Positions 1-64,000 of a stretch of 64,000 nucleotides of DNA are shown here, piece by piece. The position numbers were made by a program, and so were the translations under genes. The notes below the pieces were generated by a model that ran no database searches, was not told the origin of the DNA, and worked only from the letters and a program-made list of their open reading frames with translations. Position 1 is the first letter of the stretch; every line of letters begins with the position of its first letter. The stretch covers positions 23,210 to 87,209 of IMG/VR virus record IMGVR_UViG_3300033143_004671; one strand, 5' to 3'. The DNA is from a virus.

Positions 1-540
1 CTCGACCGGTTGGCATCCAACTTGGTGGGTATCAGAAAAGACAAGGCAGATCTCGAGAAGGCAAGGGACATCGCCAATACCGTTCTGCTTCTCACGCAGG
101 AACAGGTCAAGGCGTACGTGGACGAGATAGTGACACTGGCCCTGTCCTCCGTCTATCCTGGCTACTCGTTTGAGTTAGAATATACGATCAAGCGAAACCA
201 ATCCGAAGCTACCCCATGGATCATAAAAGACGGTGACAGGTTCTCACCTCGGGAGGAAGTCGGGGGAGGCGTGCTAGACATAGCCTCACTAGGGATGAGG
301 CTGGCGATGTGGAGTCTGATGGAGCCCAAACCTGCCCCCATCTTCATACTCGACGAGCCTGCCAAGTTTGTCAGTCGAGATCGACAGGCCGATTTTGGCT
401 CGATGCTCCACGAGATCAGCAAGATGCTAGGTGTGCAGATCATTATGGTTTCACACTCGACAGATATAATAGAACAAGCGGACATGGCGTATGAAGTCAT
501 ACAGAATAAAGGTGTATCGAAAGTGACAAAGGTAGAGTAG
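1..540 (+). CDS. C-terminal part of a Rad50/SbcC/RecF-like ABC ATPase (5' end outside window)
   Basis: The frame is open to the first base, so the gene starts upstream. The visible ~179 residues hold an extended Walker B (FILDEP, about residue 113) and a switch-histidine segment (IIMVSHSTD) near the end, with a glycine-rich stretch (EVGGGVLDIASLGMR) where the ABC signature of SMC/Rad50-type ATPases would sit. Proteins of this family bind DNA ends and assist recombination or repair; many phages place them with replication genes. Assignment to SbcC, RecF or another DNA-repair ATPase cannot be made without the N-terminal Walker A half. Confidence 0.75.
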   Translation, partial: LDRLASNLVGIRKDKADLEKARDIANTVLLLTQEQVKAYVDEIVTLALSSVYPGYSFELEYTIKRNQSEATPWIIKDGDRFSPREEVGGGVLDIASLGMRLAMWSLMEPKPAPIFILDEPAKFVSRDRQADFGSMLHEISKMLGVQIIMVSHSTDIIEQADMAYEVIQNKGVSKVTKVE

Positions 541-550
541 AAAGGAAACA

Positions 551-898
551 ATGATGACCGACGAGATGAGTCCTAAACCAAAAAGAACGAGACGAAAGAT
601 CAAACCAGAGATTCGACTGTACCGTAAGATACAAAAGGCTATGGACGGTGACACTGCCGTTGCATTGAAGGGCGTGCTGAAGGCCCTTATAGGTCTGAGT
701 AAGGCCAAAGGAACAGTTGTTGCAATCCATACCTTAGTTGGATGCACAACGGGCAACCACGCACCTCACGTGGACCTACTTACCAAGTACGATAGCCGAT
801 TGATCTTGACAACTAGAACCCGAAAGGCAATCGCTAACCTCCAGAGGAGTAAACAATGGCCGACAGTAATGGAAGTTCTCAAGAAGTCGTTGGGGTAG
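551..898 (+). CDS. Hypothetical basic protein, 115 aa
   Basis: It begins 10 bases after the ATPase stop, behind AAAGGAAACA, with two possible ATG codons (551 and 554). The N-terminal third is rich in Lys and Arg (PKPKRTRRKIKPEIRLYRK). The middle looks helical. No family is recognised. Its last 43 bases overlap the next gene, so it is co-transcribed with the glycan cluster. Confidence 0.65.
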   Translation: MMTDEMSPKPKRTRRKIKPEIRLYRKIQKAMDGDTAVALKGVLKALIGLSKAKGTVVAIHTLVGCTTGNHAPHVDLLTKYDSRLILTTRTRKAIANLQRSKQWPTVMEVLKKSLG

Positions 899-1812
899 AG
901 GAAGAGACCGTCTCGCCGACGTACGACAGGAAAAACAGGAAGGTACTACTAGCCGGACCCTATATTGGTGAGTTCGGTTGGGAGGTATTCTCCTGGCAGC
1001 CTCTCGTCCGTTCTGTCCTCCTCACCTCCCAAATGAAGGGCGAAGTGGATCACTGTATCGTCTACACGGGCCCAGGACGAGATAGGCTATATCCATGGGC
1101 GGAGGTCAGGACGTTCCCAGCCCCCGACTATGAGTCCGAATGCCTCGCCTGGCACGAGATGAACGAGGAAAAGAACAGTGAACTCAAAAGCCTGATCGAT
1201 ACTATGATCGGAGAGGTAAAAGAGGAAGGATGGGGCGACATCAAAACACTCACTCAAGCTCAGTTACCTTCTCTCGGCCACGAGTTCTTCGAGCGTGGTA
1301 TGCCCGATCTTCTTCTCCCCGAAGGTCCGACTGATTGGAATAAGTTCGATTTAAAGGACCCAATTGACCCTGGACGGAAGACCGTAGCTCTCTGCGTCCG
1401 CGACCGTGCTATGAGCGATTGGCGTAACCTGGAATACGAGGACTGGTATGACCTGGCAGAACTACTCGACAAAGAGTTCAATGTCATAATGCTAGGCATT
1501 ATCAATCGCCCCGATGATTGGCAGATGCCAGAAGGTGTAATCGACCTGACTAACAAGACGACGGTCAATGACCTGATCGACATCTTCCCGATCTGCGATC
1601 TCGTGGCGGGTGGCAGCACGGGGACGCTCCACCTTGCCTCCCGTTGTGCCAGACCTCATCTAGTATGGGCCGGTGAGAAGGAGGTTAGAAGGTACGCCGA
1701 GGCAAACTGGTTCGGGGCACCTCATAAGGTCTACGTCGAAGGGTGGCAGCCTGATATATATACCGTCCACATAGCAATCCAACACTACCTGAAACAGGGA
1801 GAATGGATATGA
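856..1812 (+). CDS. GT-B glycosyltransferase, GT9/heptosyltransferase-like
   Basis: 318 residues. The N-terminal part has GPYIGEFGWEVFSWQPLVR, a Rossmann-like entry typical of a group of GT9-like enzymes. The C-terminal half has DLVAGGSTGTLHLASRCARP, matching the nucleotide-sugar binding end of heptosyltransferase-type GT-B enzymes, where a Gly-rich loop precedes a helix. It should transfer a sugar from a nucleotide donor; donor and acceptor are unknown. The start follows GAGGAG and lies inside the preceding gene. First enzyme of the sugar cluster. Confidence 0.75.
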   Translation: MADSNGSSQEVVGVEEETVSPTYDRKNRKVLLAGPYIGEFGWEVFSWQPLVRSVLLTSQMKGEVDHCIVYTGPGRDRLYPWAEVRTFPAPDYESECLAWHEMNEEKNSELKSLIDTMIGEVKEEGWGDIKTLTQAQLPSLGHEFFERGMPDLLLPEGPTDWNKFDLKDPIDPGRKTVALCVRDRAMSDWRNLEYEDWYDLAELLDKEFNVIMLGIINRPDDWQMPEGVIDLTNKTTVNDLIDIFPICDLVAGGSTGTLHLASRCARPHLVWAGEKEVRRYAEANWFGAPHKVYVEGWQPDIYTVHIAIQHYLKQGEWI

Positions 1813-1964
1813 GTGATGGAGAAAAAACCTATACCATTAAGGTCACCTGTACTAATTGTGGCGAGGGCGGAGAAGGCCTCGTAAGGCCCTACGAGGTGAG
1901 TGTTCCTATAGGAACACGTGCCAAGCATTTCTTACCTCACCACACCTGCCGAACTTGCGGGTGA
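1809..1964 (+). CDS. Small zinc-ribbon-like protein, 51 aa
   Basis: The ATG overlaps the stop of the glycosyltransferase gene (ATGA). The product has two CxxC pairs, CTNC near residue 14-17 and CRTC at 47-50, the spacing of a small zinc ribbon. Such miniature proteins in phages are often DNA- or RNA-binding or regulatory, but nothing here shows the role. Confidence 0.6.
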   Translation: MSDGEKTYTIKVTCTNCGEGGEGLVRPYEVSVPIGTRAKHFLPHHTCRTCG

Positions 1965-2005
1965 CATACACTCGTAGCAATCATAGCAAAAGGAACTCAG
2001 CAAAG

Positions 2006-2737
2006 ATGAATAAAGGACAAGTACTAATCACATTCGACGACTGCACAAGCGACCAACAGGAAGCCGCCTATGCCATGACGGAGAGAGGGCTAACAGGCAC
2101 GTTTGGTGCGGTAACGGATAGGATCGACACACCAGGATTTATCACTCTAGTCCGGCTCAAAGAATTATCCGACAGTCATTTCATCTGCAACCATTCCCGA
2201 AACCACATTTGGTCGGGAGGAGGTCAAGAGAAGGAAGGACTGAAAGAGCACGGCAAGGACGAGTTGACCAGTGACTACCATGATGGCAGGGAGTGTCTGA
2301 ATGCCTGGGGAATGCATGGCGACTACCTCATGGCTCCCTTTGGCACGGCAAACGTCCTGGGTGAGGAACACCTTGCCGAATTGATCGAGGAGTTCAAATG
2401 GATCCAGTTGACCTTTGGTGCCCCACTACCGGAGGAACTGGAACTGTGGACACCTACGGGAGGAAAGCGCCTCTATCCCCACGGTTATCCCGGTAGGGTC
2501 ATTGGCATCTCTGCGGCGGCGGACATGAGGCACCCTGGCGATGTTAAGGAGAAGGTGGAGAACACAGTCAAGCTAGGTTGCCTATGCGTCCTGCTTTATC
2601 ACAGGGTCGGGCACGTCGTAGGCAATGCAATGAACCTGACGTGGGAGCGATTCATCGAAGACATGGACATGATCTCTGGGTATGTAACTGAAGGCGGACT
2701 GGAATGTGTGACACCCGACATGCTAATAGGTGAATGA
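2006..2737 (+). CDS. Polysaccharide deacetylase-like protein (NodB fold, CE4)
   Basis: 243 residues. The TFDD motif (residues 9-12) and the HSRNH motif (63-67, pattern HSxxH) are the catalytic Asp and metal-binding residues of NodB/CE4 deacetylases, which remove acetyl groups from N-acetylated sugars in a divalent-metal-dependent reaction. The domain is compact and the later motifs are less clear. The start at 2006 is preferred because AAAGGAACTCAGCAAAG precedes it, although the frame is open further upstream. It overlaps the following glycosyltransferase gene by four bases, so it likely acts on the same glycan. Confidence 0.75.
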   Translation: MNKGQVLITFDDCTSDQQEAAYAMTERGLTGTFGAVTDRIDTPGFITLVRLKELSDSHFICNHSRNHIWSGGGQEKEGLKEHGKDELTSDYHDGRECLNAWGMHGDYLMAPFGTANVLGEEHLAELIEEFKWIQLTFGAPLPEELELWTPTGGKRLYPHGYPGRVIGISAAADMRHPGDVKEKVENTVKLGCLCVLLYHRVGHVVGNAMNLTWERFIEDMDMISGYVTEGGLECVTPDMLIGE

Positions 2738-3603
2738 TGAAGTACAAGGAAGGATATGGCGTTGGCATTCCCACGTTGGGCAGGGATAAAATCCTACTAC
2801 GAACAGTCGAGGCGTTCCTCAGACAGACGAGGCCACCCGGGCATATCATAATCATAGATAATAATCCAGGCGATCATGCCATGGTGATTGATGCGAAAAG
2901 CAGCACAAGCCAGACGGAGGTCCTCTGTACGAAAGGCAAGGGCAAGAAAAGCGATGCCTCGGGCAGTCAACAGGCATTGGGTCTCCTTTCCATGCTCGGT
3001 TACAGAACGGCCGTTAAGTGGGATGACGATCTTATTCCCGAACTCGACTGTATGGAGCACCTCGTCTGTTGTGTCGGTAAGTACGGCTGTGTTGCCAGAG
3101 GCGGACTGTATCCGAGGACAGGTGAGACTAGAGCCACGACGATAAGACCGGTAGACGGCGTGTTCGTGGATGCTGGGGGGAGGCAAATCACCTATCCAGG
3201 TTACTACATGGAGGCCGTTGTGCCCGATGGTACTCCCTCTCATATCCAATTCTTTCATTGGGATTCTGTTCATGGTCATTGGACACTGAATACACCGGCC
3301 CTCTATTCGTCCTTCGCCTACTCGATTCCCGACGCACTACTTCTAGGTGGATTCTGTACCTCGTATAGTAGTCATTCATACAGGCATGAAACAGACTTCA
3401 CTTTGCGTCTGGCCAAAGTCGGACAACTTAGGATAGACACGAAAGCCAAAGCCGAGCATCTACTCGCTCCAGGGGGCCTACGGACAATCGATGAAAAAGA
3501 AGCACGGCGGATGAGAGAACACGACCAGGAACTCTTCGAGAGACGTATGGAGTCCTTTGGTATTAGTCCGACCGACTGGCGAGAGGGAGTGAGGCTACAA
3601 TGA
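2734..3603 (+). CDS. GT-A glycosyltransferase, family 2-like
   Basis: 289 residues. It opens with GYGVGIPTLGRD, a typical first beta-strand of family 2 enzymes, followed by a conserved helix (LLRTVEAFLRQT) and IIIIDNN. The metal-binding DxD is WDDDL at about residues 96-100. These enzymes invert the anomeric bond using a UDP- or GDP-sugar. ATG codons at 2734 and 2737 are both possible; the first overlaps the deacetylase stop. Confidence 0.85.
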   Translation: MMKYKEGYGVGIPTLGRDKILLRTVEAFLRQTRPPGHIIIIDNNPGDHAMVIDAKSSTSQTEVLCTKGKGKKSDASGSQQALGLLSMLGYRTAVKWDDDLIPELDCMEHLVCCVGKYGCVARGGLYPRTGETRATTIRPVDGVFVDAGGRQITYPGYYMEAVVPDGTPSHIQFFHWDSVHGHWTLNTPALYSSFAYSIPDALLLGGFCTSYSSHSYRHETDFTLRLAKVGQLRIDTKAKAEHLLAPGGLRTIDEKEARRMREHDQELFERRMESFGISPTDWREGVRLQ

Positions 3604-4601
3604 AAATCGCCGTATGCACGACACCTCAGAATCCCGTACCTCCTGTTAAGTATGGTGGGGCGGAAAAACGTGCCGACATCATCGTCCGTAAGATGATGGG
3701 GCGGGGACATATAGTCCATTTGTACTGTGGTCCTGGATCGACTTGTCCTGCGGACTGGAAGTTTGAAGCGACCTCTACCAAGATGTCGGCACAGCGAGAA
3801 TATATCCCTCCCATCTTAGATATTGGGTACGATGCAATACTCGACATGACTTCCTACCACATTATGTCATGGCCGAAGGGAGCGGAGAAAGACATAAGAC
3901 CAGTCGCCCTAATGGCTGGTGATCCGCACAAGAAGTATCCCCATGATACTATCAGGAATCGAGTGTATGTCTCAAAAGAGTTTGCAGCGTTCAACGGTTG
4001 TCCAAACCATCCAATCGTACACAACATTATCCACGAATGCCCTGAGAGCGTTGCTTATGAGTATGGGGAACCACCAGAGCGGTATGCATTCTATCTCGGA
4101 ATCATCCGACCAGAAAAGGGACTGCATATTGCAGCGAAGGCGTGCAGAAAGCTAGGACTGAAGTTCAAGGTGGGGGGGCCCATACTAGATGAAACCTACT
4201 GGGCCGGAATCGAGCCGTTGGATGGTGTCGAATATCTCGGGCTTATCGACAACGATTCCGAGGAGAAGTGGAAATTGTTCGGGCAGGCCTCCGTGTTTCT
4301 GTACCCCGCGCTATGGTGTGATGCCGGCCCTCTCGCACCGATGGAGTCATTACTGGCCGGTACACCTGTAGTAGGTTTTGCTAATGGTGGGATATGTTCC
4401 GACGTTCAAGATGACATCAACGGGTGGCTTCGGCCAAAAAACATGGCACTGGATTATATCTCTATGATCCGTCACACACTGGAGCTAGACCTGCATCCAG
4501 GACGAGTACAAAAGTCCATACTTAAGGCCATCGACCCCGACAAATGTGTGACCAAATTGCTCAAGCTACTCAAACGAGCGGCATCAGGGGAGGAGTGGTA
4601 A
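3600..4601 (+). CDS. GT-B glycosyltransferase, family 4-like
   Basis: 333 residues. The N-terminal domain starts MKIAVCTTPQNPVPPVKYGG, as in many family 4 enzymes. The C-terminal domain has IIRPEKGLHIAAKA (about 168-181) and LAPMESLLAGTPVVGF (245-260), which contains the glutamate of the EX7E donor-binding motif. Retaining transfer from a nucleotide-sugar is expected. The gene overlaps its neighbours on both sides by one to four bases, a translationally coupled operon. Confidence 0.88.
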   Translation: MKIAVCTTPQNPVPPVKYGGAEKRADIIVRKMMGRGHIVHLYCGPGSTCPADWKFEATSTKMSAQREYIPPILDIGYDAILDMTSYHIMSWPKGAEKDIRPVALMAGDPHKKYPHDTIRNRVYVSKEFAAFNGCPNHPIVHNIIHECPESVAYEYGEPPERYAFYLGIIRPEKGLHIAAKACRKLGLKFKVGGPILDETYWAGIEPLDGVEYLGLIDNDSEEKWKLFGQASVFLYPALWCDAGPLAPMESLLAGTPVVGFANGGICSDVQDDINGWLRPKNMALDYISMIRHTLELDLHPGRVQKSILKAIDPDKCVTKLLKLLKRAASGEEW

Positions 4602-5518
4602 TGTTTGGCCCTAGTGATGTCTATGTACAACAAGAGTTCATCCATCATAGAATGGAAGGCTTCCATCAACTCCTAAGGGACACGGAGACGAAGTTCAAGC
4701 AAACCTTTGGTCTAGATCAAGATGAATGGATCGTCCTTTTCGTCACGGGGTCAGGCACATTGGCAAATGAGATCGTGCTCGATAGTTTAATTCCCGAGTT
4801 GCGGATACGGAGCAAAGGGCAGTTTTCCCGTAGGCTTAGATTACTGGCGTCCGAGCGCACGAAGGTTGGGATCGGCTCTCGTATGGCTGTTGCAGACGCC
4901 TATGTCGCCTATGAAACAGGGGAGAGTCGTTTCATTCACGCACCAGGGAAGGAAGGTGAAAGATCGCTGCTGTTCTGCGATATGATCTCCGCCTTCCCTT
5001 ACTATATGCCAGACGAGTCGGTAGACGTATGGACAACGGTCACAAGCAAGCAACTACGATGCGAACCTGGATTGTCCTTGATCGTCCTGAGGAAGCATTG
5101 TCTGCGTTATTTCAGGCCGGCAAGACCGAGTAATAGTACCTTGAGTCTAGCCTCCTATGCTCATTATCGAAACTGGGAGGAGACACCCCACACACCAGTC
5201 ATTCAATTGATCGACAATCTGAGATACGAGCTAGACAGCCGGACAAGAGATAAACCTCGATACTATGAAGACATGATCGACAATAGAAGGATGAAACTCG
5301 TCGAGGCTATCGGGGAGGAAAATGTCATTGGCGAAGGGCCTGTCGCCACCTTAAAACCCATAGAGGATCAGTTTGCTAAACAAAAAAGCCTGTACTGTAG
5401 TCCACATGGGTGGCAGATTTTTCTATATGCAAGACTATCGGTGGTGGGTACGATAGAGTTCGAGTGGCTAGTCAAGGAGTTAAAGTCACTCTATAAAGAT
5501 AAAGGAGTGGGTGTGTGA
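4601..5518 (+). CDS. PLP-dependent aminotransferase, class V
   Basis: 305 residues. FGPSDVYV near the start, FVTGSGTLANE (about 48-58), DMISAF (about 127-132) and TSKQLRCEPGLSLIVL with Lys150 match the fold-type I class V enzymes (alanine-glyoxylate or 2-aminoethylphosphonate transaminase type); Lys150 would carry the PLP and Asp127 contact its ring nitrogen. It is shorter than the usual 360-390 residues. The start at 4601 overlaps the previous stop (TAATG). In a sugar cluster it could make an aminated precursor, but class V enzymes usually act on amino acids or phosphonates rather than nucleotide-sugars, so the substrate is open. Confidence 0.75.
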   Translation: MFGPSDVYVQQEFIHHRMEGFHQLLRDTETKFKQTFGLDQDEWIVLFVTGSGTLANEIVLDSLIPELRIRSKGQFSRRLRLLASERTKVGIGSRMAVADAYVAYETGESRFIHAPGKEGERSLLFCDMISAFPYYMPDESVDVWTTVTSKQLRCEPGLSLIVLRKHCLRYFRPARPSNSTLSLASYAHYRNWEETPHTPVIQLIDNLRYELDSRTRDKPRYYEDMIDNRRMKLVEAIGEENVIGEGPVATLKPIEDQFAKQKSLYCSPHGWQIFLYARLSVVGTIEFEWLVKELKSLYKDKGVGV

Positions 5519-5664
5519 GTGTACTGGCCGTCTTTCTCAATAAGAACAACCCGAACAACTGGCGTCCATGCGAGCGGGAGAGTATGGAACGACACTTTGG
5601 TAGTATCGAAGAGACTGACATTACCGAGGCAGATAAGTGGAAAGTATGTCTCGGCTCTGCCTAA
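5515..5664 (+). CDS. Small ORF, 49 aa, GTG start
   Basis: A GTG at 5515 overlaps the aminotransferase stop (GTGTGA) and opens a 49-residue frame beginning with a hydrophobic strand (SVLAVFLNKNNPNNW). It could be a real short gene or the broken 5' end of a larger glycosyltransferase-like gene whose remainder is the next gene. No family recognised. Confidence 0.4.
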   Translation: MSVLAVFLNKNNPNNWRPCERESMERHFGSIEETDITEADKWKVCLGSA

Positions 5665-5677
5665 GGAAAACAAAAGT

Positions 5678-6529
5678 ATGAGGCCCATCGTATTTGTTAA
5701 GGCGAACCCAAACGCAGGATCAGCCAAAACCAGAGGCGACCAAGTAGCAAATCTACTTTTGAGTAGAGGACTCGACGCTAAAAGTGTATCGCTATCGCAA
5801 GCAAAACAAATGGATTTAAGTGAGTCCCTGGTAGTAGTTATAAAGGAACTTATCAAAGAAGCCTTTGACCTACGAGCCTGGAAGATAATCTATGATGTAG
5901 TAGACAATAGCTCGATAATCAAACAAAGTAACATATCCATAATTCCACAAGAAGTAGACGCAATCATATTCCCAAACAAACGAGCATATATGGATTTGGG
6001 GAAAGCCATTGACCGCCCTAGTTACTATATCTATCATCTCTCATTCAATGTCATCCCCATTAAATCCAAAATCTTCTCCGTGGCATATTGTGGAGCCAAA
6101 GAGGCGTTTCGCTCCATAGATAAATTACCGGGCATCGTCAAAAACTTCTACGACCCCACGATGCTTGAGAACCCAAAAAGATTAACAGCCTATCTAAAGA
6201 CAGCGAGACAAGTTGCCTGTCATCTAACCTTTAGGGACATCCCCTATAAACCTCCGATCAAGATTTCATTTGCTGCAAAGTGTGGTAGCGTGATTGTGGG
6301 GAACAGGGACAGTGGGGGAGCCGAGGAGTTTCTCGGTAAGGGTTATCCATATCTTGTCCAGAAGTATTCGATAGACGATCTTGCGGACATGATTGATAAA
6401 GCCGCTATGACTTTTCAATCTTCTATATGGAGAAGGGCTGAGGCGGCAATGGAAGATGTACGACAACGCTCTACAGACGATCGCATCATACAAGACTATA
6501 TAGACTTTTTTGAGAAAGTTCAGGGATAA
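5678..6529 (+). CDS. Probable GT-B glycosyltransferase-like protein
   Basis: 283 residues. The C-terminal part has PIKISFAAKCGSVIVGNRDSGG followed by FLGKGYPYLVQKYSIDDLADMI, the layout of the donor-binding domain of GT1/GT4 enzymes: a helix, a strand ending in a small residue, then a helix that counts out the final lobe. The N-terminal half begins RPIVFVKANPNAGSAKTRG and is less typical. ATG at 5678 follows AAGGAAAAC. Function as a sugar transferase is inferred from fold-like features and neighbours. Confidence 0.55.
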   Translation: MRPIVFVKANPNAGSAKTRGDQVANLLLSRGLDAKSVSLSQAKQMDLSESLVVVIKELIKEAFDLRAWKIIYDVVDNSSIIKQSNISIIPQEVDAIIFPNKRAYMDLGKAIDRPSYYIYHLSFNVIPIKSKIFSVAYCGAKEAFRSIDKLPGIVKNFYDPTMLENPKRLTAYLKTARQVACHLTFRDIPYKPPIKISFAAKCGSVIVGNRDSGGAEEFLGKGYPYLVQKYSIDDLADMIDKAAMTFQSSIWRRAEAAMEDVRQRSTDDRIIQDYIDFFEKVQG

Positions 6530-6530
6530 A

Positions 6531-7505
6531 ATGAATGATAAGAATGCGATGAGTATAACCTCAAACGATGTTAAACTATTCAAACATCTAGATAGCCTAC
6601 AAGCATTGCAAAATGGTCAATCATCACCTGTGATGCTCCATATAAGCCCTACGAACCTATGCAATATGAAGTGCAGTCACTGCTGCTTCTTTGGTAGAAA
6701 TAGGACGCAGAACTTGAGCTTGGATATTATTCAAGCCGCGGTCGATAGTTTCTCTAAGTATGGCCTCAAGTCGCTGGAACTTACTGGTGGTGGTGAACCT
6801 ACTCTATATCCTGAGATGGGTGCATTGATGGAATGGTTGAAGGAAACTGGTTGGCCTGTTGGCATGAACACCAACGCTCTGTCTATCCACAATGTGCCTA
6901 CTTGGGATGCCTTTCGTTGGGTACGAGTCTCACTCAACATACTAAATGTCGAGAGTGATGCCGATGACTTCCTGAGAAATGTCCGATTTATCCAAGATAC
7001 AGGAACCAGAGTCACGGCATGCTACATCGTATCAAAAGACTATACTGACGAGTCCATAGAAAGGGTGCTGAGGTTTGCGGATACAGAAAGAATACCAACT
7101 CGGCTAGCGCCTGACTGCATACAAAAAAAACCAGACATTGCAAAGCTGATACAGAGGCTCGAAGATAGTTTTGGCAATGATCTATGCGAAAGCGAGTTTG
7201 TTTTCTTATCCTCATTCAATGTTTATCTTGAAGATAGACAAGACGACAGATGCTATCTCCATCTACTCAAACCCTTCCTGTATACTGATGGTTGGATATA
7301 CGACTGTCCAAGTTCTGAGCTATCGTATGAAAACAACCGAACTATGAAACCAAAGTTCCGCGTCTGCAAGTGGGATCAAATCCATGACCATTATAAATGG
7401 CCACCAAAGCCCAGGCACCAAACTTGTCATTATTGCAAATACGCTGAACAGAATAGGATTTTGAGGGCGGTCCTAGAGAGGACACAAGATAATGAGTTCT
7501 GCTAA
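6531..7505 (+). CDS. Radical SAM enzyme with Cys-rich C-terminus
   Basis: 324 residues. CNMKCSHC (Cys44, 48, 51) is the CxxxCxxC that binds the 4Fe-4S cluster cleaving S-adenosylmethionine. ELTGGGEPTLYP follows, the GGE motif that holds the SAM amino group. The C-terminus has further cysteines (CPSSE, then CHYCKYAE), like a SPASM or twitch auxiliary-cluster domain. Such enzymes do radical chemistry on sugars, peptides or nucleotides. The ATG lies one base after the previous stop. Here a sugar epimerase, dehydrogenase or methylase role is possible but unproved. Confidence 0.85.
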   Translation: MNDKNAMSITSNDVKLFKHLDSLQALQNGQSSPVMLHISPTNLCNMKCSHCCFFGRNRTQNLSLDIIQAAVDSFSKYGLKSLELTGGGEPTLYPEMGALMEWLKETGWPVGMNTNALSIHNVPTWDAFRWVRVSLNILNVESDADDFLRNVRFIQDTGTRVTACYIVSKDYTDESIERVLRFADTERIPTRLAPDCIQKKPDIAKLIQRLEDSFGNDLCESEFVFLSSFNVYLEDRQDDRCYLHLLKPFLYTDGWIYDCPSSELSYENNRTMKPKFRVCKWDQIHDHYKWPPKPRHQTCHYCKYAEQNRILRAVLERTQDNEFC

Positions 7506-8145
7506 TAAGTTCGACAAAGACTACTATGAAAGAGGAGTAGAGTTAGGTGTATCATTATATACTAATTATCACTACATGCCTGAACGATCTAGACAAGAAG
7601 CAAAAGCAGTCATCAGTAATCTCGGATTGGACAAAGAGCACACGATACTGGATTTTGGTTGTGCAAAGGGTTTCCTAGTTAAGGCACTAGTTGAATTAGG
7701 ATACGATGCATACGGCACTGATATTAGTAAGTATGCTATATCCCACTGCGAACCAGAAATAGATCATCGCATATTTATTTTGTGTGATTCGATCATAAAG
7801 AATAGACGATTCGATTATGGTTTCTGTAAGGATGTGTTGGAGCATAGCGAGGACCTAGATACTGATCTATCCACGATTGCTAAACTATCCTCTCGATGGT
7901 TGGTTTGTATCCCACTAGCCGACAATGGTAATTACAGGATTGAAGACTATGAAAAAGACACCACACATTTGATAAGGGAAAACGAGGCATGGTGGATTAG
8001 GATGTTTGAGAAACACTTTCAGGTGATATCTAGACAATATAGATTGGCAGGATTGAAAGATAAATGGTATGATCTTTCTCCAAAGGGTAACATGTTTGTG
8101 CGTATGAGGAAAAAACATGAGACAAAAATATTGGAACAACGATAG
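7492..8145 (+). CDS. Class I SAM-dependent methyltransferase
   Basis: 217 residues. TILDFGCAKGFLVKAL (about 52-67) is motif I of Rossmann-fold methyltransferases, followed by GTDIS (motif II acidic end) and FDYGFCKDVLEH (motif IV region). The sequence resembles the general Methyltransf_23/25 type seen in sugar and small-molecule O-methylation. It overlaps the radical SAM gene by 14 bases and the sulfotransferase gene by 29, so the three are likely made together. Confidence 0.85.
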   Translation: MSSANKFDKDYYERGVELGVSLYTNYHYMPERSRQEAKAVISNLGLDKEHTILDFGCAKGFLVKALVELGYDAYGTDISKYAISHCEPEIDHRIFILCDSIIKNRRFDYGFCKDVLEHSEDLDTDLSTIAKLSSRWLVCIPLADNGNYRIEDYEKDTTHLIRENEAWWIRMFEKHFQVISRQYRLAGLKDKWYDLSPKGNMFVRMRKKHETKILEQR

Positions 8146-8848
8146 TGATGGTCAAGAGCCGCGTTTAGAATTGTTCGGGCTTCAACGGTCCGGCACTAGT
8201 TATCTCGGGCTGTTGCTAAAACTGAACTTCAATATGTTCTATTCAGGCAAAGCTCATAAGCATGCTAAGTTCAATCCAGAGAATACGAAAGTGGATTGTA
8301 TATTCATAACAAGACATCCTTATGCTTGGTTACCTTCCTTCTACGATCTAAGTAGGCGAAGGGGTGATGTTGGTTCGTCTTGCTCATTTTCTAGCTTTTT
8401 GAAAAGAGAATTAACCTGTTCCCTAGCGTGGGCCAACACACCATCTGTAACTCAGACATCCTCTAATCCAATAACATATTATTGTGAAGTGAATAAGAAT
8501 TGGTTGGATATCAATCAAACTCGATATGGAGAAAAAGTCTACAAAGGTCTGCATGTAAAATATGAGGATCTGTTGGACGCGAATGGACTTGTATCTCAAC
8601 TACATCGAATATGGACTTTCTTCGATCTTGAGCGGCAATTTATTACATGGGTTGATGTACTAGAAGAAGTGGGTCCTGACAAGTATCTAACTGTTCGCCA
8701 ACCTTTTGGCAGTAGACCGTACAGTAGAAAAGAGTACTACAAAAAGCAAAAGTATATAGATAGGTTTTCGGACGAAGATTTAGCTTTCGTACAAGGACAG
8801 ATTGACACCAGCGTAATGAACAGACTAGGATATGAAGCATTAAGGTAG
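8117..8848 (+). CDS. Sulfotransferase-like P-loop protein
   Basis: 243 residues. LFGLQRSGTSYLGLLL (about 19-34) is the 5'-phosphosulfate binding loop of PAPS-dependent sulfotransferases, and FITRHPYAWLPSFYD (about 63-77) resembles the 3'-phosphate binding Arg/Ser segment. YEDL further on also fits. It would move sulfate from PAPS to a hydroxyl or amine, plausibly on the glycan built by the preceding genes. Last enzyme of the cluster; a second sulfotransferase-like gene lies at 24909-25475. Confidence 0.8.
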   Translation: MRQKYWNNDSDGQEPRLELFGLQRSGTSYLGLLLKLNFNMFYSGKAHKHAKFNPENTKVDCIFITRHPYAWLPSFYDLSRRRGDVGSSCSFSSFLKRELTCSLAWANTPSVTQTSSNPITYYCEVNKNWLDINQTRYGEKVYKGLHVKYEDLLDANGLVSQLHRIWTFFDLERQFITWVDVLEEVGPDKYLTVRQPFGSRPYSRKEYYKKQKYIDRFSDEDLAFVQGQIDTSVMNRLGYEALR

Positions 8849-8915
8849 CTCGAAAATACGAGTTGATACGACAAAGGATCGATACGATAAAGCTCTACAC
8901 TAGTTCGACCGGAAC

Positions 8916-9032
8916 ATGAGTCAGTTAGACACAAAAACGAAGTTTAAGGAAAGGTCCATACCTCATAAAATAGAGAGGTACTTGGATTCCCAGATAAAGG
9001 TAGACGTTCTAACTACCGAGGAATGCCTGTGA
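8916..9032 (+). CDS. Small ORF, 38 aa
   Basis: ATG at 8916 opens 38 charged residues (KTKFKERSIPHKIERYLDSQ) ending in a TGA that overlaps the next ATG (TGATG). No strong ribosome site is seen. The arrangement is typical of packed phage genes, but the ORF is short and unrecognised. Confidence 0.35.
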   Translation: MSQLDTKTKFKERSIPHKIERYLDSQIKVDVLTTEECL

Positions 9033-9100
9033 TGATCTTCCGTAACAATTGGGACGAGATTGTCCATAGAATACTAGAGATGAACTTATGCATCATCTAG
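9032..9100 (+). CDS. Very small ORF, 22 aa
   Basis: Starts on the shared base of the preceding stop. It encodes 22 residues (MIFRNNWDEIVHRILEMNL then CII). The coupling to the preceding frame is the only support. Confidence 0.2.
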   Translation: MIFRNNWDEIVHRILEMNLCII

Positions 9101-9113
9101 GATATAAAATCCG

Positions 9114-9299
9114 ATGACTAGGCGATACAAGTATGGACAGGGTAAATGCTCACAGTGCCACAGGATGATAGCATCGACTAAAAAAGGGTTGGCATACAGA
9201 CACGGCTGGACGAAGACTCAACCGCCCTGTACGGGTTCGGGTATAATGTTACGACAGATACGATACAATACACGATGGTCGGCCATAAGGTTTTTCTAA
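9114..9299 (+). CDS. Small Cys-containing basic protein, 61 aa
   Basis: Begins MTRRYKYGQGKCSQCHRM; one CxxC and a later Cys and His suggest a possible zinc-binding site. It ends one base before the primase start and is probably in the same transcript. Function unknown. Confidence 0.5.
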   Translation: MTRRYKYGQGKCSQCHRMIASTKKGLAYRHGWTKTQPPCTGSGIMLRQIRYNTRWSAIRFF

Positions 9300-9300
9300 C

Positions 9301-10242
9301 ATGAACCAGCAGCGATTAAGAGACATTCTAAATGGGTTGTCCATCGCCAACCAAACTGTCTCCAACCATGCCGTCAATATCAATTGTCCATATTGCATAG
9401 GTCGAAGATCGGGTAGAGAGGATACGAAGTACCGCTGCGGCATCTTCCTGTCGAGTCTCCGATACCATTGCTTCCGATGCAAGAGGACTGGCTCGCTGTA
9501 CAAACTGCTCGATACACTAGTCAAGACGACGAGCGAGCAATACGAATCGCTGATAGGTAAGGAAGTCCTGCCTGAAGATGAAACCCTATCCGACCACGTT
9601 CGGAACAGGATTCAAGGAACATCGGCGCGGGAACAAGTCATTATCAAACCCCCGCAGGACCCACGAGGATCGTCTCTAACGTACGATCTTGTCGATCAAT
9701 ACCCTTTATTACGTTCCTGGCTGAAAGCCCGTCAGATCGAAGCACAGACGCTCATAGACTACGGTGTGAGATATGGGGGTAATGTGGGGCCGAATGCCCA
9801 TCGATTGATATTGCCTGTCTACGACGAGGCCGGGAAGATGGTCGCGTGGCAGGGCAGGGATATTAGTGGCAGGAGGAGGATGAAATACTTCACCCAAGGC
9901 AACGTGACGGACTACTTGTTTTGGACGGAGTATATCAAAACGCCTTATGTAATCTATCTCGTCGAGGGAATATTTGACTGCTTGCGGATGGAGTATAATG
10001 CAGTAGCATCGTTCAGTCATTCTCTGTCCAGGAGACAGCGGACATTGTTATTCGACAACCAAAATCTGATCGATAAGCTAATCGTATGCTGGGACGCCGA
10101 TAGTTATGGGAAGGCAATAGGCTGCGCCCAAAATCTAGCTCCGATACTAAGAAAGGTTGGTGTCGTGAGATTACCAGAAGGACAGGACCCAGATAGTTTG
10201 GGTGGTGACGAGATCAGGAAACTGAAAGTAAGATGGGTATAA
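9301..10242 (+). CDS. DNA primase (CHC2-type zinc finger plus TOPRIM)
   Basis: 313 residues. The zinc site is CPYC (29-32), C46 and HCFRC (56-60). The catalytic TOPRIM core has LVEGIFDCLRM (Glu222) and VCWDADSYG (Asp265, Asp267), the Glu and DxD that bind metal. It makes RNA primers for phage DNA replication, with the helicase encoded directly downstream. The helicase-interaction tail of bacterial DnaG is absent, as in many phage primases. A 27-base stretch at 9663-9689 closely matches the regulatory element at 22390. Confidence 0.92.
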   Translation: MNQQRLRDILNGLSIANQTVSNHAVNINCPYCIGRRSGREDTKYRCGIFLSSLRYHCFRCKRTGSLYKLLDTLVKTTSEQYESLIGKEVLPEDETLSDHVRNRIQGTSAREQVIIKPPQDPRGSSLTYDLVDQYPLLRSWLKARQIEAQTLIDYGVRYGGNVGPNAHRLILPVYDEAGKMVAWQGRDISGRRRMKYFTQGNVTDYLFWTEYIKTPYVIYLVEGIFDCLRMEYNAVASFSHSLSRRQRTLLFDNQNLIDKLIVCWDADSYGKAIGCAQNLAPILRKVGVVRLPEGQDPDSLGGDEIRKLKVRWV

Positions 10243-11631
10243 ATGTCGGTCCACTTGAACAGTCACATGGAGAAGGCTTTCCTGAGACTCGCTATCACGG
10301 ATACCGAGTTTCTAAAACTCGTCTATGGAGCAGTCAATCCTAAACTCTTCACCTCCTACTTGACCGAGGACATCGCTCGAATCTGTTTCGACTATTACGA
10401 GCAGTTCAAGGAGGCCCCGCAAGATCATTTCCACGACGAACTGGTCAAGGCGACGCACAACAAAGCCGAGGACGAGCAAGACGAGTATATCCAGTATGTC
10501 GAAACGCTGAGGGACCTGGATCCACCGAATAAGCAGTATGTACTCCACCGCGTCGGTGACTTTGTGAAGATGAGGGAACGCGAGATTGCCATTATCAAAG
10601 CCGCCGACCTTCTCGCAGATGGTAAGTTGGACGAGCACGATAATCTACTCTACGATGCTCTCAAATCCGGGATACATGAGGAAGATGCTGGTCTCGATTA
10701 TCTGAAAGACTTGTCTAATGTCCAACACCGCGAGTCCGATCCCATCCTAATGAGGACGGGTATCAAGGCATTGGATAGGTTCATCGGAGGCTATCGAAGA
10801 GGCCAGTTGGTTTGCACACTAGGAGGATTGAAGGCGGGTAAGACGTGGTGGCTCATGCACACGGCAAGGGCCGCCTTATTACAGGGGCTCAAAGTCGTCC
10901 ATATCAGCCATGAGGTACAACTTGACGAAATGGAGACTCGGTACGATATGATGTTCTCGGGACGAGGATCGAAGAACGTAGGTCAATATGTCAAGTACAT
11001 CAGGTACGACCATTCTCGGGACGAAATGGTAACAAGCAGGATCAAAATCAAAACCGTGTACGATCCAAAGAAGGTAATGAAAGCTAGACATGCGGTTCTC
11101 CGATTCGGTGGGAGTCTACGGATCAAAAAGTATCCTATGGGGCAGTGCTCCCCAGCCGAGATAGAGCGATATTTGAACTACCTGGAATCGTTTGAATCGC
11201 TCATACCAGACGTCTTAATCATCGACTATCTGGACATCATGGATTTGTCTTCCTTCGGCAGCGAACTCAGGCATCAGTTAAACTCAGCATATATCTGGGC
11301 GAAGGGAATAGCGGACGAAAGGAATATCCTGGTACTGACGGTCAGCCAGGTAACGCGGGCCGCTTTGAAGAGGCGAAAAGTCACGGCGAAAGATGTAGCC
11401 GAGGATGTGAGGAAAGGCGCCAACGTCGATCTTATGCTCGCGATAGGCAGGGGCGAGGAGGAGGTGGATGCGAACCTGGCCGGGATCAATATCATAGCAA
11501 ACCGATCAGGTGTGCAGGATAGATCGTGTACTATTTCATTATGTTTCGACATTGGTCAATTCTGTCTATCGAGTTGGATAGGAAAGGACGTGGACGAGTT
11601 TGCTCTCGAGGTGTTTGGAGAAGATGAATGA
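10243..11631 (+). CDS. Replicative DNA helicase, DnaB-like (RecA fold)
   Basis: 462 residues. Walker A is GGLKAGKTW (193-201) and Walker B is DVLIIDYLDIM (323-333). The C-terminal core has LTVSQVTR, the H4-like segment, and DLMLAIGRGEEE. The N-terminal 150 residues resemble the helical DnaB N-domain (RLAITDTEFLKLVYG). It should unwind DNA as a hexamer and load or contact the primase. Its ATG directly follows the primase stop. Confidence 0.92.
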   Translation: MSVHLNSHMEKAFLRLAITDTEFLKLVYGAVNPKLFTSYLTEDIARICFDYYEQFKEAPQDHFHDELVKATHNKAEDEQDEYIQYVETLRDLDPPNKQYVLHRVGDFVKMREREIAIIKAADLLADGKLDEHDNLLYDALKSGIHEEDAGLDYLKDLSNVQHRESDPILMRTGIKALDRFIGGYRRGQLVCTLGGLKAGKTWWLMHTARAALLQGLKVVHISHEVQLDEMETRYDMMFSGRGSKNVGQYVKYIRYDHSRDEMVTSRIKIKTVYDPKKVMKARHAVLRFGGSLRIKKYPMGQCSPAEIERYLNYLESFESLIPDVLIIDYLDIMDLSSFGSELRHQLNSAYIWAKGIADERNILVLTVSQVTRAALKRRKVTAKDVAEDVRKGANVDLMLAIGRGEEEVDANLAGINIIANRSGVQDRSCTISLCFDIGQFCLSSWIGKDVDEFALEVFGEDE

Positions 11632-12578
11632 ACGTTGGATTACTCAATCTAGATGAGCTGACTAAAACTCCTAGAGGCAGTTCAATCGTGGGCGGCGTTT
11701 TCCCTAACTTAGCCATGATGAAGGTCTCCCAGTATCACAAACGGAAAGGAGATAATGTAACGCGCTATGCGAAGATCGCCCATAGTACAGGCTACTATGA
11801 TAGGATATACGCCTTCTCCGTATTCACCTGGTCGAGTAAGAAACAGGTTACGAGTGATATGATATGTGGAGGTTCTGGTTTCGATCTGTGCACCGTCTTA
11901 CCAGAGGAGATCGAAAACTCGCAACCCGACTATTCCCTATATCCAAAGTGCAAACCGGCCCTAGGATTCTTAACAAGAGGATGTATACGTAAGTGTGAGT
12001 TTTGTATAGTACCAGAAAAAGAAGGAAAGATTCATCCTTACAGGGACATCGAGGAGGTAGCCTCGCGGGGAGAAGATGTTGTCTTAATGGACAATAATAT
12101 CCTAGCTTGTAAGTACGGTTTGGATCAGATACAAAAAATCATCGACCTCCATCTAAGAGTAGACTTCAACCAAGGACTAGACGCCAGGCTAATATCGAGG
12201 CGAGTGGCCAAACTACTAGTCCAAGTACGATGGCTACAACCTATCCGCATGGCATGTGATTCTTCCAACGAGTTAGAACCAGTATTACGAGCTACAGAAC
12301 TGCTCGGAGAAGAAGGTTGTGGCCATAAGTCACATACTATACTCATGCTAGTAAAGGACGACATAGGGGATGCTAATAAACGTGCCGAAAAGTTGAAAGA
12401 GCATGGCCTTCGTCCTTTCGCCATGGCATACATGGATAGGGAAGGTAGAGTCTATCCTCCAGCCAAACGCTACGCCAATTATGTCAACAACCGCTTCGCC
12501 TTCAATACCGTTTCTTGGGAAGACTACAAACAGAACTACACAAAACCTAGTAGTGATAAAGGTGCGAGATTTTTCTAG
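11628..12578 (+). CDS. Radical SAM enzyme with N-terminal Rossmann-like (B12-binding-like) domain
   Basis: 316 residues. CIRKCEFC (Cys119, 123, 126) is the cluster-binding motif. The first 110 residues look like the cobalamin-binding-like domain often fused to such enzymes (KVSQYHKRKGDNVTRYAK). FNQGLDARL and the later strand-helix pattern complete a partial TIM barrel. Placed between helicase and SNF2 genes it may act on nucleotides or RNA, but no substrate can be read. It ends in ARFF, as does the next full gene. Confidence 0.8.
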   Translation: MNVGLLNLDELTKTPRGSSIVGGVFPNLAMMKVSQYHKRKGDNVTRYAKIAHSTGYYDRIYAFSVFTWSSKKQVTSDMICGGSGFDLCTVLPEEIENSQPDYSLYPKCKPALGFLTRGCIRKCEFCIVPEKEGKIHPYRDIEEVASRGEDVVLMDNNILACKYGLDQIQKIIDLHLRVDFNQGLDARLISRRVAKLLVQVRWLQPIRMACDSSNELEPVLRATELLGEEGCGHKSHTILMLVKDDIGDANKRAEKLKEHGLRPFAMAYMDREGRVYPPAKRYANYVNNRFAFNTVSWEDYKQNYTKPSSDKGARFF

Positions 12579-12640
12579 TGTCCTCCTATCCCAAAAACCT
12601 GACGGAGGAGGATACGGATGATTGGGATAATAGTAAATGA
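12578..12640 (+). pseudogene. Remnant start of the SNF2 helicase gene (20 aa)
   Basis: GTG at 12578 overlaps the radical SAM stop and opens MSSYPKNLTEEDTDDWDNSK, then TGA overlapping the next ATG. The real SNF2 protein at 13575 starts MSLSYPKNLTEEDTDD. The same 36 bases occur in both places (12583-12618 and 13583-13618). This is a left-behind copy of the helicase gene start, now serving as a 5' leader to the PP-loop gene. Confidence 0.8.
12583..12618 (+). repeat. Direct repeat copy 1 bordering the PP-loop gene
   Basis: 36 bases identical to 13583-13618, exactly 1000 bases apart. Similarity extends leftward in weaker form through the stop codons (CGAGATTTTTCTAG versus CGATTCTTCTAA). Confidence 0.95.
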
Positions 12641-13575
12641 AACCAACCAAAACACAATTAGCCTTTCAGACATTATGTCAACGTCAATCTTTACCTCTCA
12701 AGGCTAAAGTACGAATGACACTACGGCGTATTCAAGAATGGTATGACCATTGGGAAGGTATGGTATACATAGCATTTAGTGGTGGCAAAGATTCAACTGT
12801 CCTACTACACCTCGTTCGTACCCTATATCCTGGAATACCTGCCGTATTCTGCGATACGGGCCTTGAATACCCAGAAATACGTAAGTTCGTTAAGACGGTT
12901 GAAAATACAACATGGTTAAAACCAAAGATGGGATTCAAGAAGGTATTGGAAAAGTATGGCTATCCCATTATCTCCAAGGAGCAAGCAAAGTATATTAGTG
13001 AGGTTCAGCAAGGAACAACTAAATATACGGAAAATAAAAGACTCGGTAAGGTATTAGGACGAAATGGTAAGCCGGTTGGTATGGTCTCTAAAAAATGGCA
13101 ATTTCTAATGTACCAAACTAAGGTGAGAGTTTCCGAACGATGTTGTGACATAATGAAAAAACGACCATTCCTCCAATATGAAAAACTTACAGGACGTTAT
13201 CCTATCCTTGGGGTAAAGGTGGAAGACAGCCAATTACGTCAGCTATCATCACAGCTATATGGATGCAACGCCTTTACAATGACAAGACCACAATCCCGAC
13301 CTATGATGTTCTGGCAAGAAGTTGATGTTTGGGCATACATCCAACAAGAAAAACTCGCCTACAGCTCTATCTACGATATGGGCTATTCCCGTACTGGTTG
13401 CATGTTTTGTATGTTTGGTGTTCATCTAGAAACTCAACCAAATAGGTTTCAGAATATGGCCATCACCCATCCAAAGCAATACAAGTTTTGCATGGAAAAA
13501 CTCGGACTAGCCCGTATACTAAAATATATACATGTTCCATACAAACCAATAAAACCGAAGGCACGATTCTTCTAA
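12637..13575 (+). CDS. PP-loop ATPase of the PAPS reductase / CysD superfamily
   Basis: 312 residues. YIAFSGGKDSTVLLHL (44-59) is the PP-loop that binds ATP alpha/beta phosphates in N-type ATP pyrophosphatases; the following AVFCDTGLEYPEI is the second strand of PAPS reductase-type proteins. A C-terminal CMFCMFGVH adds a possible zinc or iron site. Members include PAPS reductase, CysD sulfate adenylyltransferase and DNA phosphorothioation DndC. Which reaction applies is not resolved; no DndD/DndE-type partner is seen. The gene sits between two copies of the SNF2 gene start and is A+T-richer than its neighbours, signs of insertion. Confidence 0.8.
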   Translation: MKPTKTQLAFQTLCQRQSLPLKAKVRMTLRRIQEWYDHWEGMVYIAFSGGKDSTVLLHLVRTLYPGIPAVFCDTGLEYPEIRKFVKTVENTTWLKPKMGFKKVLEKYGYPIISKEQAKYISEVQQGTTKYTENKRLGKVLGRNGKPVGMVSKKWQFLMYQTKVRVSERCCDIMKKRPFLQYEKLTGRYPILGVKVEDSQLRQLSSQLYGCNAFTMTRPQSRPMMFWQEVDVWAYIQQEKLAYSSIYDMGYSRTGCMFCMFGVHLETQPNRFQNMAITHPKQYKFCMEKLGLARILKYIHVPYKPIKPKARFF

Positions 13576-15014
13576 TGTCACTCTCCTATCCCAAAAACCT
13601 GACGGAGGAGGATACGGACGACATCCTGCGAGGATTCAACTTCCCTACTACCCCTATGCACCATCAAGCTATCTCGATCATCTGGGCGATGGAATCGGAA
13701 GGGCGTGTTGCCTTCTTCCACGATGTAGGAACAGGCAAGTCCCTCACTTCCCTGTATACTCACTGGCTGTGGGACTTCGAGCGGCTCCTTATCGTCTGTC
13801 CGAACAGTGTAGTCGAATCGTGGGAGGAACAGATCAGTAAACATACTACATTCGATTGCTGCCTACTAAAAGGACCGGCGGAGTATCGTAAGAAACTGCT
13901 TCGACAATCGAAGGCCGCAATCTTCATTCTCAACTATGAAGGTCTGCAGGTCCTGTTCGGTGATCGAGTCAAGAGAGGCAAGAGAACTAAGAACGTACTG
14001 AACAGACAGAAGGTGAAGGATGCAAATATAGATGCCCTGATCTTCGATGAATGCCATGCTCTCAAATCAGAGACTTCGCTAATCAGCAGGATTAGTGCGG
14101 AGTTAAGTCGGCAGGCGAGTAATGCCATCATAATGACCGGGACACCGTATGGGACAGGTGACGAGGATTTCTGGTCTCAATTCTACGTCCTCGATGGTGG
14201 TTATACGTTGGGTGGATCGAAGAAGAAGTTTCTACAGAGGCACTTCACCTTCGACTGGTGGGGTTCGCCGCATATCAAACCAGGACATCGAGAACAGATC
14301 CTGGAACGAATCGCCCCAGTCACGCTGCGTTATGATAGGTTGGAATGCTTCGACTTGCCTGATCGTACGTACGAAGTTCGGCAGGTCGATATGACGAAAG
14401 AGCAACGAGGGTTGACGGACGACTTGATTGCAGGCAAGACTGTCTGGCACGAAAACGAATGTCTGGAGATGCTCGATCCGATGATCGTAGGCAACAAACT
14501 CGCACAAGTCACGGGGGGGTTCCTAAAGTTCAACCCTTCAGTAATGAGGCTCAAGAAGAATCCGAAGCTGGATCTATTAGTCGATCTCCTCGTATACGAA
14601 GTACGAGGAAAGGTTATTGTGTTTCATGCTTATGTAGAGGAAGGCAGGATGATCGAGGAGCGACTGAGTGAGATAGGCATCGGCCACGTATCGATGAGGG
14701 GGGAGACGAGTAAGGACGGCTGGAAACAATTCAAGGCGGAGAAGGCTTGTCGCGTCCTCGTCGCCCACCCGGCCAGCGGAGGCGTCGGGCTGAACCTGCA
14801 AGAGGCGAGCACGGCTATATTTTTCTCTAACGGATGTTCCGGAGCGACGGTCAGGGAGCAGGCGGAGGGACGTATCTGGCGGTTGGGGCAGGAACGTCCC
14901 TGCCTGTACATTGACATCCTCGCGCGGGGCAGCATCGACGAGCAACGCCTGGATAGGGTCGAGGAGCGAGCGGACATCGCTACCAAGATCCTTAACTATC
15001 TATCGGGCGCATAA
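13575..15014 (+). CDS. SNF2-family DNA helicase/translocase
   Basis: 479 residues. Motif I is DVGTGKS (50-56), motif II DECH near residue 157, motif III IIMTGTPYG. The C-terminal RecA lobe has VIVFHAYVEEGRMIEERL, VAHPASGGVGLNLQEA and EGRIWRLGQERP (motifs IV-VI). Such phage proteins translocate on duplex DNA to help replication, recombination or packaging. Start at 13575 overlaps the preceding stop (TAATG). Last gene before the non-coding region. Confidence 0.92.
   Translation: MSLSYPKNLTEEDTDDILRGFNFPTTPMHHQAISIIWAMESEGRVAFFHDVGTGKSLTSLYTHWLWDFERLLIVCPNSVVESWEEQISKHTTFDCCLLKGPAEYRKKLLRQSKAAIFILNYEGLQVLFGDRVKRGKRTKNVLNRQKVKDANIDALIFDECHALKSETSLISRISAELSRQASNAIIMTGTPYGTGDEDFWSQFYVLDGGYTLGGSKKKFLQRHFTFDWWGSPHIKPGHREQILERIAPVTLRYDRLECFDLPDRTYEVRQVDMTKEQRGLTDDLIAGKTVWHENECLEMLDPMIVGNKLAQVTGGFLKFNPSVMRLKKNPKLDLLVDLLVYEVRGKVIVFHAYVEEGRMIEERLSEIGIGHVSMRGETSKDGWKQFKAEKACRVLVAHPASGGVGLNLQEASTAIFFSNGCSGATVREQAEGRIWRLGQERPCLYIDILARGSIDEQRLDRVEERADIATKILNYLSGA
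13583..13618 (+). repeat. Direct repeat copy 2, inside the SNF2 gene start
   Basis: Identical to 12583-12618. It encodes residues about 3-15 of the helicase (SYPKNLTEEDTDD), so this copy is the functional one. Confidence 0.95.
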
Positions 15015-15154
15015 ACAGTTACGTGTAAAATACACCTTTTCCCCACCCTGATTTTGTATTATTTGCTAGGTGTCCCTTCTTCGCCTTCGCTGAAAAATAA
15101 AAAGATTTTCACCTCACGTTATGTCTTGTACTACAAAGAGTTAAGGGCAGTTCG

Positions 15155-15224
15155 GCGTACAATTTTTACGCGGGAATCAGGAATACATTATACATGATGT
15201 ATTCCACCGCGTACAATTTTAACG
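15155..15224. repeat. Two 16-bp direct repeats flanking a 9-bp inverted repeat
   Basis: GCGTACAATTTTTACG (15155-15170) and GCGTACAATTTTAACG (15209-15224) differ at one base. Between them lies GGAATACAT (15180-15188) with its exact complement ATGTATTCC (15197-15205). Iterated A/T-containing sites around a dyad resemble binding sites of a replication initiator or transcription regulator. Confidence 0.8.
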
Positions 15225-15480
15225 TTGAACGAACGATATTTGACAACCGAATAAGAGACGACAACGAGCGGGACGAAAGTCACCGACGCTCCGGCAGGAG
15301 ATAAGGCCCACGCGAAGTCAGACGTACCAAACGATCCCAGCCAGTTCCAGATCCGACCCTGTTATTGATAGCGACCGTCACGGTGAACATCAATTGGAGG
15401 TGTCAGATCGGCATCGGCGACATACGACGCGGCGACAAACGGCGAACGCAGGGACCGAGGATCGACGGTATGGAGTGATA

Positions 15481-15525
15481 GTGGCCTGAGGGCGTTCATC
15501 AGGGTTCGACTCCCTGACGGGCCCA
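15481..15525 (+). other. tRNA T-arm-like hairpin
   Basis: CAGGG TTCGACT CCCTG (15500-15516) is a textbook TPsiC stem-loop and is followed by ACGGGCCC where a tRNA acceptor strand would be. No matching GGCCCGT occurs upstream at tRNA distance, so this is not a whole tRNA. It may be the 3' end of a host tRNA carried as a phage attachment core, or chance. Confidence 0.3.
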
Positions 15526-15572
15526 TGAGATGTCGAATACATTTAATACACCAACCTTGAAAGGACAGAACA

Positions 15573-15794
15573 ATGCCTATTGCACGATTCAAGAGGAACC
15601 TCGAAGGCAAGAGCACGTACATTTGCAACTCTTGCGGAAAGCGAACGAGAGAGACCGGTCATGGCGAATCGTCGGTTGGACTATGCCGAGATTGCTACGA
15701 GGAAACAGGATGGGAAAATACCCACAGTGACTACGACCACAAGAACAACCCCGATCCGAACTGTCCGATCTGTAAGAAGCTCGGACTTGCGTAG
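15573..15794 (+). CDS. Zinc-ribbon protein, 73 aa
   Basis: Three CxxC pairs: CNSC, CRDC and CPIC, giving at least one treble-clef or ribbon site. First gene of the early block, behind the leader GAAAGGACAGAACA. Likely DNA/RNA binding or protein contact; no exact family. Confidence 0.75.
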   Translation: MPIARFKRNLEGKSTYICNSCGKRTRETGHGESSVGLCRDCYEETGWENTHSDYDHKNNPDPNCPICKKLGLA

Positions 15795-15795
15795 T

Positions 15796-15850
15796 CCGTA
15801 CGACACTCACCCGAAGGCCTCACGGGGCCCGAGGGCCTGTGCCGTACTAA
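15796..15850 (+). promoter_or_regulatory. G+C-rich hairpin region sharing a 13-mer with 21002-21014
   Basis: After the zinc-ribbon gene the sequence folds (AGGCCTC pairs imperfectly with GAGGGCCT) and ends in GGCCTGTGCCGTA, found again at 21002-21014 after another early gene. No T-run follows, so a simple terminator is unlikely; RNA processing or attenuation is possible. Confidence 0.4.
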
Positions 15851-15879
15851 CCAGAAACCCCAGATGAAAGGACAGGACA

Positions 15880-16083
15880 ATGGCTTTCGGAAACAATATA
15901 GCTGAACGCTCGGCCAAACGCAACATCATCCAAGCCATCCAAATCAACAGAGTCTGTAGAATGTCGATGCAAGAGGCCGTCGACAGTACGAAAGGTTACC
16001 TACAAAAAACGTTAGGTGACCCCCGCAAGTTGCACAGAGCCGAGTTCGACAGATACCCCATTAACGGCCTACCAGCGATGTGA
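15880..16083 (+). CDS. Hypothetical protein, 67 aa
   Basis: Behind leader GAAAGGACAGGACA. Predicted mainly helical (SAKRNIIQAIQINRVCRMSM). Unrecognised; belongs to the set of small early genes. Confidence 0.6.
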   Translation: MAFGNNIAERSAKRNIIQAIQINRVCRMSMQEAVDSTKGYLQKTLGDPRKLHRAEFDRYPINGLPAM

Positions 16084-16089
16084 GGCCAT

Positions 16090-16106
16090 CCGCAATGACG
16101 CGGGAG
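16090..16106 (+). promoter_or_regulatory. Leader hairpin overlapping the ribosome site, copy 1
   Basis: CCGC AATGAC GCGG (16090-16103) runs straight into GGGAG, so the 3' arm of the stem includes the start of the Shine-Dalgarno sequence of the gene at 16120. The same element precedes three further genes. Confidence 0.6.
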
Positions 16107-16119
16107 AATCGAGAGAGTT

Positions 16120-16305
16120 ATGAAAATACCCGAAGCAACATGCCATATCTGCAACGGACCAATCGTAGACAAGGTCGGCGTGCAGAGCAAGGGCGAGCAT
16201 GGGCCGGACGAACCGTGGCATTACCGCGCGTGCTCGCAATGCGGCGAAATCCAAGGCGGCCCGAATGCCTATGTCGCTCACAAGCACAAGCACCATACCC
16301 AGTAA
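16120..16305 (+). CDS. Zinc-binding small protein, 61 aa
   Basis: CHIC (8-11) and CSQC form a zinc-ribbon pair, followed by a His-rich tail (AHKHKHHTQ). Leader GCGGGAGAATCGAGAGAGTT. G+C-rich codons set it apart from the replication genes. Function unknown. Confidence 0.6.
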   Translation: MKIPEATCHICNGPIVDKVGVQSKGEHGPDEPWHYRACSQCGEIQGGPNAYVAHKHKHHTQ

Positions 16306-16307
16306 CC

Positions 16308-16326
16308 CCCGCAATGACGCGGGAGA
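16308..16326 (+). promoter_or_regulatory. Leader hairpin overlapping the ribosome site, copy 2
   Basis: CCCGC (16308-16312), loop AATGAC, GCGGG (16319-16323), then AG of the Shine-Dalgarno for the gene at 16340. Confidence 0.6.
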
Positions 16327-16339
16327 ATCGAGGATTTCA

Positions 16340-16549
16340 ATGCCGAACGATGACAAAACGAATGCCGAGATTGCCATGATCCGTGAGCGCCTCGGCGATC
16401 TGTCCGAGCGGGTTGACCACCTGTTGCAATGGCATTCGCTCACCGAACAGGAGCGCAATGACCTATCAGTCGTAGCCAATCACATCGACAAGGCGAGGCA
16501 CATTCGCCACAACCTCCGCAACGGCGCGGGAGAATCGAGAGAATCGTGA
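16340..16549 (+). CDS. Hypothetical helical protein, 69 aa
   Basis: A heptad-like stretch (AMIRERLGDLSERVDHLLQW) suggests a coiled coil. The start at 16340 is chosen for the conserved leader before it. The last residues (RNGAGESRES) are encoded by the next gene's leader hairpin, so the stop overlaps the next GTG. Confidence 0.6.
   Translation: MPNDDKTNAEIAMIRERLGDLSERVDHLLQWHSLTEQERNDLSVVANHIDKARHIRHNLRNGAGESRES
16516..16532 (+). promoter_or_regulatory. Leader hairpin overlapping the ribosome site, copy 3
   Basis: CCGC (16516-16519), loop AACGGC, GCGG (16526-16529), then GAGAA. It lies inside the 3' end of the preceding coding frame. Confidence 0.55.
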
Positions 16550-16797
16550 AACCGATTATTAAGATTATTAAAATCGACGGCACCGAGCACCGCGTCGATA
16601 TGACCGAGTACGAAGCGGCGATAAAAGCGCTATGCTCGGCCGCCAGCATCGCGCGCGACGCAGGGCACAAGTCGCGCTCACTGGCCGACAAGATGCAGTA
16701 TGACGCCCTGTCGCGCCTATACGATGCGAGCGCCAAGGCGCTCAAGGCCAACTACCACAACTATCAGGATGCACTTGTCGCCACGCTACCCAAGTAA
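16546..16797 (+). CDS. Hypothetical protein, 83 aa, GTG start
   Basis: GTG at 16546 shares bases with the previous TGA. The N-terminus forms strands (KPIIKIIKIDGTEHRVDM), the rest Ala-rich helices. G+C-rich. No family recognised. Confidence 0.6.
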   Translation: MKPIIKIIKIDGTEHRVDMTEYEAAIKALCSAASIARDAGHKSRSLADKMQYDALSRLYDASAKALKANYHNYQDALVATLPK

Positions 16798-16805
16798 CCA
16801 ACATC

Positions 16806-16824
16806 CCCGCAATGACGCGGGAGA
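16806..16824 (+). promoter_or_regulatory. Leader hairpin overlapping the ribosome site, copy 4
   Basis: CCCGC (16806-16810), loop AATGAC, GCGGG (16817-16821), followed by AGAAAAGAGAGAATC and ATG at 16837. Confidence 0.6.
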
Positions 16825-16836
16825 AAAGAGAGAATC

Positions 16837-17022
16837 ATGCTAGTTGCAACCGTAGAAATCAGGATCGAGGAAAATGAAGGAGTGGACCTGACCGACAAGC
16901 AGCAAGAGGCCATCGCCGACGCGCTTGAAGCGCGAGATTGGGAAGAAGTGGTCGAGCAAGACCTGCGCGACAAGCTCGGCGATGATCTGATGGATCAAGT
17001 GTGCATAACCCGCAAGTGGTAG
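16837..17022 (+). CDS. Hypothetical acidic protein, 61 aa
   Basis: Rich in Asp/Glu (IRIEENEGVDLTDKQQEAIA). Strand-helix-helix pattern, possibly a small regulator or inhibitor. Fourth gene with the GCGGGAGAA leader. Confidence 0.6.
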   Translation: MLVATVEIRIEENEGVDLTDKQQEAIADALEARDWEEVVEQDLRDKLGDDLMDQVCITRKW

Positions 17023-17086
17023 CCGAGCTTCTGCGGGCCGTCCTGTTGTGCTGTGAGCAGGGCGTCCCGTTGAATCCCGATAACCT

Positions 17087-17110
17087 CTAACCGATTGGAG
17101 AACCATCATG
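17087..17110 (+). repeat. 24-base leader repeat, copy 1
   Basis: The bases from CTAACCGATTGG to the start codon at 17108 are identical to 17624-17647, before another small gene. It contains the Shine-Dalgarno GGAG. Confidence 0.85.
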
Positions 17111-17422
17111 GACAGCGCGAGACTCACAGACGAACACATCGAGGCAATTGCAGAAAACATGTTGCGAGACGCTGCGGATCAGGTCGGCTATACGTTCCGC
17201 TCGGATTGGCGGCGACGCGTGCAGCGACTGGCGGCAGTGCTCGCCGACCACCCGGACGCAATTGTCGTCGCCTGTTGCAATGAAAAAACGGGTGTGCGAT
17301 TCGGCAAACGCCTCTGCCGAGTTGGCCGGTGCCGAGCGCTGGGCCACACATGCACAGATGGACAGGGCTCGGGTTATCGACTGTGGGCCACGTGGGCCAC
17401 ACACGACCTCGCAACGGGATAA
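17108..17422 (+). CDS. Hypothetical protein, 104 aa; 3' part possibly out of frame
   Basis: The first ~60 residues (LTDEHIEAIAENMLRDAADQ onwards) look like a normal helical phage protein. After ACCNEKTG the composition becomes Arg/Gly/Trp-rich and repetitive (LWATWATHD). A frameshift around 17280 or a natural low-complexity tail could both explain it. Leader CTAACCGATTGGAGAACCATC. Confidence 0.5.
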   Translation: MDSARLTDEHIEAIAENMLRDAADQVGYTFRSDWRRRVQRLAAVLADHPDAIVVACCNEKTGVRFGKRLCRVGRCRALGHTCTDGQGSGYRLWATWATHDLATG

Positions 17423-17446
17423 ACCTCTAACGTGGAGGACAGAACA

Positions 17447-17620
17447 ATGAAACTACTCAAACGCACAATCCACGGTGCCCGATACGTCCTGGCAGACGAT
17501 GGGATTGTTCGCCGAGCGGACACACATGATGTCGTTGGCGTCTGGATTCCCGGCGACGCTCTACACGTCTGTGTGACCTGGACAAGCCAATGTGATACGA
17601 TTGAAGAAATCGACGAATAA
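17447..17620 (+). CDS. Hypothetical beta-rich protein, 57 aa
   Basis: Alternating strands (ARYVLADDGIVRRADTHDVV) suggest a small barrel. ATG at 17447 follows GTGGAGGACAGAACA. Unrecognised. Confidence 0.55.
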   Translation: MKLLKRTIHGARYVLADDGIVRRADTHDVVGVWIPGDALHVCVTWTSQCDTIEEIDE

Positions 17621-17623
17621 CCC

Positions 17624-17647
17624 CTAACCGATTGGAGAACCATCATG
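17624..17647 (+). repeat. 24-base leader repeat, copy 2
   Basis: Identical to 17087-17110 and placed the same way relative to its start codon. Confidence 0.85.
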
Positions 17648-17959
17648 ACAGAGACCACACAATACACGATTGAACCAAGCCGGTCGCTGCTCGCGCACAG
17701 CGTCAAGATCGACGGCCGCATTGTTGCATATATCAACTGGCATGGCGGGCTTAATGACGCGACACGCGAACGGATACTGTCAATGTTCAGTGTGGCACCT
17801 GAACTGCTGGCGGCGTGTGAGGCGTTAGTCAGGGAATGCAACATGTATCTCGGGGGCCAGGATCGCAATCCTGACGGGACGTATGAGCAACCGGGCGACG
17901 AATCGATGGCATCCCAAGTGATGATCGCTCAGGCCGCGCTCGCCAAGGCCAGACCATGA
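17645..17959 (+). CDS. Hypothetical early protein with APELLAACEAL motif, 104 aa
   Basis: Contains FSVAPELLAACEALV, a segment widespread in small early proteins of phages infecting Gram-negative bacteria; its role is not established. The flanks are strand-rich (N) and helical (C). Second gene with the GGAGAACCATC leader. Confidence 0.65.
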   Translation: MTETTQYTIEPSRSLLAHSVKIDGRIVAYINWHGGLNDATRERILSMFSVAPELLAACEALVRECNMYLGGQDRNPDGTYEQPGDESMASQVMIAQAALAKARP

Positions 17960-17971
17960 AAGGAAGGCACA

Positions 17972-18181
17972 ATGACCAAACACTACATCAATAATGAGAC
18001 GCTCCGCAACTGGATTACACGATACCAGCACCTCGATTATTACGCTGACCTGACAGCCAAGTGCCGTAGGGCAATCCTGACCTCCTACACGGCATACAGT
18101 AGGAACATGACCACCAAGACGGCAAAGGAACTCACCGAGGAATTGATCGAGCAATTCCCCAATGAACTCATGTATGGATAA
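17972..18181 (+). CDS. Hypothetical helical protein, 69 aa
   Basis: Contains a Tyr-rich helix (WITRYQHLDYYADLTAKCRR) and a charged C-terminal helix (KELTEELIEQFPNEL). Leader GAAAGGAAGGCACA. Unrecognised. Confidence 0.6.
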   Translation: MTKHYINNETLRNWITRYQHLDYYADLTAKCRRAILTSYTAYSRNMTTKTAKELTEELIEQFPNELMYG

Positions 18182-18220
18182 TGGACAGGAGACAGCGGCC
18201 TGCATTGAAAGGACAGGACA

Positions 18221-18901
18221 ATGAGAAACGACCACGACAATTTGATAGGAGACAGGAAGATGGACCAGCATACATACACAATTGGGCAGACGGTAGTAAT
18301 CGAGAAGCATGGTCGCTATGGCACCAGATTAACAACCGATACGGTCAAGAGCATCTGGAAGAATGGTGTTATAGCTCTCCGTGGGACGAAGGATACGTAT
18401 ATGCCGAACGGTAGGAGACGAGGTGAAAGCTATACCAGTTACTATTCGACCTACTACAAGATCAGACCACTCAAGGATGGAGAGACCGCGAAGCAAATCT
18501 TGGCCGACCGAGAAGCCTTGGACAAGGCGGCGTCCGACGAAGCCGAAGCCAAGGAGCGGAAGCGAAATGAGGACATCGACAAATGGTGGGAAGAGACGGG
18601 ACAGGCAATCTGGGAAGCACGGCATACACTGCCTGGTACATTCATGGACGAGAAAGTCGAGATCATCCGGTATATGGATTCGCGCCACGAGGAGAGCTTC
18701 CTGACTTCCTGTATTGTGCTACACTACATCAACAAGTGGAACGGGAGGTCACAAGTTAGCATTCAGTGTGGAGGTATGGTCGGGCGAACGTGGGAGGAGG
18801 AAGACGGACAGACCGGGTCGACCATCAGCACGTTCAGCAGTTCGACGATCAGAGCGGACTCACTAAAGGCCGCCCTGTATGAACTCGTCACCCACAAGTA
18901 A
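18221..18901 (+). CDS. Hypothetical protein, 226 aa
   Basis: An N-terminal strand-rich region (YTIGQTVVIEKHGRYGTR), resembling a small SH3-like or KOW-like barrel, precedes a long charged helix (ADREALDKAASDEAEAKERK) and a mixed C-terminus. Two starts are each preceded by a conserved leader: 18221 (GAAAGGACAGGACA) and 18260 (ATAGGAGACAGGAAG). No family assigned. Confidence 0.65.
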   Translation: MRNDHDNLIGDRKMDQHTYTIGQTVVIEKHGRYGTRLTTDTVKSIWKNGVIALRGTKDTYMPNGRRRGESYTSYYSTYYKIRPLKDGETAKQILADREALDKAASDEAEAKERKRNEDIDKWWEETGQAIWEARHTLPGTFMDEKVEIIRYMDSRHEESFLTSCIVLHYINKWNGRSQVSIQCGGMVGRTWEEEDGQTGSTISTFSSSTIRADSLKAALYELVTHK

Positions 18902-18913
18902 AAGGATAGAACA

Positions 18914-19111
18914 ATGTACGTAGATAAGACACAAATCAGGATGCTCCTGTCCCTCGCACAGAAGGCCATGCTCGACGAGGAGCATTACATCAAGGAACAA
19001 GGCTTTTTGACATCCTCCCATAAGAGCATCAAGAAGCGAGCCAAAACATACTACACCGAGGCATGGGAGCTTCGGAAAGCAATCAACAAGTTCTTCTCTA
19101 TGACAGCATAG
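18914..19111 (+). CDS. Hypothetical helical protein, 65 aa
   Basis: Two amphipathic helices (MLLSLAQKAMLDEEHYIKEQ; YYTEAWELRKAINKFF). Leader AAAAGGATAGAACA. Unrecognised. Confidence 0.6.
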   Translation: MYVDKTQIRMLLSLAQKAMLDEEHYIKEQGFLTSSHKSIKKRAKTYYTEAWELRKAINKFFSMTA

Positions 19112-19122
19112 GAGACAGACCA

Positions 19123-19371
19123 ATGACCTCGCATGTACCACTCACATGGATCGAACCGGGACACGACATCGACATCCTTCGGGTCGTCCTGAACGACGAT
19201 ACTCAAATCGGACACATCCGCATCGATAGGAAAGGAGGTAAGAATACGTACGTGGCGAACGCCTACACGAACAGGCACGTAGGCTGGGCGATCCTGGAGC
19301 ACAGCGACTTAGGCATGGCCCAGTGGTGGATCGCCACTCAATGGCAGGAATATCAAGACGGACTAGCATAG
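19123..19371 (+). CDS. Hypothetical protein, 82 aa
   Basis: Strand-rich N-terminus (IDILRVVLNDDTQIGHIRID) and Trp-rich C-terminus (MAQWWIATQWQEYQ). Start 19123 chosen for ATAGGAGACAGACCA upstream. Unrecognised. Confidence 0.6.
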   Translation: MTSHVPLTWIEPGHDIDILRVVLNDDTQIGHIRIDRKGGKNTYVANAYTNRHVGWAILEHSDLGMAQWWIATQWQEYQDGLA

Positions 19372-19382
19372 GAGACAGGAAG

Positions 19383-19628
19383 ATGATCGAGAACAAGTTC
19401 AGATTCGTCGTGGCGGACAAGGATGTCCGTAGCATAGCCCTTACCTACGTGGACGAGCGTGGTAACTACGATGCCTGCTTAGGCTACTATAGGGCGAAGA
19501 AATGGAAGACCTTCGACGGAGCCGACAAGGCGGCACAGCGAGTATCTAAGCTAAACCCCATCGGTGGACCGAACCTCGTCGTCCAACGGATCGCGAAGAA
19601 TAGTGAGGGTAAATGGGTAAGGGCATAG
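19383..19628 (+). CDS. Hypothetical protein, 81 aa
   Basis: FRFVVADKDVRSIALTYVDE and later helices suggest a compact alpha/beta domain. ATG at 19383 is preceded by ATAGGAGACAGGAAG. Unrecognised. Confidence 0.6.
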   Translation: MIENKFRFVVADKDVRSIALTYVDERGNYDACLGYYRAKKWKTFDGADKAAQRVSKLNPIGGPNLVVQRIAKNSEGKWVRA

Positions 19629-19670
19629 AACGCCCTGTAAGGCCCTAACCGCAACCAATGTACCAAAGGA

Positions 19671-19715
19671 CGTTTCGACAGTCGAAACGCCTTAGAACCA
19701 AACCTCGTACGTCCT
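19671..19715 (+). promoter_or_regulatory. 9-1-9 palindrome followed by a conserved regulatory motif
   Basis: CGTTTCGAC A GTCGAAACG (19671-19689) is a perfect palindrome. CTTAGAACCAAACCTCGTAC and GTCCT (19691-19715) follow and match 54868-54892 at 21 of 25 positions. It lies in the 119-base gap before the DUF932 gene, a likely operator/promoter site. Confidence 0.6.
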
Positions 19716-19747
19716 AGACGGGCGTACAAACGATAGGAGACAGGCAG

Positions 19748-20764
19748 ATGTCACACGAAGTTACAGTAAGGGAAGATGGAACCGCCGAGGCCGCCTACGC
19801 CCTCAAGCCTGCATGGCATGGATTGGGCACGGTCCTCGATCACACAATGGATTCAGCGGAGGCAATGAAGGTTGCTCAGTTGAACTGGGATGTGGAGCAA
19901 GAGCCACTGTACTGGCATGAGGTCAAGGATGAGATGATCGAAGGAAAGCACGTAGTAAAGAGGCATCACGTACCCGGCAGTATGGTCAACCTTCGGTCGG
20001 ACAATCACGAGGTCCTGGGCGTTGTGAGTGATACATACAAGGTGGTCCAAAACAGTGAGGCGTTCGGGTTCGTAGACGACCTGCTCCCGGATGGTATCAT
20101 CAAGTATGATTCGGTCGGATCACTCAAGGGTGGGAAGGTCGTCTGGCTCCTGGCTAAGATGCCTGAGGAGTTTGAGGTCGCAGCGGGCGATACCTTAGAA
20201 CAGTACATTCTGTTCTTGACAGCCCACGATGGCTCACACGCTGTGCAGATCATGCCAACCTCGGTCAGGGTGGTGTGCTGGAATACGTACAAGCTTGCCA
20301 CGCAGGACGCCACGAAGCGGATGCTGTCGATGAGGCACACCACAAACATCAAGGACCGCCTCGAAGAGGCGAGGCAGATGCTAATGTCCGTCAACAAGAA
20401 GTTCAATAAATACCACGAGACAGCCAGGGCACTCGCCAAGACCTCAATCGACGGCAAGAAGTTCCAGGCATTCCTCAACGTCCTAATTCCGGACGAGGAG
20501 CACATGAACAACACCCGACGTGAGAACAAGCGGCGGGCCATCGAGGAGTGCCTGCTCAGTCACGAGAACCAATTGCCTTCCATGCGAGGAACGGCATGGG
20601 CGGCCTTCAACGCAGTGACCCAGTGGGCCGATCATGACTACAACTTCCGCGAGACAAGGCAAACGTCCCGCGAGGAGAATCGCATGGCAAGTGCCCTATG
20701 GGGTTCACAGGCAAACTTCAAGAGTTCGGCACTGGCGTTAGCAACCAAGGCGTTCTTGGATTGA
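19748..20764 (+). CDS. DUF932 protein (phage/plasmid-like, TIGR03299 type)
   Basis: 338 residues. PAWHGLGTVLD near residue 22, LGVVSDTYKVVQNSEAFGFV around 90-109, and VRVVCWNTYKLA around 175 are hallmarks of the DUF932 family found in phages and plasmids. The biochemical role is not known; members are often early or near recombination genes. It has its own upstream regulatory gap, so it may be expressed more strongly than the small genes around it. Confidence 0.85.
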   Translation: MSHEVTVREDGTAEAAYALKPAWHGLGTVLDHTMDSAEAMKVAQLNWDVEQEPLYWHEVKDEMIEGKHVVKRHHVPGSMVNLRSDNHEVLGVVSDTYKVVQNSEAFGFVDDLLPDGIIKYDSVGSLKGGKVVWLLAKMPEEFEVAAGDTLEQYILFLTAHDGSHAVQIMPTSVRVVCWNTYKLATQDATKRMLSMRHTTNIKDRLEEARQMLMSVNKKFNKYHETARALAKTSIDGKKFQAFLNVLIPDEEHMNNTRRENKRRAIEECLLSHENQLPSMRGTAWAAFNAVTQWADHDYNFRETRQTSREENRMASALWGSQANFKSSALALATKAFLD

Positions 20765-20776
20765 AGGAGATCAAAG

Positions 20777-20959
20777 ATGGAAATGACCGTGACAATCGAT
20801 CTAACCGACGGCGACGGTCGCGGAGCAGTCCTAGTCAACGATGTTCCCGTAGCAAAAGCGATGGGCGATCAGACTTGGGTGTCTTCGATGATAGCCGATG
20901 GTATCGTAAAAACACTGCAACAACTAGGGTACGATGTAAAACTAGTCCACAAGGACTAA
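20777..20959 (+). CDS. Hypothetical protein, 60 aa
   Basis: MEMTVTIDLTDGDGRGAVLV begins a small beta-rich domain with a terminal helix. Leader TGAAGGAGATCAAAG overlaps the DUF932 stop. Unrecognised. Confidence 0.55.
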   Translation: MEMTVTIDLTDGDGRGAVLVNDVPVAKAMGDQTWVSSMIADGIVKTLQQLGYDVKLVHKD

Positions 20960-20960
20960 C

Positions 20961-21014
20961 TACGGCATGATCCCGAGGGCTCCCTTTCGGGGGAGCCCGA
21001 CGGCCTGTGCCGTA
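20961..21014 (+). promoter_or_regulatory. Strong nested hairpin
   Basis: Inner stem GGGCTCCC (20977-20984) pairs with GGGAGCCC (20991-20998) over loop TTTCGG; outer stem TACGGCA (20961-20967) pairs with TGCCGTA (21008-21014). No T-run follows. Possibly an attenuator or processing site between early transcripts; the last 13 bases recur at 15834-15846. Confidence 0.6.
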
Positions 21015-21057
21015 TAGGACGACACAGCACGAGACCTTAGATGCAGGAGACAGACAG

Positions 21058-21651
21058 ATGAAAGCAATAGCAACAGACCACATGAGGAAACTGGCCGAAG
21101 TATTTACCGAACTATCAGAAGGGACAAGGGAGGGCTTTCACGAACCCGACGAGCAAGGTATCAAACTAGTCGCTGTGATAGGGACGACGTTGGATAACGC
21201 CTTCGGTTCTCACATCGCAGTAGACCAACTAACAGCGGGGCATCAAGAAGCCGTCGTAGTATTCGAGCGACGGGTGGGCAATGCCCGGAAGACATATCAA
21301 ATGAACCTCGCCGACCTATGTGCCCTCGCCAAGATCGGAGCGAGTCAGCTTCTGAGGTATACGATAGAGGAAACATCTATCGGCGACGCCCAGCACGAAC
21401 GCCGACGAGAGATCGTCGTGTCGTATATGCATGTGGATGGAGAAAATGGACATGTGCTAAGTCCAACAGAGCACATGAATGTCTACTCCCTAGCTAACGG
21501 ATTTGGTGACCTCGCACCAGGACAACTCAGACAAATCGACGGCGGCTACGACTGGTCTCACGTCAGGGACAGTGACGAGTTCGGCGTGCAGCGGATGTAC
21601 GATGAGTTATGCAGGATCCTCGAGGCCAAGGGTATTGAAATACCCGAATGA
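21058..21651 (+). CDS. Hypothetical protein, 197 aa
   Basis: Mixed alpha/beta (MRKLAEVFTELSEGTREGFH; VVVFERRVGNARKTYQMNLA). No motif recognised. ATG at 21058 follows CAGGAGACAGACAG. Confidence 0.6.
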   Translation: MKAIATDHMRKLAEVFTELSEGTREGFHEPDEQGIKLVAVIGTTLDNAFGSHIAVDQLTAGHQEAVVVFERRVGNARKTYQMNLADLCALAKIGASQLLRYTIEETSIGDAQHERRREIVVSYMHVDGENGHVLSPTEHMNVYSLANGFGDLAPGQLRQIDGGYDWSHVRDSDEFGVQRMYDELCRILEAKGIEIPE

Positions 21652-21664
21652 AAGGAACAAGAGG

Positions 21665-21892
21665 ATGACAATCGAAAGTTTAATGAACGCTCTACAGCGT
21701 GCGATTGATGCTCGGCACGAGTGCAATAAAGCCCACGACGCCTACGAAGGGTACTCATGGGGATGGGCAGGTTCGCGAGTCATCAAAGCCGTAAATAAAG
21801 CCCAAGCTGATTTTGAGGAAGCACTGGTCGGGTTCATCGACGACAGAATACGAAAGGCACTTGAAAGAAAGGAACAGGAAAAAGATGACTAA
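21665..21892 (+). CDS. Hypothetical helical protein, 75 aa
   Basis: Start 21665 follows GAAAGGAACAAGAGG. Almost entirely helical, ending in a charged tail (RKALERKEQEKDD), consistent with a small dimeric protein. Its end overlaps the next start by 8 bases. Confidence 0.6.
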   Translation: MTIESLMNALQRAIDARHECNKAHDAYEGYSWGWAGSRVIKAVNKAQADFEEALVGFIDDRIRKALERKEQEKDD

Positions 21893-22169
21893 GACACAGA
21901 ATCAGATAATGAGGGACCCGGACCCGTTCGATGAACTGAAGGCAGAAATCCAGGGTCTTCTAAACGCGACCAAACGAATTATCAGGACACATAGGATTGG
22001 CGCTTATAAAGCTATGGAACTTTGTAGCGCGATGCTACGGTCGTGGGACGGCCTAAAAGACCTCGAGCCAGGCAACATCGACAAGGTGGATAGCCTGATC
22101 GGCCATCTGTTAGACAGGCGGGACGCACTCGCGAAGGAACTCAGACGATTGGAAGGTAAAAACCAATGA
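21885..22169 (+). CDS. Hypothetical helical protein, 94 aa
   Basis: Helical with several basic residues (NATKRIIRTHRIGAYKAMEL). Coupled to both neighbours by short overlaps. Unrecognised. Confidence 0.6.
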   Translation: MTKTQNQIMRDPDPFDELKAEIQGLLNATKRIIRTHRIGAYKAMELCSAMLRSWDGLKDLEPGNIDKVDSLIGHLLDRRDALAKELRRLEGKNQ

Positions 22170-22366
22170 GCGAAAAACGACTCGACGAAATAGTAGGGCA
22201 GTTGTTGACCGAGCACGGTCTTCCTACTGTCCTACTCGCAATGGCCAATTGGCATACAATGCAAGCGCAGCGAGCCAAGACTAAAGGGGCCTCGATACGA
22301 TTACATAAGCAGCGGACGGAGCTGCTCAACGTCAAGACTGATTTCCAGGAACAGGAGATATGGTAA
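22166..22366 (+). CDS. Hypothetical protein, 66 aa
   Basis: Begins MSEKRLDEIVGQLLTEHGLP, a pattern shared by many small phage proteins of unknown role. Starts on an ATGA overlap. Confidence 0.55.
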   Translation: MSEKRLDEIVGQLLTEHGLPTVLLAMANWHTMQAQRAKTKGASIRLHKQRTELLNVKTDFQEQEIW

Positions 22367-22518
22367 TGAAGCAGAAGCGACAGATACGTACGAGGATCGT
22401 TTCTCCCGTACGATCTCACCCGAACGATGTATTGTACGTTGGGGACGAGAAAACACGTCAGAAACGATCCTCGCAACGATTTCACGCGGACAGAAAGGAT
22501 GGTACATCGTATGACTGA
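22366..22518 (+). CDS. Small basic ORF, 50 aa, spanning an inverted repeat
   Basis: ATG overlaps the previous stop (TAATG). The product is very basic (MKQKRQIRTRIVSPVRSHPN). The frame contains both arms of the inverted repeat 22391-22473, so it may be a leader peptide or simply an open frame through a regulatory element. Confidence 0.35.
   Translation: MKQKRQIRTRIVSPVRSHPNDVLYVGDEKTRQKRSSQRFHADRKDGTSYD
22386..22473. promoter_or_regulatory. Inverted-repeat regulatory element (14-bp arms)
   Basis: CGAGGATCGTTTCT (22391-22404) and its exact complement AGAAACGATCCTCG (22460-22473) are 55 bases apart. Related motifs occur at 30274-30287, 54800-54817, 54868-54892, 19691-19715, and inside the primase gene (9663-9689). 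Confidence 0.7.
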
Positions 22519-22744
22519 CAAGGACAAACAGAAACCCGAGGTAACGGACGAGGGAGGCATCACCAGCAGCACCGCCCCGTCGGCGAGACGGGAGGGGGAG
22601 ACGTGGGCCGAGACGGTAAAGCGGGTGACCGGGCCCGCGATGGAACGGGCACAAGAGAGTGACACCGTGGCATCCGAACCTCTGACCGATCCGTGGGGCG
22701 AGGTGTATGACGACGGCAATGGGCAGAAAGGAGGGGAAGAATGA
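22511..22744 (+). CDS. Hypothetical acidic protein, 77 aa
   Basis: Low-complexity, Glu/Asp/Ser/Gly-rich, probably disordered. ATG at 22511 follows AGAAAGGATGGTACATCGT. Ends on the next ATG (ATGA). Confidence 0.55.
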   Translation: MTDKDKQKPEVTDEGGITSSTAPSARREGETWAETVKRVTGPAMERAQESDTVASEPLTDPWGEVYDDGNGQKGGEE

Positions 22745-23352
22745 CGGTCACACCGAGAGACGCGGCAAATATGTTCACACACACACTAGTCGATTTCATC
22801 AACAACAAGCAGGTATTTCATCTAACCAAAAGATCAATCGAGAACATCAGAACGGAGTTAAGGCTCCGTCACGACCAAGAGGAAGACCAGGAAAACGAAA
22901 GGAAGAAGGACATGGCACAGTACATCGACATCAGTAGTCTCGTCGGACGAGGAGGAAAAAGTAGTCTAAGGTGCCCGGACGATAGGATGACTTATAGAGC
23001 ATCCATCTCTAAGGCAAAGCAAGGGGCGAATCGCAAGGTGGCCTTACGCATTGGTAAGGCCCTTATGGAGCAGTCCAGGCTCGAGGCGGGAGACAAAGTA
23101 GAACTGCTCTTCGATCCCGATACCAACAGTGGTATCATCCGACTGTCCCAAACGGGTAAAGGCCTCAGGCTCAGTCCCATTGGCAACGATGCCGAGGACA
23201 GAAAGGCAAAGCAGGGCACTTATGCTAACTGCACTATCGGATTCCAGTGGCGCAAGGAACTCGGGATACCGAAATCCGATACAACGGTTCTCTGTGTCTC
23301 CGAAGTACAAGGCTATGAAATACACTTCATCATCCCAGACGAGAAGGATTAA
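22741..23352 (+). CDS. Hypothetical protein, 203 aa
   Basis: A helical N-terminus with a charged linker (HDQEEDQENERKKDM) leads into a strand-rich C-terminal domain (KVALRIGKALMEQSRLEAGD ... GYEIHFIIPD) with the look of an AbrB- or Bet-like small barrel pair. No family assigned. Confidence 0.6.
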   Translation: MTVTPRDAANMFTHTLVDFINNKQVFHLTKRSIENIRTELRLRHDQEEDQENERKKDMAQYIDISSLVGRGGKSSLRCPDDRMTYRASISKAKQGANRKVALRIGKALMEQSRLEAGDKVELLFDPDTNSGIIRLSQTGKGLRLSPIGNDAEDRKAKQGTYANCTIGFQWRKELGIPKSDTTVLCVSEVQGYEIHFIIPDEKD

Positions 23353-23368
23353 GGGAGGAGGATCCAAT

Positions 23369-23530
23369 ATGGCGACGAAACAGGCACAAAAATCCCTCAC
23401 AACAATCATCAGCCATATCGAGACATGGCGAAGGAGGTATGCGAAAAACCTCGACCCGACGGCACGATCCAGGGAAGCCCTGAGGACCCTAAAGAGATTG
23501 CTCGTCAAGGTCGAGTCGAAAAAAGATTGA
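23369..23530 (+). CDS. Small basic protein, 53 aa
   Basis: ATG at 23369 behind GGGAGGAGGATCCAAT, a strong ribosome site. Contains WRRRYAKNLDPTARSREALR, a positively charged helix pair. Unrecognised. Confidence 0.55.
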   Translation: MATKQAQKSLTTIISHIETWRRRYAKNLDPTARSREALRTLKRLLVKVESKKD

Positions 23531-23673
23531 GTTCCATGACAGGAAACCAACGAGGCATGTATAATGATTATGACTGTCTCCTGGTCGATGTGCTGGTCGG
23601 TGTCGGGCGATGCACCGGCCGGCCATCGGCCGTTATATCGAGTAAGGAAAATATCGCCCACAGGAGACATCAC

Positions 23674-24306
23674 ATGGATGAATCAGTCGCCCAAGAGGTT
23701 CCCGAATTAAGTTCAGTACTCGACCTCATATACCAACAGGCCAATTTTTGCTATAGACGGCTGCCCTATCCGAAACCTCACGACGTAGAAGACCTGGAAC
23801 AGGAGGGTAAACTACTCTATGTGAGGCTTGCATCGAAGTATGATCCAAACCGTGGGGCGAAGTTCACGACTCTGTTGCACATATCCCTCGTGAATATGTA
23901 CACCGGGATTTTACAGAAAGCATGGAGGCCTCACAACCACTTCGGGCAGGTGATGGATGTGGATAATCTCGACGAGTTCAGTGAGCCGGTGGCACGGAGT
24001 GAACCGGAGACAAGACTATCGGAGATATTCCTGCTGAGGCTCAGTCGGGATGCTTATCTATTCGCAAGGGAGTTCCTACATCCAGGCGACGAGTTTATTG
24101 CCTGGCAGCTTGTCGAGTATGGCAACCTTTCCCCATCCCCCATGCGGACGAAGAAACGCCTTCGCCGATTCTTCGGGCTCACGGACAAACAGACACGAAC
24201 GATCCTCGCGGAGTTAGCCTATAAGCTATCGCGGGCATCCGTAGAGCCTGGAGTAGTCGAGGAAGAGAAAACCAAAGAAGAAAAGAACCAGGAGGAAGCC
24301 ACCTAA
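23674..24306 (+). CDS. Sigma-70-like transcription factor
   Basis: 210 residues. DVEDLEQEGKLLYVRLASKY and DPNRGAKFTTLLHISLVNMY reproduce sigma region 2 (2.1-2.3), which melts promoters and contacts RNA polymerase. A C-terminal GLTDKQTRTILAELAYKLSR is consistent with the region 4 helix-turn-helix. A Glu-rich tail ends the protein. ATG at 23674 follows CACAGGAGACATCAC; the upstream open frame is likely untranslated leader. As a late gene of the rightward block it is a good candidate activator of the virion operon. Confidence 0.75.
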   Translation: MDESVAQEVPELSSVLDLIYQQANFCYRRLPYPKPHDVEDLEQEGKLLYVRLASKYDPNRGAKFTTLLHISLVNMYTGILQKAWRPHNHFGQVMDVDNLDEFSEPVARSEPETRLSEIFLLRLSRDAYLFAREFLHPGDEFIAWQLVEYGNLSPSPMRTKKRLRRFFGLTDKQTRTILAELAYKLSRASVEPGVVEEEKTKEEKNQEEAT

Positions 24307-24356
24307 AAGCAAAATGATGCACGAGAAAGATTGACCCCTAAGAAAGGAAGAGGGAA

Positions 24357-24851
24357 ATGAAACATATAGAAAAGAATGGCGTCCATACAATCGAGTATGA
24401 TTGTGAGTGCCCAACGTGTGAAGGCTCCGGATTGTTTGTAGGACTCGCTGAACGTGATGGTGCCGCGGTTGTCTGTAATTTATGCAGAGGTACAGGAAAG
24501 CGCCACACCAAAATCATTTGGAAGGACTTTACTGGGAAAAAGCCCAAGCTAGGAGTAAAACGAGTCTTCGCTACCAATCCAGGAATCTGTATCGGAGAGA
24601 ACAAGAAGAAAAGATTGCTCCTCACCCACTTTGGCGGTCTGTCCTATGAAGAATGGCTACGAGGTGACGAGTTTACACCAGGTACGGAGGACCGCCAGCA
24701 CACTTGTCCAGCGTGGTGGTATCAATTGGCTGACTACGACAAGAAACCGAATTGGAAAGAATGCAATTCTTTAGGTCGTACGTTTCCGCACTGTTCATCC
24801 TTCCGAAATAAAGAGAAGTGCTGGGCACGATGGGATAGAGAGAACGCCTAA
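24357..24851 (+). CDS. DnaJ-type zinc-binding protein, 164 aa
   Basis: CPTCEGSGL (about 18-26) and CNLCRGTGK (about 40-48) are two CxxCxGxG motifs of the DnaJ Cys-rich domain, enough for one zinc site. A third Cys cluster lies near the C-terminus (CNSLGRTFPHC...C). It could help protein folding or bind nucleic acid. Leader AGAAAGGAAGAGGGAA. Last rightward gene before the terminator. Confidence 0.7.
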   Translation: MKHIEKNGVHTIEYDCECPTCEGSGLFVGLAERDGAAVVCNLCRGTGKRHTKIIWKDFTGKKPKLGVKRVFATNPGICIGENKKKRLLLTHFGGLSYEEWLRGDEFTPGTEDRQHTCPAWWYQLADYDKKPNWKECNSLGRTFPHCSSFRNKEKCWARWDRENA

Positions 24852-24877
24852 TACTGATACTTCGATATGTAAACCGA

Positions 24878-24907
24878 CCCTCCCTTAATCGGGAGGGCCT
24901 TTTTTTA
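24878..24907 (+). terminator. Rho-independent terminator
   Basis: CCCTCCC (24878-24884), loop TTAATC, GGGAGGG (24891-24897), CC, then seven T. It stops the rightward early transcript where it meets the leftward late operon. Confidence 0.95.
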
Positions 24908-24908
24908 T

Positions 24909-25475
24909 TTACTCAGACATAACGTGATAACCATACCGCTCAGTCTTTTGAGCTATCGAGGTAGCTAGCCTCCTGTCCACCTGATACAACTCAGACCATG
25001 TATACTGGTAGTGCAATTTACTGTTCGTATCGGTTCGGAATGAAGGGAAGATCACGTCACCCAATTCCAACCGATCACAAATCTCCAGCCATGTATCACT
25101 ACCCTCTGATATGTCCTCCACCTTATACCGCCACCTCGCTTGCTCCTCGCACAACTCGGACCACCATAACCAATACAACATCGACTTGAGCAACGGGTGC
25201 TGACCCTCCGTCATCCTCGGCACCCTGCCTAGCATATTACGCCAAAACACATCTGCCGACGCCGAGATGCTCGATATGGTATGGAGAGGACATCTCGTTT
25301 GATGCCACGCGTGGTCGAACTGGATTGGATTCACATATCGAGTCAGGTCCCACAGTATGGAACCCTCGTAACCTAACTCGAATTGACGTATTGCCAGACC
25401 GCAGTTCCTAAGCACCTTGAGCATATAGGTCGTGCCTGATCTTACGGGGGCAAAGATTCCGAGTTTGTATACCAT
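24909..25475 (-). CDS. Second sulfotransferase-like P-loop protein
   Basis: 188 residues. IFAPVRSGTTYMLKVLR (about 7-23) matches the PAPS 5'-phosphosulfate loop; the rest is short for the family, and the 3'-phosphate segment is not clear. It is the last gene of the late operon, four bases after a tail gene. It could modify the virion or host surface, or be a GT/kinase-like P-loop protein of other function. Compare the gene at 8117. Confidence 0.6.
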   Translation of the reverse strand: MVYKLGIFAPVRSGTTYMLKVLRNCGLAIRQFELGYEGSILWDLTRYVNPIQFDHAWHQTRCPLHTISSISASADVFWRNMLGRVPRMTEGQHPLLKSMLYWLWWSELCEEQARWRYKVEDISEGSDTWLEICDRLELGDVIFPSFRTDTNSKLHYQYTWSELYQVDRRLATSIAQKTERYGYHVMSE

Positions 25476-25478
25476 CCG

Positions 25479-26225
25479 TCACCCAATAGGATCGTTCGAC
25501 GTAGGCTCCGCTATCAGGTTCCCGTCGAAGTCACTCGCTCCATACCAAGACGTACCCGCCTTATCCCACCACCCCATGAGATGTAGGCAATCATCGAATG
25601 CCATATAGCCGTCCTTGCCTCCTTCGGAGGACATTGTAACGGCAACTGTCCAGGCGTGTCCTCCACTGCGGGCTCCCCTATGTGACAAGTACTGCTTACC
25701 CGCCGCATCGGAATCCAATCTTAGCCAGTCACTGTGAGCATCTGATATGGCTATCAATGCAGTACCTTGGGCTTGCTCACTCATTACATACCGCGATACA
25801 TTAGGTACTGAAGTATCCTTTACCTCGAAGACGATCACCAACCTATCCGATTCCAAGTAATGAGTAGCATCACTCGCGACGGGCAACACCTCGGGCAGAT
25901 TGACAACAATCTCCTGAGCGTCCGATGGGAAAGTATCCTGTACGAAATCAATATCGGATATGTATGCCGTATCCGACATTGAGATTTTCTCACGTTCCAC
26001 CGCATAGTAGAATCCGGTAGCGTCCGACTCGACACCTGGCGTAGCCACCCGACCCAGCCACCATCCCTTGAAGAAATTAGCAGTGAACATGGTCAAAGAG
26101 GATGTGTGCCGTATCTTGATCGACCCGTCCGAGACGAGGCGCCGTCTGACGGCATTCACAATCTTATTCAGGTGACCCGCTGAAACAAAGTCGCCTCGAT
26201 TAAACTTATCCACAAACTCTGCCAT
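25479..26225 (-). CDS. Putative tail-tip/baseplate protein, 248 aa
   Basis: Beta-rich with repeated Asp-Ser/Thr patterns, typical of virion adhesion proteins. N-terminus FVDKFNRGDFVSAGHLNKIV is common in distal tail modules of siphoviruses. It overlaps the upstream tail gene by one base. Exact role (receptor binding or hub) unknown. Confidence 0.55.
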   Translation of the reverse strand: MAEFVDKFNRGDFVSAGHLNKIVNAVRRRLVSDGSIKIRHTSSLTMFTANFFKGWWLGRVATPGVESDATGFYYAVEREKISMSDTAYISDIDFVQDTFPSDAQEIVVNLPEVLPVASDATHYLESDRLVIVFEVKDTSVPNVSRYVMSEQAQGTALIAISDAHSDWLRLDSDAAGKQYLSHRGARSGGHAWTVAVTMSSEGGKDGYMAFDDCLHLMGWWDKAGTSWYGASDFDGNLIAEPTSNDPIG

Positions 26226-26992
26226 TACCAGTTACTCGGATCGAGGTTTGCACTAAAGTCTCCCTTATCGTAAGGCTGACTACCACCCGAATCACTCATC
26301 GTATCGAAAGCAGGACCTCCCGCTTTGTCCTTACGCCAAAACTCATTCCAACTATTGAGGTGCTTGTAGGCAAACTTATATGTCAGTTGATATACGGTAT
26401 TCCCTGCTCCATCCGTGCCTTCATTAGCATCCAGTCCCTCGAAGAGCAAGTGACTGTCTGAATATACAAAGCCCTTGATCGTCACCGATCCGTCGTTGAC
26501 CAGGCCCTGCATACTGACCACTTGTGTCTTTGCATTTGCGTTAAACGTGTTCACCGTCCCCGTAATCGTGATCGTAGCCGCTGGGAATATCTTGACACCG
26601 CTCGCATCCTCGTCCGTGACCGCCTTGTCGTCTGATACCCACTGAAATCCCTCACCTATCGTAATAGCCTCGCCGGACGTCTGCCAATGTTCCTGCCACG
26701 TCGTCCAGTCGCTATTGACTTCCTGGCTGCTCAGCTTGCGGGTTTCCCACCCAACGGACAATTTGGCCTGATTAGGTCCACCCGAAGTGTCGTCGACGTC
26801 ACCCAACGGGGTGACACCAATACTTGTGCACCGAAGGTGACTCAGATCACTATGAGCGGATCCCATCAACTCAGAGATCGAGGTCAGCCTATCCGCCCAT
26901 GGACATTTATACTCTTCGGTCAATCCATCCTGATCGACTTGTGCGGCCCTATTATGAGCATTCCAGAGTTTAGTCAGGTCTGAGATCGCCAT
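26225..26992 (-). CDS. Putative tail protein downstream of tape measure, 255 aa
   Basis: By position it should be the distal tail protein or hub component that follows the tape measure gene in siphoviruses. Sequence is beta-rich (AATITITGTVNTFNANAKTQ). No motif confirms it. Confidence 0.55.
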   Translation of the reverse strand: MAISDLTKLWNAHNRAAQVDQDGLTEEYKCPWADRLTSISELMGSAHSDLSHLRCTSIGVTPLGDVDDTSGGPNQAKLSVGWETRKLSSQEVNSDWTTWQEHWQTSGEAITIGEGFQWVSDDKAVTDEDASGVKIFPAATITITGTVNTFNANAKTQVVSMQGLVNDGSVTIKGFVYSDSHLLFEGLDANEGTDGAGNTVYQLTYKFAYKHLNSWNEFWRKDKAGGPAFDTMSDSGGSQPYDKGDFSANLDPSNW

Positions 26993-29560
26993 CTAGGCTA
27001 CCATCCTTCCTGCATTGACAATGTTCTTATTCAACTTCTCGGCTTCCTTTTTAATGGCCTCCAGGTTCTTATTCGCCTTCTTCGCCTCCTTCAACTCGGG
27101 TGACATAGCGACAGACTGCAAACGCCTGAACAGATCCTGGAATCCTTCAAACCGTCCCGCACCCATTCCAGGACCGGCCATACGCTTTTGAGCTTCCGCG
27201 TTTATTTGATCCTTGAACTGATCGAATAGTTTGGGGCCCAGACGATTCTTCATTGCTTGCACCCAGGCATCGGTCTCTGCCTTGCGTCTGGCGGCGTCGG
27301 GCATTCCTGCAATCGTACCTCGCCTCAACTCCTCTAGGGCGGAGACTTGGTCTTTCATATCCGAGATCATACTACGTCCGAGTCGTCGCGAGTTTTCCTT
27401 AGCCTCCCGCTCGGCCTTAGCTACCGCAGCTTTATCGATACGTTCCTTCTCCTTAACCACTTTCTCTGAATAACGTCTAGCCGTCTCTTCCGCCTCCCTT
27501 GCCTGTTTCTCAGTCGCTTCCTGCTCTTTTAGCCTTCTTTCCTCGTCCGACTTAAATAGTGCTGCATCTAGTTCATGCTGGGCTTTTAGTTTCGCTTGGT
27601 CAGATTTCAGTTTCAGATCAGATGCTAGCCTCTCAGCCTCCGCTACCTCCTCTGGTGTCTTCCCTGCCAGCTTTCTAGAGGTAAGTAGCTTCATCTGCTT
27701 CCTATTCGCCTCCAATATTCTTTTTTGATTCTCCAACTCTTCTCTAAGACTTTTCAGTCTATCCTTCTTCTCTTTCATCCTCACTTCGCGCTGCTCTCGG
27801 GCTGCTATTCGTATCTCCTGGGCTCTTAACTGCATAGCAGGATCTGAATAAGTCTCCATCCCCATTGTAAACTTATGGATCTCTGCCAGTGCTTTTTTCT
27901 TTTCCTCCCTAACTGCTTCCTCTGCATCTCCTATAGCCTTCGCAGTCTTTTTTATGCTTATCTGTATCGTCTTTTTCTCATTAAGGAGCAGTTGCTTATT
28001 TACCTCTTCCATTGCAGCAGCCCATGACAAAGCAGCATTCACAACCCCATCAATAGCAGAAGCTAGATTTGGCAAGCTATTCGTCAAGCTCGTCTGTAAC
28101 CTAACTAGTTCCATCTCCTCCTCTACTGACCGTTCCTGTTTCTCGGTAAGTTCCCGCAGGCGTTCCATTTTTTCCCTAATGGCTGCATTCTCAATCCTCG
28201 TCGAATCCGCCGCTTGCCGATTAGCATGTGACATCTCGATAGCCTTCTCCGTCATCTCGGCTATCTTACTACCTAACTCCTCAATCGCTCCCTCCCAGTC
28301 CCTAGTTGCAATTATGGCTATACCTATAATCGCAACAAACGCACCTATCGGGTTCATCGTCAGCAAAGTCAAGGCAACAGACAGTACCTTAACAGCAGCA
28401 GCTACAGCCATAATCCGCAGGGCCCAAGCCGCTGCTGTCTCTAGAAAAGCCAGAACCGCACCAGAATTGTTCCGTATCGCGGATGCTAGATTCCCGAGAA
28501 ACTTAACCAACCCCTTTACCTGAGGCATAAGAGCCTGACCTATCGAAATAGCAGCCTCATTGAATCCCGCCTTGACTTGCTTCAATTGAAATCCGACAGT
28601 GCGCTGTATCTTTGCAAAAGCCTGTTGAGTCAAACCAGTAGAGTTAGTCTGCAATGCTAGATCTTTCGACAGGCCGGTAAGGTCCTGCATCGCCGCCGCA
28701 ACACCTTTAAGTCCTCTAACGTTTGGGAATATCTGTCCAAGCTGTTCCGCCGTCAATCCGTTCAGTCTCTCGAAGACTCCCGACAATCCCTCGGCCCTAA
28801 GGGTTGCCGTATTCAATGCGATACCATACTGATCCGCAGCTTCCACAGCCTCCTCAGTGGGAGATAGAAATGTTCGTAATGTGCCCACAACGGCCGTCAT
28901 CGCTTGGTCCGACTTGATGCCTACACGGGTGATAGTGGAGATGGAAGCGAGCAGTTCCTCCAAACTCAATCCAGAAACAGCCGCCACAGCCGCGACTTTA
29001 CCTATCGACGATCCTAATTCCTCGAATGTGATCTTGCCCCTCTTCACTGTAGCCCACAGTTTATCGGACACCTCGGCCGCTCTTTCGGCGTCCATCTGAT
29101 AAGCATTCAAGATCGTAGTAATGGCATCTGTCGATACCGCCGTACTTGTCATTCCTGCCGCCGCCGCTTTCGCGGCAACGGCCAGTACGTTCATCGCTTT
29201 CTCGGGAGCTATACTGGCAGACAGGACGTCATACAATCCCTTGGATAGTGTCCTGGTCGATTCCCCAAACTCCACTGCGAGAGCCCTGACTTGTCTCTCG
29301 AATCTCGCCATGGTTGGTCCTACGTTATCCGACAGCATGGTCGAGACGTTCGCCATCTCGGATTCAAATCTGACTGCCTGCCTCACGGCTACGGCCATGA
29401 ATCCACCAATTGCAATGAACACTCGCTTTGCAGTTCTAGACACGGCTTGCAAGTTCTCATTAGCCCCTGATAAACTTGCATGGAATCCCTTGAGTTTCAT
29501 TTGAACGGCCCGCAGGCCCTTCACGGTGAACTCGGCATACAGTTCTGCAATCTTAGCCAT
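26993..29560 (-). CDS. Tape measure protein (TP901-type)
   Basis: 855 residues. The N-terminal domain (FESEMANVSTMLSDNVGPTM, TRTLSKGLYDVLSASIAPEK) is the TP901 tail tape measure core. Hydrophobic helices follow at about 385-430 (MAVAAAVKVLSVALTLLTM; FVAIIGIAIIA), then a long charged coiled coil (about 470-800). It sets tail length and may help DNA pass the inner membrane. ATG shares bases with the stop of the chaperone T frame (TAATG). Confidence 0.95.
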   Translation of the reverse strand: MAKIAELYAEFTVKGLRAVQMKLKGFHASLSGANENLQAVSRTAKRVFIAIGGFMAVAVRQAVRFESEMANVSTMLSDNVGPTMARFERQVRALAVEFGESTRTLSKGLYDVLSASIAPEKAMNVLAVAAKAAAAGMTSTAVSTDAITTILNAYQMDAERAAEVSDKLWATVKRGKITFEELGSSIGKVAAVAAVSGLSLEELLASISTITRVGIKSDQAMTAVVGTLRTFLSPTEEAVEAADQYGIALNTATLRAEGLSGVFERLNGLTAEQLGQIFPNVRGLKGVAAAMQDLTGLSKDLALQTNSTGLTQQAFAKIQRTVGFQLKQVKAGFNEAAISIGQALMPQVKGLVKFLGNLASAIRNNSGAVLAFLETAAAWALRIMAVAAAVKVLSVALTLLTMNPIGAFVAIIGIAIIATRDWEGAIEELGSKIAEMTEKAIEMSHANRQAADSTRIENAAIREKMERLRELTEKQERSVEEEMELVRLQTSLTNSLPNLASAIDGVVNAALSWAAAMEEVNKQLLLNEKKTIQISIKKTAKAIGDAEEAVREEKKKALAEIHKFTMGMETYSDPAMQLRAQEIRIAAREQREVRMKEKKDRLKSLREELENQKRILEANRKQMKLLTSRKLAGKTPEEVAEAERLASDLKLKSDQAKLKAQHELDAALFKSDEERRLKEQEATEKQAREAEETARRYSEKVVKEKERIDKAAVAKAEREAKENSRRLGRSMISDMKDQVSALEELRRGTIAGMPDAARRKAETDAWVQAMKNRLGPKLFDQFKDQINAEAQKRMAGPGMGAGRFEGFQDLFRRLQSVAMSPELKEAKKANKNLEAIKKEAEKLNKNIVNAGRMVA

Positions 29561-30236
29561 TACTCATCACCCATGTTCGTCGGTGGCCTCACACCTTTAC
29601 TCTCAATCCTCTCTCGCTCTTTCCTTCTATCCTCTCTCACGATCCTCCCCTTGTGTTCCTTATCGCCTTCAAAGTGCAGGAAGGTCTGGAAGACATCCTC
29701 GATCCGGGCACCCAACTCGGTGTATGTAAGATCGAGTATCTGTTCCTTCGTGAAACCATATCCGTATCGGGTGGATTGCAGGAGAGAGACTATATAGTCC
29801 CATCTGAGCCTGTCTCCACCCGGTCCAAGTTTTTTGAGTCGTCCTCGTCGGGCGTGTTTATTGTCTTCATCACAGTAGTCAGGTCTTCGATTGTCTCGTC
29901 ATCGAGCAGATCGTTCATCTCCTCAAACTTGAGTTCGGGATTAGAATGCCTCAGCGATCTCCACAGCATGAAGATCAGACCCTCGGCCGTTACCGCCTCG
30001 TACAGCAACTCGGCCTCGCTGATCGTCTGCGAAGCCAGGTCGGTCAGCACGCCCTTCCGTTCGTCGGCCGATAGTCCCTGAGCCGACGCCAGGAAGGCCT
30101 TGATCCGCTTACTGCGAATGAAATCCTGCAGGGCGAGATAGTCGCCTATCGTCGCCTGTTTCAGCGAGTACGTTACTCCCTTCAGTACGACGGTCATCGG
30201 CGTCGGTAATGCCTTTTCCAGTGAATCCGTTGTCAT
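29560..30236 (-). CDS. Tail assembly chaperone G-T fusion made by -1 frameshift
   Basis: Ribosomes reading the 148-aa chaperone (29790-30236) can slip back one base at 29829-29835. They then continue in an open frame with no start codon of its own (GPGGDRLRWDYIVSLLQSTR ... PTNMGDE) to the TAA at 29560-29562, which overlaps the tape measure start. The GT product of siphoviruses coats the tape measure protein while the tube assembles. The Gly-rich junction followed by RWDYIV is typical of the T domain. Confidence 0.85.
29790..30236 (-). CDS. Tail assembly chaperone G (unshifted product)
   Basis: 148 residues from ATG at 30236, which is preceded by GAAAGGAAGAGCAGGAAG. PTPMTVVLKGVTYSLKQATI and a helical acidic body (MNDLLDDETIEDLTTVMKTI) fit gpG-type chaperones, made in excess over the frameshift product and absent from the virion. 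Confidence 0.8.
   Translation of the reverse strand: MTTDSLEKALPTPMTVVLKGVTYSLKQATIGDYLALQDFIRSKRIKAFLASAQGLSADERKGVLTDLASQTISEAELLYEAVTAEGLIFMLWRSLRHSNPELKFEEMNDLLDDETIEDLTTVMKTINTPDEDDSKNLDRVETGSDGTI
29829..29835 (-). promoter_or_regulatory. -1 frameshift slippery heptamer A AAA AAC
   Basis: On the minus strand the codons TCA AAA AAC are in the zero frame of gene G, giving the canonical X XXY YYZ slip site. The downstream -1 frame is open for 89 codons. Confidence 0.9.
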
Positions 30237-30273
30237 CTTCCTGCTCTTCCTTTCATAACACGTCAAATCCTTG

Positions 30274-30303
30274 CGAGGATTGTTTCTAACCAACGATCTC
30301 GCG
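30274..30303 (-). promoter_or_regulatory. Regulatory inverted repeat before the chaperone gene
   Basis: The 117-base gap before gene G holds CGAGGATTGTTTCT (30274-30287), one mismatch from the 22391 element, and a partial complement AACGATCTCGCG (30292-30303). On the minus strand the reading AGAAACAATCCTCGCAAGGA matches AGAAACGATCCTCGCAACGA at 22460 at 18 of 20 bases. A TATAAC-like box lies upstream (30322-30327). Probable promoter for tail genes. Confidence 0.6.
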
Positions 30304-30352
30304 ATAAACGACCCGATACACGTTATATCGAGCAATGCCCTTACAGGGCGTC

Positions 30353-31603
30353 CTACGTTGTCTCCGTCCCAGGCCACATGGAACCCTGGAAGGTCAGATT
30401 GTCGGTTATCAGCGTATCCACCGCTGCCGAGGGACTGATACCGGAGACTATACCCCATCCGCTGAGGTAGTTGCCTGTATCCTCGTCAGTGTAAAATCGT
30501 AGAATACAACGCTTCGATATTACACCATAACCGAGGGGATTGATCCAATACCTGTCGGCCGAGCCAGTCCAACCCTTCAAGCCAGCTTTGAACGTACGCC
30601 AACCCGTCGAGCGGAAGTCAGTATCATCCATCATATCCGCAGCAATATCCAACGACCAACTCGTGAAACCACCACACTCGACAGTCATCGGATAGTGGCG
30701 ATAGGTCGCCGTGACGGCCTCACCGGCTTGCGATGTCTTAAACGTGATCGACCCTTTTGGTGTTATCGAGAAGTCCTGACCCAACACTTGAGTCACTCCT
30801 CCTGAGACCACCGTCAGGTTTTCATATTCCACATTCTCATACGCGGTGCGATAGACAGTAGTTGATCCGGAGTCCGACGTAAGCGCCTCGGTCGTCTCGG
30901 TATTGTAGGTCGTAGTAACCCAACCGTCACCACCAACTACGGCATCATTACTGTTCTTAGATGAATCGTCGCCGAAGGTGCCTGCCCCCTCGTGGAACAT
31001 CCACTCACCTTCGAGATCACCGAGAACGGCTCCGGGGAAGTTGCCCTTCCACAAATCACTAATCTGAGCATCTGTCAACGCCGCACTGTAGATGCGGACC
31101 AAGCCGACCCGAATAGCGTTGGTATTCGTGGGATCACCAAATACCAAATCACTCGTATTGGATAAGTCCCCAGCCGTCAGAGTCGCCGTATTTGCAGCGA
31201 CGGCATCCGTGTAGATACGAATCCTATCGTTGGCAACATCTCTCACACCAACCAGGTGAACCCAATTGTTATTAGCAACATCGGTGGCTCCGGCTACCAC
31301 ATCGCTTGTCGAGGCATCATTGGTTTGGAAGATGGGCTTACCACCTGTAAATCCAAGGAACCAACCAACTCCCGTATCGCTAAGCACAACTTCGCTAAGG
31401 ATTGATCCTTTAGAGACCAGATCGCCTATATTACTCACGTCACTGTTCGGCGTCATCCATGCCTCGACACTGAACGAGGCATCCGATGCAAAGTCCAGTT
31501 CACCGCCAGTAGGATCCGCGACGGTAATATCGCCGCCCGACGTACTGACGGCGTTCTGCTTTGAAAGATAGAACGCTCCGAGATACCCTTTTGTCGCTGC
31601 CAT
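30353..31603 (-). CDS. Tail tube paralog with N-terminal LamG-like lectin domain
   Basis: 416 residues. The last ~110 (GGFTSWSLDIAADMMDDTDF ... FQGSMWPG) match the neighbouring tail tube protein (HSWSLDVAGDTHDTTDF ... FQGTSDMWFTGG). The first ~220 form a concanavalin A/LamG-like domain (FSVEAWMTPNSDVSN, NWVHLVGVRDVANDRIRIYT, VGLVRIYSAALTDAQISDLW). It is probably a minor tube subunit carrying a carbohydrate-binding decoration on the tail. Confidence 0.75.
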   Translation of the reverse strand: MAATKGYLGAFYLSKQNAVSTSGGDITVADPTGGELDFASDASFSVEAWMTPNSDVSNIGDLVSKGSILSEVVLSDTGVGWFLGFTGGKPIFQTNDASTSDVVAGATDVANNNWVHLVGVRDVANDRIRIYTDAVAANTATLTAGDLSNTSDLVFGDPTNTNAIRVGLVRIYSAALTDAQISDLWKGNFPGAVLGDLEGEWMFHEGAGTFGDDSSKNSNDAVVGGDGWVTTTYNTETTEALTSDSGSTTVYRTAYENVEYENLTVVSGGVTQVLGQDFSITPKGSITFKTSQAGEAVTATYRHYPMTVECGGFTSWSLDIAADMMDDTDFRSTGWRTFKAGLKGWTGSADRYWINPLGYGVISKRCILRFYTDEDTGNYLSGWGIVSGISPSAAVDTLITDNLTFQGSMWPGTETT

Positions 31604-31630
31604 AGTTTTCTCCTATCGCACAGCTTCTAA

Positions 31631-32017
31631 TTAGCCACCAGTGAACCACATATCACTCGTACCCTGGAAGTCCAGCGATTGGGTGGCCACACCATCAACG
31701 GTCGTGGCAGGATGCCAACCACTACAGATCGCCTGCCCATGCATGTAGTCAGTACTGTTGACATACAGCTTGATTGTAGCCGTCGATCCCACGTCACTCG
31801 GGACGATCTGGTTCGTACTGTCCACGTACAACTCGATACTACCAGACCAGCTATTGAGCCCACGTGTGAACTCACGCCATCCATTACTGTCAAAGTCGGT
31901 GGTGTCGTGAGTATCACCCGCGACATCCAACGACCACGAATGAGCGCGATAGACGACGTCCGAATCGACAATCGCACCCCAATCCAACTCTCCATCATAT
32001 CCAGGAATCGTACCCAT
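31631..32017 (-). CDS. Major tail tube protein
   Basis: 128 residues. Position after the tail terminator gene and before the chaperones, plus the SWSLDVAG, DFDSNGWREF and TIKLYVNS segments, fit the compact tail tube proteins of siphoviruses. It stacks as hexamers to build the tail. Confidence 0.8.
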   Translation of the reverse strand: MGTIPGYDGELDWGAIVDSDVVYRAHSWSLDVAGDTHDTTDFDSNGWREFTRGLNSWSGSIELYVDSTNQIVPSDVGSTATIKLYVNSTDYMHGQAICSGWHPATTVDGVATQSLDFQGTSDMWFTGG

Positions 32018-32046
32018 TATATTTCTCCTATCTAGCTAACCTTATT

Positions 32047-32451
32047 CTACTGCCAACGAATCCTAAAATCCGCCGTCATCTGCCACACTCTATCTTCTCC
32101 GAACCACGTTGGTCCGGTGCTGCCTTCTCTCGCACAACTTATGTGCGTCTTGCTATCGTACGTCAATGTAGCCCTATCGAAGACCACATTCAAGTCCGAA
32201 TACATCTGGTTGATAGTCGAGCTATCGTCGCTATCATCGTACAAACTAAACTGCACGATGGCTTCCTGCCAATCGCCATTCTCATTAAACGTCCTAACAG
32301 GCGTCTCGGAGATCAGATCGAAGGTGATCCAGGGCAATGTCTTATCGCCAGGCACGTGAGAAAAGTATACATCGCTCGTCACGGCGAGCAGTGTGGCATC
32401 GCTGGCCTTCGTGTTTATGGCAATAATCAATTCGTCGATATCACCTGGCAT
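32047..32451 (-). CDS. Tail terminator/completion protein (DUF3168-like)
   Basis: 134 residues. YFSHVPGDKTLPWITFDLIS and VQFSLYDDSDDSSTINQMYS match the gp17/gpU-like tail completion family that caps the tail and joins it to the head. Order (gp10-like, then this, then tube) is standard. Confidence 0.8.
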   Translation of the reverse strand: MPGDIDELIIAINTKASDATLLAVTSDVYFSHVPGDKTLPWITFDLISETPVRTFNENGDWQEAIVQFSLYDDSDDSSTINQMYSDLNVVFDRATLTYDSKTHISCAREGSTGPTWFGEDRVWQMTADFRIRWQ

Positions 32452-32877
32452 CTATATCTTCCTTATCGGTTTGCTAAAGATCCTTTTGATCTCCGGCTTT
32501 GCTTTCTCCAGAGCGGGCCGCATGAAAGGTCTGGGTTCCATCTTAGGAGTCCCAAACTCAAGCCACTTACCATACTTGACATTAGTACCCGCCCTGGAAA
32601 CAGGCAATGCAGGATGCACCCAATGCGTAATGCTTCTCTTCAACGTGCCTGTCTGCACTCTAGGCACTTCACCTGGCTTCGACCTGAACGAACCCACCTT
32701 ACCCGGCTTCTGTCCTTCCTGCAGGAACCCGCTCTCCGTCCGTCCACCCGCCTTCATCGACTCCTTTACTAACTGCTCGACGTAGACGGCTGCAACGAGG
32801 ACATCCCTACGGGATTTGTCCATCAAGGCCTTCTCAAACTCCTTGCCTCTCCAAATTAGTTTGCCTTTCGCTGCCAT
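32452..32877 (-). CDS. HK97 gp10-like tail-joining protein
   Basis: 141 residues. RVQTGTLKRSITHWV, YGKWLEFGTPKMEPRPFMRP and ALEKAKPEI are the signature of the HK97 gp10 family: the conserved FGT...PRPFMRPA core near the C-terminus. It acts in head-tail connection. It ends next to the tail terminator gene. Confidence 0.9.
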   Translation of the reverse strand: MAAKGKLIWRGKEFEKALMDKSRRDVLVAAVYVEQLVKESMKAGGRTESGFLQEGQKPGKVGSFRSKPGEVPRVQTGTLKRSITHWVHPALPVSRAGTNVKYGKWLEFGTPKMEPRPFMRPALEKAKPEIKRIFSKPIRKI

Positions 32878-32879
32878 AT

Positions 32880-33215
32880 CTATATCGCCTGTTTCAGTTC
32901 CCTCAAAACCAATTCCGTATGATGATCCATCTCATCGATGTTCCTGACCAGTTCTATCTCAAATGTCCTTGTCCCATATACTATCCTGTCCTGCTCCGTT
33001 ATCCCAGTGTAATTACCCGAGACGAACATATGATGGGTCACTGGTGTCCTCGTCGATCCATACAACTGAGCCTCCACACCTGTCATAGGTTGGATACGGG
33101 CGGGCATACTCGCATAGCGATTCGTCCACGTACGGGTGACGCCACCGCGTCGGGTGTTGGACACCGAGCACTGCTGCACATCTACCGTCACGTTCATTAG
33201 CGTATCAAACGACAT
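32880..33215 (-). CDS. Head-tail stopper protein (SPP1 gp16/HK97 gp9-like)
   Basis: 111 residues. SMPARIQPMTGVEAQLYG and YTGITEQDRIVYGTRTFEIE match the phage head-tail joining family, which closes the connector after DNA packaging. The start at 33215 lies two bases after the end of a longer protein whose first 111 residues are about two-thirds identical to it. Confidence 0.85.
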   Translation of the reverse strand: MSFDTLMNVTVDVQQCSVSNTRRGGVTRTWTNRYASMPARIQPMTGVEAQLYGSTRTPVTHHMFVSGNYTGITEQDRIVYGTRTFEIELVRNIDEMDHHTELVLRELKQAI

Positions 33216-33216
33216 A

Positions 33217-34449
33217 CTATCGCCACACCTCGGCACCAGCCTTAATTCTTTCCATCATACGAAAGTGGTAATCAGATGCAATAGTAGCGACATTAGGCTG
33301 CCACGGCGAAGGAAAGACACAAAATCCTTTCGCTCCCAGATCCCTAAACTTCCGACACATCGCAACTACTTTCGCTTTAGATACCAGTGCCCCGCTATAG
33401 TCAGCAAAATTGGAATCTGCCAACAAGGTAATCCACAAATACCCTTCCATATCATGCCTATCCCCAGGATAGTCATTATTAGGTCTCGCTGTTATCAGAG
33501 GAGCAAGATCATTTCCGGCATGGTCTGCATCGTGAGCAAGCCATTCGTCTACCTGACTAGGCGGATCGCTGGCTAACCAAATACCCGGTCCCGATTCACG
33601 TTGTTCGTTTGGATGCTCTACATAGAAGGGACTCATTGGAATGTCCCCCACACCACTAAAGAAGTGCAGGTTCCCATCGTAGTAGTATATTTTAGGATCG
33701 GCACCCGCGGCGCTACGGATGTCGGCCGGCATGGCTGCCTTAGCCCCTATATATTCCTGATCGACTAGTACAAAATCGGGAGACCACCTGCTTATTACCG
33801 TCTGCATGTAATCGAGCCATGCGGCGTATCGCTCGGCATCGGTGTCGAAATCGTAGTAACTGTTATTCTCGTCGCTATCGTCGAAGATACCATTCCACGA
33901 GATTGTTACCGTTAGTGGATCTGCATACTGTGCCAGAACAGCTTTAAGCCAGACACTATGAGCACCCCCAACAAAGATGCCTACCGCATAGGCATCGAGG
34001 TAGGCGTCAATGATCTCGACCGCCTTGGCATCGGCCTGGGATCCCCCATTATCCAAATCGTAGACCCCATCCCAATCAATCTCGAATGGAAAAACAATCC
34101 TCGTGCTGGCTTCGGAGATCGTCACCTTTAACTCGCGAAGGATAACCTCGGTATGATGATCCATCAGATCCAAATCCCTGACGAATACTATCTCGAAAGT
34201 CCTGGAGCCAAAAACTACCCTATCGGCTTCCTCGATTCCAGTATACGTCGATGGCACAAACATCTTATGAGTTACAGGGGTCCTCTCTGAACCATACAAC
34301 TCCTGCTCCGTACCCGAAACGGGTTGGATTCGTGCAGGCATGCTAGTATACCTATCCGACCAGGTCAGGATAGACCCCGCCCTGCGTGTACCGGACTTCG
34401 TACACTCCTGCACATCAACCGTTATGTTCATCAAGGAGTCAAACGACAT
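33217..34449 (-). CDS. Head-tail stopper duplicate fused to a ~290-residue glycosidase-like domain
   Basis: 410 residues. Residues 1-111 repeat the stopper (MSFDSLMNITVDVQ ... VILRELK). Residues ~118-410 are unrelated to any head-tail protein: FPFEIDWDGVYDLDNGG, SWNGIFDDSDENNSYYDF, SPDFVLVDQEYIG, KIYYYDGNLHFF and GAKGFCVFPSPWQP alternate strands and helices like a TIM-barrel glycoside hydrolase, with Asp/Glu at strand ends. No catalytic pair can be confirmed. It may put an enzyme or ligand domain on the virion neck, or be a chimera whose first part no longer works. Confidence 0.7.
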   Translation of the reverse strand: MSFDSLMNITVDVQECTKSGTRRAGSILTWSDRYTSMPARIQPVSGTEQELYGSERTPVTHKMFVPSTYTGIEEADRVVFGSRTFEIVFVRDLDLMDHHTEVILRELKVTISEASTRIVFPFEIDWDGVYDLDNGGSQADAKAVEIIDAYLDAYAVGIFVGGAHSVWLKAVLAQYADPLTVTISWNGIFDDSDENNSYYDFDTDAERYAAWLDYMQTVISRWSPDFVLVDQEYIGAKAAMPADIRSAAGADPKIYYYDGNLHFFSGVGDIPMSPFYVEHPNEQRESGPGIWLASDPPSQVDEWLAHDADHAGNDLAPLITARPNNDYPGDRHDMEGYLWITLLADSNFADYSGALVSKAKVVAMCRKFRDLGAKGFCVFPSPWQPNVATIASDYHFRMMERIKAGAEVWR

Positions 34450-34450
34450 T

Positions 34451-34630
34451 TCAGTCCTTTTTCACCAACCTCTCAAACTTGGCGACGATGGCACCAAATC
34501 CAAACACACCCAATACCTCAAACACCTGAGGAGGGATAGGCACACCACAGGCATTCAGTACGATGCCCGCGATAAGCAAACCAGCAGCCGTATACGTCTT
34601 TTTACCTTGCATGAACTTCAAAATGCTCAT
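34451..34630 (-). CDS. Small membrane protein, possible holin, 59 aa
   Basis: Two hydrophobic stretches (TAAGLLIAGIVLNAC; VLGVFGFGAIVA) separated by a PIPP turn, with Lys-rich ends. Size and charge fit small phage holins, though it lies among head-tail genes rather than next to a recognised endolysin. ATG behind GGAAAGGAACAGTT. Confidence 0.6.
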   Translation of the reverse strand: MSILKFMQGKKTYTAAGLLIAGIVLNACGVPIPPQVFEVLGVFGFGAIVAKFERLVKKD

Positions 34631-34652
34631 AACTGTTCCTTTCCAACTAGCA

Positions 34653-35519
34653 TCAAACTCCCCTCACGACTACTTTGGCGTGAGGCTGAAGTTTCTCTCG
34701 TATCACACTCATCTGCGTTCTAACGGCAGACGACATTCCTGCTCCCTTCCTATAACTATAATCACCGATCTTCTCCGACTCGAGTGAACCATCCTGTTTC
34801 GACCAGTCGTAGAACAACTTCACGAGTTCCAGGGTCGCGTTTCGGATGGCCTCTGGTACGTCCTCCCTCGCATATCCAGCGGTATACTCAATCAAGATAT
34901 TCTTGTGTCCGTAGTCCCATCCCTTCGGATTGTACAGTCTACCACTATCGGCATCCTCGATCTCATATTCTGTTTCACTCTCTTCTGGTATCACGAGATT
35001 GACTATTCGATCCTTTGCCGACTGTGCAGGCACTATCACGAGTTCTGCCGGTGTGTAATCCCCAAACGTATCGACCACTACCGATGTCCAACCCGTCAGG
35101 GTGTTCACATCGGAGACTAAGGCAGTAATCGTAGCATGATCCGATAGGACAAGATCATTAGTCGTCGTAGTACCCGCTACACGCTTACTCAGCTTCAAAT
35201 GAACATCGGTAACCTGGACGGTTGCCCTACTCGCATCCCCATTATCGTATGTCACCGTAGCCACGTCATCTCGATCCGTACTGGCAAGATCGACCTGTGT
35301 CACTGGCACATTTTCGAGCCATAAGTAAGCCCGACCCGTCCCACTATGGTATTCTCGATATGACTGCGAGATTACATTGTAGCCCAACCAGTCATTGATA
35401 ACACTACAAGCCTGACTCACCATCTCGTCGATTTTTCTATCGTAGGTCGAGACGGTGACAGGCAAGTATCGCTTCGCATCTTCAAGACTGATGATTCCAA
35501 TTTTGCCGGGAACGGCCAT
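34653..35519 (-). CDS. Head-tail adaptor (gp6-like connector)
   Basis: 288 residues. SLEDAKRYLPVTVSTYDRKI and VSQACSVINDWLGYNVISQS open the helical gp6/gp15-like connector domain; the C-terminus has IEYTAGYAREDVPEAIRNAT and LVKLFYDW, the usual closing helices. The central ~120 residues are an extra beta-rich insert compared with the short HK97 gp6. Start 35519 overlaps the preceding stop (TGATG). It docks on the portal. Confidence 0.8.
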   Translation of the reverse strand: MAVPGKIGIISLEDAKRYLPVTVSTYDRKIDEMVSQACSVINDWLGYNVISQSYREYHSGTGRAYLWLENVPVTQVDLASTDRDDVATVTYDNGDASRATVQVTDVHLKLSKRVAGTTTTNDLVLSDHATITALVSDVNTLTGWTSVVVDTFGDYTPAELVIVPAQSAKDRIVNLVIPEESETEYEIEDADSGRLYNPKGWDYGHKNILIEYTAGYAREDVPEAIRNATLELVKLFYDWSKQDGSLESEKIGDYSYRKGAGMSSAVRTQMSVIREKLQPHAKVVVRGV

Positions 35520-35872
35520 CAGATTTCCTCTTGTATGTTTATCTCGATGTCTTTGGTATACTGCACGACCGAGTTTGCATCGGTCACTTTGAAGGAGCCA
35601 ACATAGATTCCATACGAATCGCTGATGTCCGCCCAATCACTCGCAGTCGGTGTGATAGTCACCTCGGCATCACTCGCGGGTGATCCGATACTAATGTAGT
35701 CACTACCCGTCCCTCCCGTATTGCGGATGAAATAGGCCTGAGTGTATCGCTCGTGCCACTTCAACTGAAACTCGACTGTAGCTCCTGTCAAATCCAATGC
35801 ATCACCACTAGCATCGGATAGAGTAATGACCCAATCACGACAGTCCCCCTTATGCACTGTAAAATCGCTCAT
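35519..35872 (-). CDS. Baseplate-upper-like beta domain protein, 117 aa
   Basis: FTVHKGDCRDWVITLSDASG and DLTGATVEFQLKW match the N-terminal beta-sandwich found in BppU-type baseplate proteins and many phage fibre adaptors. It probably mounts a fibre. Unusual between tail-fibre genes and the connector gene. Confidence 0.6.
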   Translation of the reverse strand: MSDFTVHKGDCRDWVITLSDASGDALDLTGATVEFQLKWHERYTQAYFIRNTGGTGSDYISIGSPASDAEVTITPTASDWADISDSYGIYVGSFKVTDANSVVQYTKDIEINIQEEI

Positions 35873-36075
35873 TATTCCTGTAGTCCTACTGTCACGGTCA
35901 AGCTCGTCTGTCCTTTAGTTAATCCCGTTACCGATTCCATCCCTTTTGTCAGACCAGTCGTGCCGGTCATTCCAACTGAACTAGAAATAGTCTGCGAGTC
36001 TGCAACGGGGGAGACAGCAGCCGTATGCTTCCATCCCAACGCCCATCTCAATATATCAAATCGTCCTACTGACAT
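35872..36075 (-). CDS. Small Thr/Gly/Ser-rich protein, 67 aa
   Basis: Contains two similar segments (TGTTGLTKGMESV; TGLTKGQTSLTVTV). Coupled to both neighbours by one-base overlaps. Likely a minor virion protein; unrecognised. Confidence 0.5.
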   Translation of the reverse strand: MSVGRFDILRWALGWKHTAAVSPVADSQTISSSVGMTGTTGLTKGMESVTGLTKGQTSLTVTVGLQE

Positions 36076-37685
36076 TATTGCACTCTCGTAATCGGATTAG
36101 CATCCACGTCACTCGTCACCTTTTTCGTCAGGTGTGTTGTCGTCCCATCCGTCTTGTATATCGTCCAGTCGGATCCAACTATCTTGCTCTCCAGGATCGC
36201 CTGGACAACGGTATACATTGACCCTCCCTGAGCCGTAGCATCGACATCAGACATACTCGTACTAAGGAAGTCTCTCGTAATGTCACTAATGTTAGTCAGA
36301 CCTCTATCTGCCGCGTTCCATATATCAGAAGGGACAGCATGAAAATCAGAATCAGGTGTTGTCAGTGTCCTAGCAGCGGCTCCCCAAGTATCACTCGGAA
36401 CAGCATGAAAATCGCTCAAAGGTGTTGTGAGTGTACGGGTGCCCGCAGCCCACACGTCACTATCGGGAATGTTGAGGTTGGTATCGGCAGTAAGAACTCT
36501 AGTGCTCTGCACCCAAACATCAGATGCTATCTCGTCCTTAGTAGATATGACAGGCACAGAACCATCATTCCACGATGCTACGTTAACATCCTTTGTGCCT
36601 TGCACCCAAACATCCGAAGCAACAGCATCCTTACTAGTAGTAGACAGGGCGAAGTCACTCAATGCGGTTAGTGCCCTATTCGTTTCAGTCCATACAGCAG
36701 CAGCTACAGCATCCGAAGTAGGAGCACTACCTCCTCCCCCAGTAGTCCACGCCGAGTCACCTCGGTCTCGGATAGCTTCCAAGCTGTCAGTCGCGTTACT
36801 ATAATCACTAACATCTCCACCAACAGCTACGATATGAGCAAGGATGGTATTATTGGCCAGGACGCCGCTCAAGTCAGCATCACCAACCTTAGCCAAGTGG
36901 TCGAGATTGTAATCCGTGATGAGGGTATTCAGATTAGTATCCGATGTTAGTGTCCTGGTTCCTGCACCCCATATATCACTCGGAACGGCATGGAAGTCGC
37001 TAAGAGGTGTAGTAAGAGTTCTAGAGGCCTGTGCCCAAGTATCTGATGCAACGGCATCCTTACTAGCCGTGCTGAGAGCAAACCCGGCCTTGTCCGTGAG
37101 TGCTCTCGCAGCCGCGTTCCATATATCAGAAGGGACAGCATGAAAATCAGAATCAGGTGTTGTCAGTGTCCTTGTTCCAGCAGCCCAGACATCCGAGTCT
37201 GGCAGATTAGTCGCCGCAGTGAGCACTCTAGTGCTCTGCACCCAAGTATCCGACGCTACCGCGTCTTTACTCGCTGCAGACAAGGCAAATCCAGTTTTAT
37301 CGATCTCGGCTGACCTTACACTACCCGTAACGTCACTATTCAGAGCGTAGTAAGCGTCGCTGAACTTAACCGCATAGACAGGCGACTCAAAGGGCAGGAC
37401 ACCATCAGCGACACCAACGACCCGTAACTCACCTATAGTATTGTTTTGGGCGTCCGAGATACTAATGCTGTACACACCACTACCCTTATGTGCCCAAGCC
37501 CACTGGCCTGCATCCGATAAGGTAATATCGAACTTTGTTGATCCTGCCCCGTTTGTCTTTATCAGATCGACGGACATACCAGCCGCGTTATAGGCAACAC
37601 TGGTCTCCAATGTCTTGAAATCCGTATCATCGACCAACGGACCTACCGTTACGATCCATTCTTTATTGAGGGGTATATCGGGCAT
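36075..37685 (-). CDS. Repeat-rich tail fibre-like protein, 536 aa
   Basis: An N-terminal ~120-residue beta domain is followed by many copies of a Trp/Arg motif (SDVWAAGTRTLT, SDIWNAAARALT, SDTWGAAARTLT) alternating with STASKDAVASDTW. This SxxWxxxxRxLT repeat is common in fibre and tip proteins. DNA of two repeats is identical over 62 bases (36310-36371 and 37111-37172), showing recent expansion or recombination. Probably extends from the virion to contact the host. Confidence 0.65.
   Translation of the reverse strand: MPDIPLNKEWIVTVGPLVDDTDFKTLETSVAYNAAGMSVDLIKTNGAGSTKFDITLSDAGQWAWAHKGSGVYSISISDAQNNTIGELRVVGVADGVLPFESPVYAVKFSDAYYALNSDVTGSVRSAEIDKTGFALSAASKDAVASDTWVQSTRVLTAATNLPDSDVWAAGTRTLTTPDSDFHAVPSDIWNAAARALTDKAGFALSTASKDAVASDTWAQASRTLTTPLSDFHAVPSDIWGAGTRTLTSDTNLNTLITDYNLDHLAKVGDADLSGVLANNTILAHIVAVGGDVSDYSNATDSLEAIRDRGDSAWTTGGGGSAPTSDAVAAAVWTETNRALTALSDFALSTTSKDAVASDVWVQGTKDVNVASWNDGSVPVISTKDEIASDVWVQSTRVLTADTNLNIPDSDVWAAGTRTLTTPLSDFHAVPSDTWGAAARTLTTPDSDFHAVPSDIWNAADRGLTNISDITRDFLSTSMSDVDATAQGGSMYTVVQAILESKIVGSDWTIYKTDGTTTHLTKKVTSDVDANPITRVQ
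36310..36371. repeat. 62-bp exact direct repeat inside fibre gene, copy 1
   Basis: Identical to 37111-37172, encoding one SDFHAVPSDIWNAA unit. Confidence 0.9.
37111..37172. repeat. 62-bp exact direct repeat inside fibre gene, copy 2
   Basis: Identical to 36310-36371. Confidence 0.9.
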
Positions 37686-38501
37686 CTAACACGCCCTCCT
37701 CATTTTATTTCTTTGGTAGTAGTACCAAGACTTAGCGGCTGGCGCGGCCCCCGCCGTAGCCACCGCCCACAGTGCGATGTTGTCGGGCATGGTTATCAGG
37801 GCGTAGGGGTTGGCGTAGATGGCCCGCATCTGCGATGCTGTAAAACCATAGTCCCACACACCAAGAAACTTTGTCGTACCGTCCTGCGTGCGATCCGCCG
37901 CCGCCAGATTGCCGACGTACGCATCGCCAGCAAGCGTAATAGTCCCCGCCACGGTCGCCGAGTCGCTCTGTACCCCGTCAATCCAAAGCTGCGCCCCATC
38001 CGTCTCGCCAGCAACCCAACGCAGCGCGACCATTGTGTCAACGTCGAACTTGCCTGCGGGGAAATTGGTCGATCCGCCGAACGCGGTTCCGTTGACACGG
38101 CCGTAATATCTTCCAAGCGTATTGCCAAAAAAGAGTTCTGCTTCTGTGTTTGTCGCTGTGGCAAACGTCCGGCCATACTCGGTCCCAACCCCCTGAGATG
38201 CGATATTGATAATCGCCACGGCAGTCAGTTGCGACCACCCGTTCATTCTCGTCGAAAGCCCCGCAAGAGCGACCTTCTCTCCCTCCTGATCTGTTGTTAC
38301 CCCTCCGTTGGACCACGTGACGCCAGCATCAAGCGTGCCGCGATGACCATTCCCCGACACGTCCATCCAAACCCCGCCGCCGCCCTGGATGCCGGTGTAC
38401 AATGCCTGCAAACCGTTCCATAGCGAGGGAGCCTTTGATGACTTGCCCTTGGCCCGGCTGACCGCCAATACCTCGGCGAATGTTGGTCTCCGTATCGCCA
38501 T
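37686..38501 (-). CDS. LamG/concanavalin-like virion protein, 271 aa
   Basis: Residues ~25-235 read as a LamG-like lectin fold (LWNGLQALYTGIQGGGG, VWMDVSGNGHRGTL, TMVALRWVAGETDGAQLWID, KFLGVWDYGFTASQMRAIYA). The C-terminus has a hydrophobic stretch and a basic end. Start 38501 overlaps the previous stop (TAATG). It is G+C-rich relative to the fibre gene next to it. Likely binds carbohydrate. Confidence 0.7.
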   Translation of the reverse strand: MAIRRPTFAEVLAVSRAKGKSSKAPSLWNGLQALYTGIQGGGGVWMDVSGNGHRGTLDAGVTWSNGGVTTDQEGEKVALAGLSTRMNGWSQLTAVAIINIASQGVGTEYGRTFATATNTEAELFFGNTLGRYYGRVNGTAFGGSTNFPAGKFDVDTMVALRWVAGETDGAQLWIDGVQSDSATVAGTITLAGDAYVGNLAAADRTQDGTTKFLGVWDYGFTASQMRAIYANPYALITMPDNIALWAVATAGAAPAAKSWYYYQRNKMRRAC

Positions 38502-38962
38502 TACTGCCCTTCTGGGTTGTACGGATACATCTTCAGGAAGTGCGATGACGAATCGGCAAGGTCTTGCCCGCAATCGTTCTTCACGGCAACGCGAAAATCG
38601 TATGGCGACAGCGGCACGCCCAGCACCTGCTGATATTGAAGGCCGTCCGTTTCATCAATGATGAAAATACCATGCAAGGAATTGCCGCTCGGTTTGATGT
38701 TCCCCAGATCGCCATGCTCGCCATCCGCGTACAGCGTTCCGTCATGCTGATAGAACAGATGAAGCTCGAAAATCAGGTTGCCATCGGGGGCCGCGTCGAA
38801 GTCGGCGAGTTTGAGCACAAAATCCGCCCACATGTAATGATACGTTCCGTTGGCGTAATCGCTTGCACCGAGAGCGTACGCGCCTTGAGCAAGGTTGTCC
38901 AATTGTGCAGTTGCAATTACTTCGCTGACCGTTTCCGGGTGCCAGAGTACCTTAGTGGCCAT
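38501..38962 (-). CDS. Putative structural protein, 153 aa
   Basis: Beta-rich; segments YHYMWADFVLKLADFDAAPD and LIFELHLFYQHDGTLYADGE resemble fibre-locus jelly-roll proteins. G+C-rich. Part of a three-gene set (37686-39271) that looks imported together. Confidence 0.55.
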   Translation of the reverse strand: MATKVLWHPETVSEVIATAQLDNLAQGAYALGASDYANGTYHYMWADFVLKLADFDAAPDGNLIFELHLFYQHDGTLYADGEHGDLGNIKPSGNSLHGIFIIDETDGLQYQQVLGVPLSPYDFRVAVKNDCGQDLADSSSHFLKMYPYNPEGQ

Positions 38963-38965
38963 GGT

Positions 38966-39271
38966 TTAACTCCCGTCCGCGAACACGTCCACGGCCGCGT
39001 CCACTTTCGTCTGAATGGCCGCGTCGGAGGCCCCTGTGATATTCGCAACCGATGCGTCCTTGTTCCCGGCAATCAACGCAGTAAGCATCTCCCGCGAGGC
39101 GGCGGCGGGATTGGTGAATGTCCGCTTCGCCCAGATCAGCCGGTTTGCGTGGTTCGCTGTTCCCGCGTCCTCGCCACGGACCGTATCGGCGGCGATAACA
39201 CACGCCACCTTGACCCTGTTGCGAAGCTCGCTGTTCGAGAGCAGCGGAAGCAATTCGTCGTATGTTGCCAT
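38966..39271 (-). CDS. Hypothetical protein of the fibre locus, 101 aa
   Basis: Helical, Ala-rich (MATYDELLPLLSNSELRNRV; ASREMLTALIAGN). Similar small helical proteins lie beside phage fibre genes; role unknown. G+C-rich. Confidence 0.55.
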   Translation of the reverse strand: MATYDELLPLLSNSELRNRVKVACVIAADTVRGEDAGTANHANRLIWAKRTFTNPAAASREMLTALIAGNKDASVANITGASDAAIQTKVDAAVDVFADGS

Positions 39272-39352
39272 TACATCTTCTCCATCATTTCAGTCTCCAC
39301 TCTCCGGCCCGCCTTCAACCAGGCCTTACTCGTCGCCCTTCTCCAAAGCATA

Positions 39353-39580
39353 TCATTCATTTAGCAGACGCCTAACAAGTACCGTTGCTACACTAGCAAT
39401 GATTCCGACAAAAGCACCAGCACCTATAACAATACCAACCAACCGTGCCTTGAACAGGTTGATATTCTTGCCATGTGGGCAACCCGCTACATGGTCACTG
39501 ATCTCTTCTTTGAACGCCTCTCTCGCACCTTCCCGTATTGCAGCTTGCAGCAATTCTTTGTCTTGTTCACTTAACGGCAT
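39353..39580 (-). CDS. Small membrane protein with one or two helices, 75 aa
   Basis: An amphipathic N-terminal half (QDKELLQAAIREGAREAFKE), then CPHGKN and a hydrophobic helix (LVGIVIGAGAFVGIIASVAT) with a basic end. Candidate lysis accessory (XhlA-like) or membrane anchor. Confidence 0.5.
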   Translation of the reverse strand: MPLSEQDKELLQAAIREGAREAFKEEISDHVAGCPHGKNINLFKARLVGIVIGAGAFVGIIASVATVLVRRLLNE

Positions 39581-39592
39581 GCCTGTTGTCCT

Positions 39593-40774
39593 TTACATAG
39601 TAACCAATTCTTCCTTCGATACTCTTTCATTTTTGACGTTCAATATGTCTTTGAATAGTTCTATGAACTGTCCCGCTGTTCTAGCCGGATCAAACTCCCT
39701 CTCGGCCCTGCCTCTATTCGTCTCGATGCACTGTTCCTTATGCGTCCTCCAATCCTCCCAAGCATCATCCATCGCTTCCGAGAACCCCGTCAAATCCTCC
39801 TCGTCCGCACTATACAACACATAGGGATTTCCATAGCCAGCAACCACATTTAGACCACATGCCAACGCCTCGCGAATCGTCCTCGTGGCGATCTTGTGAG
39901 GTGTAATGAGCATATCGCCTGCCGAGTAAACCGTTCTGAGATTACTGACGATAGGCTTCACCTCACCCAATATACCCCTATCCTTCAAACAGTCGAATAG
40001 AGTGTCCCTCGCCAATCCGTTACCATCTATTCCATAAATATGAAGTTTGGCGCCTTCGTGTTTTTCCGCGAACAGGACAAAGGCGTTGAGAATATGGAAC
40101 GGGTCCTTATCCTTCCGCCAAATGTCGGCCATCACAACGTTGATTTCTCCCTTATTCCCACCGAAGTCATAATCAGTCTCCTCCCTGGTCCAGTAGTCGA
40201 GATCGACAAAAGGCTGAAATTGCCGAACGGGCTGGAAGACAAGTTTCCAGTACCGCTCGAATCCCGGCCACAAGGTCACCATGCATTTCCATCTTTCGTC
40301 CTGCATCATATCCTTGTACATCGAGTAGATCGGTGACCCACCATCCCGCTCGATCCGATATGAGCTATTAGGCCGTCCATGTGCCACATGAACTCTCGGT
40401 ATATCCAGAGTATCGAAGGCGGGTGTCAGGCCACCATGGCTTACTATCACATCCGATGTTTTGGCAAAAGCAAAGTCGGCTATTACAACACCCCGATCTG
40501 CGGAGTAGGCCGGAGGGCGGATACCTACCTCGTCCTTCTTATCGACTACACTGAACACATAGTCGCACTTCGGGCACTTCACCCCACGGCTGCTTCTGGC
40601 AAACACCTTGCCCCGCTTCTCCCTCGAAGACGGTCTTGGATCGACAATCATTGCATTGACACCTAAGGCCCGCTCCGCCTTCACGAGTTCGCGGACAGTC
40701 TCGTACATACCCGATAGATGGGATGTAACGGGAACTACGTGACTCACTCTCAACTTTTTCTTTCGTCTCTTCAT
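39593..40774 (-). CDS. GT-B glycosyltransferase (family 4-like) in the tail region
   Basis: 393 residues. N-terminus LRVSHVVPVTSHLSGMYETV is a Rossmann domain. VVMADIWRKDKDPFHILNAF and ATRTIREALACGLNVVAGYG give the C-terminal donor-binding domain with its acidic residue. An unusual CPKC segment interrupts the first domain (about 66-69). In a virion operon the enzyme may glycosylate fibres or change the host receptor. Confidence 0.8.
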   Translation of the reverse strand: MKRRKKKLRVSHVVPVTSHLSGMYETVRELVKAERALGVNAMIVDPRPSSREKRGKVFARSSRGVKCPKCDYVFSVVDKKDEVGIRPPAYSADRGVVIADFAFAKTSDVIVSHGGLTPAFDTLDIPRVHVAHGRPNSSYRIERDGGSPIYSMYKDMMQDERWKCMVTLWPGFERYWKLVFQPVRQFQPFVDLDYWTREETDYDFGGNKGEINVVMADIWRKDKDPFHILNAFVLFAEKHEGAKLHIYGIDGNGLARDTLFDCLKDRGILGEVKPIVSNLRTVYSAGDMLITPHKIATRTIREALACGLNVVAGYGNPYVLYSADEEDLTGFSEAMDDAWEDWRTHKEQCIETNRGRAEREFDPARTAGQFIELFKDILNVKNERVSKEELVTM

Positions 40775-40786
40775 TCTTTCTTCCTG

Positions 40787-41311
40787 TTAGTAAGCATGTC
40801 CTTGGCATTTCAGTAGAGTTTCATCGGCGGAGGCGGCGGAAGACGCGACGGAGGCCAGTATCCTACTATTAGCCTCCTGTAATTCCATGTGAACCGGAAT
40901 GTTTGACGCCCTTATCTGATTACTGTTTCTCTCTGCAGCGAAAGTGGCAATCTCGACATATTCCGATGCATCACTCCTCCACAATTTCACCTGATACTCA
41001 GAGTTCGCATCCATCACCATATCGGCGAAGTAAATACCAAAGTCAGTTGTTATCGAATCAGCGGCAACAAGCTCGACTTTAGCCCCGCCCCAATTCCAAG
41101 CGACGTCAGATGATACCAGTGTTATGGAGTCGGCAGAATCGGGCACTACAAAACTAGTCCCGTGATTGTGTTCGTTCACTTCCCTGAGTAAACCATAGAT
41201 ACTGGAATCACTATGCACATCATTCTTATTACCAATGACATCATTGATCGTATTATTGTCCGCCGATCCCTTGTCGGGGACTCGTCTACTATTAGCTGCA
41301 TTCCACGTCAT
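40787..41311 (-). CDS. Putative tail fibre protein, 174 aa
   Basis: Starts MTWNAANSRRVPDKGSADNN. A beta-rich middle and a coiled-coil C-terminus (HMELQEANSRILASVASSAA) fit a trimeric fibre or collar. Its first 19 bases are repeated at the start of the spike gene 1.86 kb upstream. Confidence 0.55.
   Translation of the reverse strand: MTWNAANSRRVPDKGSADNNTINDVIGNKNDVHSDSSIYGLLREVNEHNHGTSFVVPDSADSITLVSSDVAWNWGGAKVELVAADSITTDFGIYFADMVMDANSEYQVKLWRSDASEYVEIATFAAERNSNQIRASNIPVHMELQEANSRILASVASSAASADETLLKCQGHAY
41293..41311 (-). repeat. 19-bp direct repeat at gene start, copy 1
   Basis: TAGCTGCATTCCACGTCAT (plus strand), identical to 43152-43170. It encodes MTWNAA at the start of the 174-aa gene. 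Confidence 0.9.
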
Positions 41312-41388
41312 TCTCTCTATCCTTCAAGAATCCGATTCGGCTTGAGATCGTACGTATAAGTCCGCCATAGTCTCACTCGTTTCTTGCG

Positions 41389-43170
41389 CTAGGCCAAATC
41401 AATCACACGGACCTCGGTTGTTCCCGTACCAGAATCGTCGAGCGTCTTGCCCGCCGTTCGCTGAACGTCCACAAAGGCGTTGTTAGTTGCGCCTTCGTAC
41501 ACCTTCGCATAAGCGGCCGCGCCTGCCTCGCCAGCGGGAATGTCTATCGTGCTGTTCTTGACGAGCAAGTTGTCGCAGTTGGCCCGCACGTAGATAATCG
41601 CCGAGGCACCGGCGACTTTCTTCTGGGCCGTGAAGGTCAGGCCGTCGATGAGCGTGTTGACGCAGGCGGTTGTCCCGATGTCGATGTAATCGCAGTGCTC
41701 CGCAATGCAGTTGACAACCCGGCCGTTGGCGACATCGAGAAACAACGCACGCGAACAGAACTCGAAATTGCACGAATCAACGATAGGGCCGACTCCGGAA
41801 CCTCTATACCCATAGGTCGCATTTAGCGCCCGATTATTACGAAAGCGATTGAAGTGGCCACTATCGAGGAAGGCAGTCTCGAAGTCCTGAACCACCACAT
41901 TTTCAACCAGTGCCCGCGTTGTCCACTGCGTTCGGAACCCCGCCCCGGACGCCACGCCCCCCATGTCGGCGATCCGCCCACCGTCCCACCTGCTCTGGTT
42001 GCCCATGACGACGGCTCCGTGGTCGGCGACCGTCCACGTGTCCCACACGAGCAACGCCCCCCGTGCATCCACGCTCGACCCGTCTCGAACGTAGATCGTG
42101 TCGGACAGGTCGTATCGACCGGGGGCCAGCGTGATCGTGCCGCCTCTTACTCCCGATGCCGTTGGCAGGCTTGTAAATGCCTGTTCGGCGTATTCGTTCC
42201 CACCATACTCATAGAAGATCATTTGCAGCATGGTCTCGCTTGGAAACGCTGTGCGTTGAATGTTGCTGGTGATGACGGACGGCACGTCGATATTGACCGT
42301 GCCGGTGTCAGACGACGACCTGAGCACGACGGCGTGGAACGTCCAGTCTTCCCGGCGGTAGTTGCCGGGAAAGTCCCCCTGGGCGATTGACCAAAGTTCG
42401 ATCTCCTCTTGCGCCGGGCGGCTTGCCGTGTGGTGGTAGCCGGTGAAGTGGCAGATCACCATGTAAATCCGCGAATTGTAGACGAAAACGTCGGGACAGA
42501 AGTAATTGTCTCCGAACAGAGGCTGTGTGGATTTCGTCCACGAGGTCAAATTCGTACTGGTGGCGATGGCCGTCCTTCGCGGGAAGACGCCGACGGTATT
42601 GTAGAACAGGTAGTACGTGGACGACACCTTGATAAGGCCGCACGGGTCCAGTTCCGAGGCCAGGGCGTCCCAGGATGTCGTGGCACCCGCGGCCGACATG
42701 GTAAGCACGGCCGTACCGCCGTTCTGCACGGTCCACGCGATGCCATTGGAAGAGGTCGAGTAGAAGATGCCGTCATTGAACCCGCGATGCAATGCCTTCC
42801 ACGTCGTCGCCCCCTCTTTCCAGACCCGTGCAACGGAGTAGTTCGACCACCCGGTAAGCGTTTGAGCATTGCCCCACGTCTTGCCGTCGGTCGAGTCGTA
42901 CCGCTTGTCTTTGTAGAACAGGTAGTACTTGGAATCATCCGCACAGTAAAACGCACACGGGTAGTAGTTGAGTTCACCGGGGATCGAGTCGCCCGTGCGG
43001 GTGAACAGGTTGGTTGTGACTAGCGCATTGGATGCCTCCACTATCTCGACTTCGTCGTTCACGCCATCGCAAACGTAGTCTGCGATGCTCCGTAGTTGAC
43101 GGGGACTATCGGCGGCCACCACGAGGATGGACCGCGTCACCGCCTTTAATGTAGCTGCATTCCACGTCAT
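41389..43170 (-). CDS. Tail spike: beta-propeller plus parallel beta-helix, 593 aa
   Basis: Residues ~65-335 look like a five-bladed glycosidase propeller (YYLFYKDKRYDSTDGKTWGN, STYYLFYNTVGVFPRRTAIA, YFCPDVFVYNSRIYMVICHF). Residues ~340-560 form a right-handed beta-helix of the spike type (LAPGRYDLSDTIYVRDGSSV, RFRNNRALNATYGYRGSGVG, VVNCIAEHCDYIDIGTTACV). Likely depolymerase or receptor-binding spike. G+C-rich compared with both neighbours. The start at 43170 shares its first bases with the downstream fibre gene. Confidence 0.75.
   Translation of the reverse strand: MTWNAATLKAVTRSILVVAADSPRQLRSIADYVCDGVNDEVEIVEASNALVTTNLFTRTGDSIPGELNYYPCAFYCADDSKYYLFYKDKRYDSTDGKTWGNAQTLTGWSNYSVARVWKEGATTWKALHRGFNDGIFYSTSSNGIAWTVQNGGTAVLTMSAAGATTSWDALASELDPCGLIKVSSTYYLFYNTVGVFPRRTAIATSTNLTSWTKSTQPLFGDNYFCPDVFVYNSRIYMVICHFTGYHHTASRPAQEEIELWSIAQGDFPGNYRREDWTFHAVVLRSSSDTGTVNIDVPSVITSNIQRTAFPSETMLQMIFYEYGGNEYAEQAFTSLPTASGVRGGTITLAPGRYDLSDTIYVRDGSSVDARGALLVWDTWTVADHGAVVMGNQSRWDGGRIADMGGVASGAGFRTQWTTRALVENVVVQDFETAFLDSGHFNRFRNNRALNATYGYRGSGVGPIVDSCNFEFCSRALFLDVANGRVVNCIAEHCDYIDIGTTACVNTLIDGLTFTAQKKVAGASAIIYVRANCDNLLVKNSTIDIPAGEAGAAAYAKVYEGATNNAFVDVQRTAGKTLDDSGTGTTEVRVIDLA
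43152..43170 (-). repeat. 19-bp direct repeat at gene start, copy 2
   Basis: Identical to 41293-41311; encodes MTWNAA at the start of the spike gene. Confidence 0.9.
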
Positions 43171-43174
43171 GTTA

Positions 43175-43564
43175 TCATCTTTGCTGCACATACACGGAGG
43201 CCGTCGTATCACTACCCGATGCTGCGGAAGCCTCCAACTTCACCGCAAACAATCCTTTCACCTTCATCCACAAACTACCCGTACCGGACAAGGCGAGAGA
43301 AGTAAAATCTGTACCCGCCCCTTCAATCGGTGGTGTGATGTTGGTCACAAAATCTGACTCGGCATTTGCTATCACTTGGTACGCAGCATCAGGATGTGGC
43401 TTGATGCTTACCTGAAAGGCGTCGAATGCCTTATGAGGGGAGTTCTCGATAGACATCCACATATCCGTCGCCCCCTCGCGAACAAAAATCTCAGCAAGTT
43501 CACCGGTCGATGCCGCTGTAATCGCCACATCCAGGAATGATTGTTTCCAATAAGAACTAGCCAT
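43175..43564 (-). CDS. Putative structural protein, 129 aa
   Basis: Beta-rich with MASSYWKQSFLDVAITAAST start and VKGLFAVKLEASAASGSD near the end. By position, a small head or fibre-associated protein. Unrecognised. Confidence 0.5.
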   Translation of the reverse strand: MASSYWKQSFLDVAITAASTGELAEIFVREGATDMWMSIENSPHKAFDAFQVSIKPHPDAAYQVIANAESDFVTNITPPIEGAGTDFTSLALSGTGSLWMKVKGLFAVKLEASAASGSDTTASVYVQQR

Positions 43565-43691
43565 CTTCAGTTCCCTTAGATGGCTGGTTTGTCGTAATCC
43601 AAACCGGCCATCTTTCTCAGTACCTCACCGTCGCTAACCTGTCCCCGAGGTACGGTGTCCAATGGACAGGTCACTAACACAGCACAGCGAT

Positions 43692-43756
43692 TCCCCGCAT
43701 GGGGTTGGTGAGTGGAATATTTCACCCTCACCCTTTAGCTATGTGCCTAGCTATTC
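43692..43756 (-). repeat. 65-nt structured repeat, copy A
   Basis: About 89% identical to 44792-44856. Contains three hairpins: CCCC GCAT GGGG, GGTGAG...CTCACC with an inner stem, and TAGCTA TGTGCC TAGCTA. It overlaps the last codons of the 127-aa gene. Confidence 0.85.
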
Positions 43757-44134
43757 TTCTTCAGTCTCGGCGATCCTTCTTCGCCTTTTCTTTTTGGCTT
43801 TTCTCGGATCGGTTCCCACATCAGCTTCCTCGTTCGTCCTCGTGGCAATAAGTTTTGCGATAGGGCGAGTTTTGTCGATTGATTGGATCAACCGGTTGGC
43901 TATCCTGGGGGGAACCCACACCTCTGCTGATGTCTCGAAATCCCACACAATCCGGATCTTACCATCGGAACCTACTTCCTGTTTTTTAGTCGGGGCATAG
44001 TTAGTTCCTTCATCGACAAAATCACCTTTCTTGTTTACCTCTACCGATGAAGAAATTGTGACATACCGATGAGGCTGAATCTGTATCAGCATCGTCGGCG
44101 CCTCTTCCTTAGGATCGAACCTATACGCAGCCAT
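43751..44134 (-). CDS. Putative head protein, 127 aa
   Basis: Begins MAAYRFDPKEEAPTMLIQIQ; ends with a basic-acidic tail (DPRKAKKKRRRRIAETEEE). Possibly a minor capsid or neck protein. Its stop codon lies inside repeat copy A. Confidence 0.5.
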   Translation of the reverse strand: MAAYRFDPKEEAPTMLIQIQPHRYVTISSSVEVNKKGDFVDEGTNYAPTKKQEVGSDGKIRIVWDFETSAEVWVPPRIANRLIQSIDKTRPIAKLIATRTNEEADVGTDPRKAKKKRRRRIAETEEE

Positions 44135-44244
44135 CTCACATCTCCGACGCCTTGCTCCTTTCGGCAGCTCGCGTCTAAACCTGATCGCCCGCGTTAACCG
44201 ACGACCAAGTGCTTCTCACAAACCTTACCGTGCCTACGGCGTGC

Positions 44245-44703
44245 CTACGGCGTGATACAAACATCGCTTCCGTCGGCTCCCAAGTAGAATACACCCGACA
44301 CTCCGGTATCGCTAGTCGCGATACCGGTAAACTTAATCCCATCGCTCTCGCCAGAAGCGTCCTCGGAAGCCGACAGGTATATTGTGCTCTGAGCACCAAG
44401 CATAAGCTTTACAGTGTCGCTTAGCCTGACATCACCACCCTGAAAATGCCAGTCACCGGTCAGCTTCGTATCGGTCCCATCATGCGTGATCGATGCATCA
44501 CCAGCATCACCAAACTCAAGTTTTACAGTATCGGACAAGCGAAGGTCCGCACCTTCTATATCCAGTACGCCGTTGGACGAGTCATACCGGAACGCCACGT
44601 CACCATCCGTCCCGAAGTAGAACTCTTTGTCATCTCGCATCCAAACGTCATCGAACGTCTTCTGGAATGCACATGCCGAACGTCCACTAGGAATCGCTCC
44701 CAT
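44245..44703 (-). CDS. Putative capsid decoration or head fibre protein, 152 aa
   Basis: Internal repeat of the LRLSDTVKLEFGDAGDASIT / VRLSDTVKLMLGAQSTIYLS type, a beta-strand repeat seen in phage fibres and decoration proteins. Asp/Gly/Ser-rich. Lies between the two 65-nt repeats. Confidence 0.55.
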   Translation of the reverse strand: MGAIPSGRSACAFQKTFDDVWMRDDKEFYFGTDGDVAFRYDSSNGVLDIEGADLRLSDTVKLEFGDAGDASITHDGTDTKLTGDWHFQGGDVRLSDTVKLMLGAQSTIYLSASEDASGESDGIKFTGIATSDTGVSGVFYLGADGSDVCITP

Positions 44704-44791
44704 GATTTTTACCTCTGTCCGGTCTTATCTCCGATCTGATATGAGCGCCGGACAGCTCTATCAGACCCTGGACACAACACGACACGACACA

Positions 44792-44856
44792 TCCCCGCGT
44801 GGGGTTGGTGAGTGGATGTTTCATCCCTCACCCTTTAGCTATGTGCCTAGCTATTC
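44792..44856 (-). repeat. 65-nt structured repeat, copy B
   Basis: Second copy of 43692-43756, 1100 bases away. The inner stem differs in sequence but still pairs (GGATG TTT CATCC), so the changes are compensatory. Confidence 0.85.
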
Positions 44857-44981
44857 CATATTCAGTTTTCATTCGAGGTCGTGGGTGCCGGGCGGCAGGG
44901 CCAGGAAGAAGGAACCCTGCCAGCCCAGCACCCGACCTCAACACCCAGTATCGTACTGGGGGCCCATCGAGGCCTAGTTCA

Positions 44982-45488
44982 CTAATACGCTGTGCGAGCA
45001 CCGGCCCACGGTGCTTCAAGCAAATCGTGGCCGATAAACACAGCAGAGATTTTACTTCCGGTTCCATCGGAGTCATATTGCACGTTGACATACCTGCTCA
45101 CGTTCGGGAGGTTGATAATATACGTACCATCCTCCGTCAGGTTTGCAATGGTATTGGACGAGACAGTAACATCACTGATCGCCGTACCCAGGTTGCCCTG
45201 TGCATAAAAACTCGAACGGTCAGAAGCAATCAAAACCTTTGCCGTGCCGTCGCTCGCGACAGCGGACAACGCAGTACCACTCGTGGCAAAGTTTGAAGCC
45301 GATGAGGTCCAAACTTCGACGTTCGCCTGATCACTACCAGCGGCATTATCCAGAACGATGACCAGGGTCCCGTTCTGGGCTCCGCCCGTATCCACTTCGT
45401 TGAAGATCAGATCGCTACCGGCCGCGCCTGTGGCGACGTTGTTCATCATCTGGGCGAATCTGGTTTTGAAAATGTTACCTTTCGGCAT
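44982..45488 (-). CDS. Putative capsid cement/head protein, 168 aa
   Basis: Directly downstream of the major capsid gene. Beta-rich and Ala/Ser/Gly/Thr-rich (VTVSSNTIANLTEDGTYIIN), typical of capsid-stabilising proteins. Unrecognised at family level. Confidence 0.55.
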   Translation of the reverse strand: MPKGNIFKTRFAQMMNNVATGAAGSDLIFNEVDTGGAQNGTLVIVLDNAAGSDQANVEVWTSSASNFATSGTALSAVASDGTAKVLIASDRSSFYAQGNLGTAISDVTVSSNTIANLTEDGTYIINLPNVSRYVNVQYDSDGTGSKISAVFIGHDLLEAPWAGARTAY

Positions 45489-45503
45489 TAGTTTTCTCCT
45501 TCA

Positions 45504-46604
45504 CTACGCCTGCAGACCCTTGACGACCACGAAGGCGCCGGGCTGTCTCAGAACCGAACCGACGTGTCGGACGAGTCTGATGGCAATCTGATCTAGTTCG
45601 AAGTAGCGATCACTGGAAGCCTCGATACGCATCGCGCCATTGTCGCCGAGTAGGAGTTCCGACCATCGTCCACCGACCACGTACGACTCGGTCGCGGCGG
45701 GACGGTTTACGATGGATACCTTTGTAGTATGACGGAAGGGAGCACCTTCGATGTTTATCACACCGTTAGCACTGACCCCTTGTCCGGAGCCTTCAGCGAA
45801 GATGTACCTACCGTTGCCATCCTTAAGCTTGCCCAGAGTATGGGCAGTTCTCGGGTGACCGATCCAACCAGTCAACTCCGCATTGGTGTTCAGGCGGACA
45901 TTGTAAATTGCATCCTTAAACGTATCAAACGTCGGGGATGCACTAATGTCCGTAGAAACAATACGAGGATGGTAGTAGATACCCAGCGGCTGTTGACCAC
46001 CGGTACCTTGCAGGATAACCACGTCTTCCTCCAAGGCCATCTCTTCGGCGAGATCCTGGCGTACCAACGCATCAATCGACGTATTGGCATTCTCGATAAG
46101 CTCGCGACTCGTCTTATAGAGGCAGACCGCCTTCTTGAGTTCCAGGGAATCATTACCGAACTCCAGAGTGGTATCCTCTGTGATCGTCGTGTTCTCTGCA
46201 CCCCAAGAAATCGTGGTCGAGGCATCGATCCGATTCATCGTGAGTTTACTACCAGGGAGCGTAATCGTACGAACGCCAGGCATGGCCCGAACCACTGCCG
46301 TCTCTTTCAAGAGCGGAATGATCTCACTCTGCAAAAGCTCAGGAACAAGCACACCACCACGGGTGCCCGTGTCCTGTCCGAGGGCCTTCTCGTAGAGTGC
46401 CTTCTCGACCTCGGCATCGGACCAGTCATCTAGCGTCACACCACGAAGATACTTGGAGATTGAAACCTTCTCCTCTTTCACTACCGCGTCGGCAGAACCC
46501 TGGCTTTTTCTAATGCCCTTTGTCAGACTTGTGGAAAATGCCTTTGCAATGCCTTCGCGGATAGTAGCCAGAAGTTGGGTCCGATCTTCTTTCTTGATCT
46601 TCAT
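45504..46604 (-). CDS. Major capsid protein (HK97 fold)
   Basis: 366 residues. After a ~95-residue N-terminal arm/delta region (charged, helical) comes GGVLVPELLQSEIIPLLKET, the classic HK97 spine entry, then LYKTSRELIENANTSIDALV, EEDVVILQGTGGQQPLGIYY and GWIGHPRTAHTLGKLKDGNG. The N-terminal arm is probably cut off by the prohead protease. Forms the icosahedral shell. Confidence 0.92.
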   Translation of the reverse strand: MKIKKEDRTQLLATIREGIAKAFSTSLTKGIRKSQGSADAVVKEEKVSISKYLRGVTLDDWSDAEVEKALYEKALGQDTGTRGGVLVPELLQSEIIPLLKETAVVRAMPGVRTITLPGSKLTMNRIDASTTISWGAENTTITEDTTLEFGNDSLELKKAVCLYKTSRELIENANTSIDALVRQDLAEEMALEEDVVILQGTGGQQPLGIYYHPRIVSTDISASPTFDTFKDAIYNVRLNTNAELTGWIGHPRTAHTLGKLKDGNGRYIFAEGSGQGVSANGVINIEGAPFRHTTKVSIVNRPAATESYVVGGRWSELLLGDNGAMRIEASSDRYFELDQIAIRLVRHVGSVLRQPGAFVVVKGLQA

Positions 46605-46626
46605 TGTACTTTCCTTTATACGCTAC

Positions 46627-47547
46627 TCACTCAGTCCCTTCCCCGGTCAGACCATCGACGACAGCACTAACAATGTCTGCACCAAGATCAGCAGGACTGA
46701 TTTCTTCTTCATCTCCACGGGCAGAATCCTCTTCCGACCCACTGCCTTGCTCCGACTCTTCGTCAGCAGCCTCGGTCTCTTCGGTATTCTCCGACTCTTC
46801 TTCTTCCTTCCGCCTCGCCTCCAGAGCCGACGCGACACCCTCTATCAATTTTGGTAGCAGGGTTTCTATCAGCTTATCCTGGTCTAAGGCAGGTATCTCT
46901 TCAGTCTCGGTCTCTTCCTGTTCAATCTCTTCCTCGGTCACGTCTTGCTCTTTATCCTCAACGCCTACAAGCTCGGTGTTCACCGCAGCCTTGACGATTG
47001 ATAGCATTGCCTCCTCCAGATCGGGCGGCATATCATCCCTGTACATCCCCAACGTCTCGAGGTGAGGCACGATAGCCTTAGCCACGCATTCCTCGATCAG
47101 TTCCGGAGCACCCTCTCCCAACAGTTCCTCGATCTGTTTCATATCCTCGTCGGATGCCAATAGCACATCCTCGTCGTCTACCGTATCGACGATCTCCGCG
47201 TTCTTCGTCAACCTGAACGTCTGTAGACTCTTGAACCCGGCTTTGTCCTCTCCCCCGTCCACAGAATATGTGATGCCCAGGGCAATATTGGAATCGCCGA
47301 TTGGTTCGTACCACATCGATAAGGCTTTAGCGTTTTCGATCTCCTTGCCATTGATCTTAACTACCGTATCGTCTGGCGTGCCTTTGGTCTCAAACTCTAC
47401 CTTGGCACTTTTGAACTGTTTTTGCACATCCTCTGGATCGTCCACCCGCTTACAGAATAAGAATGGAAGGCTGTTTGCGGGCTTGTCCACGAGGGAAACT
47501 TCATCGACTTGTATATTCCTGAGCCGTCTGATTCTACGCTTCGCCAT
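46627..47547 (-). CDS. Putative scaffold/maturation protein with DEVSLVDKPAN motif
   Basis: 306 residues. QVDEVSLVDKPANSLPF (about 13-29) is the segment seen near the end of many prohead proteases and their capsid substrates. The C-terminal half is extremely acidic and probably helical/disordered (EEEIEQEETETEEIPALDQD). Lies between protease and capsid genes, where a scaffold is expected. Assignment rests on position and composition. Confidence 0.6.
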   Translation of the reverse strand: MAKRRIRRLRNIQVDEVSLVDKPANSLPFLFCKRVDDPEDVQKQFKSAKVEFETKGTPDDTVVKINGKEIENAKALSMWYEPIGDSNIALGITYSVDGGEDKAGFKSLQTFRLTKNAEIVDTVDDEDVLLASDEDMKQIEELLGEGAPELIEECVAKAIVPHLETLGMYRDDMPPDLEEAMLSIVKAAVNTELVGVEDKEQDVTEEEIEQEETETEEIPALDQDKLIETLLPKLIEGVASALEARRKEEEESENTEETEAADEESEQGSGSEEDSARGDEEEISPADLGADIVSAVVDGLTGEGTE

Positions 47548-47732
47548 GATTCAAGGATTCTAGTCTACCCGGTATCACAAAAACTGGCACCTAGAATGGC
47601 GGGCGGCCATCCGACGGTCCTTTCACCTTATAGAATAATAGGTGGGACAGAACGAGGTCTCACCAAACCCAAACAACGCCGACTACCCAAGAGATTTCTC
47701 ATAAAGTTTTTTGTTTCTTCTCCTAAAATTGA

Positions 47733-47758
47733 TATAATGAAATACGTAGTACGTATTT
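47733..47758 (+). promoter_or_regulatory. Promoter -10 box with 9-1-9 palindrome for the HNH gene
   Basis: TATAAT at 47733-47738 is followed by AAATACGTA G TACGTATTT (47740-47758), a perfect palindrome over the expected start of transcription. The -35 region is weak (T-rich). It would drive the rightward HNH gene against the late operon, under repressor control. Confidence 0.6.
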
Positions 47759-47773
47759 ATAGAAAGGACAAAC

Positions 47774-48460
47774 ATGATACGAACCTGCCTGACTTGTAAG
47801 CGCACATTCCAGTCAGATGAGAATATCTACTGCTCGAAGAAGTGTTGTCCCGACAAGACCGATCTGACCGGAGCCCCGACTAGAACGAAAAGCAAAACCC
47901 AAAAAAGGAGGACCTGCGAAACCTGTTTAGCCTCCTTCACTCCTCCCTCGCATGGACCGGACTATGTATACTGCTCCCGAACCTGCACACCTAAAGGACG
48001 CAACAGAAACGGAAATCTTCGGGCCCCCCCTCATACTTGTTATGACAATACCGAATATAGGGACAAACAAAGCAAGGCGTGGAAAGAATACTGGAAGCGA
48101 TGGCGGGAAGAGAACCCGAGGCCCCGCAGACCCTCGGGAGCCTTTCCCGACAACTGGTCGTCTATACGTAAAACCATCATCGGACGAGACGAGGGCACCT
48201 GCCTGGTCTGTCATCAACAGATGGACGAGGTAACCGTCCACTTCATAGACGAGGACAGGACTCACGTATCACCAAACAACCTGGTCACTGTCTGTACCCA
48301 ATGCCATGAAAGCAAAGTTCACAGGATGCCTCCTACGAAACTCAAGGTGAGTGAACGGACGAAACAATGGTTAAAGAACAGGGACCGCTGGAGACGATAC
48401 TTTGAATCGGTGATGTCTAATGAGAGTATGAGGGAGAAGAATAGCTCACTAAGGCTCTAG
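47774..48460 (+). CDS. HNH endonuclease with zinc-finger N-terminus
   Basis: 228 residues. N-terminus has CLTC...CSKKC and CETC...CSRTC treble-clef-like zinc fingers. C-terminus has CLVCHQQMDEVTVHFIDED, then NNLVTVCTQCHESKVH: the HNH core with two CxxC zinc pairs and a catalytic His. It is the only rightward gene in the late region and has its own promoter, as expected for a free-standing homing endonuclease. Leader AGAAAGGACAAAC. Confidence 0.85.
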   Translation: MIRTCLTCKRTFQSDENIYCSKKCCPDKTDLTGAPTRTKSKTQKRRTCETCLASFTPPSHGPDYVYCSRTCTPKGRNRNGNLRAPPHTCYDNTEYRDKQSKAWKEYWKRWREENPRPRRPSGAFPDNWSSIRKTIIGRDEGTCLVCHQQMDEVTVHFIDEDRTHVSPNNLVTVCTQCHESKVHRMPPTKLKVSERTKQWLKNRDRWRRYFESVMSNESMREKNSSLRL

Positions 48461-48483
48461 ATCATTACGCGGATTCCCTAAGG

Positions 48484-48858
48484 TTATTTTTCGTCGAAGG
48501 GGAAAGGAATATTGGCGGCATCAAATGCCCTCTTAGCATCTTCTAGGGCCCGATCATATTCTACTTGACTCGCGGCATTGTCCCTTTCGAGTCCGTCCAG
48601 AATATTCTTCACCCGCTGATTGTACCGGCTCGCCCGCGAACTGTACCGGCTCGGAGGATGAATTGTAATAGTTACATCAGGAGAGTTCACATTCTCGCTA
48701 GGCCCTCTCCTTTCTCCTGCCCTCGATCTTACTTCCACTTCGAGTTTTGGTTCTGTTTCGGAGAACCCCAATACGTCGCTAAGAATGTAAGCACAGACAC
48801 ATACTACAATGAAACAAACAATCCAAATTGTCGATTCGCTCTTCATCCCGCTCTTCAT
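48484..48858 (-). CDS. Signal-anchored membrane protein, 124 aa
   Basis: Residues ~9-28 (STIWIVCFIVVCVCAYILSD) form a transmembrane segment; the rest is polar with a coiled-coil C-terminus (ILDGLERDNAASQVEYDRAL). Could be a spanin-like or superinfection-exclusion protein. Start 48858 or 48846. Confidence 0.55.
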   Translation of the reverse strand: MKSGMKSESTIWIVCFIVVCVCAYILSDVLGFSETEPKLEVEVRSRAGERRGPSENVNSPDVTITIHPPSRYSSRASRYNQRVKNILDGLERDNAASQVEYDRALEDAKRAFDAANIPFPFDEK

Positions 48859-49008
48859 TCCTTTCCCTCAAGGCAAAACAAGGAAGCCGAGGATTGCTAG
48901 GCGAGCCACGCACTCACCTGGTCGTTGTAGATTCCGACACTGTAAGGCTAAAGGCAATCCTCGACTCCCGACTCCACAACAGCAAACAACGCCTGGTACG
49001 TCGAAGTA

Positions 49009-49082
49009 AGGACCCGGCTGGACTCGAACCAGCGGCCTGCGGATTAAAAGCCCGATGCTCTAGCCGACTGAGCTACAGGTCC
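49009..49082 (-). tRNA. tRNA-Lys (anticodon TTT)
   Basis: On the minus strand GGACCTG pairs with CGGGTCC (acceptor), GCTC...GAGC forms the D-arm, the anticodon loop is CTTTTAA, and GCTGG TTCGAGT CCAGC is the T-arm. No CCA is encoded; the discriminator reads T. The first anticodon-stem pair is mismatched. Confidence 0.85.
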
Positions 49083-49197
49083 AAAACTGCTAGGAAGCTA
49101 TGCTGACTTATTCGACCCTACTATTTTAGAAGGGCTTTTTGTCCAGAGTAGAGTTTCCTTCTTTACTACTCACCTTTTAGCAGTCTTTTTATAAGAC

Positions 49198-49270
49198 AAG
49201 GACCGGTAGGATTTGAACCTCACATCTTGCCGTTTCTTTGAACAATGCTCTACCATTGAGCTACGGTCCC
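49198..49270 (-). tRNA. Degenerate tRNA-like gene, probably a pseudo-tRNA
   Basis: Acceptor GGGACCG/CGGTCCT and D-arm GCTC AATGGTA GAGC are intact. The anticodon region (TTGTT CAAAGA AACGG) has only a six-base loop and no T33, and the T-stem needs a bulge (GTGAGG TTCAAAT CCTAC). No anticodon can be assigned safely. Confidence 0.5.
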
Positions 49271-49271
49271 A

Positions 49272-49300
49272 TGTCACGCCCCGATTCAGCGGGGCGTGAC
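49272..49300. other. Perfect G+C-rich hairpin
   Basis: GTCACGCCCC pairs with GGGGCGTGAC over a short loop, directly beside the tRNA-like gene. No T-run on either strand. Function unknown; RNA processing or a recombination mark are possible. Confidence 0.7.
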
Positions 49301-49786
49301 TGTGCAACTCGCATACCCGCGAGGCAATGGGGTATGCCTCTTCGATTGTCTCGATGAGTCCACGATCTCCTTATGCAAATAGTACACCGTGAAACGTCCG
49401 ACAACCGAACGTGAATCATTGCTTCCCTGGCGGGATTCCCCACCCCGCACCACACAGCCGAACCACGGGCAACCCCGGGTGTGCTCCGCGTCGAAGCCAT
49501 GTGGCGGATGGCTCCTACGTGCCCGCGTATCATCGACTGTCCTATCTCCTGCCACAATAACACCGGCGCCGCCACGCCACAGGGAAGCAATATCACAGGG
49601 CCTGTCGGTGCCGTGTACGTCGGCAAGGCGGAGGGAGACCTTGCAACGGTCGAATCGCTGCCTGTCAGAACGACCCGTCCGACAGGCCCATGTTTCGTAT
49701 TCACGTGTCAACCCGCCCTTCAATCCATTATACAATGCTCGAACAAAACATGTTTGTTTTATTTTTCAACGTCCCGCGAACGATCA
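49301..49786. other. G+C-rich block without a convincing gene
   Basis: Several overlapping frames are open on both strands but all have implausible composition and poor starts. A TATAAT box lies on the minus strand at 49728-49733. A weak A/T hairpin (AACAAA ACATG TTTGTT, then T-rich) sits at 49743-49767. It could encode a structured RNA or be a decayed insert. Confidence 0.4.
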
Positions 49787-51151
49787 CTAACCCTCCGGTC
49801 CCAGAGGAACCACCGTAGCAGTCCCAGCCATCGAGAAGCCCGTAATCTCACCTTCCTTAATGGCCTTCCACAGCTTCTCGTACTCGTTGGGGACGTGAGT
49901 AGCCAAATACCAGGAACCTTCGGGAATCGTCTCGCCCCACTTCACCACTTCCTGGTCCGCGAAGAAGCATTCCACGACGGGGCATTTCAGTGGCTTGCCC
50001 GAGTGCATGAACTTTATCCGACCACCCGATCCAATCATCCATGTCTTCATAGCCTTATAGATGTCATCGGCAGTAGCGAAGTCGCCTTGGCTGTCTACAG
50101 TATTTGAAGTGTACACTATACCGCCTACAATGCGTTCCTCCTCGTTTTTGAGAAAGGCCGCCTCGTCTGCCTCTTCCCTTTTCTCGACAGCCGCCTCGAC
50201 TGTCGTTTTCATCTTGTGCTCTTTAAGCCACGCCTTCGCTTGAGCGACTGTGAACTTGTTCGCACTAAAACGTACGGATTGCACTTTGCTCTTACCCCCT
50301 TTAATTCCCCAAATGACGTGAATGCCCGGACCGAACTTGTTATTCTCTCGTCTGAATCCATCGAACTGTCCTGGAGGCAATTGACGGGCGGCATGTTCCT
50401 TCGGGTATGGTTTGGAGATAAAATTGACTATCGGATGCCCGTTCTCGTCCAACGCTTCCTCCAGACAATCATCCTCGACCTCGGGGATCGTCTCTAAGGG
50501 GCTTTCCTCCTCTACCCGTATGTCGGGGGCACTGTCATCGAGATCGTCGTTCTGAGGCAGTCCTAGACGTTTCTGAAGCCCTTCTACGTCGTGTTCGTAC
50601 TCCATATCCAGCCGTGGTACAAGCACGAGATCAAAAACAGGAACGACAGGAGCTTCCAGATCCACACCGTCGCGACGAACCACAATGGGCTTCCCGATCC
50701 GACTGAATATCTTTTCGACAAGAGTAACCTCCAATTCATTGGCGAAGATGGGGTCTCCAAACTCATACCCGTCCAGCCTGACCTCGACGTGATCCGCCGT
50801 CTTCGGCGATTTAACAAATGCACCAGACAACGACACTACAGCTTCCTGAACCATGATTCTCGGCAATTCGCAAACGTCGATGCCTCGCGTCTTCTTGGAC
50901 AGCATCCGCTTGTCCAGTGAATATGGTTTAAGTTTCCTGCCTCGCTTTCTCAATTCATCGGTGATGATAATATAAGCCTCCAAGAGGGCGTCCCTGACAA
51001 TCGGTGTGTAGACGCCCAGCATGTTCTTTCTCAGCTTCTCGTCATACTCCCTGGAGGTCCGGCTTATCTGATCGGCCCTTTGCCTCATGTTTACCAACTC
51101 CGAAACCTGGAGCTGTTCCACGTTACCCGCGCTCACGTCTTCGATTCTCAT
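49787..51151 (-). CDS. Prohead protease, XkdF-like
   Basis: 454 residues. The C-terminal domain (about 335-452) has IVGGIVYTSNTVDSQGDFAT, FMHSGKPLKCPVVECFFADQ and EGEITGFSMAGTATVV, matching the XkdF-like serine protease domain (S78-like); His and Ser are the likely catalytic residues. VRFSANKFTVAQAKAWLKEH, before it, is a common phage head-module helix. The N-terminal 200 residues are helical and unassigned. It should process capsid and scaffold during head maturation. Confidence 0.8.
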   Translation of the reverse strand: MRIEDVSAGNVEQLQVSELVNMRQRADQISRTSREYDEKLRKNMLGVYTPIVRDALLEAYIIITDELRKRGRKLKPYSLDKRMLSKKTRGIDVCELPRIMVQEAVVSLSGAFVKSPKTADHVEVRLDGYEFGDPIFANELEVTLVEKIFSRIGKPIVVRRDGVDLEAPVVPVFDLVLVPRLDMEYEHDVEGLQKRLGLPQNDDLDDSAPDIRVEEESPLETIPEVEDDCLEEALDENGHPIVNFISKPYPKEHAARQLPPGQFDGFRRENNKFGPGIHVIWGIKGGKSKVQSVRFSANKFTVAQAKAWLKEHKMKTTVEAAVEKREEADEAAFLKNEEERIVGGIVYTSNTVDSQGDFATADDIYKAMKTWMIGSGGRIKFMHSGKPLKCPVVECFFADQEVVKWGETIPEGSWYLATHVPNEYEKLWKAIKEGEITGFSMAGTATVVPLGPEG

Positions 51152-51166
51152 ATCATTACTCCTTCG

Positions 51167-51643
51167 TCACTCTGCAGACACCAGTTCCCTGAGTCTCCCT
51201 AAAATCCTTTCACTCTGTTCTTCGTCTCCGGGCAACAACGGCCCGTATTCCATCCGGTCCAGTATGAACTCGGCATCACTATCGGGCAACCGCTTCAACA
51301 GCGATGTCACATAATCCTTGTCCTCCGCTCCAAAACCTGTTTTATACACCAGCCCATCGGCAGCGTTATCCATGTTTGTCCAGCCCATACCTCCCGCCGA
51401 ATCCCTCGGCAGGTAACGCTGAGTCTTCAAAGCCCCAACCAAAGTACCATAGGCATACTGGAACTGAGCGGGGCTGATTGTGTTCCCCTCATCCGAATAC
51501 CTACACTCGGACAATACAGACGCTACCAACGCTTCACTCTCCACTTCGTCCTTGCAGTACCTGAGATACAAGTTCCACCTGGCCATCGCCCTACTTGTTA
51601 TCTTACTAGCGAGGAGTATGAGTTTCTGTGGTGTGGAGGTCAT
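51167..51643 (-). CDS. Hypothetical head-module protein, 158 aa
   Basis: Helical (RWNLYLRYCKDEVESEALVA). No motif. Its ATG overlaps the stop of the small zinc gene next to it. Confidence 0.5.
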   Translation of the reverse strand: MTSTPQKLILLASKITSRAMARWNLYLRYCKDEVESEALVASVLSECRYSDEGNTISPAQFQYAYGTLVGALKTQRYLPRDSAGGMGWTNMDNAADGLVYKTGFGAEDKDYVTSLLKRLPDSDAEFILDRMEYGPLLPGDEEQSERILGRLRELVSAE

Positions 51644-51804
51644 TTGGGTTTCCTTCGGGAGAATCTAATACCCCCATCTCCTACAAGGGGTTTCCTATGG
51701 TCTTCCTTTCCCAAAATCATCGCCTTAGGTATCCCTTTTGGAAACGCCTTACACGTTGTTTTGTCTAAGTAGAGTTTGCACTGAGGACACTGCCAAGTCA
51801 TCAT
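51640..51804 (-). CDS. Small zinc-ribbon-like protein, 54 aa
   Basis: MMTWQCPQCKLYLDKTTCKA gives one CxxC and a third Cys; the rest is basic. Both ends overlap neighbouring genes (TGATG upstream, ATGA downstream), strong support for translation. Function unknown. Confidence 0.6.
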   Translation of the reverse strand: MMTWQCPQCKLYLDKTTCKAFPKGIPKAMILGKEDHRKPLVGDGGIRFSRRKPK

Positions 51805-53435
51805 AGATTAAACTCCTTTATTACCTTCGCGGCTTCTTTTGCTATTACTCCCTTCCGTCCTTCTTTCGATGCCCGATATGCTTCCGCCCACAACTCATTA
51901 GCATTTGTCGCTGAATAATGCCCCAATTCTTTTGTTGCCCCCTTCATAACGGCGGCAGGGTCCCCTTTGTGTGCCTTCAATATCCGCTCCCATAATACAC
52001 GCTGTGGCGACTTTTCCAGCTTTGCATCTTGTACCATGGCATTCACAGTTTTGAAGTGACCTACTTCGTGCCTAACCACACCTGTCGGCGTCATACCATT
52101 AGCAAATCCTGTCTTACTCATACCATCAGCCAACGTCTTCATCTTTTTCATCGTCCGCATCTCGGCACTATAGGAAAAAACGCCGCCAGCATCGGTCATC
52201 TGCATACTTGCCACGGCAGACCCACTATCGAAAGGACGTATCGCTTTCAGATTAGTTACCCCTTCATCCGCTAAAGTTTTATTTACCAAGTTCGCTACAT
52301 CGACCGAAGTCTGGGAGTAGTCTACATCGTGTGCCAACCCATGCTCCTTCGCCCATGCTTCCGCTTTTTTCCTTGTCTTGGCTGGCTGGAATGATGGGCC
52401 ACGCGGAACACCAACAGGCTTAACAGGTTTGATCGTGGGCTTGGGCAGCTTAGGTGCTTTCTCACCTACTCGAGGTCCGGCTACTGGTGTCCACGAGCAC
52501 CGACAGTTGGGATGAATTGGTATGATTCCCGATCCTACCTCCCTCTTATATGTGTGCCCATCATATCCTGCGCATACAATGCAGGCATCGGCCGAGGCAT
52601 CGAATCGTATGAACTCAATCTCCGCTTCCTTATACATCTCCAACGTACCTTCACTCACTGCCCTGGCCGTCTCCGTCCTCGCTATCATCTCACCCCGGTA
52701 TCGCAGCTTCTTCGCGGCTTCCCGCCTCAACACTCTCAGTTGCTTGTCGATAGACAGCCCTTGATTCGCCAATCGTTCCTGCAGTTTAATCATCGCCCCC
52801 ATCTGCCTACCATTCAATCCCACGGCTTTCACCGACCTGATCTCCCGCCCTACCGTCCCCATGTCCTTTCCCTTCGCCACGCCGTCGGCAATGACTACCC
52901 TCAATCCCTCTTTTGTCTCATTCGCTATCAGAGTGACAAGCCTGTTCGTATTCGCCGCCGCCCACGATACCGCCTTGGGATTGACGAGATCGAACGGTGT
53001 GGAGATATTTGCCAACTGCCCGGCTACCTTAGCGGCCTTCCCATAGATTCTCATGTAATGAGGGCCTATGGCATTGTCGCCTTTCGTCCGTATGCAATTC
53101 CAATCTGAAATCTTCGCGGTGACGCGAGTGAACTTCCTTGCCTTCTCGATGGGGCCGTAGAACGCCCTCACCATATCCTCGATACGACCATCGGCCAATA
53201 CCTTCTCTAACATCGACGTGGGTTGGTATTCCCCGTACTTCTCCGCCTTACTGAGATCAGCTTCCTTCCCCTGTATGAGTTGCTGTTCGATTCCCCACAA
53301 GACGGCCCTGTCGATCAGGGCAAGCCAACTGCGCACCGTCCTGTAGAAAGGACGCACCTCCTGCCGATAGACCCTGAGGAACCTCTTGTGTTCCTTCGTT
53401 GTCGCTTTCGATATATGCGAGCACTGCCCTGTCAT
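51801..53435 (-). CDS. MuF-type minor head protein with C-terminal zincin-like domain
   Basis: 544 residues. Residues ~245-318 are the MuF domain (RGEMIARTETARAVSEGTLE, FDASADACIVCAGYDGHTYK, PIHPNCRCSWTPV). A Pro/Lys linker follows, then a C-terminal domain with HEVGH (456-460) and a downstream NELWAEAY (Glu514), the layout of zincin metalloproteases. In temperate phages MuF proteins can carry C-terminal toxin or enzyme domains packaged in the head. The protein would be injected or act on head maturation. Confidence 0.8.
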   Translation of the reverse strand: MTGQCSHISKATTKEHKRFLRVYRQEVRPFYRTVRSWLALIDRAVLWGIEQQLIQGKEADLSKAEKYGEYQPTSMLEKVLADGRIEDMVRAFYGPIEKARKFTRVTAKISDWNCIRTKGDNAIGPHYMRIYGKAAKVAGQLANISTPFDLVNPKAVSWAAANTNRLVTLIANETKEGLRVVIADGVAKGKDMGTVGREIRSVKAVGLNGRQMGAMIKLQERLANQGLSIDKQLRVLRREAAKKLRYRGEMIARTETARAVSEGTLEMYKEAEIEFIRFDASADACIVCAGYDGHTYKREVGSGIIPIHPNCRCSWTPVAGPRVGEKAPKLPKPTIKPVKPVGVPRGPSFQPAKTRKKAEAWAKEHGLAHDVDYSQTSVDVANLVNKTLADEGVTNLKAIRPFDSGSAVASMQMTDAGGVFSYSAEMRTMKKMKTLADGMSKTGFANGMTPTGVVRHEVGHFKTVNAMVQDAKLEKSPQRVLWERILKAHKGDPAAVMKGATKELGHYSATNANELWAEAYRASKEGRKGVIAKEAAKVIKEFNL

Positions 53436-53695
53436 TTAGGCTTCTCGATGTCTATTGCCGTCTCCCCCAACTCGATGTCTATTGCCGTCCCCTCCAGGCT
53501 CTCACTGATGAAGCCGTCTGGTAGCCCAGAAGTGGCAACATCTACAGGCGCCCACCATGCCAGATGGCAAACCAATTCCCGAATCGCCTTGCCTAAGTCT
53601 TCCTTAAACATGATGGGATGAATCGTCACTCTCACTCCCACCTTGTTCAGTATGCCCAAAAAGGCATCGGCTATCTCTTCGTCGGTCATCATCAC
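53432..53695 (-). CDS. Hypothetical protein, 87 aa
   Basis: Helical N-terminus (MTDEEIADAFLGILNKVG), acidic C-terminus with a duplicated TAIDIE(L/K) segment. Overlaps both neighbours by four bases. Confidence 0.55.
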   Translation of the reverse strand: MMMTDEEIADAFLGILNKVGVRVTIHPIMFKEDLGKAIRELVCHLAWWAPVDVATSGLPDGFISESLEGTAIDIELGETAIDIEKPK

Positions 53696-53805
53696 TTCAC
53701 CGGCATGGCACAGGTTGGAGGTCTGGTTGCCTTCTTCAATCGGATCGACTGCTTGAACTTCTCAGTAATCTGTTTGATCGTTTTCTTGTCCTTCTTCTTC
53801 ATCAT
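53692..53805 (-). CDS. Small basic protein, 37 aa
   Basis: MMKKKDKKTIKQITEKFKQS and a basic tail. ATG overlaps the stop of the membrane protein upstream. Short, but coupling supports it. Confidence 0.4.
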   Translation of the reverse strand: MMKKKDKKTIKQITEKFKQSIRLKKATRPPTCAMPVK

Positions 53806-53954
53806 CTCGACCCCCACTTTACAAAAGCCGCTGGCATAAACATGAACCAGATAGGGTGCGGGCTCTTGCATACCCACACGGCAATGGCCACCACTATGGC
53901 CGTGCAAACGCACAGTGTCATTCTCTCATATTCCGACACGTCTCCCATCTTCAT
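53802..53954 (-). CDS. Small membrane protein, 50 aa
   Basis: Two hydrophobic segments (LCVCTAIVVAIAVWVC; IWFMFMPAAFV). It sits between GroES and a basic peptide gene and is coupled by ATGA. Candidate holin or membrane peptide. Confidence 0.55.
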   Translation of the reverse strand: MKMGDVSEYERMTLCVCTAIVVAIAVWVCKSPHPIWFMFMPAAFVKWGSR

Positions 53955-53955
53955 C

Positions 53956-54237
53956 TCATATCTCCACCGCGAAGATGTCCGTCTCCCGGATCATCCGATA
54001 ACGCTCGCCTTCCATCTCGATCTCAAAACCTACCTGTGTCGAACAATAAACAAGATCGCCCCGCCTCACTTGCATGGGCATCCTCGATCCATCTTCCAAC
54101 AAACGCCCAGGTCCCGCCGACATCACTACCGCCTCACCCGTATGCCGAGGCTCCGCGTTGTCGGGCAGGTGAATGCCTCCCGGCGTTATCCTCTCCTCGA
54201 CGATCTTAACCAGCACCCTATCGTCTGTCGGGGTCAT
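53956..54237 (-). CDS. groES: GroES-like co-chaperonin
   Basis: 93 residues, the usual length. DRVLVKIVEERITPGGIHLP is the GroES beta-barrel and mobile loop start; VVMSAGPG, VRRGDLVYCSTQVGFEIEM and YRMIRETDIFAVEI follow in the right order. The mobile loop sequence differs from bacterial GroES, as in T4 gp31 and RB49 CocO, which replace GroES to fold the capsid protein inside host GroEL. Location in the head module supports that role. Confidence 0.92.
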   Translation of the reverse strand: MTPTDDRVLVKIVEERITPGGIHLPDNAEPRHTGEAVVMSAGPGRLLEDGSRMPMQVRRGDLVYCSTQVGFEIEMEGERYRMIRETDIFAVEI

Positions 54238-54293
54238 CTACAGTTCTCCTTGCGTCACACAGTAGCATCCGACCAGCTACCACTCGCCTTTCT

Positions 54294-54536
54294 TCAGTGC
54301 CCATTTTCATTCTCTTCCTGACAAAGCAGTTCTTCCAACATCCCAACGGTACAGTCCTTCTTGTGTCTCCAATGAGCGGTCGCCCCGCACTCGCTGCACG
54401 TATAGTATCCATGGTCGTCGAGGGTCGCGGCATTCACTGCCGCCTGCATCTCGTCGACCAGTCCTTCCTCGACGGTCATCTCCTCCTTGACTACCTCCAG
54501 GATTTCTCTTTCGAGTTCGGCATCCTTATCACTCAT
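54294..54536 (-). CDS. Zinc-ribbon protein, 80 aa
   Basis: CSECGATAHWRHKKDC gives CxxC, His and Cys as a zinc site. An acidic helix precedes it. Unknown role; overlaps the next gene by four bases. Confidence 0.6.
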   Translation of the reverse strand: MSDKDAELEREILEVVKEEMTVEEGLVDEMQAAVNAATLDDHGYYTCSECGATAHWRHKKDCTVGMLEELLCQEENENGH

Positions 54537-54778
54537 TTCCTATTTCCTTTTCTAAGTCGCCTCAATTCCCCAATCACAGCAGGATGGGCTATGAGTTTAT
54601 TGCCTACCTTGTAGACCACGGGGTCTGGCACAAATGTATTCTCCCAACCCACCCACGGCCTCCATGGACGCGTAAACAGGCGTTCCCGCCACATCCGTTT
54701 TCTAGGCGGACCGAGAACGGTGAGCTTGTGGTCGCTTATCAACTGCAATCCCATTGGTGGTGGTTGACTGTCCATCAT
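54533..54778 (-). CDS. Hypothetical Trp/Arg-rich protein, 81 aa
   Basis: ISDHKLTVLGPPRKRMWRER and PWVGWENTFVPDPVVYKVGN. Starts at 54778 behind AAAGGAAGAAGA. Unrecognised. A regulatory inverted repeat lies just upstream. Confidence 0.55.
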   Translation of the reverse strand: MMDSQPPPMGLQLISDHKLTVLGPPRKRMWRERLFTRPWRPWVGWENTFVPDPVVYKVGNKLIAHPAVIGELRRLRKGNRK

Positions 54779-54799
54779 TCTTCTTCCTTTCACCAGAAC

Positions 54800-54892
54800 C
54801 GAGGAATCGTTTCTAAGTACACCTTGTTCCATAACCACCTCATTATACGTTTATACAGAGAAAACCCCTTAGAGACGATCCTCGTACGTCCT
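54800..54892 (-). promoter_or_regulatory. Promoter-like region inside an inverted-repeat pair
   Basis: CGAGGAATCGTTTCTAAG (54800-54817) and the near-complement CTTAGAGACGATCCTCG (54868-54884) bracket a minus-strand TATAAT (54842-54847). The right arm continues into TACGTCCT, shared with 19691-19715. Likely a regulated promoter for 54778 and downstream head genes. Confidence 0.65.
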
Positions 54893-54910
54893 GCGTATGG
54901 TTGAGAGGTT

Positions 54911-55096
54911 TCATGCCATCCTCTCCGCATGTCTCGCCGACTTATTATGCACTGGCGAGGATGGCACGCGAGTATCCTCGACAGAATATACTCTAGGAAG
55001 GCTCTTGCTGCATCCACGACATATCCGATTATGACGTCCTTCGGACATAAACATCTTCTGGCACCTCAAACATCGCCGCATTCCTTTGCCTCTCAT
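54911..55096 (-). CDS. Com-like zinc-binding protein, 61 aa
   Basis: RRCLRCQKMFMSEGRHNRIC with a closing RGC is a CxxC...CxxC-type motif frequent in phage Com-like regulators (RNA-binding activator of Mu mom is the named example). Start at 55096 overlaps the previous stop (ATGA). It may regulate translation of a nearby gene. Confidence 0.65.
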   Translation of the reverse strand: MRGKGMRRCLRCQKMFMSEGRHNRICRGCSKSLPRVYSVEDTRVPSSPVHNKSARHAERMA

Positions 55097-55551
55097 CCTT
55101 GTGCTCCCGGGTCTGTCCATATTGGTCGATACGATGGGTCCATTGCCTCGTCGAAATCCGCGACCTCGTGCATCCCATCTTCCAGATTAGTGTCGGGCCC
55201 CAACGTATCGAAGATAGAATGCCGGACGAGGCGCCACGTCTCATTGTCTATTTGCAGCTTGCCGGTCTGTTGCAGCTTGCCCAGTATTGCTTCGAGGAGG
55301 CCCCGAAGCTTTCTATTCTCCGCCTTAAGTGCCTGAAACTCGTCGCTACCGACGAGGCTGTCCAGCTTCTCTGTCTTGTCGAGGAGTATGTCGAGGAGTT
55401 GAGTGGACAAGACAAAGGCCTCCGGAGGTGCGTCCCGTTTGGTCTTGGCCGCGAGCACGGTGTAAGGTTCAGCGGATAAACACTTCCTGACGGACCACCA
55501 TTTGGCTTCCGTCATTCTCGCCGAACTGACATCTCGTCTGGCTAGGTCCAT
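55093..55551 (-). CDS. Coiled-coil hypothetical protein, 152 aa
   Basis: A central coiled coil (FQALKAENRKLRGLLEAILG) and acidic C-terminus. Several possible starts. Role unknown; lies between portal and protease modules. Confidence 0.55.
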   Translation of the reverse strand: MDLARRDVSSARMTEAKWWSVRKCLSAEPYTVLAAKTKRDAPPEAFVLSTQLLDILLDKTEKLDSLVGSDEFQALKAENRKLRGLLEAILGKLQQTGKLQIDNETWRLVRHSIFDTLGPDTNLEDGMHEVADFDEAMDPSYRPIWTDPGAQG

Positions 55552-55552
55552 A

Positions 55553-55846
55553 TCAGGGCTCCATGGCTGAATGCTCTTCGGGAGGGGAGGAATACAAGGG
55601 GCGGGCGTGAAGGGGAGGACGAGGTCCGTTCCTGTATCGGTTCACCGCTCCCCCATTAAACTTCACGACAACGGTCCTCGTCCCGTTGACTTCGAACTGC
55701 CTCCATCCATCATAGGGAGGAAGTTCGTTCTCACCACATACGGCTTCCATACACCACTGATCGTCCGACACCATACTAAGCTCATTACAGATGAACCTTA
55801 GTGCTTCCGCTTTCATCTTTGAGCCCACATTCAATATCACTTCCAT
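55553..55846 (-). CDS. Hypothetical protein, 97 aa
   Basis: Alpha/beta N-terminus (AEALRFICNELSMVSDDQWC), Pro-rich C-terminus. Unrecognised. Confidence 0.55.
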   Translation of the reverse strand: MEVILNVGSKMKAEALRFICNELSMVSDDQWCMEAVCGENELPPYDGWRQFEVNGTRTVVVKFNGGAVNRYRNGPRPPLHARPLYSSPPEEHSAMEP

Positions 55847-55847
55847 T

Positions 55848-56264
55848 TCATTCTTCCTTTCCCTTTGCTACGGGCCTCTTTCCCGTATCGTCTCTCGGAG
55901 GACCACAAGCATCGAACAATGCCCATAATGCCTCTCGGTTCTGGTTCGGATTCGGGTACGCCGGGTTCTGCGGACGCATTCCTCGCAGACGGCAACAGAA
56001 CAACTTGGTTGCCCATATCGTACCAAACATGGCATCCACCTCTTTGCAATCCGCTATAGCCTGCTTGAGAACATCCAAGTTCTCTATTGTAACCTCCTCG
56101 CAGTCAGCACAAGCCCAATAAAACAAGTCATTGCAGTTGACGAAAAGCGTGATTGGTGCATACTCGGTATCAGTCCTCCACATCAGATCGTCACTGCTAC
56201 CGAGATCACCGAACATGGCAAACGCGTCGAGGATGGTTAGAATGTCTTCCTGTTTCGTCGGCAT
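55848..56264 (-). CDS. Hypothetical protein, 138 aa
   Basis: ATG at 56264 overlaps the portal stop (TGATG). YWACADCEEVTIENLDVLKQ and several other Cys suggest metal binding. Unrecognised. Confidence 0.6.
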   Translation of the reverse strand: MPTKQEDILTILDAFAMFGDLGSSDDLMWRTDTEYAPITLFVNCNDLFYWACADCEEVTIENLDVLKQAIADCKEVDAMFGTIWATKLFCCRLRGMRPQNPAYPNPNQNREALWALFDACGPPRDDTGKRPVAKGKEE

Positions 56265-57757
56265 CACTCTTCCTTTCCCAGTTCCCATCTCAATTCAGCG
56301 ATCCTGCTCTCCACCGTTTCCTCTATCTCGTCACCCAATCGATCCACCCTGCTGGCTAGTTTGTCCTCCCTGCGTTCCAGTTCCTCCTCTGAAGGTTGCC
56401 CCACGGGCACTAGCGTATTCTTCATGTAGAACATATCGCCGCCCAACTGCCCCTCGGGATAGGGTTCCATATTCAACTGTTTCCGTGCCTCGTTCGGCGT
56501 CACCAACCCATGCTCTATCCACTTGACCAACCGGTCCGTCAACCTGTCCTTGTCCTCTTGCAAAAGTTCCTTCGTATCGAAGAGCATATAGTACTCGTTC
56601 TCTTCATCGTCGGCGATGTCGGAGAACATAGGCAGATAGTGAAGCAACAGTGCGGACTCGATCTTTTTGATCTTGGTGCCTATCGTCTCCTTGTGGAACG
56701 ATTCGATCTGCAGGAAGTAGTTGTCGTACTTGGCGTGTTCCAGCAATCCCACCATGACAGGGGGCACACCGAGTGCAGCCAGGATGGCCTGCCTGTTCTC
56801 TTTCCTGCCTTGGAGGAACTCGATGTCCTTTGGGTTGGACGATAGTGGGATGAAATCAATCCCATCCTCCGTGGAGAAGACAGGAATCTTCCTGCCCTTA
56901 CCCCGCAGGAAGTTGGTCAACTGCCTGGCGAAGTCCTCCATCCTGGATTGGCTCATCCGCCCCTTGACCGATATGATTCCTTCCGCAGCCAAACCATGCT
57001 CGAAGAAGTCCAAGTTCCACGATGCCATCTGCTTGTCTTGTCTCACATCGTCGATGCTGACCTGCAGGGAACCCAACCCCAACCAATCCTCCACTGGATT
57101 GAAATACTTGAATGGCACAATCTCGTCCGGCCGGAACACCTTGGGTTTGCCCACACCCCTCTTGTCCACCACGAACTTGTACTCCTTAATTCCATTGCCC
57201 GACTTATCGGGTTCAGGCGTGACCCTGTCCGGCCTGAGAGGGAAGAGTTCCTCGACCCACTTCTCTTCCAACAACGTTGTCTCACCTGCCACAACCTCCT
57301 TCTTGTTCTTGACAGTTTCCCAGTACGCCATGCCCACGCACTCGAGGTAGACGACTGTGCTCTCTATCAAATCGAATCCCGTGGAATCGGGGTTGGGTTT
57401 GCGAAGGGTACTCAATGACCTGTGATCCGTGATCTCTTCGATCTCCTTCGTCTTCTTGTTCCGTTTGAAGAGCTGAAGTTTCAGTTGGGCTATCGTATTG
57501 GCGATAGCATAAACGCCCGCGTACGCCCAGACGTGCTTAGTGTAAAGAGCCAACCACTCCTTCGTATTCCTGGGGATCTTGACCGCCTGCCCCATCGTAG
57601 TCGAATGTTCGACTACCGCGGCTGCGGCAACCGATGCCTTGACAATCTGCCTTGGTGATAACCGATCGAGCAGGAGTTTACCTAGCTGCGAGTAGATTTT
57701 ATCCTCGGTCTCAGGTATCACCCGTCTCTTGCGTACGGCCTTTTTCTGCTTTGTCAT
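56264..57757 (-). CDS. Portal protein, HK97 family
   Basis: 497 residues. KHVWAYAGVYAIANTIAQLK, RSLSTLRKPNPDSTGFDLIE and PFKYFNPVEDWLGLGSLQVS then ALGVPPVMVGLLEHAKYDNY are conserved portal motifs. A long charged C-terminal coiled coil ends the protein. The dodecamer forms the DNA gate at the head vertex. It overlaps the upstream gene by 47 bases. Confidence 0.92.
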   Translation of the reverse strand: MTKQKKAVRKRRVIPETEDKIYSQLGKLLLDRLSPRQIVKASVAAAAVVEHSTTMGQAVKIPRNTKEWLALYTKHVWAYAGVYAIANTIAQLKLQLFKRNKKTKEIEEITDHRSLSTLRKPNPDSTGFDLIESTVVYLECVGMAYWETVKNKKEVVAGETTLLEEKWVEELFPLRPDRVTPEPDKSGNGIKEYKFVVDKRGVGKPKVFRPDEIVPFKYFNPVEDWLGLGSLQVSIDDVRQDKQMASWNLDFFEHGLAAEGIISVKGRMSQSRMEDFARQLTNFLRGKGRKIPVFSTEDGIDFIPLSSNPKDIEFLQGRKENRQAILAALGVPPVMVGLLEHAKYDNYFLQIESFHKETIGTKIKKIESALLLHYLPMFSDIADDEENEYYMLFDTKELLQEDKDRLTDRLVKWIEHGLVTPNEARKQLNMEPYPEGQLGGDMFYMKNTLVPVGQPSEEELERREDKLASRVDRLGDEIEETVESRIAELRWELGKEE

Positions 57758-58061
57758 TTCTGTTTACCTCGTTAGGTAGTTTACACGTTATCGTAGGCAG
57801 AGGAGGTAGTGGAGTACTGGTCGTCGGTTCCTCGGGCCATGGTTCGCCTGGCCCTGTCGTGTTGTCCTCCTTTATAATAATAGGAGGAGAGAGCATTGGA
57901 GGATGGTAGACACCGGCCATCGCGGCAGTCAGCTTCCTGCAGTCGCAGATGAACTTAGAACCTATTGGTATCTCATCTCCCTCTTTCTCGAACACACCAT
58001 ATATAGGACACCCGCAGTGCGGGCACGCTCCTATCTGTCTCGTCCTCGTCTGTTCACTCAT
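57711..58061 (-). CDS. Zinc-ribbon protein with Pro-rich tail, 116 aa
   Basis: CPHCGCP (13-19) and CDC (39-41) make a zinc ribbon; a Pro/Glu/Thr-rich tail follows. Between terminase and portal, it may assist packaging, but no family is recognised. Confidence 0.6.
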   Translation of the reverse strand: MSEQTRTRQIGACPHCGCPIYGVFEKEGDEIPIGSKFICDCRKLTAAMAGVYHPPMLSPPIIIKEDNTTGPGEPWPEEPTTSTPLPPLPTITCKLPNEVNRNDKAEKGRTQETGDT

Positions 58062-58092
58062 ACTACGTCTCCTTCACTATTATATTATAACG

Positions 58093-59412
58093 CTAACCGG
58101 CCATTGCACTCGATGCCCAATCCCACGCCGCGTCGTAATAGCACATGACCCATGCATCGGCGTAGTCGGGCGAATGTCCCAGTCTCTTCCTCAACGTCTT
58201 CTTTGGCTCTATTTGTATGGCCCTGTCCGATGCATTCCTCAGGTACTTTATCGTACCCATCTCGTTTATCAGTTCAGAATGATCGGGCAGGTCCGCCTTG
58301 CCCTCGACAATGAGATTCCTTAAGCCCCAATATGCCTCTGCTCGTTTGTTCAAGAATCCCTTTCGCCCCGCCTTGGCCCCTGCGATAAATGGTATGGCGG
58401 GATACCCCATCTCGATCAACCTGTCACACACACCACTACCAACGCCTATCGCGTCGATATTGATTACAGTCGGATGGAACCTGTCGGATAGCATGGCCAC
58501 CTGATTAGCCGTGGCCATCGTGCCCTGCCCCTTACGCTCTAACAGTAGCCTCGACTTCATGCCCTCTCTCATCGCGACTATCGTTTTGTCATTTCCATAC
58601 TCGCCCACGTCCACACCAAAGGCACAATCCTCGCCCGGGTCGATCTTCCGCTTCGACGCCTCGGTCAGTTTGTCGGCGGGGAAGATAGCCTCGAAGTCGA
58701 CCACCACGTTCCAATCGCCTTCGATGTACTGACTCACCCACTCCTCGTTGTTTGCCCACTCCGTTCTCAGGTCCTGCTCATACGCGGGGTCGGCATGTAT
58801 GTTGTCCCGCAGCTTGGATTGGACGAACAGGTGCCCGGGACGGTTCGGCGCATCGACCCATCGCGACTTGACCCATCCCATTTGAGGGTTGCAGGAATTG
58901 CCACACCTGGGTGGTGGGATCTGCATTCGTCCCGTATATATGTTCCTCCCCTTGGATCGCCTCATTCGGGTAGACCAGAACTTATATACCTCCTCCGGCA
59001 CGTCTGTCACCTCGTCGATATACCCAGCCGCGAGTTCGAGCGACCTGATCTTGGACAGGATGTCACCAGACGCGGACTCACTGGGTTTCAATCCTCCATA
59101 GACGATCTCCGATCCGTTGCACAGAATGATCTCGTGACTGTTCCTGTCGTGCTTCCGTACCAGGCCCTCGTAGCATAGCAGCCACTCCTCCATCGTCTTG
59201 TACGTCGTTGTCCTGAACTCAGAGAACTGCCACCTGAATATCCCTACTCGGATGCCCGCCCAGGCCAGACAGTATCGCAGAGCGTCGTTGACCAGCCAGA
59301 CGGACTTCCCACCTCCCACGGCACCACCAAACAGGATATGCTTCTGCTTGGCCTTGTGGGCTATCAGTTGTCTCGGATGTGGTACGTAGGTAAGTTGTAT
59401 GTCTATGGCCAA
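58093..59412 (-). CDS. Terminase large subunit
   Basis: 439 residues. Walker A GGAVGGGKS (29-37), Walker B YIDE (131-134), then the RNase H-like nuclease with FGVDVGEYGNDKT (first Asp about 250), INIDAIGVG (second) and HSPDYADAW (third, about 411). It drives DNA into the head and cuts it. The start is TTG at 59412, the only start before an in-frame TAA upstream; GGAAAGAGATGAG precedes it. No small terminase is recognisable nearby. Confidence 0.93.
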   Translation of the reverse strand: MAIDIQLTYVPHPRQLIAHKAKQKHILFGGAVGGGKSVWLVNDALRYCLAWAGIRVGIFRWQFSEFRTTTYKTMEEWLLCYEGLVRKHDRNSHEIILCNGSEIVYGGLKPSESASGDILSKIRSLELAAGYIDEVTDVPEEVYKFWSTRMRRSKGRNIYTGRMQIPPPRCGNSCNPQMGWVKSRWVDAPNRPGHLFVQSKLRDNIHADPAYEQDLRTEWANNEEWVSQYIEGDWNVVVDFEAIFPADKLTEASKRKIDPGEDCAFGVDVGEYGNDKTIVAMREGMKSRLLLERKGQGTMATANQVAMLSDRFHPTVINIDAIGVGSGVCDRLIEMGYPAIPFIAGAKAGRKGFLNKRAEAYWGLRNLIVEGKADLPDHSELINEMGTIKYLRNASDRAIQIEPKKTLRKRLGHSPDYADAWVMCYYDAAWDWASSAMAG

Positions 59413-59483
59413 CTGCTCATCTCTTTCCTTCTTCCATGTAATTTTCCTTTTTTATCCTATAGTTTTTTTCTTCATATCTACCC

Positions 59484-59502
59484 AAAGTTTCAGTGAAACT
59501 TT
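59484..59502. promoter_or_regulatory. 9-1-9 palindrome upstream of the terminase gene
   Basis: AAAGTTTCA G TGAAACTTT, a perfect palindrome 72 bases before the terminase start, in an otherwise gene-free 159-base gap that also contains A/T-rich tracts. Operator-like; controls could include the whole virion operon. Confidence 0.55.
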
Positions 59503-59571
59503 ACGGGTATTCCACAGCCCTGCAGCCGGGCTCTCTGCAACATAACTATTCTCCGTCAAAAGCCATAATGT

Positions 59572-59754
59572 CTACAAGACTCCGATCAACTGCAACCGAG
59601 CCTGTAGATCACATAAAAGAGAATCAAACGCCGCGTCTCCGCCCTTGCGTTTTAACATGTCTATCTCTGCTTGAACCTCTTCATCCGTCGGTCGTCGATG
59701 CAGATTATAGTGGACCTTTACCGCGTGTCTTGCCTTCTCGAATACCTCACTCAT
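59572..59754 (-). CDS. Hypothetical helical protein, 60 aa
   Basis: RRPTDEEVQAEIDMLKRKGG and other charged helices. Behind GAAAGGCGAGTGAC. Unrecognised. Confidence 0.5.
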   Translation of the reverse strand: MSEVFEKARHAVKVHYNLHRRPTDEEVQAEIDMLKRKGGDAAFDSLLCDLQARLQLIGVL

Positions 59755-59838
59755 GTCACTCGCCTTTCTGGTGCAATCGAATGCACCTCACACCCCTCGA
59801 CTATCACAGCTTTTCACCATCAAGAAGAACAGGTATGA

Positions 59839-60009
59839 TCATCGTCTGCTCTTAGGTGGAGGAGGAAACTTTATAGCCCCTCTCGGACGCTTAGGTTGCG
59901 GCTGATAACCTCTACTCCGACTCTCGTGTAAGAGCAGACCTAGTAGAAACAGGAAACCAAAGACTACTACAGCGGTCTCAATAAACTCACTTACAAGTTC
60001 AGGACTCAT
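59839..60009 (-). CDS. Single-pass membrane protein, 56 aa
   Basis: FIETAVVVFGFLFLLGLLLH (about 8-27) is one transmembrane helix; the C-terminus is Pro/Arg/Lys-rich and basic (PQPKRPRGAIKFPPPPKSRR). Size fits a small lysis or exclusion protein. Overlaps the next gene upstream. Confidence 0.6.
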   Translation of the reverse strand: MSPELVSEFIETAVVVFGFLFLLGLLLHESRSRGYQPQPKRPRGAIKFPPPPKSRR

Positions 60010-60475
60010 CCCTTGTCTCCTCGACTCTCTTTTTCGCACAATCGGGGCACGACGGAATTCCAAGCTCTTCTTGCTCTTCCACGGTCAACTTCATCATCGC
60101 GTTGTGCCGGGTTGCATTTTTCGTATTGTGCCGCTTAGTAATAACATCCGCCCACTTTAGAAACTCGGCCTTGTGGAACCGGCTGACGGGATGCATATTC
60201 TCCGCATCGTCCAAGATCATCTGAACCAGCCATTCATTCGTGAATATGCCGCCATCGCCGAAGCCTCGGCATGCGTCGTCCATATTCTCCTGTACGCGGC
60301 GTTTATCACTGGCCTTGTGTTTCTTCCACCACTGGCGAATCTGTGGCGTTTGCAACTTTTCCAACAATGCGTCAGCTTCGAGTTCGCCACACAAGTAGCA
60401 CAGCATTCTCGCGACTTCATCGAGCCGCTCCATATCACTTTGGCCCGGCATGGGCCCGCCGTCTCTACATGGCAT
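59999..60475 (-). CDS. DUF5664-like hypothetical protein, 158 aa
   Basis: Start 60475 (MPCRDGGPMPGQSDMERLDE). FGDGGIFTNEWLVQMILDDA and RFHKAEFLKWADVITKRHNT resemble the small helical phage proteins with a dATP/dGTP pyrophosphohydrolase-like look, but no catalytic motif is certain. A CPDC pair lies near the C-terminus. Confidence 0.45.
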   Translation of the reverse strand: MPCRDGGPMPGQSDMERLDEVARMLCYLCGELEADALLEKLQTPQIRQWWKKHKASDKRRVQENMDDACRGFGDGGIFTNEWLVQMILDDAENMHPVSRFHKAEFLKWADVITKRHNTKNATRHNAMMKLTVEEQEELGIPSCPDCAKKRVEETRDES

Positions 60476-60479
60476 TTCC

Positions 60480-60554
60480 CTATCCTTTCTTGTGTTTCTT
60501 CCTGTGGCACGCATAGCATAGCACGTCACACTTGGTTTTTTGCGACTCGCTCAT
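60480..60554 (-). CDS. Tiny Cys/His protein, 24 aa
   Basis: MSESQKTKCDVLCYACHRKK then HKKG, with CxxxCxxCH. ATG follows GAGAGGAGAACCA, the same kind of leader as the genes at 17108 and 17645. Possible zinc or metal peptide. Confidence 0.4.
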   Translation of the reverse strand: MSESQKTKCDVLCYACHRKKHKKG

Positions 60555-61003
60555 TGGTTCTCCTCTCTTGCGGCGACGTACGCAGCGAGCATGGCTAGGG
60601 GGCGCGATACAAACAACGTTGGGCGATCGTGCATTTCCCACTCGCCATCGACTAACACGCGCCACAACCATTCTGGATCATCCGCGAACATGTTAAATGA
60701 TTGAACAAAAAAATTACGCTCACAGTCTTGCGAGACTACCACCCCCGCCTCGTCAAGCTCCCGCTGTATCGAGCGGAGGATCAGGCTGGCGGCTTCGTGG
60801 TCCGAGTACGGTTCGGCGCGGCCGCTGGACGGCGAGTATTCAACAGAAGACGGAACCCATCGCACTCGAACCCACCCCGCACCCACATATTCCAGCCTGC
60901 ACCGGCCTTTCCCATCCTTCCACTCGCCCGCCACGTCCAGCCCGCTCTTGCAGTAGGCTGCCAAGAACTCGGCCGTCTCGGCTGCTTGTTGTTCAGGTGT
61001 CAT
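60551..61003 (-). CDS. Hypothetical protein, 150 aa
   Basis: N-terminal helix, a strand-rich centre (RCRLEYVGAGWVRVRWVPSS) and a C-terminal Trp-containing part (DDPEWLWRVLVDGEWEMHDR). G+C-rich. Unrecognised. Confidence 0.55.
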   Translation of the reverse strand: MTPEQQAAETAEFLAAYCKSGLDVAGEWKDGKGRCRLEYVGAGWVRVRWVPSSVEYSPSSGRAEPYSDHEAASLILRSIQRELDEAGVVVSQDCERNFFVQSFNMFADDPEWLWRVLVDGEWEMHDRPTLFVSRPLAMLAAYVAAREENQ

Positions 61004-61183
61004 CGGTGTTCTCCTTCATCCTATCTGGCGCCGCGAGGAAACTCTTCCTTTTGCGTCTTCGTGTCATCTCACTCACCGTCCTTCCCGTTCTGTCAGCCTT
61101 CGGCTGACGCAATCTGCCGTTACTCCGTCTCTTCGGTTACACCCGCCGGCGGTGGGCCTTTTGTCGCTGTCGTTCGGACATTT

Positions 61184-61444
61184 TCAGTTTCTTCGCCTTT
61201 CTTGCGGCCGCCTTCGGCGGCTCCGTCTTTCGGTTTCGTATCTGGTCAACAGGTCCACTCTCGCGGTCAATCGCTCCAGCCAGTCGATCAGCATCACGAT
61301 GTCGCCCTTGGTGGCTTCGGTCTGCCGTAGCCATTGCACGATGTCTGAGTTGGGCGCGATCCGTGTCCCTGTCAACTTCTCCAGCGCTTGGCGTTGATCG
61401 TCTGTAAGCTCAAATCTGATTTCGGATTCCTGCGCGTCGCTCAT
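61184..61444 (-). CDS. Hypothetical protein with basic tail, 86 aa
   Basis: IRFELTDDQRQALEKLTGTR is a small helical domain; the last 20 residues are almost all Arg, suggesting nucleic-acid binding. G+C-rich. The Arg tail may include a frame slip. Confidence 0.5.
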   Translation of the reverse strand: MSDAQESEIRFELTDDQRQALEKLTGTRIAPNSDIVQWLRQTEATKGDIVMLIDWLERLTARVDLLTRYETERRSRRRRPQERRRN

Positions 61445-61481
61445 GATGTGGCCTCTATCTCAGCGACCTGTTCTTCAGGTG

Positions 61482-61820
61482 TCATTCGCCCATCTCCTTG
61501 TAAGGCTCTTCGCTTTCAGGCTCGGTGATGGCGTCAAGATGCTCCCGCCAGTGGCTGTTCGCCTGCGCGAGCAGGATGCGAATATAGGTGTGCCACCAGC
61601 CAACATCCCCACCACCACCGTCCCCAAGCATACCAGCGTCGTAATCCGGAATCGCCTCTATCCCGTCAAGCGCCTCGGCCTTCCCGGCGGGCTGGTCCAG
61701 ACCTCGAATGTCTTGCACGAGCGCTGCGCGGCGGCGGGGGTCGATGCCGTCTGCTTCCGTTACGATCTCGACGACTTCCTCCAGCATCTCGCGACGGTTC
61801 AGTGCTTCGCCTGGGTTCAT
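61482..61820 (-). CDS. Hypothetical protein, 112 aa
   Basis: LEEVVEIVTEADGIDPRRRA, a Gly/Asp loop, and WWHTYIRILLAQANSHWREH. Overlaps the next gene by four bases. Unrecognised. Confidence 0.5.
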   Translation of the reverse strand: MNPGEALNRREMLEEVVEIVTEADGIDPRRRAALVQDIRGLDQPAGKAEALDGIEAIPDYDAGMLGDGGGGDVGWWHTYIRILLAQANSHWREHLDAITEPESEEPYKEMGE

Positions 61821-62488
61821 GATGATACTCCGAGCAGGCTTGTGAGTATGGACTCTAGGCGCGCGTTTTGTTTATCCCACGCCATTTTCCACGCCACGTC
61901 CCGCGACGCTTCCCGTGCCGCTCCCCTCGCCACGTCCCGCGACGCTTGCCACGCCGCCCCCCACGCCGCCGCCAGCGCCGCCCTCCACGCCGCTTCCCAC
62001 GCCGCCCCCCACGCCGCTTGCCACGCCGCTTGCCACGCCGCTCCCCGTGCCGCCTCCATCGCCGCCCCCCACGCCGCTCTCAATTCGGCACCTGTGGCCT
62101 GCCCATCGAGCCACAGCAGTTTGATATGCAGGGCCTTCCAGCATCGCTCATCCACAATGCCAGCGAGTTCGAGGGCGGACATTGCACAATCCACGGCGAA
62201 CTCGTGCAAAGCATCTGTCGCATCCGCCATTGCGGTGATCTCTCGCGTTTCAGCAACGGCCTTGCCGTTGCCTTCGACGATTTTACCACCTAGTCTTACT
62301 CGGCAAGCCAAAGAGCCTCTCGCATGGTCGAGTGCATCTATCGCCCGCCTGCTCGCGTGCATTCCGCTTCGGCACAGTACAGGAGGCCCGTCCGCCGTCA
62401 GCACTTCGCCAACTTGCGGCTTGCACCCGTCGCCGTATCGCAGCCTCCCATCATCTTGCAGGAACTGCCAACCTATCCAGTCACGCAT
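61817..62488 (-). CDS. Protein with N-terminal phage domain and Ala-Trp repeats, 223 aa
   Basis: The first ~75 residues (LRYGDGCKPQVGEVLTADGP, LCRSGMHASRRAIDALDHAR) match a domain often found in phages and some environmental bacteria (DUF7666-like). The C-terminal ~80 residues consist of GAAWQAAW/GAAWEAAW units, a regular helix with Trp every four residues. Leader GAAAGGACAGGTGAATT. Function unknown; the repeats could make a rod or pack side by side. Confidence 0.6.
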   Translation of the reverse strand: MRDWIGWQFLQDDGRLRYGDGCKPQVGEVLTADGPPVLCRSGMHASRRAIDALDHARGSLACRVRLGGKIVEGNGKAVAETREITAMADATDALHEFAVDCAMSALELAGIVDERCWKALHIKLLWLDGQATGAELRAAWGAAMEAARGAAWQAAWQAAWGAAWEAAWRAALAAAWGAAWQASRDVARGAAREASRDVAWKMAWDKQNARLESILTSLLGVSS

Positions 62489-62700
62489 AATTCACCTGTC
62501 CTTTCTTGTTTTTCGACAGCCTCTTTGATCGCCTCGCGCCTGCCCGCGTCCTTCCAGAACTCTTGGAACGTCGGCGAGCAATCGCGGAGGGCTTCATTCT
62601 CTTCCCGCAGGCGAGTGAGTTCGGCAATCAGCACCATCAGGCCGTCGTGGTCAACAGCATCCTGGTTCTCGATGCACGTTACAATCTCGTCGAGTATCAT
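62473..62700 (-). CDS. Hypothetical helical protein, 75 aa
   Basis: Start 62700 behind AAGGAGTGAAAGA. LMVLIAELTRLREENEALRD predicts a coiled coil. Overlaps the next gene start. Unrecognised. Confidence 0.55.
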   Translation of the reverse strand: MILDEIVTCIENQDAVDHDGLMVLIAELTRLREENEALRDCSPTFQEFWKDAGRREAIKEAVEKQERTGELCVTG

Positions 62701-62704
62701 TCTT

Positions 62705-62767
62705 TCACTCCTTCGCCGCTTCGGCTGCATCCGTCTCGCAGACAGGTTTTATCTCGCGCACGTTCAT
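62705..62767 (-). CDS. Short ORF sharing its start with the Ala-rich gene, 20 aa
   Basis: MNVREIKPVCETDAAEAAKE. The first six codons and the leader are inside a 114-bp exact repeat also present at the start of the Ala-rich gene (MNVREILIEW). Either a real small gene or a truncated remnant from recombination. Confidence 0.4.
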   Translation of the reverse strand: MNVREIKPVCETDAAEAAKE

Positions 62768-62863
62768 GTTCTTCCCTTTCACAATCGTGGTGGGTGTGGA
62801 TACGCGCTTCGCACTACATCCGCACAGCGCGATAGGATGAGCTGCCGTGCGGCATCGGCGGCG
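62750..62863. repeat. 114-bp exact direct repeat, copy 1
   Basis: Identical to 63887-64000, 1137 bases away. It spans the 3' end of the Ala-rich gene, the leader, and the start codons MNVREI of the next gene. Confidence 0.95.
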
Positions 62864-63904
62864 CGGCATGGGCGGCATAGGCGGCATAGGCGGCGACGTA
62901 GGCGGCATCGGCGGCATCGGCGGCGGCATCGGCGGCGGCATCGGCGGCGGCATCGGCGGCGGCATCGGCGGCGGCATCGGCGGCGCAGGCGGCGGCATGG
63001 GCGGCGGCACCAGAGGCATCGACGTAGGCGGCGGCATAAGCGGCATGGGCGGCGGCGTAGGCGGCATCGGCGGCGTTGACGGTGCAGGCGGCGGTATGGG
63101 TGGCGGCACGGGCGGCATCCCGCACGTCATCCAACGACACGCCCCCTGTTCGCCCCTCGCCCACGACTCTGTTGTCTCGATAGTCGATAGCGCCACGCTG
63201 TCGCCTTGTGGCACAAATGGCAACCCCAGCCGGGCACATGCGCATGCCGCCAGCGCGAGTTTCTTTCTCGAACGGCTCTCGGGCGGGCCGCAGAGTCTGC
63301 CGAGAAGCCACAGCATGTGGTCACCGCGCTTGCAATCGGCCCACGCTTGGTCAACCGTCTTTTGCTCGCTCACCCACCTCAGGGCGTTTGTAATCTCGCC
63401 CCACGGACACTCCGGATTGTGCGGCACTGTCTGCCACGAGTGCCCTATCATCTCTTCGAGCATCGGGCCGGACGGCCAGCATTCGCGGCAGAGGATGTTG
63501 TTATCCTCCGGAAGCGCGTTGGCTGTACACAGTGCCGCGTCCAGTCGCGCTTTCAGCAGGGCGGCCAGCCTCCTGGCAACGGCCTTCGCCGCTTCGGCTT
63601 GACTGAGCCGTTTGCCGAGCTTATGGTTCTCTGCCTGTAAGCATGCCAGTTCGCTCTCGTATTCCTTGCGTTCCGCGTCCCAGCACCTCTCGCAGGCCGT
63701 CTCCTTCGCCGCCTCTCGGCCACTGTATATCCCGTACCCGACGCCATCTTCATTGGCTGGGCCACGGTGGCCGGGAATGCATTCCGGGCCGGGCTCCCCG
63801 CACCACAGGAGATCGTCGAGGGCACACCCGCATTCCTGATCGCTGCACAGTCCGTCGTAACCGTTTACCCGCAGCCACTCAATTAGTATCTCGCGCACGT
63901 TCAT
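62814..63904 (-). CDS. Ala-rich repeat protein, apparently frameshifted
   Basis: From ATG 63904: MNVREILIEWLRVNGYDGLC, Cys-rich segments, a coiled coil (LQAENHKLGKRLSQAEAAKA), then RGDHMLWLLGRLCGPPESRS, KLALAACACARLGLPFV and IETTESWARGEQG. This is a known phage/environmental arrangement that should continue as GVSLDDVRDAARAA and an Ala-rich helix. In the DNA, that continuation is one frame away: the run of five C (63142-63146, plus strand) lacks one base for a straight reading, or needs a -1 slip. The Ala-rich frame (ADAADAA units) ends at 62814. The unshifted frame gives a Pro-Met repeat that looks spurious. Confidence 0.6.
62915..62986. repeat. 12-bp tandem repeat, about six copies
   Basis: CATCGGCGGCGG units start at 62915, 62927, 62939, 62951, 62963 and 62975. 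On the minus strand they encode ADAA repeats. Confidence 0.9.
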
Positions 63905-64000
63905 GTTCTTCCCTTTCACAATCGTGGTGGGTGTGGATACGCGCTTCGCACTACATCCGCACAGCGCGATAGGATGAGCTGCCGTGCGGCATCGGCGGCG
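63887..64000. repeat. 114-bp exact direct repeat, copy 2 (runs off window)
   Basis: Second copy of 62750-62863. Its right end, reading into another Ala-rich 3' end, suggests a tandem array of related genes beyond the window. Confidence 0.95.

What the first reader, a model, noticed from the sequence alone, without database searches (positions are those of the whole stretch)
43692..44856. 65-nt structured repeats with compensatory changes flank two structural genes
Copies at 43692-43756 and 44792-44856 share 58 of 65 bases. The central stem differs (GTGGAATATTTCAC versus GGATGTTTCATCC) yet pairs in both, and the TAGCTA...TAGCTA and CCCC...GGGG hairpins are kept. Such compensation suggests selection for RNA structure in the late transcript (attenuation, processing or mRNA stability) rather than mere copying.
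Basis: seen in the sequence. Interest (0 to 1): 0.65.

Follow-up and report, generated by a model that had tools for sequence, protein, structure and literature searches.

The report
Duplicated structured RNA leader in phage
Two near-identical 65-base segments in the late (structural) region of an uncultured tailed phage can each fold into three hairpins, and each is followed, just before a start codon, by a predicted RNA pseudoknot of unrelated sequence; this suggests a control element for making virion proteins, but the "compensatory changes" that drew attention to it do not hold up.

Summary
The two copies exist as stated: 58/65 identical without gaps, only two copies in the 87,209-base contig, none expected by chance. 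The compensatory-change claim fails. On the gene-sense (minus) strand 18 of 21 stem pairs never vary, one changes on both sides (chance level) and two are broken. A gapped alignment needs only two substitutions and two indels. The inner stem forms in copy 2 and is largely lost in copy 1. The element lies in the gaps upstream of a 152-aa gene and a 129-aa gene, downstream of the major capsid gene. New here: 19-25 bases past each copy, ending 9-12 bases before an AUG, is a predicted 53-54-nt H-type pseudoknot (9+8 bp and 10+8 bp). The two have no detectable sequence similarity (5/5000 and 10/5000 shuffles as good). A third, similar one (0/5000) precedes a PAPS-reductase-like gene elsewhere. Thresholds were chosen after seeing the first two. 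No relative was found in phage, plasmid, viral-contig or genome collections or Rfam, so covariation cannot be tested. Best reading (0.4): a duplicated late-mRNA leader with a shared hairpin core and a gene-specific pseudoknot beside the ribosome-binding site, controlling translation and/or mRNA stability. Main rival: a copied intercistronic cassette without RNA function.

The parts
44792..44856 (-). Repeat core, copy 2: TAGCTA hairpin, GGTGAG-GGATG/CATCC-CTCACC hairpin, CCCC/GGGG hairpin
   Evidence: all three hairpins are in the minimum-free-energy fold of the 321-nt sense region
43692..43756 (-). Repeat core, copy 1: same outer hairpins, inner stem largely lost; contains the TAG stop (43753-43751) of the 127-aa gene
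44715..44767 (-). Predicted H-type pseudoknot PK2 (GGUCUGAUA/UAUCAGAUC 9 bp; CUGUCCGG/CCGGACAG 8 bp), ending 12 nt before the ATG at 44703
   Evidence: (5/5000 shuffles as good)
43620..43673 (-). Predicted H-type pseudoknot PK1 (UGACCUGUCC/GGACAGGUUA 10 bp; GUACCUCG/UGAGGUAC 8 bp), ending 9 nt before an ATG at 43611 and 56 nt before the ATG at 43564
   Evidence: (10/5000 shuffles as good)
44875..44939 (-). Long G+C-rich hairpin between the 168-aa gene and repeat copy 2, not followed by a U-tract
43576..43611 (-). 11-codon ORF (MAGLDYDKPAI) that itself folds as a strong hairpin upstream of the 129-aa gene
   Evidence: sequence; hairpin
44245..44703 (-). 152-aa gene immediately downstream of leader 2 (beta-rich, repetitive, unknown function)
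   Evidence: structure model of low confidence
43751..44134 (-). 127-aa gene between the repeats, unknown function; its stop codon lies in repeat copy 1
   Evidence: structure model of low confidence
43175..43564 (-). 129-aa gene downstream of leader 1, unknown function
44982..45488 (-). 168-aa gene between the major head protein gene and leader 2, no family match
45504..46604 (-). Major head (capsid) protein gene upstream in the same transcript direction
   Evidence: phrog_10, E = 6.3e-45

Best explanation
The repeats are the 5' part of two related leader (intercistronic) RNAs on the minus-strand late message. Each leader has the same order: a 65-nt core of three hairpins kept almost letter for letter, a short GUGU-rich linker, an H-type pseudoknot whose sequence differs completely between the leaders, then a ribosome-binding site and start codon. 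I propose that the element sets expression of the next cistron: the core acts as a shared landing or processing site (a phage or host RNA-binding protein, or an RNase), and the pseudoknot beside the start site limits or gates ribosome loading or protects the 5' end. Shown: the repeat, its position on the sense strand, statistically unusual folding, and the presence and position of the pseudoknot-capable stems. Inferred: that the pseudoknots form, that they act in RNA, and that they control translation or stability.
For: Exact two-copy repeat in two intercistronic positions. Sense-strand intergenic fold z about -7 for 44981-44704 (-7.57 for the 321-nt stretch) and -4.0 for 43770-43550. Pseudoknot stems 9+8 and 10+8 bp, with 5/5000 and 10/5000 dinucleotide shuffles as good. 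Near-equal span (53/54 nt) and position (19-25 nt after the core, 9-12 nt before an AUG), although the leader sequences outside the core align little or no better than shuffles (local 1315/2000, global 113/2000). A scan of the sense strands of the 87-kb contig gives 3 such pseudoknots against a mean of 0.58 in shuffles (1 of 40 shuffles reached 3), all three intergenic although intergenic DNA is about 9% of the contig. Precedent: the T4/T2/RB69 gene 32 leader pseudoknot, 5' of the Shine-Dalgarno sequence, is an autogenous translational operator (PMC535899, PMC3014915).
Against: The pseudoknots were first seen by eye and the scan thresholds were set afterwards, so the p-values are optimistic. 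Nested folds of the same segments compete. No homologues exist in the searched collections, so there is no covariation test. The core inner stem is not maintained in copy 1. In leader 1 the AUG next to the pseudoknot opens an 11-codon ORF, and the 129-aa gene starts 47 nt later. No expression data.
Confidence: 0.4

Rival explanations
1. A copied intercistronic cassette: the 65-nt segment was duplicated recently (recombination, or a mobile stem-loop like the PeSL cassettes of T4-type phages) and brackets a two-gene module (152 and 127 aa) that it may help to shuffle; near-identity reflects recent copying, with no RNA function.
For: The copies are in direct orientation around exactly two genes of unknown function. 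Near-identity ends sharply outside the core. The differences are a few point and indel events that break stem pairs. Homology-bearing stem-loop cassettes that shuffle genes are known in T4-type phages, as described in PMC4503421 and PMC3950731.
Against: Does not explain the pseudoknots of unrelated sequence in the same place in both leaders, or the extreme folding of the leader. No sigma-70-like promoter lies in the repeat.
Confidence: 0.3
2. A DNA site: TAGCTA-N6-TAGCTA plus flanking palindromes bind a phage regulator (late activator, repressor or nucleoid protein), so that both genes share a promoter-type control.
For: The most strictly kept part includes TAGCTA-GGCACA-TAGCTA, a palindromic half-site repeated at fixed spacing. 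TAGCTA occurs only 10 times in 87 kb, and as a close pair only in these two copies. Both copies lie upstream of genes.
Against: No recognisable promoter hexamers nearby, though only the sigma-70 type was scanned. Does not explain the hairpins and pseudoknots downstream. Host and its promoter type are unknown.
Confidence: 0.15
3. Passive mRNA processing or stability signals: hairpins cleaved by RNase III-like enzymes or blocking exonucleases, giving the segments of the late message different half-lives, without translational gating.
For: Stable hairpins between late cistrons, including a 65-nt G+C-rich hairpin at 44939-44875 with no U-tract, the expected look of a 3' stabiliser.
Against: Does not call for a pseudoknot next to the start codon; the core hairpins are short for RNase III.
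Confidence: 0.15

Closest known systems
T4/T2/RB69 gene 32 leader pseudoknot (autogenous translational operator)
   Same: H-type pseudoknot in a phage mRNA leader 5' of the Shine-Dalgarno sequence; architecture can persist while sequence diverges (PMC535899)
   Different: The T4 pseudoknot element is about 28 nt with an A/U-rich unstructured tail of UUAAA repeats and serves the ssDNA-binding protein gene. Here the pseudoknots are 53-54 nt, lie in the late structural region, follow a repeated three-hairpin core and lack UUAAA repeats.
PeSL intercistronic cassettes of T4-type phages (and the similar motif of haloarchaeal virus HGTV-1)
   Same: Repeated stem-loop sequence between phage genes, bracketing small modules (PMC4503421, PMC3950731)
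   Different: PeSLs are composite promoter-terminator motifs present at high density; here two copies, no sigma-70-like promoter, no terminator tail
Intercistronic RNase III processing sites of T7-like phages (own knowledge, not tested against a model)
   Same: Hairpins repeated between cistrons of the late message
   Different: No shared sequence demonstrated; no transcript-end data

Membership tests
Gene 32-type leader pseudoknot operator | H-type pseudoknot in the leader immediately upstream of the ribosome-binding site | tested here: met
   Stem search, shuffles and position; prediction only
Gene 32-type leader pseudoknot operator | Unstructured A/U-rich UUAAA/UAAA repeats between pseudoknot and start | tested here: not met
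   The interval is AGGUAAAAAUC in leader 2 and UGAGAAAG in leader 1, with no UUAAA repeats (sequence)
Gene 32-type leader pseudoknot operator | Downstream gene encodes the RNA-binding repressor | tested here: inconclusive
   The 152-aa and 129-aa proteins match no Pfam family and at most unknown-function PHROGs
PeSL cassette | Promoter within the element | tested here: not met
   No sigma-70-like site in either copy; other promoter types not covered
PeSL cassette | Terminator-like stem-loop | tested here: not met
   Hairpins present but no U-tract after them; the only terminator-like hit there has the weak tail CGTGTTGTGT
Any family of Rfam 15 | Covariance-model match | tested here: not met
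   No hit at gathering score; only chance-level sub-threshold hits
RNase III processing sites | Cleavage in the hairpin | not testable with these tools
   Needs RNA end mapping

The most novel reading that the evidence does not exclude
A modular class of phage late-mRNA leader: an invariant three-hairpin core shared by several cistrons, joined to a gene-specific pseudoknot next to each start codon, that together set the amounts of virion proteins made from one polycistronic message.
Probability: 0.18. Interest if true: 0.7.

Novelty: new variant of a known kind. Interest (0 to 1): 0.4.

Why it matters
How phages set unequal amounts of structural proteins from shared late transcripts is often unclear. 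[quoted passage not shown] Two or three leader pseudoknots in one phage, two of them in the capsid region and joined to a repeated core, would be a second and modular case, directly testable with reporters and chemical probing. If it is only a copied spacer, it is ordinary.

Tried and rejected
Covariation across homologues: not possible. The repeat, MCP, 168-aa protein and TerL were sought in viral contigs, the repeat and MCP in genome contigs and phage records, and the repeat in plasmids; only 24-35% identical MCP/TerL relatives were found, none with the element. The 20-nt exact match in L003 lies inside an ORF of a different phage (codons for IARHIAK) and shares none of the rest, so it was rejected as chance. 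The 32 loose-pattern viral hits showed no similarity to the full repeat. Rfam ribozymes, riboswitches and similar families: none. Stop-codon readthrough at the in-frame TAG pair in repeat 1: rejected because copy 2 does not follow an ORF ending there. A conserved coding explanation for the repeat: rejected because the indels shift frame between copies and the surrounding frames differ. Structure models of the 152-aa and 127-aa proteins were too poor to use (pLDDT 40 and 47), so no fold search was run.

Full report
Setting. The window is part of an 87,209-base IMG/VR virus record (window = bases 23210-87209). Genes run on the + strand up to about 24.9 kb of the window and mostly on the - strand afterwards. 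The finding lies in the minus-strand late region. In transcription order: major head protein (46604-45504; phrog_10, E = 6.3e-45), a 168-aa gene, repeat copy 2, a 152-aa gene, a 127-aa gene, repeat copy 1, a 129-aa gene, and a 607-aa protein with a weak tail match.

Observation. The two copies are real, unique in the contig and not due to chance. Without gaps 58/65 bases agree; with gaps the difference is two substitutions and two one-base indels. Counting pairs on the sense strand gives 18 invariant pairs, one both-sided change (264 of 500 shuffles as high) and two broken pairs. The central hairpin weakens from -16.5 to -11.5 kcal/mol. So compensation is not shown. The TAGCTA "hairpin" follows from repeating a palindrome and is not separate evidence of pairing.

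Surroundings. The sense-strand gap 44981-44704 folds far better than shuffles (z about -7), partly because of a G+C-rich hairpin at 44939-44875. The stretch 43770-43550 has z = -4. Looking past each repeat I noticed interleaved complementary stretches a-b-a'-b'. A stem search confirmed them: PK2 at 44767-44715 (9 + 8 bp) and PK1 at 43673-43620 (10 + 8 bp). In shuffles of the two leaders 5/5000 and 10/5000 were as good. They begin 25 and 19 nt after the core, span 53 and 54 nt and end 12 and 9 nt before an AUG. Outside the core the leaders show no significant sequence similarity, so the shared architecture is not simply shared ancestry of letters. In leader 1 the nearest AUG opens an 11-codon ORF; the 129-aa gene starts 47 nt further on.

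Wider check. With stems of at least 9 and 8 bp within 62 nt, the sense strands of the 87-kb contig hold 3 pseudoknots, shuffles 0.58 on average, and 1 of 40 shuffles reached 3. The third, + strand 12578-12629, contains an AGGAGG and lies just before a gene with a PAPS-reductase domain. All three are intergenic, while intergenic DNA is about 9% of the contig. These thresholds were chosen after the first two were seen, so the figures are indicative only.

Relatives. No close relative of this phage was found in viral contigs, genome contigs, phage or plasmid records by the queries used; capsid and terminase relatives are 24-35% identical, and none of those records carries the core. Rfam has no match.

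Interpretation. I favour a cis-acting leader RNA: a shared core plus a gene-specific pseudoknot next to the ribosome-binding site, acting on translation or message stability (0.4). The T4 gene 32 operator shows that such placement can work, but this is not a member of that family: no UUAAA tail and no identified repressor gene. Intercistronic stem-loop cassettes (PeSL) are a serious rival kind; their promoter and terminator features were not met. A recent copied spacer, a DNA-binding site and passive RNA processing remain open.

Noticed in passing
window 12578-12629 (+): Predicted H-type pseudoknot (10+8 bp, 0/5000 shuffles as good) containing an AGGAGG, just upstream of a PAPS-reductase-domain gene at 12637.
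   Followed up: partly
window 44875-44939 (-): Very stable G+C-rich hairpin downstream of the 168-aa gene, not followed by a U-tract; possible mRNA 3' stabiliser or processing site.
   Followed up: partly
window 43576-43611 (-): 11-codon ORF whose own sequence forms a near-perfect hairpin between the pseudoknot and the 129-aa gene; possible leader peptide.
   Followed up: no
window 47774-48460 (+): 228-aa ORF on the opposite strand inside the late region, with paired CxxC-type cysteine motifs reminiscent of HNH endonucleases by eye; no Pfam match.
   Followed up: no
window 49009-49270 (-): Two Rfam tRNA matches; ARAGORN confirms only tRNA-Lys (TTT) at 49009-49082.
   Followed up: no
window 39593-40774 (-): Glycosyltransferase-like gene (Pfam matches just below the curated cut-offs) near the virion genes.
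   Followed up: no
contig G000, about 500 nt gap at window coordinates -4523 to -4023 (+): Intergenic region upstream of the window with strongly structured sense strand (z = -5.2).
   Followed up: no
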